Of a DNA stretch of 25,720 nt, positions 1 through 25,720 are shown piece by piece. Source of the DNA: a virus; the IMG/VR virus record IMGVR_UViG_3300046656_000751, positions 1 to 25,720 of that record, one strand, 5' to 3'. The position numbers and the translations under genes are program-made. Numbering within the stretch: the stretch's first letter is position 1; the number at the start of each line of letters is the position of its first letter. The notes beneath the pieces are model-generated. The model had not been told where the DNA came from. It made no database searches and saw nothing but the letters and a program-made list of their open reading frames with translations.

Positions 1-1
1 T

Positions 2-889
2 AATTACAAGTTAGGGAGAAATTACAGCTTAACGATTTCCGGAACGAATTTCCCTCAACCCCTAACGGTCACTCTTCCCTTCACGATTGAATTTGATATC
101 ACAAGAAATACTTTAACCTCGGCTAATGTATGCCAAGTGAGACTTTATAACCTCTCTCAAAAAAATAGGAATCTCTTACGACGAAGCGTCACAACGGGGT
201 ACACTTATCCGATTATTAATATTACTTTAAGAGGAGGGTACGGGAATAATTTACCAATCATCTTCTCAGGCAACGTATCTCAAGCCTGGTCTGTAAGAGA
301 GGGTGTAAACTTCATCACTCAAATGGAATGCTATGACGGAGGGTTCGCCTTCGTGAATAGCCAAATCCCTCCTAACCTAAGCAACATCCCTAAAGATACG
401 CCGTATAAGACCGTTATTCGTAACCTCATTGGAAGCATTAAAGATGTGACTGTGGGTGTGGTAGGTGACTTTAAAGGCTCTACTCCTAAGAATATTACAT
501 TAAATGGGAATACCATGGATGTACTGAGAGACTTAACAGGTGGAGGGTTCTTCATCGATAATGGGATTGGTTACGCACTCACTAATTCTGAATACTCCAT
601 CAAACTAGGCCCCCCCTCAGTGATCAATAAAGATTCAGGATTATTAAATACTCCCATCTTAGAAAATAACTTACTCCGATTTGATATCGAGTTTGAGCCG
701 AATTTAGTGATCGGATCGGCCGTCATGATTGATAGTACGACGCTTGACACCTCGGTCACGTCAAATTTCAATGGGACTTACAAATTAACCTCAGTCAAAC
801 ATCGAGGGATGATCTCGGAAACGGTCTGTGGGGAAGTAGTAACGACGGGCGAATTTTTCTTCCTAAACACTCCGAGACCGGTAGCGTAA
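2..889 (+). CDS. Baseplate hub-like tail protein (5' end outside window)
   Basis: The reading frame is already open at the first bases, so the gene begins before the window; a GTG at 137 is internal and not the real start. 295 residues are visible. The N-terminal visible part has the pattern TIEFDITRNTL...A..CQVRLYNLSQKNR, and the C-terminal part has FNGTYKLTSVKHRGMISE, both of which I associate with hub/tail proteins that precede the spike gene in contractile-tail phages. As a hub it would sit at the centre of the baseplate and carry the spike encoded next (895). Only 5 bases separate the two genes. Assignment rests on remembered pattern plus gene order; a structural comparison with gp44/gpD-type hubs would decide it. 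Confidence 0.7.
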   Translation, partial: NYKLGRNYSLTISGTNFPQPLTVTLPFTIEFDITRNTLTSANVCQVRLYNLSQKNRNLLRRSVTTGYTYPIINITLRGGYGNNLPIIFSGNVSQAWSVREGVNFITQMECYDGGFAFVNSQIPPNLSNIPKDTPYKTVIRNLIGSIKDVTVGVVGDFKGSTPKNITLNGNTMDVLRDLTGGGFFIDNGIGYALTNSEYSIKLGPPSVINKDSGLLNTPILENNLLRFDIEFEPNLVIGSAVMIDSTTLDTSVTSNFNGTYKLTSVKHRGMISETVCGEVVTTGEFFFLNTPRPVA

Positions 890-894
890 CGATT

Positions 895-1686
895 ATGGCA
901 ACTTTATCTAACATAGAACAATCCCTAGTCCCGAGTGAGCCTGAGCTCATTGATCTTTTAAATCTCTTTGAGAAAAAGATAAGACTCAATTTAAATTGCC
1001 ATCACATCGGCACTATCCAATCATTTGATCCATCAGATCAGACCGCATCGGCGACGATTAATTACACAAAGACTTTCTTCACAGTGAATCCCGAGACGGG
1101 GTTGTACATCTCTACCACGCAAGATTTTCCGATTATTAGCCAAGCCCCAGTGATTGTTTTAGGTGGGGCAACTACTGCGTTAACCTTCCCCATTGCAACA
1201 GGGGATGAGTGCTTAGTGCTCTTTAATGACCGGGATCTAGATAATTGGTTCACGGGGGGGACTGGGTCACCTAACGCCACGGCACGCCTCCATTCCTTCT
1301 CGGATGCGCTGATTATTGTGGGCTTAAGATCCATGAATAACAGCTTGGAGAATTATGATTCTATCCGGGCATTACTCAGAGCAGGGGACACGGCAAATTC
1401 AATTACAGCGGTGGGAGTTAACCCTAATAATTCAAAGGTTCTAATCACGAATAAATACCCTGCCAATACGACGACGCTCAATACTTTATTGGCTCAGTTG
1501 ATTGGCAACATTAAGGACCTCGTTACGGCTGTGAATGCCATTACGGTAACGACAACGGTAGTTGTCCCTGCAACTCCCTTTACCGGTCCATTTCCAAGTT
1601 TAACGCCGAATAACTCAGCACAGATTAGCGCTGTAACGACGGCGCTCATGACTACGACAAATGACATAGCGCAGCTATTGGAGTGA
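895..1686 (+). CDS. Baseplate spike protein, gp138 N-terminal-domain type
   Basis: 263 residues. The first ~150 residues fit the OB-fold spike family known as phage protein gp138 N-terminal domain: HHIGTIQSFDPSDQTASATI near residues 36-55, then GDECLVLFNDRDLDNWF (about 103-119) and HSFSDALIIVGLRS (about 133-146). Such proteins form the trimeric membrane-piercing tip analogous to P2 gpV. The C-terminal third is rich in Thr, Ala and Val, as in beta-helical spike tips. It lies between the hub and the gp25-like wedge gene, the usual place. No strong ribosome-binding site is visible before ATG 895, so translation may be coupled to the hub gene. Confidence 0.75.
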   Translation: MATLSNIEQSLVPSEPELIDLLNLFEKKIRLNLNCHHIGTIQSFDPSDQTASATINYTKTFFTVNPETGLYISTTQDFPIISQAPVIVLGGATTALTFPIATGDECLVLFNDRDLDNWFTGGTGSPNATARLHSFSDALIIVGLRSMNNSLENYDSIRALLRAGDTANSITAVGVNPNNSKVLITNKYPANTTTLNTLLAQLIGNIKDLVTAVNAITVTTTVVVPATPFTGPFPSLTPNNSAQISAVTTALMTTTNDIAQLLE

Positions 1687-1713
1687 TTAAAATTTAGGGG
1701 AAGGGGGGGGCTT

Positions 1714-2076
1714 ATGATTGTACGGTCTTTGGATGTGAATGGAGATTGGGAGTTTGGAGCGGGGCTTAATAACTATAAGAGAAATAATCTCGCTGTAGCG
1801 CAAGAAATCCAAACCCGAGTCAGCTCTTTTTTGGGGGATTGTTTTTTCGATATGGGAGCGGGCATTAATTGGTTTTTCTTTTTAAGTAGTAAAGATGAAA
1901 CGGGGTTAAACTTAGCCATCAGCGCCGCCATTCTAAATACTTCGGGCGTTACTGGGATTTCTCAATTAGGATTTAACCTAAGCAGAAATAGGGTTTTTTC
2001 AGTGAGTTATCAGGTGATCACGATCTATTCCGTGACCGGTGGGGATTTTCAATTTGATCTCGGGGGAGCACTTTAA
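1714..2076 (+). CDS. Baseplate wedge protein, gp25/gpW-like
   Basis: 120 residues, the normal size for gp25-like lysozyme-fold wedge subunits that anchor the first sheath disc. The stretch NNLAVAQEIQTRVSSFLGDCFFDMGAGINWF (residues about 25-55) matches the family pattern of a helix followed by a conserved glycine/aspartate turn. Its position directly upstream of the J-like gene is typical. The ribosome-binding region is peculiar: a GGGG and an eight-G tract (1703-1710) sit 3 bases before ATG 1714, so the purine tract itself must act as Shine-Dalgarno. Confidence 0.8.
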   Translation: MIVRSLDVNGDWEFGAGLNNYKRNNLAVAQEIQTRVSSFLGDCFFDMGAGINWFFFLSSKDETGLNLAISAAILNTSGVTGISQLGFNLSRNRVFSVSYQVITIYSVTGGDFQFDLGGAL

Positions 2077-2078
2077 AA

Positions 2079-3767
2079 ATGGCAAATAGCATCGGGCCTC
2101 TTGGCTTAACCACCAATACACAAGCAGAATTATTAGCTAATCTAACTACATTATTTCAAAATATTTATGGCGCGGACATTGTCATCACATCTAATTCCCC
2201 AGATGGACAGCTCATAAATGGATTCATCCAAGTCATCTTAGATGATCAAGATTTATTGACTCAAATCTATAACACCTTTGACCCAGACAACGCTGTGGGT
2301 GTGATCTTAGATCAGAGAGTTGCTATCAATGGGATCCAGAGACAAGCAGGCACTCTTACCGTTACCAACATCACAATCGTAACAAATCAATCCGTGAACC
2401 TTTACGGCTCAGATCAGAGTGTGCAACCGGTCTACACCGTCTCAGATAATGCGGGGAACTTATGGGAATTAGGGACCACGCAGATTGCTGTCCCTACGGG
2501 CACTAACGTCTTTGCATTCCAGTCTGCCGTAACAGGAGCAATTACACCTCTTCCTAATACCTTAACCATCCAAGTCACCATTGTTCTCGGTGTAATCTCT
2601 GTGAATAACCCAACCGCTTATACGACATTGGGAACCAATGAAGAATCGGATGCGGCACTCAAGATTAGACGCCAGAAATCAGTCTCTCAAGCCTCTCAGG
2701 GATATTTGAAGGGATTGCTCGCAGCTTTAGAAAATATCAACGGAGTGACCTCAGCGTTCGTCTATGAGAATGATACGAGTGTCACGGATATCGATGGAGT
2801 ACCGGGGCATACGATTTGGGTGATCATTGCCGGATCTCCTGACAATGTCGATGTAGCAACCGCGATTTATGAGAAACGAAATGCGGGATGTGGGATGTTT
2901 GGCCAGACCTTTTACAATGTGATTCAAGTTAACAGTACTTCATTTACGGTTTATTGGGATTACGTCACTCCTCAGAACCTATTCATCGCCTTCACTGCGA
3001 CGTCCATTGACGGGATCAATCAGCCCGCAATAGCAAATATTAGATCGGGTCTAGTCACTAACTTCGTGCCGGGAGTATTTCAGGAAGTGAATATCAATGA
3101 GATCGCAACTCAGGTGCAGGACATAGACCCTAATACGCTTGTGACGAATTGCGGGTTAAGTAATGGTGGGATGCAGATTGCTACCCTCTCAGGAATAGCA
3201 GCGAGTGGGTCATTTGTTGTGAATTACAATGGCGATACCTCAGCAGCGATTAACTGGAATGACTCGATATCGACGATTCAAAGCAAGGTACAGGCTATCA
3301 CGGGACTCACCTCGGCTCTCGTTACGGGAAGTATTGCGAGTCAGACTTTGAATTTTAATTTATCAGCGATAGTAAATATTTTTGGTCTCATCTACGTTAC
3401 GAGTAATACGTTACAAACAAGCTTAGCAGTGCCGATCACGTTTAGTTTCAATGAGGATTATCAAGATATCTTAACTCCAACGAGTAAGAGTTTACAATTC
3501 GCCATCGCCTCGGGAAATATCATCATCCTTCCCATGATCCTAAGCCCTACGACCTCAACGGTATCGGTTACTCAGAGTGAGACATTTGTGGGGTTGGGGG
3601 GGTATGGAGATTATACATATTCATTATTTATTGATAACTCAGGTGCGACGGTCAATAGCTTGAGTGGGCTTTACACTGCGGGCTCTACGCCTAACGTGAC
3701 AGATACAGTCAAAGTTGTGGATGTATTTGGGAACTCCGCTATAGCAACCATTGCGGTTACCACATGA
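2079..3767 (+). CDS. Baseplate J-like protein with an inserted beta module and Ig-like tail
   Basis: 562 residues. Residues 1-360 are a baseplate J/gp6-like wedge component (DGQLINGFIQVILD, then VILDQRVAINGIQRQAGT, NEESDAALKIRR, and an acidic turn near residue 240). Residues about 370-460 are an extra beta module (SGSFVVNYNG...AAINWNDS...VTGSIASQ), and after it the J sequence resumes (LQFAIASGNIIILPM). Residues about 486-562 are an Ig-like domain ending in SGLYTAGSTPNVTDTVKVVD. The inserted module recurs in the protein at 4558. The stop codon overlaps the ATG of the next gene (ATGA at 3764), so the glycosyltransferase that follows is translationally coupled. The protein should bridge the baseplate wedge and the outer, possibly host-contacting surface. 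Confidence 0.85.
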   Translation: MANSIGPLGLTTNTQAELLANLTTLFQNIYGADIVITSNSPDGQLINGFIQVILDDQDLLTQIYNTFDPDNAVGVILDQRVAINGIQRQAGTLTVTNITIVTNQSVNLYGSDQSVQPVYTVSDNAGNLWELGTTQIAVPTGTNVFAFQSAVTGAITPLPNTLTIQVTIVLGVISVNNPTAYTTLGTNEESDAALKIRRQKSVSQASQGYLKGLLAALENINGVTSAFVYENDTSVTDIDGVPGHTIWVIIAGSPDNVDVATAIYEKRNAGCGMFGQTFYNVIQVNSTSFTVYWDYVTPQNLFIAFTATSIDGINQPAIANIRSGLVTNFVPGVFQEVNINEIATQVQDIDPNTLVTNCGLSNGGMQIATLSGIAASGSFVVNYNGDTSAAINWNDSISTIQSKVQAITGLTSALVTGSIASQTLNFNLSAIVNIFGLIYVTSNTLQTSLAVPITFSFNEDYQDILTPTSKSLQFAIASGNIIILPMILSPTTSTVSVTQSETFVGLGGYGDYTYSLFIDNSGATVNSLSGLYTAGSTPNVTDTVKVVDVFGNSAIATIAVTT

Positions 3768-4561
3768 TCACTTCCTTACAGAGACAAAAGAAGATTGCAG
3801 AGAGTCGCCACAAGAATTTGGGGATTAGTATTACCGCAAATGGAATTGGGGACTCGTTACAATTTTCATCTCTGCCGGAGAACTTTTACAATGTGACGGG
3901 ATCCAAACTAATTGACGTCTCGAAATGTTGGTTCTTTGATCATAACCCCTATGTGGAAAGAGATCAGACACCCGTTAAAGTAACGGAGATGTGGAATTTC
4001 CCAAAAAAATACGAATGGCCTAATGTCAGACATAGCGTTTATATGAGTAACGCTGAGATTCATTTAGCAGTCTTCGGGCTAAGGAATCCAAAATTAATCA
4101 GACCGAGGCTTTATCAATTTGAAGAGTACCCTGCTCATTTGCGTTACAAGATTCTATTCCAGACTCAGGGCAGGAGCCATGGGAAGTTACCGGATCCCAT
4201 CATTGAGCACGTCCTTAAGAAATACAAATACGCGAATTTATATCATATCGGATTGCCCACTGATCCTGATCTAGGGATCCCAAAAATTGTAACGTCTACC
4301 TTATGGGATCTTGCGCGGGAGATATCACAAGCTAAGATGGTCATTTGTCCTGACTCAGGTCCATCATGGATCGGCGCCTGTTATCCCGATGTGTGGGTTA
4401 AAAAAATAAGAACACGCTTCCAAGGAGGGTACTGTGATCCGAAGGATTGGGTACCGCTTGATGTGAAGAATCACCATTCGTTTTGGGATGATCGGTCGAC
4501 TCAAATCTACAATACCTTCGAAGAGGATGTGGGATTCACACTCTCATATAAGAAAATATGA
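3764..4561 (+). CDS. Glycosyltransferase family 9-like (heptosyltransferase fold) inside the baseplate operon
   Basis: 265 residues, shorter than the ~330-350 of classical LPS heptosyltransferases. Two diagnostic regions are visible: a glycine turn NGIGDSLQFSSLPENF at residues 26-41, and the C-terminal donor-site region TLWDLAREISQAKMVICPDS with GPSW at residues 179-202, which is the family's 'fate of the DSG loop'. Known members transfer sugar from a nucleotide donor; the donor and acceptor here cannot be read. It overlaps by ATGA with the gene before (3764) and the gene after (4558), so it is a fully integrated member of the tail operon. It is unusual to find a transferase between the J-like gene and the DUF2612-like gene, and both neighbours share the same beta module, making them conceivable substrates (inference). 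Confidence 0.7.
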   Translation: MITSLQRQKKIAESRHKNLGISITANGIGDSLQFSSLPENFYNVTGSKLIDVSKCWFFDHNPYVERDQTPVKVTEMWNFPKKYEWPNVRHSVYMSNAEIHLAVFGLRNPKLIRPRLYQFEEYPAHLRYKILFQTQGRSHGKLPDPIIEHVLKKYKYANLYHIGLPTDPDLGIPKIVTSTLWDLAREISQAKMVICPDSGPSWIGACYPDVWVKKIRTRFQGGYCDPKDWVPLDVKNHHSFWDDRSTQIYNTFEEDVGFTLSYKKI

Positions 4562-5499
4562 CGACACTTGAGCTAGTCAATTACTATGCCAACTTACTTA
4601 TTTTGCAATATAAGTCTAAACCAAAAGCGTATAGTACTATGCTTGCATGGGCGAGCCAAGCTGTCATGCCGCAAGTCTCTACTCAGCAAATCAGCTTCTC
4701 CGCTGTAGCGGCTTCTGGACAGTTCATTCTCTCTTATGACGGAATGAATACAGCGGCCATCAATTGGAATGATTCCACACCGACTATTGAGAGTACATTG
4801 CAAGCCATAACGGGTTTAGGTTCTGTGACCGTAACCGGTAGCATCGCTACACAAATTTTAACGATCACCTTTACGGGAGTGATCCCCCCCGCATTCTTAC
4901 TTATTTTAGAATCAAGTACGCTTCAGGATGGCGGAAGTAACGACATCACGATCTCTATTGCTGAGACCGATGTGACGTTACCGATTGCGGTACAAGATGC
5001 TTTTAACTTATTAGGACCGTCCCCTGCTGTCGGAGTGCAATTAGATATTCTCGGTAAATACGCAGGAGTCACGCGTACAGGTAACGGATTTAATGGGCAA
5101 CCCATAACGTTAAGTGACGCTGATTTCTTAACCTTCATTAAGATGGCAATCACGACGAATAGTGCCGGTTCCTCTCTCTCAGATATCTCAAATATCTTGT
5201 ATCAATATTTTGGGATGGGGATTTTAGCTTTTGATTATACCGACATGAGATTGGATTACCTGATCAATTCTTCTATTGGGAGTATTCAATTATTAGAATT
5301 ATTCGTTACTGAGAAATTATTGCCAAAGCCGATGGCTGTAGGGATCTCAGTTATTGTAGCACCTGTAATTGATTCTTTTTTTGGCTTCGTGACCTATGAA
5401 GATCCGGTGCAGTCTCCGATAACGAGGCCCTTTAATGATTATGATAATTACCAAACCAATTGGCCTTGGCTGTCATATGTTTATTCTTTCACACCTTAG
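4558..5499 (+). CDS. DUF2612-like baseplate/tail protein with the same inserted beta module
   Basis: 313 residues. The C-terminal half (AVGVQLDILGKYAGVTR near residues 157-173, then LSDADFLTFIKMAITTNSA) fits the DUF2612 family that occupies the gpI-like position linking baseplate to fibres. The N-terminal ~40 residues (YYANLLILQYKSKPKA) also belong to that family. Between them, residues about 44-140 form a module clearly related to the one in the J-like protein: SGQFILSYDG, AAINWNDSTPTIES, VTVTGSIATQ. The two modules share many positions in protein but are diverged in DNA, so the duplication is old or the modules arrived independently. The ATG overlaps the preceding TGA. Confidence 0.7.
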   Translation: MTTLELVNYYANLLILQYKSKPKAYSTMLAWASQAVMPQVSTQQISFSAVAASGQFILSYDGMNTAAINWNDSTPTIESTLQAITGLGSVTVTGSIATQILTITFTGVIPPAFLLILESSTLQDGGSNDITISIAETDVTLPIAVQDAFNLLGPSPAVGVQLDILGKYAGVTRTGNGFNGQPITLSDADFLTFIKMAITTNSAGSSLSDISNILYQYFGMGILAFDYTDMRLDYLINSSIGSIQLLELFVTEKLLPKPMAVGISVIVAPVIDSFFGFVTYEDPVQSPITRPFNDYDNYQTNWPWLSYVYSFTP

Positions 5500-5508
5500 G
5501 AGAAATTT

Positions 5509-6120
5509 ATGAGTGCATTGACTCGTTATACCCAGCAACTTTTTGGATCTTCAGCAGGCAGTAACCAGATGGCCGAGTACGGTAGCTTAGCTGCTGGCAG
5601 CCCTAACCGTTATAACGGCACAACCATCACGCCTGCCATCATCCAAACACTTTCAGAATATTTAGAAGGTTGGTTCGGGGCGGTAGTAGGTCTCAATAGC
5701 CCAGCCATTGAGGATATGAATGCGCTTTGTTATCTCTTCTCCTATCAGATTGCGTATCTCTTAGAGCGCGGTATCCCCGAGTGGGATGTGGGGACAACGT
5801 ACTTCATCGGCGATATCGTCCAGTCAGCAGGCGTACGTTACGCCTCGATAACGAATACGAATGTGGGGAATGCCGTCACGGACGGTGCAAATTGGTTTAC
5901 CGCAACGGACCCCGGCACTCTTACCGTGAACTCACTCCCCTTCACGGCGGGGATGACGTTACCTGCAAATAAGTCGCTCACTTGGCCTAATATGGAAATC
6001 GGAAACGGACAAACAGTCGTCGTCCCAAATAGTGCTAACCTCATCGGGATCACACAAATTACAGTAAGCGGTACGGGAGTATTAACAGCAACGGGCTCTG
6101 GAATTATTAGAGTCATTTAA
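5509..6120 (+). CDS. Tail fibre/collar-like protein with carbohydrate-binding-like segment
   Basis: 203 residues, good Shine-Dalgarno (AGGAG, 7 bases before ATG). Residues 1-85 look like a particle-binding N-terminus (ITPAIIQTLSEYLEGWFGAV then IEDMNALCYLFSYQIAYLLE). Residues about 89-130 (GIPEWDVGTTYFIGDIVQ, then a Tyr-Ala-Ser-hydrophobic strand and a Trp-Phe) resemble the small aromatic carbohydrate-binding fold often found in fibres and chitinases (CBM5/12-like). The C-terminus is a repetitive beta region. The likely role is connecting the baseplate to the distal adhesin encoded next. Identification is by pattern and position only. Confidence 0.55.
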   Translation: MSALTRYTQQLFGSSAGSNQMAEYGSLAAGSPNRYNGTTITPAIIQTLSEYLEGWFGAVVGLNSPAIEDMNALCYLFSYQIAYLLERGIPEWDVGTTYFIGDIVQSAGVRYASITNTNVGNAVTDGANWFTATDPGTLTVNSLPFTAGMTLPANKSLTWPNMEIGNGQTVVVPNSANLIGITQITVSGTGVLTATGSGIIRVI

Positions 6121-6134
6121 TAAGGGGAAATTTT

Positions 6135-6842
6135 ATGGCAGGCGGAACAGTAAGAGCAGATACGATCACAGATTCAGCAGGGACTGGGGCACCTAGTTTT
6201 CCATTCGGGCTGAGCAGCATTGCACCGACGGTTCAGAAGTTTTTATCAGGGTCCAGTACTTATACTACTCCCACGTATTGTAAATATATCCGAGTAAGGA
6301 TGGCAGCAGGAGGGGGCGGCGGTTCCGGTTCCGGTACAGGTGCCTTTACCGCAGCAGGGGATGGGGGTGACACCACATTCGGAGCTCATACCGCATCAAG
6401 AGGGTTCGGTGGAGGCGCTGCAAATACAGCGGGTAACGGAGGTATTGGGGGATCGGGAACTATTGGAGGGGGCGCCTCAGGATCCATCATGTACGGCAAC
6501 GGCGGCGGCGTGGGTGATGCCGCGGTTGCAGGCGTAATCATTGGAGGCCCTGGCGGCGGTAGTGCTACTTTTGGTGGGGGGGCACAAGGTGTTGCCGGAA
6601 ATTCAAACGGTTTTGCTGGCGCTACTAATAGCGGCGGTGGAGGTTCCGGTGCCGGTCTCGATTCAGGCGTCGGTGGGAATGGCGGAGGCGGAGGCGGCTG
6701 CTTAGATATTATAATCCCATCTCCTAGTGCAACCTACTCATACAGTGTAGGCGTCGGCGGTACCGCTGGCACCGCAGGGACGGGGGGGAATACCGGCGGT
6801 ACCGGGGGATCAGGTGTCATTGTTGTGGAAGAGTTCTATTGA
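6135..6842 (+). CDS. Glycine-rich tail adhesin-like protein
   Basis: 235 residues. After an N-terminal ~65 residues ending in a strand typical of fibre tips (QKFLSGSSTYTTPTYCKYIR), residues about 72-205 are extraordinarily glycine-rich with runs such as GGGGGSGSG and GGNGGGGGG, then a closing strand SYSVGVGG...GVIVVEEFY. This is the composition of polyglycine-sandwich adhesins such as the T4-like gp38 tip, which determine receptor specificity. Codons in this region are mostly GGN with several G and GC-rich stretches, unlike neighbours. It ends the tail operon. A plausible receptor-binding tip, but function is inferred from composition. Confidence 0.6.
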   Translation: MAGGTVRADTITDSAGTGAPSFPFGLSSIAPTVQKFLSGSSTYTTPTYCKYIRVRMAAGGGGGSGSGTGAFTAAGDGGDTTFGAHTASRGFGGGAANTAGNGGIGGSGTIGGGASGSIMYGNGGGVGDAAVAGVIIGGPGGGSATFGGGAQGVAGNSNGFAGATNSGGGGSGAGLDSGVGGNGGGGGGCLDIIIPSPSATYSYSVGVGGTAGTAGTGGNTGGTGGSGVIVVEEFY

Positions 6843-6843
6843 T

Positions 6844-7059
6844 ATGACAGACTGGGCTAACTTCTTTGACTGGGCAGCGAAAGGAATTTTGGGGGGGATT
6901 TGCATGTACGGCGTGCATATCCTCTCACAGATGAAAAACTCAATCGACTCGCTCAATGAGAAGGTAGCCCGTATCATTGAGAGAACCGAATGGCATTCCA
7001 AGGAGCTCGAGAAATTAGAAGAGAGAATCATCACCATTGAAAGAAGACAGCCAACGTGA
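6844..7059 (+). CDS. Small membrane protein with C-terminal coiled coil (lysis-block candidate)
   Basis: 71 residues from ATG 6844; a GTG at 6814 would extend it into the previous gene and is less likely, because GGAAGAG lies 10 bases before 6844. Residues about 10-27 (AAKGILGGICMYGVHIL) form one membrane segment; the remainder is a charged heptad-like helix (NEKVARIIERTEWHSKELEKLEERI) predicted to coil. This layout, anchor plus cytosolic or periplasmic coiled coil, is seen in spanin-like and holin-associated phage proteins, and it stands at the start of the exit block. Its stop overlaps the GTG start of the next gene. Exact role unknown. Confidence 0.6.
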   Translation: MTDWANFFDWAAKGILGGICMYGVHILSQMKNSIDSLNEKVARIIERTEWHSKELEKLEERIITIERRQPT

Positions 7060-7514
7060 TCTTGACACGGATTGATAAGAGAGAAGATGGGATTTGGGGG
7101 ATGCTTTACATCCAAGAACGTTTCTCTTACTCCAAACTTTTTTGCTACACGTTAGAGCATAGCTATCCTGTTAATGGAGATTTTCTCCCAAAAATCCCTG
7201 AAGGAAAGTATCTCTGTGTCAAGGGTACACACCGCTTGGAAGGGATGACTCATGACTTTGAGACCTTTGAGGTAACGGGGGTGATAGGTCATACGGGTCT
7301 CTTATTCCATAAAGGAAATTACAATAGTGACTCATCGGGTTGCATCTTAATCGGGCAGGACATAGAGCACATCATTCCTAATCATAAGACGCGCATGTTG
7401 ACCGAGAGTGGGCTTATCTTTTCTCAATTTATGGATTGCCTAAAAGGAATAGAGAAGTTTAACCTAACGATACAAAATCGTTACCAGACAAAAAATCCAA
7501 GGGGGGATTTATGA
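7056..7514 (+). CDS. DUF5675-like protein, possible wall-active enzyme
   Basis: 152 residues, GTG start overlapping the previous stop (GTGA at 7056). The sequence shows a leading small beta domain, PEGKYLCVKGTHRLEG near residues 48-63, and the diagnostic GHTGLLFHKGNYNSDSSGCI with LIG (about residues 78-100), which I recognise as the DUF5675 family common in phages. The His...Ser-x-Gly-Cys arrangement is reminiscent of L,D-transpeptidase active sites, so action on peptidoglycan is possible, but this is inference; the family has no established function that I can cite. It lies where an endolysin is expected, and no other classical endolysin is visible nearby. Confidence 0.65.
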   Translation: MILTRIDKREDGIWGMLYIQERFSYSKLFCYTLEHSYPVNGDFLPKIPEGKYLCVKGTHRLEGMTHDFETFEVTGVIGHTGLLFHKGNYNSDSSGCILIGQDIEHIIPNHKTRMLTESGLIFSQFMDCLKGIEKFNLTIQNRYQTKNPRGDL

Positions 7515-7840
7515 ATCAAGAACTAAAGGCCATGATTGATATTGCATTTGATGCGGTTGCTATCGGCAAAGATGCTATCGGCAAAGACTATTTTGATTTG
7601 ATGAAGGACATCGCCAAAGTTGTAGCTGACACTCCATCTGTGATCATGCACGTAGGTGATCTACTCAGCGAGCTAAAGGGTCTCATCACAGAACCCGGTG
7701 CCTTGGAAGACTTGATTGTCTACGTAGAGCAAAAGTTCTCCGTTGGAAGAGAAAAGGCTGTAGAGATCGTAGATCACGCTCTGAAGGTAACGGATCACGT
7801 ATTAGTTGCTCTGCAACATTCCAAAGTAATCTTTGGTTAA
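7511..7840 (+). CDS. Unknown phage protein, helical
   Basis: 109 residues with a six-G tract and short spacer (GGGGGGATTT) before ATG 7511. Mostly amphipathic helix, with an internal short duplication GKDAIGKD near residues 19-26 and no membrane segment or signal peptide that I can see. The start overlaps the end of the DUF5675-like gene by four bases, suggesting coupled expression in the exit block. I do not recognise the family. A soluble helical protein at this position could be an accessory of lysis or of virion assembly, without evidence for either. Confidence 0.6.
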   Translation: MNQELKAMIDIAFDAVAIGKDAIGKDYFDLMKDIAKVVADTPSVIMHVGDLLSELKGLITEPGALEDLIVYVEQKFSVGREKAVEIVDHALKVTDHVLVALQHSKVIFG

Positions 7841-7867
7841 TTTAATTTAAATTCAGGTTAAAAAATT

Positions 7868-8920
7868 ATGAAATATCTTATTATTGCAATGACAATAATG
7901 TGTACTCTTGCGTTTGGAAATGATGATGCCCCCCCAACACAAAAGCATCATCACCAGAAGACTTATCACACGAAGAGATACAAAAGGCATGCAAAAGGTT
8001 TGAGACATCCCCTTGCGGCGCGCAAGATGATGGAAGCCATGACGTGCGTATCCTTCTTAGAGAAGGACTCCCCTATCCCTCAATCTACGGACTTATCAGC
8101 GAAGGTAAGCTTGCCTGAGGATCAGGGCCAGTGTGGATCCTGTTGGGACTTTGCCTTAACAAAAGCGCTTAGGTCCGAATACATGCTTGCTAATGTAGAT
8201 CCCGGGGTCTTAGAATTTAATTATCTCCTTAGTAACTGCGGACCCGGTCCACATATGTATGGATGTCAAGGTGGGGATTTTTCAGCAGCGCATTCCTTTT
8301 TGAGTGGGTCGGGTCCCGGATTAAATTCTCAAAACCCCTATGTTCAGAAGATGACTCAATGTAAGCATTTGCCCGTTCAGGCAACGGGCAATGAATACTT
8401 CATGCTAGGGACGAAACAAAATCCAACCTTCAAAGATATTGCCTACGCTGTCGGAGTAGAGCATCACATGCTCGCCATTGACGTCGCCGCAGGGCAAGGT
8501 GAATGGGAAAGTTACTCCGATGGGATTTACAATCATTGCCGCGGCAAAGCATCCAACATAGACCATATGATTGATTTGGTGGGATACAACTGTGAGACGT
8601 CAGTTGATTCACAAGGCCATTGCTCCTTTGATGCAGCGGGGAAGCCCGTGAATAAAGATGGGTACCTCATTGTGCAGAATAACTGGGGTGAGGATTGGGG
8701 AACTGAAGCAGCGAATGGACATGGGGGTTACATGAAAATCCGCATGTACGGTGAGGATGGATCTAAATGTAATGCGATTGCGACGCATGCGCTCATGTTT
8801 AAGATCAATGCGCCGAGTCCCGTGCCGACGCCTAGTCCATCGCCGGATAATAAGAAGTGCTCAGGTTTCCTATGCTCTACCTTCAGTTGTCATTTACCGT
8901 GGTGCAAATGGGAACCTTGA
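7868..8920 (+). CDS. Secreted papain-like cysteine protease (C1A type)
   Basis: 350 residues. Residues 1-17 are a signal peptide (MKYLIIAMTIMCTLAFG), followed by a His/Lys/Arg-rich segment that may be a short propeptide. The catalytic core is complete: oxyanion Gln86 and nucleophile Cys92 in DQGQCGSCW, a CQGGDFSAA region as in papain's disulfide loop, His233 in IDHMIDLVGYN, and Asn271 in VQNNWGEDWG. Residues about 316-331 are a Pro/Ser linker (SPVPTPSPSP) and the last ~18 residues hold four cysteines (CSGFLC...CHLPWC). It should be exported and disulfide-bonded in the envelope or outside. Such enzymes are rare in phages; roles could be envelope or S-layer degradation, or a conversion factor. 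Promoter and ribosome-binding signals are weak. Confidence 0.85.
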   Translation: MKYLIIAMTIMCTLAFGNDDAPPTQKHHHQKTYHTKRYKRHAKGLRHPLAARKMMEAMTCVSFLEKDSPIPQSTDLSAKVSLPEDQGQCGSCWDFALTKALRSEYMLANVDPGVLEFNYLLSNCGPGPHMYGCQGGDFSAAHSFLSGSGPGLNSQNPYVQKMTQCKHLPVQATGNEYFMLGTKQNPTFKDIAYAVGVEHHMLAIDVAAGQGEWESYSDGIYNHCRGKASNIDHMIDLVGYNCETSVDSQGHCSFDAAGKPVNKDGYLIVQNNWGEDWGTEAANGHGGYMKIRMYGEDGSKCNAIATHALMFKINAPSPVPTPSPSPDNKKCSGFLCSTFSCHLPWCKWEP

Positions 8921-9036
8921 TAACCTCAAACCCAATTCCTGTATTAGTATTTCTGAAAAACATCTCTACCCTAAAGAGGTGGGGTAAAAAGGTTCCCGAG
9001 GTCTCCAGCGAATCAAAAGAGGATTAAGAAAATCAT

Positions 9037-10086
9037 ATGAGACAAATTCACGCTCCTGATAATAGGCTTCATAAAGTACCCGCAGACCTAGATCAATTCT
9101 GGGTCATCACGGTACTGAGTAATCCGATTCGGTACAAGAGGCGATACGAACTTTACTGGACATTTGCTGAGATGTGCAAGCAAGCAGGCGTGAAGCTGAT
9201 CACCGTTGAGGAAGCCTTCGGTGATAGGCAATTCATGGTCACTGAACCTAACAATCCCTTTCATCTCCAAGTACGGTCTGCTGAAGAATTATGGCGTAAA
9301 GAGAATATGTTGAATTTAGGGATTAAGCACGCTTGCGCTATAGCCCCCTCATTGGGTTTTAAAGTAAGGGAGATTGCATGGGTCGATGCGGATTGCAGAT
9401 CATGCAGGCCCCCCCGAGATTGGTTTGAGGAGACGTGGCATCAGCTTCAGCATTATGAGTTCGTCCAGATGTGGGAGTACCTCATGGATCTAGATTATTA
9501 CTACGATCCAATCGGCGTACCGCAACCCGGCTTCATTGCGAATTATATCAAGTACGGGTCACCTAACCCTGAGAAATTTGTAGCGCTCCAAAAGGGAAGA
9601 TCCCAATCCTACGGCACTCTGTTTGGAAGACCTGGCCTTGCGTGGGCAGCCAACCTCTCGGCGCTTGATAAGGTAAGCGGAGTAGCCGGACCCCTTATCG
9701 ATATATCGATATTAGGGGCAGGCGATTGGTATATGTCTCACGGGCTTTTAGGGTTAATGGACCTCACATTGAAGGGTTGGAAAAGAAAATGCCCCGAGTA
9801 TGCACAGTACATGCTTGATTGGCAGACAAGGGCTGAGCGTTGGATTAAGAGAGACGTTGGGTACGTACAGGGCACCGTTTACCATGATTTTCATGGGAAA
9901 AAATCAAATAGGAAGTACGGTACGCGTGGGCAGATTCTAATTGATAATCGTTACAATCCCTTCACAGATATTAAAAAGGACTCGCAAGGTCTGTATCAAC
10001 TTGAGACATGGGAGCCTAGACAAATAAAAATGCGTGACGAGATTCGTGCTTATTTTAGAGCAAGATCGGAAGATGAAATTAGCTAG
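9037..10086 (+). CDS. GT-A fold glycosyltransferase
   Basis: 349 residues. The N-terminal strand FWVITVLSNPIRYKRRY (residues 21-37), the segment LITVEEAFGDR (54-64), ELWRKENMLNLGI (84-96) and the metal-binding DxD motif IAWVDADCRSCRPP (113-126) identify a GT-A nucleotide-sugar transferase of a type I know from several phage and bacterial genomes. A conserved HQLQHYEFVQMW follows the DxD. Donor and acceptor are unknown. It stands alone between the protease and the leftward control region, 116 bases after the protease, with only a weak ribosome-binding site (GAGG, 13 bases before ATG). It could modify virion proteins, phage DNA or host surface sugar. Confidence 0.75.
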   Translation: MRQIHAPDNRLHKVPADLDQFWVITVLSNPIRYKRRYELYWTFAEMCKQAGVKLITVEEAFGDRQFMVTEPNNPFHLQVRSAEELWRKENMLNLGIKHACAIAPSLGFKVREIAWVDADCRSCRPPRDWFEETWHQLQHYEFVQMWEYLMDLDYYYDPIGVPQPGFIANYIKYGSPNPEKFVALQKGRSQSYGTLFGRPGLAWAANLSALDKVSGVAGPLIDISILGAGDWYMSHGLLGLMDLTLKGWKRKCPEYAQYMLDWQTRAERWIKRDVGYVQGTVYHDFHGKKSNRKYGTRGQILIDNRYNPFTDIKKDSQGLYQLETWEPRQIKMRDEIRAYFRARSEDEIS

Positions 10087-10114
10087 GAATGAGGACAGCA
10101 TTGATTTATGATTA

Positions 10115-10198
10115 TGGCGCGGGAAACTGGAATTGAACCAGCATCCTCTCTTACATGCCGGCCAGCGTAAGAGTGCTCTGCCACTGAGCTATTCCCGC
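10115..10198 (-). tRNA. tRNA with expanded anticodon arm; anticodon not assignable
   Basis: Read leftward, a 7-bp acceptor stem (GCGGGAA / TTCCCGC), D-stem GCTC/GAGC, variable loop AGGAT, T-arm GCTGG-TTCAATT-CCAGT and encoded G-CCA end are all in place, and the 5' half (GCGGGAATAGCTCAGTGG) resembles bacterial tRNA-Gly. The anticodon arm is wrong: 26 nt instead of 17. CTCTTAC pairs perfectly with GTAAGAG and encloses GCTGGCCGGCAT, so counting a 5-bp stem the loop is 16 nt, nine more than normal. The loop is nearly self-complementary and contains GCC but not in a standard seven-base loop. It may be a degraded tRNA, a noncanonical one, or a decoy. It lies downstream of a leftward terminator, so it may have its own promoter. 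Confidence 0.6.
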
Positions 10199-10231
10199 AC
10201 CTTTAATATTAATTATTTAATTAAAATAAAA

Positions 10232-10265
10232 AAAGACTAAAGAGTTTATAAGCTCTTTAGTCTTT
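10232..10265 (-). terminator. Leftward intrinsic terminator
   Basis: A perfect 13-bp stem (AAAGACTAAAGAG / CTCTTTAGTCTTT) with an 8-base loop. Read leftward it is followed by a T-rich run (TTTTTTTATTTT), the form of a Rho-independent terminator ending the ribbon-helix-helix operon. On the plus strand the A-run precedes and only TTTCAATTT follows, so any rightward action for the tail/exit operon would be weaker. Confidence 0.8.
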
Positions 10266-10323
10266 CAATTTGCGCACCTTCATTACTGAAGCGTGTTAAC
10301 CTTAAATCTAATCTTTTTGACGC

Positions 10324-10530
10324 TCACATGTCAACATCATGATGATGGTCTTTCAAAGCTTTAAGCACCTTCTCAACTAACTCAAAGCCATCTTCCCTAC
10401 AATTCTCATCGATGCACTGCAGGCAAATCATATCGAGCTCACTTAGGATCTCTTTGATATCATTTTTCCTTCTGTACTTCTGAGTGCGTTCATTGGATTT
10501 CTTGAGTAGGTATTCCTTATTCATCCTCAT
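10324..10530 (-). CDS. Small protein, partner of the RHH gene
   Basis: 68 residues, starting 4 bases after the stop of the ribbon-helix-helix gene, so probably co-translated. The N-terminus is strongly basic (LLKKSNERTQKYRRKND), the middle is helical with two cysteines (MICLQCIDENC) and the end is DHHHDVDM. No family recognised. A second ATG two codons in (10524) is an equally good start; an AAAGG lies upstream. The arrangement of a DNA-binding small protein followed by a second small helical protein resembles antitoxin-toxin or repressor-accessory pairs, but nothing in the sequence establishes that. Confidence 0.6.
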   Translation of the reverse strand: MRMNKEYLLKKSNERTQKYRRKNDIKEILSELDMICLQCIDENCREDGFELVEKVLKALKDHHHDVDM

Positions 10531-10534
10531 AATA

Positions 10535-10726
10535 TCATTTGACCTTTACGGTATTAATCAGGTCACTGAGCAATACCGTTAAGACCTCAGACCAGCTCAG
10601 GTTGCGGGATTTCATGATGTGCTTTGCTTTGTTAACGAGATGAAGCGGTACACGGCCCTGTACCATGACAGTATCTTTTCTTCGCTTGGAATGATCCGGT
10701 AAATTTTCTTCTATATATTTAGACAT
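10535..10726 (-). CDS. Ribbon-helix-helix DNA-binding regulator candidate
   Basis: 63 residues, excellent Shine-Dalgarno (AAGGAG, 7 bases upstream). After a charged N-terminus, residues about 21-58 have the Arc/MetJ-like layout: a strand VMVQGRVPLHLV, then helix KAKHIMKSRN, then LSWSEVLTVLLSDLI. Such proteins bind DNA as dimers through the strand and commonly repress their own and nearby promoters. The palindrome-rich array at 11165-11241 is an obvious candidate operator. It is the first gene of the leftward pair and is followed by the terminator at 10232. The target is inferred. Confidence 0.65.
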   Translation of the reverse strand: MSKYIEENLPDHSKRRKDTVMVQGRVPLHLVNKAKHIMKSRNLSWSEVLTVLLSDLINTVKVK

Positions 10727-10796
10727 TTTTTCTCCTTGTCTATCTCCTTTTTTTTTGGCAGCGTCTAAGCATCCTGGTTGTGTTCATAGTGTATTC

Positions 10797-10837
10797 ATAA
10801 GCTGGGAAGTTTACTTTGCATCCTCTTCCCAGCTTAT
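10797..10837 (-). terminator. Long perfect stem-loop ending the leftward mini-gene cluster
   Basis: A 13-bp perfect inverted repeat (ATAAGCTGGGAAG / CTTCCCAGCTTAT) around a 15-base loop. It overlaps the stop of the leftmost mini-gene. There is no clean T-run on either strand, so it may be an attenuating or RNA-stabilising hairpin rather than a full terminator. Confidence 0.5.
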
Positions 10838-10905
10838 TTAACCCTTAAGTTAATTCTCATCACCATACTGATCGCATCTCTGAATGTGAAAATCACAGTA
10901 AACAT
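10834..10905 (-). CDS. Mini-gene, 23 residues
   Basis: A very short reading frame, MFTVIFTFRDAISMVMRINL and three more residues, with AGGAAGG placed 6-8 bases before the ATG. It follows the 26-residue mini-gene by 4 bases on the leftward strand and ends inside the 13-bp stem-loop. Hydrophobic start, basic end. The good ribosome-binding site and tight spacing are the only support; it could also be a chance frame. Confidence 0.4.
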   Translation of the reverse strand: MFTVIFTFRDAISMVMRINLRVK

Positions 10906-10909
10906 AATA

Positions 10910-10990
10910 CTACCTTCCTGTTAGATGAAAATAAGTAACCATTAAAATGAGTGGGCTCCATAAAATATACGAGATGATTTCTGGGGTCAT
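10910..10990 (-). CDS. Mini-gene, 26-residue membrane peptide
   Basis: A 26-residue frame with an excellent Shine-Dalgarno (AAGGAG, 6 bases upstream) located over the end of the preceding mini-gene. The middle (IISYILWSPLILMVTYF) is a single membrane-spanning stretch. Spacing of 3 bases from the upstream stop indicates translational coupling. Phage early leftward regions often hold such host-takeover or exclusion peptides, but no function can be read here. Confidence 0.5.
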   Translation of the reverse strand: MTPEIISYILWSPLILMVTYFHLTGR

Positions 10991-10993
10991 ACA

Positions 10994-11128
10994 TTACTCC
11001 TTCATGAAATTTTCATAGTTCTTAACTGCTTCATCTAGAAGTCTTTTATACATAGGCTTAGAAACCTCGGAAGCATTCAGATACCAACCTTGAGCCACGA
11101 TAATTGCATTGATATAAATTTGTTTCAT
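10994..11128 (-). CDS. Small leftward early protein, 44 residues
   Basis: 44 residues beginning MKQIYINAIIVAQGWYLNAS and ending in a basic-acidic helix (YKRLLDEAVKNYENFMKE). AGGAAGGG lies 7-9 bases before the ATG, and a TATAAT promoter is about 24 bases upstream. It is the first of three tiny genes in tandem. The N-terminal third is mildly hydrophobic but not clearly a membrane segment. Not recognised. Confidence 0.55.
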   Translation of the reverse strand: MKQIYINAIIVAQGWYLNASEVSKPMYKRLLDEAVKNYENFMKE

Positions 11129-11151
11129 ATTAATTCCCTTCCTATGACTTA

Positions 11152-11180
11152 ATTATAACGCATTCATACAAAATTGTATA
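11152..11180 (-). promoter_or_regulatory. Leftward promoter
   Basis: Read leftward, a perfect TATAAT (plus-strand 11152-11157) lies 17 bases after TATACA (11175-11180), which matches 4 of 6 of the -35 consensus. The -35 lies inside the palindrome TTGTATACAA, so a bound repressor would block it. It would drive the mini-genes from 11128 leftward. Confidence 0.6.
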
Positions 11181-11241
11181 CAAATTTGTATGTTATGTTG
11201 TATGTTGTAATGTATATGAATGTGTATGTTTTGACACATAC
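11165..11241. promoter_or_regulatory. Operator array between divergent operons
   Basis: Half-sites CATACAA/TTGTATG recur: CATACAAA at 11165, palindrome TTGTATACAA at 11174-11183, a 14-bp perfect palindrome ATACAAATTTGTAT at 11178-11191, TTGTATG at 11198-11204, GTGTATG at 11222-11228, and an inverted pair GTATGT/ACATAC at 11224-11241 that straddles TTGACA (11231-11236). The left end covers the leftward -35, the right end abuts the early operon. A -10 for the rightward promoter is ambiguous (TTTATA at 11253-11258 gives a 16-bp spacer but leaves almost no leader). The likely reader is the ribbon-helix-helix protein or a regulator outside the window. Confidence 0.6.
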
Positions 11242-11262
11242 TATAGAAGGGTTTTATACAAC

Positions 11263-12024
11263 ATGAATGCATTATTAGAGAAATCCGATTCGGAAGTAAT
11301 GGAAAGAGTCATCATTGCTGGGGACTTGTCAAAGGTATCGCCACAAGACCGGACTAAGTACTATATGGTTGTTTGTAAGTCGGTGGGACTCAATCCCTAT
11401 ACCAATCCCTTTAACCTGATCACTCTGAATGGGAAGATGGTTCTATACGCATCCCGTACTGCGACGGATCAGTTAAGACAAATTCACAAAGTAAGTATCC
11501 GAGTTACGGGACGCCATAAAGAAGGGGATGTCTATACCGTCATTGCTACCGCAACAACTCCTGACGGGAGAACGGACGAGAGTACGGGAGTCGTAACACT
11601 CACAGGTTTACGAGGAGATGCGTTAGCGAATACCTACATGAAGGCTGAGACGAAAGCTAAGCGCCGAGTCACTCTCTCTATTGTCGGGTTAGGTTGGCTT
11701 GATGAGTCCGAGTCGGATTCCATCCCCGGTGCAAAGAAGCACACCATGGATATCGAGACTGGGGAAGTAAAGGAAACAAAAGAAGCAAAAGAAGTTGTTA
11801 ATGAAGTAGTTAGTCTTCCTTGGAAATTTACTTGGGATCGGATTAACGAGGTATCGAAACAGAAGAATATGACGAAGGACCAGCTAGATACCTTTATTAA
11901 GGGCTTCAAACAACCTAAGAGTGAAGAGGAATATATCAAACTCTTACGCAAGATGAATGAATGGAAGGTGCCTGATGAAAAAAAAATGCCCATTTTGCAC
12001 GGTGCGAATCAAAAAAGGGCTTGA
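11263..12024 (+). CDS. Probable single-strand DNA annealing protein (RecT/Erf-like)
   Basis: 253 residues, AGAAGGG 11 bases before the ATG. The core (LSKVSPQDRTKYYMVVCKSV; GLNPYTNPFNLITLNGKMVLYASRTATDQL; then GLRGDALANTYMKAETKAKR and RVTLSIVGLGWLDE) belongs to a phage family usually associated with recombination; the motif of a conserved Lys/Arg-rich helix before a LSIVGLGW strand recalls Erf, RecT and Rad52-like annealing proteins. Residues about 165-200 are a charged linker and the end is a helical tail. As first gene of the rightward early operon, together with the SSB-like, helicase and RusA genes downstream, it fits phage recombination. The family assignment is by remembered pattern. Confidence 0.55.
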   Translation: MNALLEKSDSEVMERVIIAGDLSKVSPQDRTKYYMVVCKSVGLNPYTNPFNLITLNGKMVLYASRTATDQLRQIHKVSIRVTGRHKEGDVYTVIATATTPDGRTDESTGVVTLTGLRGDALANTYMKAETKAKRRVTLSIVGLGWLDESESDSIPGAKKHTMDIETGEVKETKEAKEVVNEVVSLPWKFTWDRINEVSKQKNMTKDQLDTFIKGFKQPKSEEEYIKLLRKMNEWKVPDEKKMPILHGANQKRA

Positions 12025-12169
12025 TGCTAAAGGAGAACACGCTGCTGACGAGACCTGTACTTTTGACCCAAAGTACTTGGCTTATCTCCTTCAAAGAGGA
12101 GTGATTAATTGGGGGACTTATAAAGATGCAATGGAATCTATCCATGAAGAAGAATTGAAATTAAATTAG
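11975..12169 (+). CDS. Small CxxC protein
   Basis: 64 residues if ATG 11975 is used; GGAAGG lies 6 bases upstream, better than the first ATG at 11957. It overlaps the end of the annealing-protein gene in another frame. The N-terminus MKKKCPFCTVRI is a zinc-knuckle-like half site, followed by a His and a Cys (GEHAADETC), so one zinc ion could be bound by C5, C8, H and C. The remainder (FDPKYLAYLLQRGVINWGTY) is helical. Function unknown. Confidence 0.65.
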   Translation: MKKKCPFCTVRIKKGLDAKGEHAADETCTFDPKYLAYLLQRGVINWGTYKDAMESIHEEELKLN

Positions 12170-12197
12170 TGAAATTAAATTAAGGAGTAAATAAAAA

Positions 12198-12560
12198 ATG
12201 ACCCACTACAGTGAAATGGATAAAAGGAATTACGCTGAAAAATTGATACTAGGATTGAAGCAAGGTAAACCAGCAGACCAGGTTTGGCGTGAGATCAATG
12301 GACCAGCAAGGGATAGCTTAGTTAACTGGGCACATCGGTATTACCCAGAAGAATTAAAAGCACTTCTCCCTAATAGGAAAGTCCCTGGACTGGTGCCACG
12401 GTCTGATAGGCGACGATCCCCTCAATTAATCCAAGTCCCATTTGATCCGATTAAGGTTGCGCCTAATAAAAAGGCTGATCCGAATAAGAGAATCATTATT
12501 TCTCTGATCGATAATGTGATGTCTAACCTGAAAACAATTAAAGAATTTTTAGAGGATTAA
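12198..12560 (+). CDS. Unknown early protein with helix-turn-helix-like N-terminus
   Basis: 120 residues with AAGGAG 12 bases before the ATG. Residues 6-45 form two or three helices (YAEKLILGLKQGKPADQVWR, then RDSLVNWAHRYY) with a helix-turn-helix feel. The middle is Pro/Arg-rich and the C-terminus (IIISLIDNVMSNLKTIKEFL) is an amphipathic helix, perhaps for dimerisation. Not recognised. It belongs to the rightward early operon. Confidence 0.6.
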   Translation: MTHYSEMDKRNYAEKLILGLKQGKPADQVWREINGPARDSLVNWAHRYYPEELKALLPNRKVPGLVPRSDRRRSPQLIQVPFDPIKVAPNKKADPNKRIIISLIDNVMSNLKTIKEFLED

Positions 12561-12569
12561 AAGATCTTT

Positions 12570-12893
12570 ATGGCAAAACTACTCCAAGTGTTTCTTCATT
12601 CTGATTTAAGGTGTTGTCATGATGGCTTAGCTAAGATCGCTAAGGATAATAAAATTGATGTGAATCGGCTTGTCCCGGGCGAGTTCGTCATATTCATTAA
12701 TAATGAAATGAATAGGGTAAAGCTTTATACTGCAAATCAAATTGTGGCGTACCTGAGGCTGAAGACTGGGAAGATTGATTTAAGAACCATACAGCTCATT
12801 CCTAAGTCCTTCATGGCCTCAGGCAAGATTGAATACCACGAGTCGTTAAAGGAAATCATCATAGACAAGTTGGGGAAACACCATGCTCGATAA
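12570..12893 (+). CDS. Unknown early protein
   Basis: 107 residues, starts 9 bases after the previous stop; ribosome-binding signal is weak. The sequence contains CCHDGLAKIAKDNKIDVNRL, PGEFVIFINNEMNRVKLYTA and a strand-rich C-terminus. The block GEFVIFINNEMNRVKLY faintly recalls IS66 Orf2-type proteins (a short beta sheet around FVFxN), but the match is too weak to name. The end overlaps the next ATG (12883). Confidence 0.55.
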   Translation: MAKLLQVFLHSDLRCCHDGLAKIAKDNKIDVNRLVPGEFVIFINNEMNRVKLYTANQIVAYLRLKTGKIDLRTIQLIPKSFMASGKIEYHESLKEIIIDKLGKHHAR

Positions 12894-13185
12894 ATTGATA
12901 GGAATATTTAAGGAAGTGGATCAGAAGCAGAAGTCCCTTGAAGAGGAGAATCAAAAGCTTCTAAAGAAGATTGATTCCTTGCATGAGGAGTTGAATGCTT
13001 TGCAACCTATAGATCGCATATTCAATGCTCAATGTAATGCTCAGATCAACATTCAAGTTAAGGACGGCAAAGAGGTTCATGAACTCGGCTTGAGTAAAGA
13101 GTTACTTGATATGCTGCTTAAGGGTACCAATGTGGTTGTGCAAGATAACGAGCGAGTATTTTATTTCAAGATGATGAGGGAGTGA
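12883..13185 (+). CDS. Coiled-coil early protein
   Basis: 100 residues. Residues about 8-42 (KEVDQKQKSLEEENQKLLKK and on) form a strong coiled coil, followed by a small alpha/beta part (INIQVKDGKEVHELGLSKEL). The start overlaps the previous gene by 11 bases and the end overlaps a GTG of the next. Family unknown; oligomerisation through the coil is the only readable property. Confidence 0.6.
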   Translation: MLDKLIGIFKEVDQKQKSLEEENQKLLKKIDSLHEELNALQPIDRIFNAQCNAQINIQVKDGKEVHELGLSKELLDMLLKGTNVVVQDNERVFYFKMMRE

Positions 13186-13187
13186 TT

Positions 13188-13580
13188 ATGAAACTTAATG
13201 ATTTGGTGGGGATAGATATCAGACAAGCATTATTTAATGGAGGGAGTATTTATCTTGAGACGCAGGATGATAAAGTTTATCAACTTTATCCCTTTGGTGA
13301 ATGTTGCTCTGAATGCTCAATTGAGCACGTGGAATTTGCCGATGCATTAATTGGAGTGATCCATAAGATAGAAGACATAGAAGAAAAAGAAATGTTGAAA
13401 GATTATGATGTAATCACCACTTGGGGGCATAGGTTCCATACTGATAAAGGGATATGCACCGTTGATATGCGATTAGAGCATAACGGATATTATGGTGGAG
13501 AACTCGACATAACGGAACTTGATGATGCCGCAGAAGAAAGAGAACTCCGATCAACTTATGAAGTACTGAAGGATTTTTGA
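13188..13580 (+). CDS. DUF7448-like protein
   Basis: 130 residues from ATG 13188, which has GAGGGAG 8 bases upstream; GTG 13182 would overlap the previous stop but is less well placed. The pattern MKLNDLVGIDIRQALF, then ECCSECSIEHVEFADALIGV, then a beta-rich end with YDVITTWGHRFHTDKGICTV and HNGYYGGELDI is what I know as the DUF7448 family of phage proteins. Its biochemical role is unknown. It contains four cysteines in its first half (CCSEC plus one later), which could bind metal. Confidence 0.6.
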   Translation: MKLNDLVGIDIRQALFNGGSIYLETQDDKVYQLYPFGECCSECSIEHVEFADALIGVIHKIEDIEEKEMLKDYDVITTWGHRFHTDKGICTVDMRLEHNGYYGGELDITELDDAAEERELRSTYEVLKDF

Positions 13581-13583
13581 GAG

Positions 13584-13778
13584 ATGAAAACTTGGCCAGA
13601 CGTTCACTCGGTTGAAATTAGTAACTTCATTAATAAGTGGGGAGATCACTATATTTATCCCGATAAATGGGAAGAACTCATGTCAGAGTTTAATGCAATG
13701 TCATTAGATAATCGTCTGGAATTGGTGCTTTGGTTTATCTCTCAAACACCAAGAGAGGGAAGAACTTTAAAATGGTAA
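13584..13778 (+). CDS. Small acidic-aromatic early protein
   Basis: 64 residues, starting 3 bases after the previous stop with GAGAG immediately upstream. Rich in Trp (five) and acidic residues (WPDVHSVEISNFINKWGDHY). Its last seven bases overlap the next gene. No family recognised; high tryptophan content in such small phage proteins sometimes goes with host-protein binding, but nothing specific can be claimed. Confidence 0.55.
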   Translation: MKTWPDVHSVEISNFINKWGDHYIYPDKWEELMSEFNAMSLDNRLELVLWFISQTPREGRTLKW

Positions 13779-14137
13779 CTGACCCAATAAATCCTAAACG
13801 GATGACAAATAATTATATCCTAGATGAAAATAAAATCCCTCGAGAAGAACCAGATATAAATAAATGGGCAGAGTTTTTTAAAACAGAAAATCGTATCGTT
13901 CAGCAAACCCATCTTAATGGGTATTTCATCAGTACTGTTTTTTTAGGTATAGATCATAATTTTCTAGGTGAACCTCCTATCTTATTTGAGACAATGATCT
14001 TTAAGGAAGATACGAATCTTGATCTTTATCAAACTCGATGTGCGACATATCAGCAAGCATTAGTGATGCATCAGGATGCCGTTGATTATGTGAACAAGGA
14101 GGGGAAGGGGGGGTTGGATGCTAACCAAGGAACGTAA
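13772..14137 (+). CDS. Conserved phage protein of unknown function
   Basis: 121 residues from ATG 13772 (GAGGGAAG 11 bases upstream); an earlier TTG/ATG would run far into the previous gene. The core INKWAEFFKTENRIVQQTHL, then GYFISTVFLGIDHNFLGEPP and ILFETMIF, is a pattern I have seen in many phage and bacterial hypothetical proteins, usually in early regions. It is alpha/beta with no clear catalytic motif. The gene ends in a G-rich tract (GGGGAAGGGGGGG) that serves as ribosome-binding region for the next gene. Confidence 0.6.
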   Translation: MVTDPINPKRMTNNYILDENKIPREEPDINKWAEFFKTENRIVQQTHLNGYFISTVFLGIDHNFLGEPPILFETMIFKEDTNLDLYQTRCATYQQALVMHQDAVDYVNKEGKGGLDANQGT

Positions 14138-14357
14138 GGAACGTGAGGAAGAGATTAGGGATTCAATGCATGAACGTCTAGAAGCTTATAATAGAAATGA
14201 AGATCCTACTCCACATTTCTGGGCAGAAAGTTGTGCTGCACTTTTTGATGAGATTGATCGGTTGAGAGATGATTTGAAAACTTTTATTGATATTGCTGGT
14301 TGTGCACTAGAAGAGAACCTGAAACTAAAAAGAACCATTGAAGGACTAAGCAGATGA
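14118..14357 (+). CDS. Small helical protein with coiled coil
   Basis: 79 residues. The seven-G tract ending 4 bases before the ATG is the only ribosome-binding signal. Charged helices dominate (KERKEREEEIRDSMHERLEA; DEIDRLRDDLKTFIDIAGCA), with one short aromatic segment PTPHFWAESC. Start lies inside the previous gene, stop overlaps the next start (ATGA at 14354). Not recognised; this type of short coiled-coil protein is common in phage early operons. Confidence 0.6.
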   Translation: MLTKERKEREEEIRDSMHERLEAYNRNEDPTPHFWAESCAALFDEIDRLRDDLKTFIDIAGCALEENLKLKRTIEGLSR

Positions 14358-14710
14358 CTGAGAAAAAATACCCCATTGGATTTAGTATTGCACTAGGAAG
14401 CTTCACAGATGAAGAGCTGCAAAAGAATAACTATGACCCTTGTGAGAGTTTGTTGATTCAAAGGCAAGTCACAAAGGACGGCAATAGCGAGGTCACTACT
14501 ATCGGCATAGGTCCAGATCATGAACCATTACCTGTTAATGAGTTATTCATGTTTTGGTTTCATTTCGGCTTGTCCTTGAATCAACTTGAAGATTTAAGTC
14601 CAGCATTAAAACTTATTGTAAATAGTTTTTGTAGAATCACTGATGAGATAAAAAAAGAGATTATAAAGCAAAAGGAAGAAAAAGATCAGCAGAAGCAGGG
14701 GATGCATTAA
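14354..14710 (+). CDS. Unknown early protein
   Basis: 118 residues, ATGA overlap with the previous gene. N-terminal two thirds look alpha/beta (IGFSIALGSFTDEELQKNNY; VTTIGIGPDHEPLPVNELFM), the last ~25 residues are a charged helix (ITDEIKKEIIKQKEEKDQQK). No family recognised. It is the second to last gene of the early operon. Confidence 0.6.
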   Translation: MTEKKYPIGFSIALGSFTDEELQKNNYDPCESLLIQRQVTKDGNSEVTTIGIGPDHEPLPVNELFMFWFHFGLSLNQLEDLSPALKLIVNSFCRITDEIKKEIIKQKEEKDQQKQGMH

Positions 14711-14723
14711 GGGGAAGAGGGAA

Positions 14724-14879
14724 ATGATTTTCAGAGTGAACCTTATGTTTTTGATTAGTATAGGTATGACCTACGCTCTAAAGCATTTTAATGGGCGCCC
14801 ATTACCTATGATCTTTACAGGTCTATTGAGTTTAAACTTAATCCTCTTACTCATATATTTCGATCCGAATGATTTTTAA
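14724..14879 (+). CDS. Small two-helix membrane protein
   Basis: 51 residues with a good ribosome-binding site (GGGGAAGAGGG, 3-6 bases before ATG). Two membrane stretches: residues about 5-17 (VNLMFLISIGMTY) and about 30-45 (IFTGLLSLNLILLLIY), joined by KHFNGRPLP. Holin-like topology, but it sits at the end of the early operon, not in the exit block, so a superinfection-exclusion role is equally possible. It is followed by the strong terminator at 14903. Confidence 0.6.
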   Translation: MIFRVNLMFLISIGMTYALKHFNGRPLPMIFTGLLSLNLILLLIYFDPNDF

Positions 14880-14902
14880 GGTTCCCCGCACAGGGAAAGA
14901 GA

Positions 14903-14956
14903 AGAGACGTGAAGTAACTTTTTTTAAGGTTAGGTGACTCACGTCTCTTTTTTTTT
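14903..14956 (+). terminator. Rightward intrinsic terminator of the early operon
   Basis: A perfect 10-bp stem (AGAGACGTGA / TCACGTCTCT) followed by nine T. The loop is long (26 bases) and can itself partly pair. It closes the early operon and insulates the glycosidase gene downstream. Confidence 0.85.
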
Positions 14957-14999
14957 ATGTGCTAGGCTAAATAATAAACACACAGACAATGGGGGAAAC

Positions 15000-15770
15000 A
15001 TGTCTAAACTTTACGGCATTACCATCGACTCGATAGATCATTTACCGCAAATTGTACTTGCGCTTAAAAGCTTCCAGAAGCGCCCTACGGTGCGCATCGT
15101 CTTTGATGAGGGGATCCATGCAAAGGACTATCTAGTTGCGTGCCAGCAGATCTCTCAGGTAGCAGATATCATGGGGGAACTCCTTGACTCATATTACCTT
15201 CATACCTACTCCCTAGCGCAATACACGGCGCGCGCGCAGGAGTATCTCCATGACCTAGGTCAGTACGTCTCGATCTGGGAGATCGGCAATGAGATCAATG
15301 GAGATTGGTTAGGCGCGCAAGCAGCGGAGAAGGCGCTAGCGGCATTCCGAGTGATGCACGCAGCGGGCAAAGCTACCGCGCTCACGTGCTATTACAATGC
15401 AGGCTGCGAGGATAACCACGGTAACATGTTTGATTGGTTGGGGAAGAATATCTCTTCAGAGCTGAAGAATGGCGTGGACTACGCGCTGATCAGTTACTAC
15501 GAGGACGATTGCAATCACTCAGTACTCACCGCTGCTCAGTGGGAAATCGTGTATCAGAAATTGGGGGCTATGTTTCCTAATGCTAAATTAGGCCACGGAG
15601 AATGTGGGACGTCGTTGCTCTCTAAGAAGGCAGCCATGATGCAGCGGTATTACTCCATGAAGTTATCTCACCCACGCTTTGTGGGGGGGTATTTCTGGTG
15701 GTATACCCGCCAAGATTGTATCCCAATGACTAAGACATTATGGACTACTCTCAATAACTTATTTGTTTAA
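15000..15770 (+). CDS. TIM-barrel glycoside hydrolase (clan GH-A-like), isolated gene
   Basis: 256 residues from ATG 15000, which has GGGGGAAAC directly before it; any earlier start would read out of the terminator and is rejected. Features: N-terminal strand and PTVRIVFDEGIHAKDYL; WEIGNEINGDW at residues 94-104 with the likely acid/base Glu98; GHGECG with the likely nucleophile Glu201; and C-terminal FVGGYFWWYTRQD. This two-glutamate arrangement is that of GH5/GH39-type barrels. No signal peptide, so it acts inside the cell, in the particle, or after lysis. It is more GC-rich in parts (CACGGCGCGCGCGCAGG) than its neighbours and lies alone between terminators: a moron, probably acquired. Confidence 0.7.
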   Translation: MSKLYGITIDSIDHLPQIVLALKSFQKRPTVRIVFDEGIHAKDYLVACQQISQVADIMGELLDSYYLHTYSLAQYTARAQEYLHDLGQYVSIWEIGNEINGDWLGAQAAEKALAAFRVMHAAGKATALTCYYNAGCEDNHGNMFDWLGKNISSELKNGVDYALISYYEDDCNHSVLTAAQWEIVYQKLGAMFPNAKLGHGECGTSLLSKKAAMMQRYYSMKLSHPRFVGGYFWWYTRQDCIPMTKTLWTTLNNLFV

Positions 15771-15794
15771 TAAATAAAAAAAAGGAAATAAAAA

Positions 15795-15823
15795 AGCCCC
15801 CTAAGAACCATTCCTAGGGGGCT
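15795..15823 (-). terminator. Stem-loop with leftward T-run
   Basis: A perfect 9-bp stem AGCCCCCTA / TAGGGGGCT, loop of 11. On the minus strand it runs into TTTTTATTTCC, the form of an intrinsic terminator reading leftward; on the plus strand AAAG follows. It stands right after the glycosidase gene and may work in either direction as an RNA end. Confidence 0.6.
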
Positions 15824-15911
15824 AAAGCAACTTAGGTAACTGAAGGATATCATGAAATTTTAATTTCTTTTTTAACTTTGCAAAAGGTCAGGACGGAGTA
15901 TAAAAACTTAA

Positions 15912-15948
15912 AACCCCCTAAGAAGGCTTGTAATTTTCTTAGAGGGTT
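15912..15948 (-). terminator. Second stem-loop sharing the CCCCCTAAGAA core
   Basis: A 13-bp stem with one mismatch (AACCCCCTAAGAA / TTCTTAGAGGGTT), loop of 11. The leftward exit is T-rich (TTTTAAGTTTTTA). It repeats the core CCCCCTAAGAA of the hairpin at 15795. The stretch 15771-16058 (288 bases) between the glycosidase and the replication gene holds these two hairpins and no convincing gene. Confidence 0.5.
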
Positions 15949-16058
15949 AAATTTTGTAGTATGAACAGGTCGCATCATATTCATTTTTACTCACCTAGTA
16001 AAGAAGTTTTTATGCTCTCTGTTCTTCTAAACGAACATCAAAGAGAGACATAAAGAAA

Positions 16059-16868
16059 ATGACCGAGAAATCTTTAAAATTAAGAACCGAAAAACCTGAG
16101 AAGATCAAAGAAATTGAGATCGTCATCCTTAATTGGGAAAAATATAACCCCCGAAAAGATGTCAAAAACTCAAGTTGGTTTCGCTTCGAACACAACCTTT
16201 TTGACAACCCTAATTTCTACAATTTTCATCCATTAGAGATCCTTTTTTTCATTTATTTACTTACGGTTTTTTCCAAAAAATCTGCAGATTTTTCTAAAAA
16301 ATCTTCGAATTTTTTCAGAATTTTCCCAATTCATGCAGAGAGGATGAGTAAGGTGAGACAAACATACATTCACTCAGCACTGAAAAAACTCAATGAAATC
16401 AACATAATCGAGTACAGTTACGTTACGTCTGCGTCACGTCCACGTAACGTCCACGTAACGGACACGTTACAGATCCGTGCTCTACGTAACGTAACGATAC
16501 GAAACGATACAAAGAAAGAAGAGTTACTTCCTTTTAATTTCGAGATTCTATATAAAAAATACCCACTGAAAAAAGGGAAAGAGGAAGGAATCAAACGTTG
16601 TAAACTTCTGATCACAACTCAAGAAGAGTATGACCAACTTTCTTTAGCCATCGATAGATACTCAATTGATATAGTCAAGAATAAGACTGAATCGAAGTTC
16701 ATCAAACACTTTTCAACTTTTATCGAAAATAGAGATTCAAAACCTTTTTCTCAACCCTGGAGAGATTGGATTGATGAAGATGCTGGAAGTGCGGTTAATT
16801 CCAGCAATTCAATTAAAATCAAATCGCTGATCGAATTAAGTGACTTAAATAAGGAGTTTTTAAAATGA
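16059..16868 (+). CDS. Replication initiator-like protein
   Basis: 269 residues. Residues about 20-60 (ILNWEKYNPRKD; SSWFRFEHNLFDNPNFYNF) and a following winged-helix-like region (VRQTYIHSALKKLNEINIIE at about 103-122) fit phage replisome organiser / initiator proteins. The C-terminal part has YKKYPLKKGKEEGIKRCKLL then FIKHFSTFIENRD, SQPWRDW, another signature I associate with such proteins. The gene carries the iteron array at 16414-16510 and an AT-rich palindrome at 16276, as lambda O carries its origin. Ribosome-binding signal is weak (AGAGAGAC, 10 bases before ATG). The stop overlaps the ATG of the helicase gene, fitting an initiator/helicase pair. Confidence 0.65.
   Translation: MTEKSLKLRTEKPEKIKEIEIVILNWEKYNPRKDVKNSSWFRFEHNLFDNPNFYNFHPLEILFFIYLLTVFSKKSADFSKKSSNFFRIFPIHAERMSKVRQTYIHSALKKLNEINIIEYSYVTSASRPRNVHVTDTLQIRALRNVTIRNDTKKEELLPFNFEILYKKYPLKKGKEEGIKRCKLLITTQEEYDQLSLAIDRYSIDIVKNKTESKFIKHFSTFIENRDSKPFSQPWRDWIDEDAGSAVNSSNSIKIKSLIELSDLNKEFLK
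16276..16293. repeat. 18-bp AT-rich palindrome within the initiator gene
   Basis: AAAAATCTGCAGATTTTT is a perfect palindrome, followed by two related A/T runs (TCTAAAAAATC; AATTTTTTCAGAA). The protein reads a repeated FSKKS motif here. Candidate easily melted part of an origin. Confidence 0.55.
16414..16510. repeat. Iteron array, candidate replication origin
   Basis: Six consecutive 11-mers from 16414 to 16479 with consensus ACGTCCACGTA; copies 3 and 4 (16436-16446 and 16447-16457) are identical, the outer ones diverged (ACAGTTACGTT, ACGTCTGCGTC, ACGGACACGTT, ACAGATCCGTG). Then five 5-mers ACGTA, ACGTA, ACGAT, ACGAA, ACGAT (16484-16508). The 11-base period is not a multiple of 3, so the encoded peptide is not repeated; the repetition is kept at DNA level. 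An AT-rich stretch follows. Confidence 0.65.
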
Positions 16869-17725
16869 TGGAAATTCATGCAATTTTAGACAAGGATGCT
16901 TATATCAAAGCCAATGAGGAGTTCTTACTCCCTGTCTGTGCTACTCCCCTCAAAGAGTTCCCTTTCTTAACGCAATTGACCGGCGGCGGGTTGCGCCCGC
17001 GGGAGTTCTCGATTCTGTGTGGGGCCACCGGCTCGGGCAAAACTACCTTCGCCGCAAATGTTTCAAAATCCTTGATGTATTCTGACGTGAACCATTTCGT
17101 CGCTTCAGTCGAAACAGGTTATACCGACTTCGTCAAACGGGTCATGAGCGCCATGGCAAAGAAGGATTGGAATACAGGTGACCCTGTTCCAGTGGATGAT
17201 TTAAAACAATTCAATGAATCCCATGGGCATTATTTCGTAAGAAAGAATTTGTTTCTTTCCCTCTATGAAGATCGGTTTACGGTCAATCAGCTCATTCACG
17301 ATATCAAGTGGATGGTAGACAACAAAGGGATCAAGGTTGCCATTGTCGATAACCTCAATTTTTTCTTAGAAGTAACCTCAGCTTCGAATCAATTGATCGA
17401 GATGGACAGAGTGATTCATGACCTAATCATTTTCTGCAAGCAGACAGACGTCCATATCATCATGATCATGCATCCCAAGAAAACGGAGAATGGCCGCGTC
17501 GAATCGGAGTTCGATATTAAGGGGTCTTCCACTGCGGTCCAGGAAGCCCACAATGTGTTTTTATGGAACAGGCCAAGCAAAGACCTTATCGATTCGGGAG
17601 CGGGTCACATCACTGATCGTGAATTAAAAGTCGCGAAGATGCGCAGGCGAGGGATAGCAATCGGCAAGCGACTCCTATTCTCAACTGAAGACGGCGTGTC
17701 GTATCAAGAGAAGGGCTACTATTAA
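16865..17725 (+). CDS. DnaB-type replicative helicase (ATPase domain only)
   Basis: 286 residues. Walker A is GATGSGKT at residues 53-60, Walker B is VAIVDNLNFF with Asp162, and a C-terminal HPKKTENGR...FDIKGSSTAVQEAHNVFLWNR (sensor and arginine-finger region) fit the RecA-fold DnaB C-terminal domain. The usual N-terminal primase-binding domain of DnaB is absent: only about 50 residues precede Walker A. It may be a helicase that relies on the upstream protein, or a RadA/Sak4-like recombination ATPase. ATGA overlap with the initiator gene. A second ATG at 16868 is an equally possible start. GC-rich bits (GGCGGCGGG, GCGCCCGCGGGAG) stand out near Walker A. Confidence 0.75.
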   Translation: MMEIHAILDKDAYIKANEEFLLPVCATPLKEFPFLTQLTGGGLRPREFSILCGATGSGKTTFAANVSKSLMYSDVNHFVASVETGYTDFVKRVMSAMAKKDWNTGDPVPVDDLKQFNESHGHYFVRKNLFLSLYEDRFTVNQLIHDIKWMVDNKGIKVAIVDNLNFFLEVTSASNQLIEMDRVIHDLIIFCKQTDVHIIMIMHPKKTENGRVESEFDIKGSSTAVQEAHNVFLWNRPSKDLIDSGAGHITDRELKVAKMRRRGIAIGKRLLFSTEDGVSYQEKGYY

Positions 17726-17754
17726 TTTTTCAAAATTGGGGGGGGGCTTCCAAA

Positions 17755-18057
17755 ATGAACTTAACCGAACAATTCATAAAAATGATTGACGAAATGCAGG
17801 AAGCCTTGAAATTTGAATGGCAAGGGGGGGCATTCCAATGGGCAGATGAAACATTTGATAATGCGTGGACACACGCCGTGGATCGTTTCGAAGCTGCGAT
17901 TAACTTAGCAGTGAAGACAAACGATGCGGAGTTGTTCAATTTAGAACTAAAATTTTATAAATCAAAGACACTCGATCTATTCGATCGATACAAGAAATTA
18001 AATACTAAAGCTGATATCGATACTTACTTAGAGCAATTAAAATTCAACATAAAATAA
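17755..18057 (+). CDS. Unknown helical protein
   Basis: 100 residues. It is preceded by a nine-G tract (17738-17746), 8 bases before the ATG, as its only Shine-Dalgarno, and contains another seven-G tract within (17825). Helical and acidic (LTEQFIKMIDEMQEALKF; AVDRFEAAINLAVKTNDAEL). It lies between helicase and SSB-like genes; a replication accessory role is suggested only by position. Unrecognised. Confidence 0.6.
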   Translation: MNLTEQFIKMIDEMQEALKFEWQGGAFQWADETFDNAWTHAVDRFEAAINLAVKTNDAELFNLELKFYKSKTLDLFDRYKKLNTKADIDTYLEQLKFNIK

Positions 18058-18069
18058 AACGGGGAAGCT

Positions 18070-18582
18070 ATGCAATTCAACTACACACAAGAAAATACAT
18101 CTAACTTTATCAAGTTGAACGATGGGGAAAGTATTACGGGAGTTTTAAAGGGCGAGCCAATGGAGTACGAGCAGCACTGGGAAGAGACTTATGCCTGTTT
18201 GGGGAAAAAGGAATGCGATATCTGCGCTAGGGATCCGGAAGCTAAAGCGGTATTCCGATTCCGTGTCCACTTCATTCAGAAAACAAAAGAGGGTTGGAAG
18301 TCCATGATCCTGGAACAGGGGTACCGCGTTTATGAATCCTTCAAAGGTTTTAACGAAGCGGGAATCGATTTGACGAAGACGCCGATTAAGATCACACGCA
18401 TCGGGACCTCCCAAGCAACCAAGTACATGGTTGTCCCACTGATGAATTTACTTCTCACTGAAAAAGATTTACTGGCTATCCGAGATTTGGAGTCTCCTAA
18501 ATTAAATCGCGGCATTCGATCTAAGTTGAATGCAGGTCAGAGTCAAAAGTCTGACTATCCCACAGAGGATTTACCGTTTTAA
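18070..18582 (+). CDS. Single-stranded DNA-binding protein-like
   Basis: 170 residues, GGGGAAGC before the ATG. N-terminal FIKLNDGESITGVLKGEPME, a cysteine knuckle-like turn (CLGKKECDIC, C43, C49, C52), RFRVHFIQ, and a last segment ending DYPTEDLPF fit the phage SSB type: an OB-fold core plus an acidic C-terminal tip with terminal Phe that recruits partner proteins. Position after the helicase and before RusA agrees. It would coat single strands in replication and in annealing by the protein at 11263. The 3' flank carries a large structured element (18587). Confidence 0.65.
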   Translation: MQFNYTQENTSNFIKLNDGESITGVLKGEPMEYEQHWEETYACLGKKECDICARDPEAKAVFRFRVHFIQKTKEGWKSMILEQGYRVYESFKGFNEAGIDLTKTPIKITRIGTSQATKYMVVPLMNLLLTEKDLLAIRDLESPKLNRGIRSKLNAGQSQKSDYPTEDLPF

Positions 18583-18586
18583 TTAG

Positions 18587-18685
18587 GACGCTCGTAAAAT
18601 GCCCACTGGGCGATTTTTAATATCCGTTAAGGTTCGGACCTTAATCGGTATCAGTTTTTCAAACCAGTGGGCATTTAAAAGCGTC
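18587..18685. ncRNA. Nested stem-loop element, candidate structured RNA
   Basis: Three stacked pairings in 99 bases: outer GACGCT/AGCGTC (18587-18592, 18680-18685); a perfect 13-bp stem AAATGCCCACTGG / CCAGTGGGCATTT (18597-18609, 18664-18676); and an inner hairpin with TTAAGGT/ACCTTAA closed by TCGG, continued outward by ATA-CCG/CGGTAT with one bulge on each side. No T-run follows, so it is not a simple terminator. It lies 5 bases after the SSB-like stop and holds no reading frame. It could be an RNA in the 3' end of the SSB message, a recombination/replication cruciform, or a small mobile element; the strand is not determined. Confidence 0.6.
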
Positions 18686-18720
18686 TGCGACGATGTGGGG
18701 AAGGAAAGGTAAAGTAAAAT

Positions 18721-18924
18721 ATGGCAAGTTACAGGAAAGTGATCGATGCGTTAACGGATGAGAACCGATTGACTCTCTTCAGAGAACTCATTCAGTGGTA
18801 TGAAGAGCATCTCCACAACGTGCATGGGAAAAACGATAACGTCGTCCATATGAAATCACGATGGGCTGAATGGCAAACAGACCCGCAGGATGCAAAATTG
18901 ACAACTCCCGAGCAAGAGACGTAA
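18721..18924 (+). CDS. Unknown small protein
   Basis: 67 residues, good ribosome-binding region (GGGGAAGGAAAGG, 11 bases before ATG). N-terminal helix YRKVIDALTDENRLTLFREL continues into IQWYEEHLHNVHG; the C-terminus is polar. Not recognised. It begins after the stem-loop element at 18587 and is followed at 4 bases by the membrane protein at 18928. Confidence 0.55.
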   Translation: MASYRKVIDALTDENRLTLFRELIQWYEEHLHNVHGKNDNVVHMKSRWAEWQTDPQDAKLTTPEQET

Positions 18925-18927
18925 CTT

Positions 18928-19080
18928 ATGCATATGGACTACCGCCAATTCTCCAGTGACGATGAGAAGTGGAGTTTAACTAAAGAGAAGCCCCTACGCG
19001 CTTTTTTCGACAAATATCGGTACGCCATTTTTTTCCTCAGTGCCATAGCTCTTGTACTTTATGAATTAATACAGTCATAA
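18928..19080 (+). CDS. Small tail-anchored membrane protein
   Basis: 50 residues, start 18928 (a second ATG two codons in). A polar, charged N-terminal 30 residues (DYRQFSSDDEKWSLTKEKPL) is followed by one membrane segment IFFLSAIALVLYELI at the C-terminus. No clear Shine-Dalgarno; it may be coupled to the gene before. Unknown function, between the SSB-like gene and rusA. Confidence 0.5.
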   Translation: MHMDYRQFSSDDEKWSLTKEKPLRAFFDKYRYAIFFLSAIALVLYELIQS

Positions 19081-19088
19081 TTTGAGGC

Positions 19089-19556
19089 ATGGTGCTATCA
19101 GGAATACCTATGCCGCCCTCCGTCAACAACGCATATCCTTCATCAAGGACTGGTAGACGCTTCAAATCAAAGGAGCTCACCTCATGGGAAAGACAGTTCC
19201 AAGTCTGGGCTTATGAGCACTACAAAAAAGTTGAGGATATACGAAAGCAAATGCTGACCCGATTACCCGGGCAATATTTACTCATCAAGTCACACTTTTA
19301 TTTTACGCGTCAAAGCGTCATCACTAAGGAAGGGACGCCCAAAAGAAACGGTAAGGGCGGTGGGGATACGTCTAACCGCCTTAAAGTACTTCACGATGCG
19401 ATTAGTAAGTTGATTGGTATAGACGACGTGTGGTTCTTCGATCTTACAGCCACGAAGCGTTTATGCGGGATAAACATGAATCCGCAATGTCTCGTTGAAT
19501 TAGAATGGGTTGAGGCTCCTTGGATGCTAAACCCAACGGCTCCATTGAAGCATTGA
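19089..19556 (+). CDS. rusA: RusA-like Holliday junction resolvase
   Basis: 155 residues from ATG 19089; the adjacent GTG 19092 has slightly better spacing from GAGG. N-terminal strand GIPMPPSVNNAY and the catalytic region GGGDTSNRLKVLHDAISKLI, then GIDDVWFFD (D93, K99, D103, D112, D113) fit the RusA family, which cuts branched recombination intermediates and can help packaging. In most RusA proteins the loop reads DxDN; here it reads DTSN, with Ser95 where a metal-binding Asp would be. Reduced activity or a compensating ligand is possible. The last three codons lie within repeat unit 1 (from 19548). Confidence 0.75.
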   Translation: MVLSGIPMPPSVNNAYPSSRTGRRFKSKELTSWERQFQVWAYEHYKKVEDIRKQMLTRLPGQYLLIKSHFYFTRQSVITKEGTPKRNGKGGGDTSNRLKVLHDAISKLIGIDDVWFFDLTATKRLCGINMNPQCLVELEWVEAPWMLNPTAPLKH

Positions 19557-19760
19557 AATGGAAATACAGGCAGGGCGCGACTCCTGCTGATGGTAGACCG
19601 ATTGCGTTCGGTACATTCGATACCGTCTATTAATCCGTTATCGCACAAGGATTAACGAATAACCTTGCCGTATCGCGTGTCTCCAGTGGGTACTACCAAA
19701 ATATTTTGGGTCGTTCGCCACATGCTTTCCACGCCGCTGTATTTCCATGGCCGGATATAC
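19548..19760. repeat. Tandem structured unit 1 (A-C-B blocks)
   Basis: Block A 19548-19588 (starts AAGCATTGAAATGG), block C CGCGTGTCTC at 19674-19683, block B 19724-19760 (starts GCTTTCCACGCCGCTG). ATGGAAATACAG in A (19558-19569) pairs perfectly with CTGTATTTCCAT in B (19737-19748), so the unit closes on itself. The interior holds hairpins (CGGTA/TACCG, TTAATCC/GGATTAA) and a 14-bp palindrome CCAAAATATTTTGG (19696-19709) between C and B. No gene. The whole 19557-20214 gap has only such structures. Confidence 0.7.
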
Positions 19761-19771
19761 ACTTTTAGACC

Positions 19772-20016
19772 AAGCATTGAAATGGAAATACAGGCAGGAC
19801 GCGATCCCTGCTATCTCATCTATTTTTGATTCCGAGTAACGGTCCCCTCCCTTTTACAGGGGGGCGCTTCTTCCTCGCCCGCGTGTCTCTAAAAAATGAG
19901 TATTGGGGAATCGAACCCTGACCTCTCGGACCATTCTTTCGAATGTGCATATCACCGGTTATGCTTGAACTCATTTTTAGCTTTCCACGCCGCTGTATTT
20001 CCGTGGTCAGGTATAC
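19772..20016. repeat. Tandem structured unit 2 (A-C-B blocks)
   Basis: Block A repeats 19772-19812 (38 of 41 bases identical to unit 1), block C 19880-19889 is identical, block B 19980-20016 is 33 of 37 identical. Interiors differ: here A to C contains CCCCT/AGGGG, and C to B holds the tRNA-like fold (19889-19980), exactly filling the gap. The terminal complement TGGAAATACAG / CTGTATTTCC is kept. Duplication with strong conservation of edges and turnover of contents. Confidence 0.7.
19889..19980 (-). ncRNA. tRNA-like structure without an anticodon
   Basis: Read leftward: a 12-bp outer stem CTAAAAATGAGT / ACTCATTTTTTAG (one bulge), a D-arm GCAT...ATGC with GG in the loop (CCGGTG), a hairpin CATTC-GAAA-GAATG with a GNRA tetraloop in the place of the anticodon arm, a short segment GGTCCGAGAGGTC like a serine/leucine tRNA piece, and a T-arm with loop TTCGATT but only three good stem pairs (GGG/CCC). 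It cannot decode. It may be a tRNA fossil, a mimic, or a processing signal. Confidence 0.45.
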
Positions 20017-20020
20017 ATTA

Positions 20021-20077
20021 ACTAAAAGAAATAGGCACCCAACTATCAGCCGACTAAAAGAAATCAGGGTGTCTCTA
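20021..20077. repeat. Direct and inverted repeats after unit 2
   Basis: ACTAAAAGAAAT occurs twice (20021-20032, 20053-20064). CACCC (20036) and GGGTG (20067) face each other to form a weak stem. GTGTCTCTA at 20069-20077 repeats the edge of block C of unit 2 (19883-19891). From 20078 to 20187 I see only AT-rich DNA with a seven-G tract at 20152 and no gene. Confidence 0.5.
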
Positions 20078-20187
20078 TAAAAAAAAGTAAAATAAATTAT
20101 AGATTCTGAGTAAAATGGTTTAATCATTAAGACTCGCATAAAACTAATCCCGGGGGGGATAAACATTTTTACATTTAAATTATTTAT

Positions 20188-20214
20188 TCTACCTAAGGTA
20201 GACTAGAGTAGACT
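20188..20214. promoter_or_regulatory. Compact repeats at the small terminase start
   Basis: TCTACC-TAA-GGTAGA is a 6-bp inverted repeat (20188-20202); GTAGACT occurs twice in direct orientation (20198-20204, 20208-20214), the last ending one base before ATG 20215. There is no conventional Shine-Dalgarno. An operator or a terminase-binding site would fit. Confidence 0.5.
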
Positions 20215-20595
20215 ATGGGCGCTAAAGGAAATCCAAAAACACCTGGTAGCGGTAGAAAAAAAAACACTCCTAATAAAGTTTCAATTCCTTTGCAAGAATT
20301 GTCTCAAGAAATGGGAGTTGATCCTTTTGAGATTCTACTTCTCTTCGCAGCAGGGGACTGGAAAAAATTAGGTTACCAACAAGAGATCATCATTAAGCAC
20401 GGAGCGCAAGGCGTACAGAATGAAGAGTATGTCATTCAACCCCACGTAAGAGCAAAAGCCGCAGCAGAAGCGGCTCAATATCTCTATCCAAAATTAAAAG
20501 CTATCGATCACAAAATGGACGGTGGAATAAATTTAAATCACGTTGTTGCATATATCCCAGTAAATGGGAGTGAAGCAGTTGAGGATAAGAAATGA
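20215..20595 (+). CDS. Small terminase subunit candidate
   Basis: 126 residues. N-terminal GNPKTPGSGRKKNTPNK, then LQELSQEMGVDPFEILLLFA, GDWKKLGY and the helix VRAKAAAEAAQYLYPKLKAI, a pattern I have seen for the gene just before terminase large subunits in many phages. It would bind the packaging site and present DNA to the motor. The start lies right at short repeats (20188-20214), and a repetitive gap (19557-20214) precedes it. No helix-turn-helix is obvious beyond the basic N-terminus. Confidence 0.65.
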   Translation: MGAKGNPKTPGSGRKKNTPNKVSIPLQELSQEMGVDPFEILLLFAAGDWKKLGYQQEIIIKHGAQGVQNEEYVIQPHVRAKAAAEAAQYLYPKLKAIDHKMDGGINLNHVVAYIPVNGSEAVEDKK

Positions 20596-20792
20596 GATTT
20601 AGCCTAATCGTCCTGATATTACTTTTCTGTTTAGGTTGTAGTTATCCTGGAAAGAGAACTATTCAATTATCTGACGGTACGATTGTAAGATGTTTTTATA
20701 CTGAAAATCATTGCGGAGCAGAATTATATGATTGCGATGATGGATCCACGTATACTTGTCAACTTAATGTGAAGATGCTTCCGAATAAATGA
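20592..20792 (+). CDS. Small lipoprotein
   Basis: 66 residues. MRFSLIVLILLFCLGCSYPG is a bacterial lipoprotein signal with lipobox LGC (Cys16 lipidated). The mature part is about 50 residues with four further cysteines (VRCFYTENHCGAELYDCDDG, then TYTC), probably two disulfides. ATGA overlaps with both neighbours make it part of the terminase operon. A phage lipoprotein may act as an outer-spanin or as a superinfection exclusion factor; its place between terminase subunits argues for an inserted gene. No family recognised. Confidence 0.6.
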   Translation: MRFSLIVLILLFCLGCSYPGKRTIQLSDGTIVRCFYTENHCGAELYDCDDGSTYTCQLNVKMLPNK

Positions 20793-22150
20793 CCATCGAG
20801 ATCCGCCCCCAGAAAGGTCCGCAGGAAGTACTTCTCTCTTCCCACGCCGATATTTCGATCTTCGGCGGCGCCGCTGGTAGCGGGAAGACATACTCCCTTT
20901 TACTTGATCCACTCAGGCACTATAATAATCCACATTTCGGCGGCGTGATCTTTAGGCGCACCTCAGTTCAAGTAAAGAATGAAGGCGCGTTGTGGGATGA
21001 GAGCATGAAGCTATATCCTCTCTTCGGAGCAATCCCACGTGAACACACCATGGAGTGGAGATTCCCTAGAGGCATGAGCCTCTCATTCAGTCACTTGGAA
21101 TACGATAAGGATATATTTTCATGGCAAGGAGCACAGCTTGCTTGGGTCGGCTTTGATGAGCTGACTCACTTTACTGAAAAACAATTCTTTTATCTCATGT
21201 CACGCTTACGCTCTACATCGGGTGTTAAGCCTAGGATCCGTGCGACGTGTAATCCTGATCCTGATTCCTTTGTGCGTAGGTTTATAGACTGGTGGATAGG
21301 CGACGACGGGTTCCCTATCAAAGAACGCTCAGGGGCTCTGAGATGGTTTATCCGGCGTAATAATGAATTTTTATGGGCTGATTCTAAAGAAGAATTGATG
21401 CGGCAGCATGGCGCTGACAGTCGACCTAAAAGCGTTACCTTCATTGCAGCAAAGCTTTCAGATAATAAGATTCTCATGGATAAGGACCCTGACTATTTAG
21501 GCAATCTCCTTGCACTTAATTGCGTTGATCGGATGCGCCTTCTTGATGGGAACTGGAATATTAGAGAATCTGCTGGACTACTTTTCAAACGGCAATGGTT
21601 CCCTATGATTGATGCCGTACCAGCAGGTTCGATACAAGCGGTAAGGTATTGGGATAGGGCAGCAACTAAACCACATGAAGGAAATAAGGACCCTGACTGG
21701 ACCCGTGGGCTTAAGCTTTACAAATATGGAGATGGAACTTTTGTCATCGTCGATCTTAAGTCCCTACGCGACACTCCAGGCCAAATAGAGAAGCTGATTA
21801 AGAATGTAGCGGCACACGATAGTTATTCTGTTACTATCATGAGTCAACAAGATCCGGGGAGTGCTGGGGTATCGGAAGCGGAGCATTTTATCAGAATGCT
21901 TGCAGGTTTTGACGTTCGAGTAGAGACTATGTCTAAAGATAAAATAACTCGAGCAAAACCAGTATCGGCTCAGTGTGAAGTAGGAAACATCAAAGTATTA
22001 AGGGCACATTGGAATGAAGAGTTTTTTGGAGAACTAGAAAATTTCCCAGATCCTAAGTCACATGATGATATTGTAGATGTATTTAGTGGGGCATTCAACT
22101 CGATGAGTCAAGGGTTATCAACAGTAGATGCATTTTGGGGGAATAGATGA
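20789..22150 (+). CDS. terL: Terminase large subunit
   Basis: 453 residues, usual length. ATPase: Walker A FGGAAGSGKTYSLLL (residues 25-39), Walker B LAWVGFDELTHF with Asp123-Glu124, coupling motif ATCNPDPDSF. C-terminal RNase H-like nuclease: YWDRAATKP (first Asp), IMSQQDPGSAG and SHDDIVDVFSGAF. It cuts and pumps phage DNA into proheads, docked on the portal encoded next. Overlaps by ATGA the lipoprotein gene and the portal gene. Confidence 0.9.
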   Translation: MTIEIRPQKGPQEVLLSSHADISIFGGAAGSGKTYSLLLDPLRHYNNPHFGGVIFRRTSVQVKNEGALWDESMKLYPLFGAIPREHTMEWRFPRGMSLSFSHLEYDKDIFSWQGAQLAWVGFDELTHFTEKQFFYLMSRLRSTSGVKPRIRATCNPDPDSFVRRFIDWWIGDDGFPIKERSGALRWFIRRNNEFLWADSKEELMRQHGADSRPKSVTFIAAKLSDNKILMDKDPDYLGNLLALNCVDRMRLLDGNWNIRESAGLLFKRQWFPMIDAVPAGSIQAVRYWDRAATKPHEGNKDPDWTRGLKLYKYGDGTFVIVDLKSLRDTPGQIEKLIKNVAAHDSYSVTIMSQQDPGSAGVSEAEHFIRMLAGFDVRVETMSKDKITRAKPVSAQCEVGNIKVLRAHWNEEFFGELENFPDPKSHDDIVDVFSGAFNSMSQGLSTVDAFWGNR

Positions 22151-23862
22151 GTCTATTAGATCAATTCGGTAATCCAATGGGTCCTTATTCTGAAAAGAAA
22201 ATAGAAAATGACATGTTTCAGTTTAATCCATTCGGATTCCCAGCCAATCAAGCGGCTCCTGGAACGGCTCCCGTTGAGAATGTAAACACGATCTTTCGGA
22301 ACCTACGCTGGTATCTCGTTTCAAATTTCAGGCAAGTACTGAGTCAATGTTTTGTGGAGATTGGCCTTATCCAAACGATATGCAAGACCCCTGTTCAAGA
22401 TGCACTACGTGGTGGGATTGAATTAAAATCCAAGCAACTAGACGAAGAGCAGATCCAAGAATTACAAATCTCATTAGATCGGGATGATAATTTAAATACA
22501 GCAGGGCAATCTCAAATCTGGAATAGACTTTATGGGGGGGCTGGCATTCTTATCCTCACTGATCAGGATCCGGAAGAACCTCTTGATTTAAGCATCATTG
22601 GTTCTGATACCCCACTGGAATTTAGAGCAGTCGATATGTGGGAACTATTCTGGACAGCTCAGAATACTGAAGGATATGATCCTGCAATTCAGACACAAGA
22701 TTTTGATTATTACACTTACTATGGAGAAAAGATACATAAGTCCCGTGTAATGCGTATCAAGGGACTTGAGGCTCCTAGCTTCATTCGCCCTCGGTTGAGA
22801 GGTTGGGGATTTAGTGTAGTTGAGATCTTAGTTAGATCGATCAACCAATACCTCAAAGCAACTGACTTAGGTTTCGAAGTACTCGATGAGTTTAAGATTG
22901 ACGTGTACAAGATTAAGAACCTTGTCAATACGCTCCTATCGCCTAATGGACAACAAAAGATCCATCAACGTATTCAGATGGCGAATCTGCAAAAGAACTT
23001 TCAAAATGCATTAGTGATGGATTCCGAAGATGACTGGGATCATAAGCAGCTTTCCTTCGCTGGCCTTGCTGAAACGATGCAAGGGATTAGGATCCAAGTC
23101 GCATCTGACATGAGAATGCCGTTAACCAAGTTATTCGGTATCTCCGCTGCGGGATTCAATTCAGGAGAAGATGACATCGAAGTTTATAATGCGATGGTCG
23201 AAAGCGAAGTCAGGAGTAAGATGAAGTATGACTTGCTTCGTATCTGTGAAATTAAATCTCAAAAACTATTTGGATTCATTCCTGATGATTTATCTATTTC
23301 CTTTAAGCCTCTTCGAGTGTTGGGTGCTGTTGATGAAGAGACAGTAAAGACTCAAAAATTTACACGTTTATTACAGGCTAAGGCTCAAGGGGAGATCACT
23401 ACTTATGAGTTTAGGGAATCATGTAACAAAGGCGGTCTTTTCGATATCACATTGGATAACGCTGGGGATGTCCTTAATCCTAATGATCCTCAGGTTAAAG
23501 AAGTGGTGAAAGAAGGGATGGAGAATCCATACAACCCTGTTGACGTAGATGATCCCGGCGCCAATAAAGCAGATACGAGAAAAGTACGCTCATGGGAATA
23601 TGGTGGCGTAGGCAAAGAACCTAAGAAGCCAGGAGCTGATGACGTTACTGTAGAGAACTCGGCCGCCTTTGATAAGGCGAGCTATGAAGCTGATGGTGGG
23701 GATAATTGGATAGGCGATGATCGTATGAGACTCATTACGACACTCACAATGGATAAGCCGGGCTTATGGCGAGATGCGATTCAAGAGAGTGAACAAATTT
23801 ATGGGAAAAGGAATTTAAAATTCGCAGCATGGCTTTATAAAAAGCGTGGGGGAAGAATATGA
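22147..23862 (+). CDS. Portal protein (DUF1073-like)
   Basis: 571 residues. The N-terminal and central part (LVSNFRQVLSQCFVEIGLIQ; RLYGGAGILIL; VMRIKGLEAPSF) and AETMQGIRIQVASDMRMPLT with GISAAGFNSGEDDIEVYNAM fit the DUF1073 type of phage portal. This dodecameric ring sits at the capsid vertex and is the docking site for terminase. The last ~40 residues (MDKPGLWRDAIQESEQIYGK, then LYKKRGG) form a small separate domain found at the end of several such portals. ATGA overlaps both sides. Confidence 0.85.
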   Translation: MSLLDQFGNPMGPYSEKKIENDMFQFNPFGFPANQAAPGTAPVENVNTIFRNLRWYLVSNFRQVLSQCFVEIGLIQTICKTPVQDALRGGIELKSKQLDEEQIQELQISLDRDDNLNTAGQSQIWNRLYGGAGILILTDQDPEEPLDLSIIGSDTPLEFRAVDMWELFWTAQNTEGYDPAIQTQDFDYYTYYGEKIHKSRVMRIKGLEAPSFIRPRLRGWGFSVVEILVRSINQYLKATDLGFEVLDEFKIDVYKIKNLVNTLLSPNGQQKIHQRIQMANLQKNFQNALVMDSEDDWDHKQLSFAGLAETMQGIRIQVASDMRMPLTKLFGISAAGFNSGEDDIEVYNAMVESEVRSKMKYDLLRICEIKSQKLFGFIPDDLSISFKPLRVLGAVDEETVKTQKFTRLLQAKAQGEITTYEFRESCNKGGLFDITLDNAGDVLNPNDPQVKEVVKEGMENPYNPVDVDDPGANKADTRKVRSWEYGGVGKEPKKPGADDVTVENSAAFDKASYEADGGDNWIGDDRMRLITTLTMDKPGLWRDAIQESEQIYGKRNLKFAAWLYKKRGGRI

Positions 23863-24209
23863 TTACATGGACAGTCGGGATGAGTTTAGATGCGATGGAA
23901 AAGCTTATTATTTTAGAAGCGTATAAGTTTTTCAGATTCAATAAGACAGCGACATCTCAGTCCTTAGGTATTGCTATCAGGACACTCGATAATAAAATTG
24001 AGCAATACAATAAGCAAGCATTGGAAGATCAAGAGCGCCAAGCCAATGATAAAGTAACTCGAGAGCAAATGATGATGCGCCATCGTGGCAATCCCCCTAA
24101 CAATGTGGGCATTCCTTTTTCACCAGGGGTGATTACCGTATCTGCCCCCCCAGTGATATCAACGCCTATTCAACCTGCTGTTGTGATGAATAAATCAAAA
24201 AAAGGATAA
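23859..24209 (+). CDS. Fis-type helix-turn-helix protein
   Basis: 116 residues. Residues 8-50 (SLDAMEKLIILEAYKFFRFN; KTATSQSLGIAIRTLDNKIE) read as a Fis-family HTH: a long helix, then a turn and recognition helix. The rest is polar, with a Pro-rich tail (GVITVSAPPVISTPIQPA). Similar small HTH proteins are found beside portal genes in related phages; whether it regulates late transcription or is structural is unknown. Overlaps the portal stop. Confidence 0.65.
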   Translation: MITWTVGMSLDAMEKLIILEAYKFFRFNKTATSQSLGIAIRTLDNKIEQYNKQALEDQERQANDKVTREQMMMRHRGNPPNNVGIPFSPGVITVSAPPVISTPIQPAVVMNKSKKG

Positions 24210-24213
24210 CTCT

Positions 24214-24867
24214 GTGACTGAATTTAAAGGACACGCTGACCAGAAATTTGGCCACATTACTTATTCTCAAAGCGGAGAGGATTTAATGATCCTCAATCTT
24301 TGTAAGATGATGGGATTAGATAAACCATCTTATTTAGATATTGGAGCTCATCACCCCATTAACATTAGCAATACTGCACTCCTTTATGAGCGTGGATCAC
24401 GTGGAGTGAATGTTGAGGCTAATCCTAATCTGATGGGTGCTTTTTATGAGCATAGGCCATTAGACGTTAATCTTAATTTTGGGGTTGTGATTACAACAAC
24501 GCAATCGGATTGCATCCCCTTTTATTTGGTGGACAAATATTCAGGGCTCAATAGCTTTTTATCAGAGAGCATTGAAGCACATGGATTTCAATGGTCTGAT
24601 AAAATTTACGTTCCAACCATAACGATCATGAATCTCATTCATGATCATTGTAATGATCAATTCCCAGATATCCTGTTCACTGACATTGAAGGGTTAGACG
24701 CAGCGGTATTAGACTCATCCCTTGTAAAAGAATCCCATCCTAAGATTGTATGCTCAGAGCTAAGACATGATGCGCGTGCGATTGAGATGATGGAGCGAAA
24801 AGGGTTTACCCATTATTGCTGCATGGGTGAAAACGATATCTTTATTTGGGACGGGTATATTGATTAG
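24214..24867 (+). CDS. FkbM-family methyltransferase
   Basis: 217 residues, GTG start with AAAGGA 8 bases upstream. YSQSGEDLMIL at residues 17-27, motif I LDIGAHHP at 41-48 for S-adenosylmethionine, VNVEANP at 65-71, and DILFTDIEGLDAAVLDS near residue 150-166 are the FkbM signatures. Members O-methylate sugars or related hydroxyls. It is an inserted function between portal and head genes, probably working with the two glycosyltransferases to cap a sugar on a virion or surface target; that link is inference. Confidence 0.8.
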   Translation: MTEFKGHADQKFGHITYSQSGEDLMILNLCKMMGLDKPSYLDIGAHHPINISNTALLYERGSRGVNVEANPNLMGAFYEHRPLDVNLNFGVVITTTQSDCIPFYLVDKYSGLNSFLSESIEAHGFQWSDKIYVPTITIMNLIHDHCNDQFPDILFTDIEGLDAAVLDSSLVKESHPKIVCSELRHDARAIEMMERKGFTHYCCMGENDIFIWDGYID

Positions 24868-24884
24868 AAAGGAACAATAGCTTT

Positions 24885-25292
24885 ATGGCACTAGAAACTT
24901 TAGAAGATGTAAAGAAAATTGGCGAATTTGATGTAATTGTAATGGACGATTTAAGGAAAATTTGCCCAGAGAAATTCAATGAGTCCGGAGCCATGGATTA
25001 TAAATGGTTCGAGAAAGATATTAGGCCACATAATTTTATTTACATTCGCCGCGATGTCAATTCTATATCTTTCACTTTGCAGAATGGTCCAGTGAAAGAA
25101 TACGGAGTCAACGGATGCCAAGTGGACACATTGATTGAGGCAGCTAAGAAAATCATTGAAGGGCTGAACTCATACTTCCCTTGCCCAGAAAATGGGATAG
25201 CAATTGATTATCTTGAACTCGCTTTACATTCATTAGAACGCCGGAAGAAAGACCGAGAATGTCGCGGAGTTGAAGGGCAGAATAAGGCATAA
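24885..25292 (+). CDS. Tad1/Acb2-like anti-defence sponge candidate
   Basis: 135 residues with AAAGGAA about 11 bases upstream. Residues 61-135 carry a pattern I associate with the Acb2/Tad1 hairpin domain: ISFTLQNGPVKEYGVNGCQV, then FPC, ENGIAI and LERRKKDRECRGVEG. Known members sequester cyclic dinucleotides (CBASS) or cyclic ADP-ribose isomers (Thoeris). Residues 1-60 are an N-terminal addition (FDVIVMDDLRKICPEKFNES, then GAMDYKWFEKDIRP) of unknown role. It is co-transcribed with head genes rather than early genes. The assignment is by sequence memory; ligand cannot be predicted. Confidence 0.6.
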   Translation: MALETLEDVKKIGEFDVIVMDDLRKICPEKFNESGAMDYKWFEKDIRPHNFIYIRRDVNSISFTLQNGPVKEYGVNGCQVDTLIEAAKKIIEGLNSYFPCPENGIAIDYLELALHSLERRKKDRECRGVEGQNKA

Positions 25293-25296
25293 AGAT

Positions 25297-25500
25297 ATGC
25301 TAAGAGAATCTAAATTTGTAGTGCAAGTGATGCTATCAACTGGGAATGCAGTTTATGCATCCTTCACGGATACTCAAATCAACTTAGTCGAAAATAAGTT
25401 TGATGCGACTCAATTTACTTCCCGAGTAAAAGCGGTTGGGTACTGCATGTACGCTAAGGTACAATTTAAAACGTATCGGATCTCTGTCATTGATCTATGA
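25297..25500 (+). CDS. Small beta-rich protein
   Basis: 67 residues from ATG 25297, with AAGG 9 bases upstream; a TTG at 25270 would overlap the gene before. Looks like a single small beta fold (SKFVVQVMLSTGNAVYASFT; VKAVGYCMYAKVQFKTYRIS). Unrecognised. Its stop overlaps the next start (ATGA at 25497), so it is translated with the head genes. Confidence 0.55.
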   Translation: MLRESKFVVQVMLSTGNAVYASFTDTQINLVENKFDATQFTSRVKAVGYCMYAKVQFKTYRISVIDL

Positions 25501-25720
25501 GGGATTATATTGAACTCACACCGATTCAAGAGTCCCCGCAGGCTTATGATGCGATAGAAGCTAGGCTTAAGAAGTTCTTTGTGAAGTACCTCTACTTACC
25601 TCTTCTCAAAGAATTAGAGTTACCCCAAAAGACTATTAAGAACGCTGCCCATTCTGACCCACTCATAAATGCTCTCTTCACTGGCCAAGTAAATTACAGC
25701 GCTAATACCTTTTATGGGAA
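25497..25720 (+). CDS. Minor head / MuF-like protein, start only
   Basis: ATG 25497 overlaps the previous TGA; the frame stays open to the window's end (74 residues seen). RDYIELTPIQESPQAYDAIE, LYLPLLKELELPQK and INALFTGQVNYSANTFYG resemble the N-terminus of phage head-morphogenesis proteins that follow the portal. These are internal head proteins involved in assembly or DNA entry. Truncated by the window. Confidence 0.5.
   Translation, partial: MRDYIELTPIQESPQAYDAIEARLKKFFVKYLYLPLLKELELPQKTIKNAAHSDPLINALFTGQVNYSANTFYG

Follow-up and report, generated by a model that had tools for sequence, protein, structure and literature searches.

Known GT9 enzymes and virion glycosylation in phages

Enzymes of glycosyltransferase family GT9 are typically LPS heptosyltransferases, with the catalytic Asp in an N-terminal GxGD motif and a donor motif of the type D(S/T)Gxx(H). 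In mycobacteriophages the glycosyltransferases for the virion are phage-encoded, and to our knowledge phage virion glycosylation is experimentally supported in few groups. A GT9-related enzyme acting on protein Ser is TibC of the TibC/Aah type (BAHT; structures 4rap and 4rb4), with Trp-305 as donor-binding residue and Asp-110 as candidate base, according to PMC4358343. For mycobacteriophages, experimental support for virion glycosylation is available, with glycans located at the C-termini of capsid and tail-tube proteins (Freeman 2023, as cited in PMC12619734). While glycans were demonstrated there, the system described here is known from genes alone; neither its position in a baseplate operon between two genes termed J and D nor its pairing with an FkbM-type methyltransferase is mentioned in the passages of PMC12619734 consulted. 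Among the titles retrieved from the literature, none pointed to a GT9 gene within the baseplate operon of a phage.

Gene order of the baseplate operon

The window, meaning the whole stretch of DNA analyzed, is a 25.7-kb IMG/VR virus contig (25,720 nucleotides), and the features of its baseplate operon and its FkbM gene given below lie on the + strand. Its operon runs in the order hub, spike, wedge, J, G, D and tail fibre. The baseplate hub gene (2-889), truncated at the 5' end by the window start, matched phrog_196 (baseplate hub, E 5e-39) and PF22759 (E217 gp41). It is followed by a probable baseplate spike gene (895-1686; PF18352 phage protein N-terminal domain), whose syntenic gene in Bdellovibrio phage phi1422 is annotated as baseplate spike, and by a baseplate wedge subunit gene (1714-2076; phrog_120, E 1e-18), found in the same order as gp64 of phi1422. 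J (2079-3767) encodes a J-like baseplate wedge protein (phrog_6, E 1e-30; 42.7% identical to phi1422 gp65). D (4558-5499) encodes a DUF2612-like baseplate protein (PF11041, E 1.6e-10), of which the modelled residues 150-267 matched baseplate proteins of XM1 and Pa193. Downstream of D a tail-fibre-like gene follows (5509-6120; phrog_20878 tail fiber, E 3e-11). Also in the window, downstream of the tail genes, a papain-family cysteine protease gene was observed (7868-8920; PF00112, E 4e-26).

Between J and D lies G (3764-4561), the gene under study. The ATGA overlaps on both of its sides, already read in the earlier note, were confirmed by the end of J at 3767 and the start of the D reading frame at 4558. 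Phage phi1422 (NC_019525) shares the hub-spike-wedge-J-D order with the window, and its D is 43.5% identical; however, its J directly abuts D, and neither G nor FkbM was found anywhere in its record.

Fold, family and motifs of G

The G protein (265 amino acids) was modelled with AlphaFold2 on nine aligned sequences, resulting in a pTM of 0.67 and a pLDDT of 70, with the last 48 residues poor. Comparing the model by Foldseek, the top matches were TibC (E 6.6e-9), a Veillonella GT9 enzyme (3e-5), WaaC (6e-5) and WaaF (1.6e-4), and all matches at E < 0.001 were GT9-type enzymes. VIA gave Z values of 13.3 for WaaC, 11.4 for the Veillonella GT9 enzyme (3tov), 11.1 for WaaF and 10.6 for TibC; one unrelated entry, 9grx_1, reached 10.7, and the remainder stayed at or below 6.1. 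Most likely, G is a glycosyltransferase with a predicted GT9 (heptosyltransferase-like) fold.

The sequence of the window protein alone gave no Pfam match, no PHROG match, no match in the PF01075 search, none among annotated phages and no meaningful one in the PDB. Using a relative's G as query, weak Vibrio phage matches were obtained (E 3e-3; 28% identical, query coverage 55%). Among 23 diverse G homologues, 15 matched PF01075 weakly (best E 0.0041), 14 matched TIGR02201 (best E 3e-4) and 5 matched TIGR04414, the model for Aah/TibC O-heptosyltransferases (best E 0.0039). TIGR02201, LPS heptosyltransferase III, was thus the best curated NCBIfam model for the family. When the G profile was compared with GT9 enzymes of E. 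coli, the probability was 12% for a match confined to the DSG motif, while the profile of the 23 sequences reached TibC alone among PDB sequences, at a non-significant E of 1.6. By sequence score the window G is no GT9 member because it lies below the curated PF01075 cut-off. The description of the gene as GT9-like in the earlier note consequently holds for the fold and is weak for the sequence. As judged from sequence and model, G probably works like a GT9 glycosyltransferase yet stands outside curated GT9 and BAHT membership.

Across the 23 homologues 29 columns were invariant and further ones nearly so. The invariant residues include G27, G29 and D30 of a GxGD motif (residues 27-30, 3842-3853), D197, S198, G199 and W202 of a DSGPSW motif (residues 197-202, 4352-4369), which is the putative donor-binding site, and W241 and D243 of an HxxWDD motif (residues 238-243, 4475-4492). 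D30 is putatively the catalytic residue and would be the positional counterpart of the GT9 catalytic Asp; WaaC, WaaF and WaaU have G12 and D13 in common, and the profile comparison of G with GT9 enzymes reached the C-terminal motif only. In the donor motif DSG is kept, and the His is replaced by the invariant Trp202.

The GT9 LPS heptosyltransferases WaaC, WaaF and WaaQ (PF01075, TIGR02201) have the GT-B fold in common with G over almost its whole length, and both WaaC-type GT9 enzymes and G possess the GxGD and D(S/T)G motifs. Unlike these enzymes, G is phage-borne and located within a baseplate operon, and His266 of WaaC corresponds to Trp in G. TibC appears to share with G the Trp in place of the GT9 His and a WDD motif; in the non-significant E 1.6 alignment W202 of G falls on Trp-305 and the WDD of G on that of TibC. 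Differences from TibC are the size (265 versus 406 amino acids) and the N-terminal beta-barrel of about 97 residues, for which G has no room, as its glycosyltransferase fold starts near residue 17 of 265. Moreover, G is without a Cys pair before WDD, in contrast to the Cys-bound iron finger of TibC, and the adenine-binding Arg-286 is not conserved, although the alignment itself is weak at this E value.

Distribution, gain and loss of G

The G profile matched 27 viral loci. Of 23 distinct G sequences, 14 lie at the junction of J and D, three in a head slot and three at the terminase side, the others being single cases. Head-slot G genes are found among head genes, before the minor-head genes (L034, L036, L037); the terminase-side ones neighbour the terminase region and are encoded on the other strand (L040, L041, L043). 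At one locus, L045, G follows D. In L044, a 175-kb record, G lies near a cytidylyltransferase-like gene and an epimerase gene. L046 is a contig from a Bacteroidetes MAG; its G was the sole relative in one genome_contigs scan, and at 3 kb the contig is too short to distinguish viral from cellular origin. As side observations, the most divergent G relatives, at 9907-10734 of L045 and 11173-12153 of L044, lie near nucleotide-sugar genes, namely a UDP-glucose dehydrogenase-like gene and the epimerase gene, and in L034 the head-slot G is followed by a gene whose product has a zinc- or iron-chelating CxxCxxCC domain (PF03692, 7765-8247).

For the analysis of the junction, J scans and other loci provided 96 J loci, 87 of them also with D, and 64 distinct phages after removal of near-duplicates. 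Left out were 9 J loci for which the retrieved sequence contained no D. As the best 80 of 220 confirmed J relatives were used, distant relatives are under-sampled, and the records are often fragments. G was located exactly at the J-D junction in 14 of the 64 phages, and no G was found in 47. The G phages thus share with the mycobacteriophage system the trait of a phage-encoded glycosyltransferase coupled with virion genes, and the position suggests corresponding expression. The offset from J to G ranged from -4 to +1 in 13 of the 14 phages with G in this slot (one start was not found), and the coupling from G to D was kept within the same limits in all 14.

On the J tree the state of G changed at least 8 times; G is gained or lost repeatedly at the J-D junction. 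In the G tree the head and terminase versions formed separate, well-supported clades, therefore G mostly stays in its slot. L024 and L025 showed a conflict of both trees: their G falls inside the main slot clade (support 95/95), and their J is no part of the clade that contains the window's J (100/96). Their G therefore probably reached the same junction horizontally. The GC content of G (42.6%) matches the surroundings, hence there is no sign of a very recent acquisition. Of 23 protein clusters compared around J, up to 7 kb before it and 9 kb after it, none besides G's own family tracked G strongly, so no virion protein was singled out as acceptor.

Sporadic presence and repeated gain and loss, together with the exchange of the motif His for Trp, would also fit a simple insert in a permissive junction, a repurposed or inactive enzyme kept for a reason related neither to tails nor to sugars. 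We regard this as quite improbable, given that the 29 columns invariant in such diverse homologues include the putative catalytic Asp, and given the co-occurrence with FkbM described below.

The module shared by J and D

J and D carry a common module of 94 residues with 47% identity (BLASTP, E 2e-19), as the earlier note had seen. Copy 1 is a domain inserted in J (residues 366-459, 3174-3455), where module-less relatives show a clean gap; copy 2 is inserted in D (residues 43-136, 4684-4965), with a clean gap in L002, L015 and L018 and fold matches to Bxb1 tail tip and capsid domains. The noted richness in Ser, Thr and Asn was likewise borne out, with 35% in the J module and 33% in the D module versus 28% and 21% in the rest of the respective protein.

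From these modules the earlier note had suggested a tail-glycosylation cassette, in which the transferase may decorate the modules, and had named co-occurrence of both across phages as a check. Both modules were indeed found in 11 of the 14 phages with slot G, and they are rich in Ser and Thr. Ignoring kinship, the association with G was significant for the J module (Fisher p 0.0013) and the D module (0.013). However, both modules occurred without slot G in 14 of the 64 phages and the D module alone without slot G in 9, so that 23 phages have a module and no slot G, 3 of these with G elsewhere. One phage combined slot G with the D module only, two had slot G with neither module, and 27 had none of the three. 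L039 (G024) has slot G, yet no module across its entire 41.5-kb record; L006 and L048 have both modules and no slot G, but a head-slot G in the same genome.

The association was lost on the tree. Each module trait changed 7 times on the J tree, and among 4 independent pairs with good support and contrasting G states, the J module followed G in 1.1 on average and showed no difference in 2.9, with the pairs being too few for this test to reach 0.05. The Ser/Thr content was not higher in modules beside G (J 0.233 versus 0.263; D 0.259 versus 0.271). In many phages another protein, encoded upstream and about 470-600 amino acids long, also carried the module; among them is phi1422, where it is found in this other protein only (L047, 1536-1820). 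Furthermore, it corresponds to a domain of the unrelated mycobacteriophage Bxb1, found there in three copies in the tail tip cage protein gp23 and in the major capsid protein (profile E 3.6e-20 and 6.5e-7; VIA Z 13.5 and 11.8), that is in capsid, connector-region and tail-tip chains. With its presence in many phages this makes it a general virion decoration domain.

The module comes and goes independently of G, and the pattern that the earlier note had set as a refutation, modules widely without the transferase and the transferase without modules, was the one observed. Consequently, the module as specific target of G was rejected on the basis of the phages without slot G, the tree test and the Ser/Thr content, and specific glycosylation of the modules on J and D is considered improbable. 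The idea that module and G move jointly as a cassette was rejected as well, since L024 and L025 have their G in the main slot clade and their J outside; their J modules show only about 29-32% alignment identity to the window module. The modules are ordinary surface domains, which may or may not carry sugar, and not the defining partner of the system. A tempting but unsupported target is thereby removed. Of the suggested tail glycosylation, the glycosyltransferase co-translated with baseplate proteins remains, with virion glycosylation still leading, while the modules as targets are given up.

Rearrangements around D were observed in two further loci. In L032 (6586-8425) the DUF2612-like gene is split into a module-bearing N-terminal and a C-terminal reading frame, separated by a fibre-like one. 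In L017 (7001-12386) J and D are separated by a fibre-like gene, a short C-terminal fragment of D precedes the full copy, and a second fibre-like gene comes after it.

Lifestyle, host and DNA modification

No integrase (PF00589) was detected in the 9 long records of G-bearing J-family phages; hits above the cut-off came only from L041-L043, which are records of the terminase type, and a J-family record that has no G gave one hit below it. Resolvase (PF00239) was found in 0 of 28 records. Based on their gene content, the G phages look like strictly lytic myoviruses. Lasting serotype conversion is therefore unlikely, and a function of G as serotype-converting prophage gene was rejected. The closest cultured phage is phi1422, therefore a Bdellovibrio-like host is possible.

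Many phage glycosyltransferases modify DNA, as stated in PMC12619734. For G such an activity was rejected and appears very improbable indeed: a thymidylate synthase-type base hydroxymethylase (PF00303) was found in 0 of 17 records, G takes a late structural position, and its fold is nearest to GT9, with the phage DNA alpha-glucosyltransferase chain 1ya6 reaching only a Z of 5.3.

The FkbM methyltransferase and the proposed role of G

The window encodes an FkbM-domain methyltransferase (24214-24867; PF05050, E 1.1e-15), located between portal-side and minor-head genes, which is the slot holding G in L034, L036 and L037. In the record of L039 FkbM likewise occupies the head slot (L112). In the records of L003, L021 and L025 the homologous FkbM is no part of the late operon; it is surrounded by genes of replication type and lies on the opposite strand. 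Behind an RCC1-type fibre gene, FkbM adjoins a second GT9-type gene, which passes the PF01075 cut-off, in L103, L091 and the record of L006 (coordinates of the fibre-side GT9-type and FkbM genes: L109 2657-4335, L103 11978-13724, L091 12213-14486); in L091 one small gene (200 amino acids, function unassigned) lies between the two. GT9-type genes consequently take three late positions, at the J-D junction, in the portal/minor-head slot and behind the tail fibre.

FkbM was detected in 6 records out of 26 in one search and in 2 out of 23 in another. Using the long records of 37 distinct J-family phages, with second-type GT9 genes searched within about 9 kb of J, a GT9-type gene was present in all 8 phages with FkbM versus 5 of 29 without (Fisher 3e-5), and 6 of the 8 carry G itself. 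The FkbM state of L010 was taken from the record behind L008, a near-identical phage. Comparing independent pairs, 3.6 of 4 agreed and none opposed, the pairs being too few for significance in a sign test (0.05). The FkbM methyltransferase, and not the module, is the real companion of the GT9-type genes.

We consider the chances evenly balanced that G, with its GT9 fold, and FkbM constitute a late kit, glycan plus methyl, that acts on virion proteins. Late in infection G would be co-translated with the baseplate proteins and would attach a sugar from a host-supplied nucleotide sugar to Ser/Thr residues on at least one virion protein, and the FkbM-type methyltransferase would afterwards O-methylate this sugar. 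Fold and family motifs of G, its operon position and coupling, gain and loss, module independence and FkbM co-occurrence are results of the computation; G catalysis, the donor, the acceptor on the virion and the order of the two steps we infer. Glycosylation of tail or head in general is the best reading, at about even odds.

Counting against the virion kit are the many relatives without G (47 of the 64 phages), the failure of the window protein to pass a curated GT9 cut-off and the FkbM genes away from the late operon in three phages. The best family match, to LPS heptosyltransferase III, would fit a cell-surface acceptor equally well. G and FkbM may modify the host surface, an LPS or capsule sugar, late in infection, which would save progeny from binding to debris again and exclude other phages. 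For this the usual LPS role of GT9 enzymes, the best NCBIfam match, the sugar genes near G in L044 and L045 and the position of FkbM outside the late operon in three phages can be brought forward. On the other hand, the G-bearing J-family phages are without integrase, and the J-family GT9-type genes lie among or just behind structural genes and are translationally coupled at the J-D junction. Overall, we judge modification of the host surface possible and rather unlikely.

If the kit acts on virions, virion glycosylation would extend to lytic Gram-negative-type myoviruses and be tied to a methyltransferase, and the related phages with and without the kit are material for a direct comparison by mass spectrometry. 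Only tentatively, and with some doubt, we picture lytic, probably predator-infecting myoviruses with a swappable kit of a stand-alone TibC-like protein O-glycosyltransferase and an FkbM sugar methyltransferase in any of three late positions. This kit would give the phage's own tail or head a coat of methyl-capped glycans and would be gained and lost repeatedly on an unchanged baseplate.

In the tail-fibre region of L103 a protein of RCC1 beta-propeller repeats was observed (10348-11922; PF00415, E 7e-56). Such a protein seems uncommon in phages, and RCC1-like repeats are also readable in L091 and L109.

Follow-up and report, generated by a model that had tools for sequence, protein, structure and literature searches.

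Two tandem units between rusA and a putative small terminase gene belong to a structured RNA family of phages

We analysed a window that comprises one entire IMG/VR virus record of 25,720 bases. Two units arranged in tandem between a RusA-like resolvase gene and a putative small terminase gene are members of a structured phage RNA family, whose other members carry the same fold in different letters in at least eight other viruses. The family looks uncatalogued, with no match in Rfam 15 or in the open-access literature searched, although a description elsewhere is possible. The best explanation overall, which we consider likely, is a free-standing RNA that moves horizontally between phages, is read from the minus strand of the window and would act in trans. 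It adds a well-supported family to phages, where few structured RNAs of this kind are known and almost none with a function.

Results

The units are bordered by two genes:
19089-19556, plus strand: RusA-like Holliday-junction resolvase (rusA); Pfam RusA 29.6 bits, PHROG 140; its stop codon abuts unit 1
20215-20595, plus strand: putative small terminase subunit (terS), weakly supported; matched by phrog_15261 alone (function unknown), with a Synechococcus phage terS as best phage match (E 0.6)

As first described, the gap contains no gene: it is a single non-coding stretch of 658 nt (19557-20214) reaching terS, with no annotatable gene and no Pfam family match in its translated frames. Three blocks, A, C, and B, recur in the same order in both units. 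Block A spans 19548-19588 in unit 1 and 19772-19812 in unit 2 (38/41 identical), and its first 9 nt in unit 1 are the final codons and stop of rusA. Block C spans 19674-19683 and 19880-19889 (10/10), and block B spans 19724-19761 and 19980-20017, where a recount gives 34/38 identical positions in place of the 33/37 of the initial annotation and leaves the repeat itself intact. The arrangement is far beyond chance: the best ungapped direct-repeat score in the gap is 26 (block B) versus at most 13 in 200 dinucleotide shuffles, and a window-wide direct-repeat scan scores block A at 32 and block B at 26. Blocks A and B of each unit also contain complementary inverted segments, 12 bp long in unit 1 and 10 bp in unit 2. 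Compared with shuffles, the presence of a 12-bp inverted repeat at some point in the gap would by itself be unremarkable; this one falls within both repeated blocks and is a covarying helix in relatives. The hairpin enclosed by C and B is likewise present in both units, though its sequences (domain V1 below) are unrelated; of 300 shuffles each, 9-12 beat its closing pairs in unit 1, and none does in unit 2.

On the minus strand, the blocks resolve into a four-helix fold with two variable domains (R1 and R2 are the covariance models described below):
19784-20002, minus strand: unit 2 RNA core (P1 to P1'), first in minus-strand order; R1 122.9 bits, R2 113.5 bits, in training set
19993-20002, minus strand: unit 2 P1 5' arm, GGAAAUACAG, pairing with 19784-19793
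19986-19990, minus strand: unit 2 P3 5' arm, GCGUG (block B), pairing with 19881-19885 in block C
19890-19979, minus strand: unit 2 V1 domain, 90 nt, closed by an 11-bp stem (P4); 19896-19974 tRNA-like
19880-19889, minus strand: unit 2 block C, internal-loop GAGA and P3 3' arm CACGC
19813-19879, minus strand: unit 2 V2 variable domain, 67 nt
19794-19811, minus strand: unit 2 P2 hairpin, GCAGG-GAUCGCGU-CCUGC
19784-19793, minus strand: unit 2 P1 3' arm, CUGUAUUUCC
19558-19748, minus strand: unit 1 RNA core including the 12-bp form of P1; R1 121.6 bits, R2 110.7 bits, in training set
19737-19748, minus strand: unit 1 P1 5' arm, AUGGAAAUACAG, pairing with 19558-19569
19730-19734, minus strand: unit 1 P3 5' arm, GCGUG, pairing with 19675-19679
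19684-19723, minus strand: unit 1 V1 domain, 40 nt, closed by P4 (GUGG/CCAC and flanking pairs)
19674-19683, minus strand: unit 1 block C, internal-loop GAGA and P3 3' arm CACGC
19589-19673, minus strand: unit 1 V2 variable domain, 85 nt
19570-19587, minus strand: unit 1 P2 hairpin, GCAGG-AGUCGCGC-CCUGC
19558-19569, minus strand: unit 1 P1 3' arm, CUGUAUUUCCAU

P1 closes the RNA, and inside it follow P3, an internal loop, P4 with its variable cap V1, the variable domain V2, and the hairpin P2. Block A thus consists of P2 and one arm of P1, block B of the other P1 arm and one arm of P3, and block C of the other P3 arm. The pattern of conserved edges with swapped contents is explained by this architecture, since the edges are the strands of the RNA core and the contents are the peripheral domains V1 and V2, which differ in length and sequence among members. 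The initial annotation was right that the sequence between blocks is unrelated, but that sequence is structured, which corrects the earlier picture. Conserved residues comprise a CG at the P1-P3 junction, the GRAAG/GAGA internal loop (mostly GAAAG or GGAAG opposite GAGA), and the P2 loop, which is of the GUCGCG type. A pseudoknot between the P2 loop and block C is possible in some members and, judged by eye, is not conserved.

Where P4 is usually GUGG/CCAC, V1 of unit 2 has an 11-bp stem instead, and the interior of this stem resembles a tRNA, with a T-arm (GGGUUCGAUUCCC) and 20.6 bits to tRNA-Sec, for which the gathering score is 47. ARAGORN at default settings calls no tRNA in this domain; relaxed ARAGORN calls it, compared with 5 of 1000 shuffles of V1, a setting that yields 7-13 calls per shuffled window. 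The tRNA likeness is suggestive only. A tRNA-like domain has probably taken the place of V1 in unit 2, and its stem would now serve as P4. Such a capture would have a parallel in GOLLD RNAs of phages, whose linkers sometimes contain tRNAs (PMC12286853).

Homologues were sought in IMG/VR with a pattern made of the P2 hairpin and its loop (GGCAGGNCGCGANYCCTGC), independent of P1. It matched 47 stretches, most of them chance, coding, or simple hairpins without the remaining fold, while five (L137, L155, L157, L162, and L165) are homologous units in unrelated phages. All five have a P1 arm of different sequence with an exact or near-exact complement downstream, and the C and B motifs are recognisable in four. 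Pairing in P3 is kept in L165 (GUGCU/AGCAC), where C and the P3 sequence are altered, and L157 has GCGCG/CGCGC in place of GCGUG/CACGC. Four other loci (L126, L132, L143, and L153) have near-perfect palindromic hairpins, such as CATAGAGGCAGGGCGCGAGCCCTGCCTCTATG, that recur in large phage contigs (230-kb class); they have the hairpin core sequence of the family and lack the rest of the fold.

From the window pair and these five loci, we built the covariance model R1 and scanned the window together with 87 loci, the majority of which had been retrieved through protein similarity to the terminase, portal, or helicase of the window phage. R1 found three new members, L080 (61.8 bits, E 6e-15), L048 (60.7 bits, 1e-14), and L049 (32.3 bits, 1.3e-6), all fetched by protein similarity only and thus outside model building and selection. 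The refined model R2 added a second unit beside the first in the L137 phage (27.8 bits), with its own P1 (GAGACCA/UGGUCUC) and its own P2 (GCCAG/CUGGC), so that two unrelated phages, this one and the window phage, contain tandem pairs. Because P1 and the flanks are still common to both window units, whereas the L137 copies differ even in P1, the window pair would be the younger duplication. In full records, R1 finds one copy per carrier and two in the window, to which R2 adds the second L137 copy. The family has ~11 known members, five of them found via one conserved hairpin itself. Its distribution is patchy, with the RNA present in 3 of 37 records from the protein-similarity search for carriers (G018 and G036 by R1, G019 by R2).

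Sequence searches returned little. Searches with exact block-B patterns (against IMG/VR and against GTDB genomes), with block-A patterns, and with the whole gap (against phage, plasmid, and E. coli collections) gave nothing or chance matches only, and the blocks read as protein on either strand had no Pfam or plasmid match and one meaningless phage match (E 8). BLAST of terL and portal relatives revealed no unit, although the covariance model later found it in three fetched relatives, and a repeat search for tandem units elsewhere in relatives found none similar. A consensus composite of P2-C-B matched none of 50,697 phage and 72,556 plasmid records, and two member sequences had no BLAST match in the same phage records. 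In bulk scans, which score few candidates per genome and give weak negatives, 0 of 398 Pseudomonadota genomes matched R1 or the pattern, and 0 of 299 Bacillota genomes matched R2. An insensitive bulk scan of 247 Bacteroidota genomes gave one borderline match of 27 bits (L182, 1501-1617, minus strand), which has P1 and part of the core and no P2; it is possibly a distant relative of the family.

Compensatory changes support the fold. Given a structure-blind MAFFT alignment of 10 members and no structure, RNAalifold returned exactly P1, P3, P4, and P2, with 16 of 22 pairs kept through two-sided changes. On the same alignment, the named structure pairs 96.4% of cells versus 33.5-44.9% when slid by 1-3 columns; double compensatory changes occur in 17 of 24 pairs, all four helices covary, and 0 of 500 shuffles reach the score. 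The 7-member alignment pairs 95.8% of cells, with double changes in 8 of 10 P1 pairs and, again, 0 of 500 shuffles reaching the score. In seven of the 10 rows, those of the two window units and the five pattern loci, P2 is shared as a result of selection, and its constancy there is hardly informative. The pattern placed no demand on P1, P3, or P4, and P2 itself varies with compensation in L080, L048, and L049. Covariance modelling of the A-C-B unit, as proposed at the outset, found in other phages both the homologues and the compensatory A/B-stem changes whose absence was to count against the unit; this part of the check did not refute it. Among the readings first offered, a pair of structured RNAs is the one supported by homologues, compensatory A/B-stem changes, and covariance-model matches.

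The RNA is probably encoded on the minus strand, on strand evidence that is moderate and includes few G-U pairs. With RNA energies, the minus strand gives the more stable fold in 9 of 10 members (sign test ~0.01, calculated by hand, with members not all independent), and its unconstrained minimum-free-energy structures contain P1, P2, P3, and P4 in both window units, compared with unit 2 only for the plus strand. Helices P1-P3 contain two G-U pairs and no A-C on the minus-strand model. One helix-end change in unit 2 (U-A to U-G on the plus strand, C-A on the minus strand) favours the plus strand. A perfect minus-strand TATAAT at 20096-20101, ~80-95 nt upstream of unit 2 and with a poor -35, is a possible promoter for the RNAs; a sigma-70 promoter scan near the units found none at threshold.

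No family in Rfam 15 (4227 families, including GOLLD, ROOL, hammerhead, and riboswitches) matches at the units in scans of the window and the five homologue loci. A permissive Rfam scan of 19450-20230 gave only tRNA-Sec (20.6 bits), rliE, and STnc180, all below threshold.

The genes beside the units differ between carriers, gene names other than RusA being read from sequences: RusA in the window and L048, terL close by in L162, an HNH endonuclease in L165, a metallophosphoesterase-like gene in L080, and an IMPDH-like gene in L137. The L165 gene (3343-3899), read as an HNH/AP2-type endonuclease, ends 2 nt before the RNA 5' end. Units occupy various intergenic sites in mixed orientation relative to neighbouring genes. 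We found no gene family common to all nine carriers; a diverged partner, or one outside incomplete contigs, is possible. In the L137 phage, the first unit lies between two copies of the 11-bp direct repeat AAATAATATTA (5812-5822 and 5986-5996), an arrangement resembling a target-site duplication. A non-systematic look at the flanks of other units showed no comparable repeat.

Discussion

The patchy occurrence, the varied intergenic places in either orientation, and the lack of a gene common to carriers disfavour a packaging site and favour a stand-alone mobile RNA; since the RNA is tied to no gene, orientation, or partner, it may act in trans. Phages would acquire the RNA horizontally, and its conserved core (the P1-P3 junction, GRAAG/GAGA loop, and GUCGCG loop) would contact a host factor common to the hosts, while V1 and V2 would be peripheral and exchangeable, whether through drift or through recombination at the short blocks of conserved sequence. 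We hold this trans-acting, core-binding role to be plausible, at slightly below even confidence. More tentatively, the family could be a transferable class of phage RNA with its own catalytic activity or host target, for example in anti-defence or host takeover, whose peripheral domains are swapped as modules, including a captured tRNA-like domain that takes over one helix. Compact and tied to no fixed gene partner, the RNA is found in unrelated phages, and its natural tandem pairs, with the same core and different peripheral domains, offer a ready-made experiment on the role of the core.

The closest kind is that of stand-alone structured phage RNAs such as GOLLD and ROOL; the new RNA may work in a similar way and belongs to neither. 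GOLLD is a phage or prophage RNA, over 800 nt in many members, with a conserved and a less conserved region (PMC12286853). Both are stand-alone structured phage RNAs of unknown function, and the tRNAs in some GOLLD linkers recall the tRNA-like V1 of unit 2; the new RNA, however, is about one quarter the size, has other helices and no Rfam match, and does not lie in a tRNA island. ROOL, too, is a stand-alone RNA of phages for which no protein partner is known (PMC12286853), whereas the new RNA is far simpler, with one closing helix and three inner helices, and has no Rfam match.

Two further phage systems invite comparison. The put RNAs of HK022 are structured, cis-acting, ~65 nt long, and present in two copies. 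The window likewise holds two copies of a structured phage RNA, but its units belong to a family of 150-220 nt with mixed gene orientation. The pRNA of phi29 is a phage-encoded structured RNA connected with packaging; the new RNA is also structured and phage-encoded, yet its homologues lack a link to a packaging motor and it has no Rfam match.

An unlikely alternative is that the units are cis-acting RNA elements of the adjoining operon, such as a terminator, processing, or antitermination signal, with a role comparable to put RNAs or 3'-UTR elements. The unit directly follows a gene stop codon in the window, L165, L157, and L162 and lies within 21 nt of one in L080, P2 followed by CUGUAUUUCC is flagged as a weak minus-strand terminator, and tandem pairs occur in two phages. 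These features have to be set against the mixed orientation, the differing flanking genes, a conserved architecture of 150-220 nt that far exceeds the needs of a terminator, and conserved residues in the P2 loop and internal loop, beyond the stems alone.

Improbable, too, is a new self-cleaving or otherwise catalytic class, despite the clustering of conserved unpaired residues at the junction, internal loop, and hairpin loop and the freedom of V1 and V2 from any particular sequence. Self-cleaving hammerheads also occupy phage intergenic regions, sometimes in several copies, with a structured core and variable peripheral stems (PMC3088659). The new RNA differs in being larger, in having no hammerhead match in Rfam scans, and in being known here from sequence alone; it matches no Rfam ribozyme, exceeds most small ribozymes in size, and offers no cleavage site readable from the data.

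The tandem pair with conserved edges and unrelated contents, the AAATAATATTA repeats around one L137 unit, and the patchy distribution would also suit a DNA element working as folded single-stranded DNA, like integron attC sites or IS200/IS605-like ends with free cargo. We judge this quite improbable, as edges are kept between phages only as pairs and not in sequence, conserved residues are internal (block C and the P2 loop), RNA energies favour one strand in 9 of 10 members, and neither a shared recombinase gene nor, in a non-systematic look at the flanks of other units, a comparable repeat was found. Integron attC sites carry conserved core sites and are served by an integron integrase. No such core site was seen by eye in the unit sequences, and no gene is common to carriers. 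The related proposal of non-autonomous elements is not supported as stated, because edges differ between phages and survive only as paired arms, with no shared transposase or other gene.

That the units form part of a pac or cos site recognised by the small terminase, as first proposed, is highly improbable: the window units do lie between rusA and the putative terS, and the L162 unit close to its terL, but most homologues are away from terminase genes, adjoining HNH endonuclease, metallophosphoesterase-like, IMPDH-like, and other genes in either orientation, most terL or portal relatives lack the unit, and the compensatory changes indicate a single-strand fold. A retron-like non-coding RNA, with P1 as a1/a2 and a reverse transcriptase encoded elsewhere, is just as remote. 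In its favour are the length of P1 and the conserved AGC or GGC found next to this closing helix on its inner side. Against it, the 3' arm adjoins a conserved hairpin, not a variable msd, and RVT_1 is absent from all 9 (possibly incomplete) carrier records in a search that was positive in control genomes.

Other features of the window

The interval between unit 2 and terS holds, at 20021-20064 and 20147-20214, a pair of 12-bp direct repeats (ACTAAAAGAAAT) along with a CCCGGGGGGG run and a GTAGACTA repeat; as a cos or TerS-binding site, it is a better candidate than the units. A tRNA at 10118-10198 on the minus strand (Rfam 53 bits) has an encoded CCA and an anticodon loop ~9 nt too long; ARAGORN needs relaxed score or intron settings to detect it and then calls a tRNA-Gln(CUG) that contains a 7-nt insert. 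The phage also carries, at 7868-8920 on the plus strand, a gene for a cysteine protease of the papain family (C1) whose N terminus is signal-like.

Follow-up and report, generated by a model that had tools for sequence, protein, structure and literature searches.

A Tad1-branch hairpin protein, probably a counter-defence sponge, encoded as exchangeable cargo downstream of a phage portal gene

We found that a viral DNA stretch of 25,720 nucleotides (positions 1 to 25,720 of IMG/VR record IMGVR_UViG_3300046656_000751; the window) encodes a 135-aa protein that, judged from its sequence and predicted structure, is a relative of the Tad1 sponge. Tad1 and Acb2, proteins that sequester the alarm nucleotides of bacteria, have been reviewed as sponges (PMC12043709). 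The protein is probably a Tad1-branch nucleotide sponge that serves phage counter-defence, and its gene exchangeable cargo. As a sponge, the protein would assemble via its hairpin, as Tad1 does, and would bind a nucleotide with which a host Thoeris or CBASS-type system raises the alarm (a cyclic oligonucleotide or an isomer of cyclic ADP-ribose), keeping that signal from its effector. The gene would have been acquired into a variable stretch downstream of the portal gene, where relatives keep Acb2-type sponges. Because it lies there, it is probably expressed with the packaging and head genes or by read-through.

This reading is favoured by sequence and profile matches to solved Tad1, superposition of the hairpin, near-invariant positions, purifying selection, the occurrence of close relatives in otherwise unrelated phages and the presence of Acb2-type genes after the portal. 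Against it count the failure of the Pfam family PF24729 to detect the protein, the absence of R101, T108 and W116, and a leucine, L94, in the place of a phenylalanine.

Sequence relationship to Tad1

The open reading frame is intact and starts with ATG. The gap that separates it from the stop of the preceding gene is 17 bases long and holds an AAAGGA ribosome-binding-like stretch. A preliminary description, made from the sequence alone, had placed a probable Tad1/Acb2-type sponge here on the basis of a C-terminal pattern, and both the frame and the pattern (NGPvKEyGVNGCQ...ENgiAI...DREcRGVEG) are present as claimed. The gene and its two parts are as follows.

24885-25292, + strand: Tad1-type hairpin protein, 135 aa (ORF call, sequence matches, AlphaFold2 model)
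24885-25073, + strand: N-terminal part, residues 1-63, with predicted elements E15-19, H20-26, H39-49, E52-55 and E60-63 (AlphaFold2 model, loop classes)
25074-25289, + strand: Acb2/Tad1 hairpin, residues 64-135, with H80-97, H101-127 and the tail RGVEG (CbTad1 superposition, CmTad1 profile match)

Using phmmer against 177,635 sequences, we found a match to CmTad1 (8kbb) with E 1.5e-11, covering residues 25-133 on chain positions 16-130, and a match of the hairpin only to phiKZ gp184 (8y6v) with E 5.3e-8. By sequence, the similarity to these solved hairpin proteins is far over chance. A profile search also returned CmTad1 (2.5e-16), and PHROGs placed the protein in phrog_2428 (1.3e-18). The Pfam search proposed in the preliminary description gave a divided answer: the protein itself had no match even at E<=1, and two 70% identical relatives, on contigs L005 and L008, exceeded the gathering score of PF24729 (Acb2/Tad1 hairpin). 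That the protein belongs to the Acb2/Tad1 hairpin superfamily and lies closest to Tad1 within it was nevertheless borne out by phmmer, by the profile search and by the structural superposition described below.

Homologues that are 45-73% identical occur in dozens of viral contigs. One hairpin-pattern scan of IMG/VR yielded 354 tblastn-confirmed stretches, of which 80 were retained; Tad1-type counter-defence would thereby come to include a large clade found in uncultivated phages. Two pattern sets applied to 84,980 species genomes led to no relative, a result that bears on those patterns only, and the whole window had no near match among phage records. PEKFNESG.MDYKW was strongly invariant in the first alignments, but no weight was given to this, since the scan patterns came from that segment; other loop forms surfaced once hairpin patterns served for scanning.

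Predicted fold and N-terminal part

An AlphaFold2 model built from 44 natural sequences had a mean pLDDT of 93.1 and contains the two-helix hairpin fold. Modelled residues 64-135 superposed on gcADPR-bound CbTad1 (7uaw) with Z 10.7 and rmsd 1.5 over 72 residues, and the unrelated rows of that comparison scored Z 6.4 or lower. In a viral structure library there was one outstanding full-length match, A0A516MPI8 (TM 0.93, 48% identity), below which came named Acb2/Tad1 hairpin proteins. Twelve residues (G74, N76, C78, Q79, C100, E102, N103, R120, R124, R127, E130 and G131) are near-invariant in 90 distinct hairpins. Synonymous differences were saturated while pN was 0.11-0.27, and therefore both halves of the protein are under purifying selection.

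The first 60 residues had been described as an extra N-terminal extension, and this did not hold. Although 63 residues precede the hairpin, Tad1 has a similar length there: CmTad1 has 132 aa, and Tad1's own N-terminal part takes up about 50-60 residues, forming a four-stranded sheet (PMC12043709). Three strands and two longer helices were predicted in residues 1-63 of the protein studied here. Structural alignments to Tad1 leave these residues uncovered, and when modelled alone (a small query, pLDDT 85) they matched neither a PDB fold (best E 4.0) nor the Tad1 N-terminus. Sixty-six distinct proteins of the clade have in common their start (MALETLKG..IGGF.V) and the strand ahead of NGP, and the part between is variable. 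The stretch before the hairpin accordingly comes in three classes, long (63-65 residues, as in the protein studied here), medium (49-57) and short (40-48), with residues about 20-48 making up the long form of the length-variable loop. Conservation of this form equals or exceeds that of the hairpin (pN 0.11-0.17 vs 0.20-0.27 in six comparisons, with some of the relatives found via long-form patterns). The best match of residues 1-67 among isolated phages had an E of 0.8, and the long loop thus did not turn up among the cultured phages searched. We conclude that the N-terminus is not an add-on and is normal for its own family. In two further genes (L015:6004-6372 and L016:736-1104) the N-terminal 67 residues are kept at 55% identity and the C-terminus is unrecognisable to Pfam as a hairpin.

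Like Tad1 (CmTad1, 8kbb; CbTad1, 7uaw and 8kbf), the protein falls within a length of about 125-135 aa, has an N-terminal part with predicted strands followed by a two-helix hairpin, and shares the hairpin loops, a conserved Asn (N103) and a G-x-E-G-type tail. Unlike Tad1, it has an NGCQ motif, carries Leu instead of Phe before the inter-helix loop and is missing R101, T108 and W116. Acb2 is a short protein with an N-terminal helix and hairpin and no N-terminal sheet (PMC12043709), an architecture that does not fit the strands predicted before the hairpin. The protein belongs with Acb2 in the same hairpin superfamily (PF24729), and Acb2-type genes occupy the same stretch in relatives, but those Acb2-type proteins have 76-90 aa and a short N-terminus, whereas ours has a strand-containing N-terminal part. 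The clade probably consists of Tad1-type sponges, with an N-terminal form of its own.

Genomic position and mobility

The gene lies in the head operon, as had been described, with terL (at 20789), portal, HTH gene, FkbM methyltransferase, the 135-aa frame and orf67 in that order; orf67 sits between the frame and a conserved gene from 25497. The following genes define the stretch.

22147-23862, + strand: portal gene, which bounds the variable stretch on the left (PF06381, 7.9e-60)
23859-24209, + strand: small Fis-type HTH gene dividing the variable stretch (PF02954, 2.4e-5; synteny)
24214-24867, + strand: FkbM-family methyltransferase, neighbouring cargo gene (PF05050, 1.1e-15)
25497-25718, + strand: first part of a conserved gene, about 325 aa long in relatives, which bounds the variable stretch on the right (synteny)
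L151:5751-6023, L154:5394-5621, L157:4231-4395, L158:4230-4493, L168:5032-5310 and L196:1096-1365: Acb2-type hairpin genes of relatives, right after the portal or one gene later

The gene order in 53 portal relatives is terL, portal, Fis-type HTH gene and conserved downstream gene; the number of variable genes interspersed ranges from none to several. The HTH gene is kept after the portal in most of the relatives long enough to show it, and two of them (L183 and L188) have the FkbM methyltransferase at the same place. A Tad1-type gene was found in none of the 53, a dozen of which end before the stretch and many of which reach past it. On six contigs, an Acb2-type gene stands between portal and HTH gene; these six genes represent five distinct proteins, the L157 gene being a truncated copy of that in L158, and in Pfam three of the five score over the PF24729 gathering score and two under. 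The gene for the 135-aa protein is found across the HTH gene from these, at a different point of the same stretch. Because six contigs carry an Acb2-type gene after the portal, we conclude that the portal-downstream stretch is a counter-defence cargo slot, a variable stretch that houses Acb2-type or Tad1-type genes in related phages.

Ahead of the packaging genes lies a gap with terminator-like stems, at 19539-19811 and 20147-20160 of the window. Two of the stems, at 19587-19570 and 19811-19794 on the - strand, are close copies of one another, and each is followed by the same CTGTATTTCC.

Relatives that are 60-73% identical sit on contigs with almost no other gene in common with the window. 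Four of them (L002, L005, L008 and L012) have replication or recombination genes nearby, and two (L006 and L010) have terminase, portal or head genes; L014, a 49% relative, is flanked by a podovirus-type connector on one side and head genes on the other. With 66 neighbours considered on each side, the annotation met most often was terminase large subunit on the downstream side (phrog_2 alone accounts for 10), and exonuclease, helicase loader, endolysin, DNA methyltransferase and tape measure were also found. The gene is thus mobile, exchangeable cargo, and its late-operon place is not conserved. The late position had earlier been taken as a sign of another task. The different modules of the relatives, and the Acb2-type genes in the same portal-downstream stretch, speak against this, and the late position is ordinary for such cargo in this lineage and gives little hint of a special task.

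Two forms of hairpin helix 2

The strongest alternative concerns the ligand and starts from the following segment.

25185-25235, + strand: residues 101-117 (PENGIAIDYLELALHSL), which open hairpin helix 2 and here lack R101, T108 and W116 (two-state signature among 90 distinct hairpins)

A motif resembling C-R-E-N..A-I-T-K-L-E-E-A-L-M-W is common to the Tad1 proteins that have been solved or tested. R101, T108 and W116 are present in CmTad1, CbTad1 and SBSphiJ7 Tad1 and absent from the 135-aa protein, in which N103 is kept and L94 aligns to the Phe of CbTad1. This Phe is F82, a gcADPR contact, and N103, which lies between R101 and T108, corresponds to an Asn that contacts gcADPR in CbTad1; a literature search for F82/N92 mutants found no paper. 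R101 and T108 are seven residues apart and hence on one face of the helix. Both are present in 53 of the 90 hairpins, both absent in 32 and mixed in 5, a co-variation whose Fisher value ignores kinship. W116 is also missing in 20 of the 32, the 135-aa protein among them. A tree built without the helix-2 segment gave at least 14 state changes, but it is poorly resolved, and its well-supported branches force only 2.

The clearest single case of a change between the states is a natural pair of genes. Over L103:2381-2500 the DNA of L103 and L117 is 97-100% identical; over 2591-2680, the helix-2 segment, it is 57-63% identical; identity is 90% again at the tail and mostly 64-87% in flanking blocks. 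This pattern suggests that the helix-2 segment was swapped by local recombination, although rapid change of the segment may also account for it. The state without R101 and T108 is found in phiKZ gp184 as well (CEENQVVINSMDRALSAI).

It is conceivable, if not the likelier case, that the form without R101, T108 and W116 binds another ligand or partner than the tested sponges, and such a protein may still be a sponge. The near-perfect co-variation, the recurrence of both states over the tree, the L103/L117 genes that differ mainly in this segment and the form of gp184 point in this direction. However, the N103, NGCQ and RGVEG elements are retained in both forms, and the absent state is more variable, so it could be relaxed rather than redirected. 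That the helix-2 segment sets ligand choice is a guess. Somewhat more tentatively still, the first half of helix 2 might be an exchangeable two-state cassette (R101-T108-K109-W116 present or absent), passed by recombination between near-identical genes, through which phages would switch the alarm nucleotide that they absorb; the 135-aa protein would then share its state with the injected gp184. If the two-state helix is such a specificity switch, nearly identical natural pairs, L103 and L117 for example, make ligand choice by phage sponges testable.

Packaging and structural alternatives

phiKZ gp184 (L145:2030-2722) is annotated as structural, is a chain of the solved structure 8y6v and was reported to enter cells by injection (PMC10449902). 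The same hairpin makes up its last 70 residues (phrog_22140), which are homologous to ours and likewise without R101 and T108. Unlike our protein, gp184 has 230 aa and an unrelated N-terminus, and it is an injected virion protein (PMC10449902). A literature search under the gp184 name found no other paper and no mention of a link to the Acb2/Tad1 hairpin, which does not by itself prove the link new. With such a hairpin in gp184, one may ask whether there are sponges that enter the cell by injection.

Were the sponge packaged in the virion, to be injected along with the DNA, late synthesis would make sense, as it would serve the next infection at time zero, and the late-gene position, gp184 and two Tad1-like proteins annotated 'structural protein', Lactococcus phage 1706 orf71 (L146:3866-4219) and Bacillus phage P59_140 (L147:2857-3219), agree with this. 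We nevertheless consider it unlikely. The close relatives on L002, L005, L008 and L012 are in replication or recombination modules, so that expression from the head operon is not a conserved trait; a virion-targeting segment could not be recognised in the 135-aa protein; the N-terminus of gp184, about 150 residues, is unrelated; and neither of the two 'structural' annotations was traced to an experiment. The head position as a packaging signal was dropped, as relatives sit in unrelated modules. We suggest that gp184 keeps packaging possible for the family and offers no evidence for it in the 135-aa protein.

A head morphogenesis or other structural protein reusing the hairpin fold would agree with the position among head genes and with the structural annotations of some relatives, but it is very improbable, since a required gene would follow its partners and this one was found in none of the 53 portal relatives, many reaching past the stretch, and has relatives near unrelated genes elsewhere. 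The Tad1-branch sponge is therefore the reading that we prefer.

Elsewhere in the window, an open reading frame at 7868-8920 has a papain-like signature (DQGQCGSCWDFA), recognised by eye in the translation.
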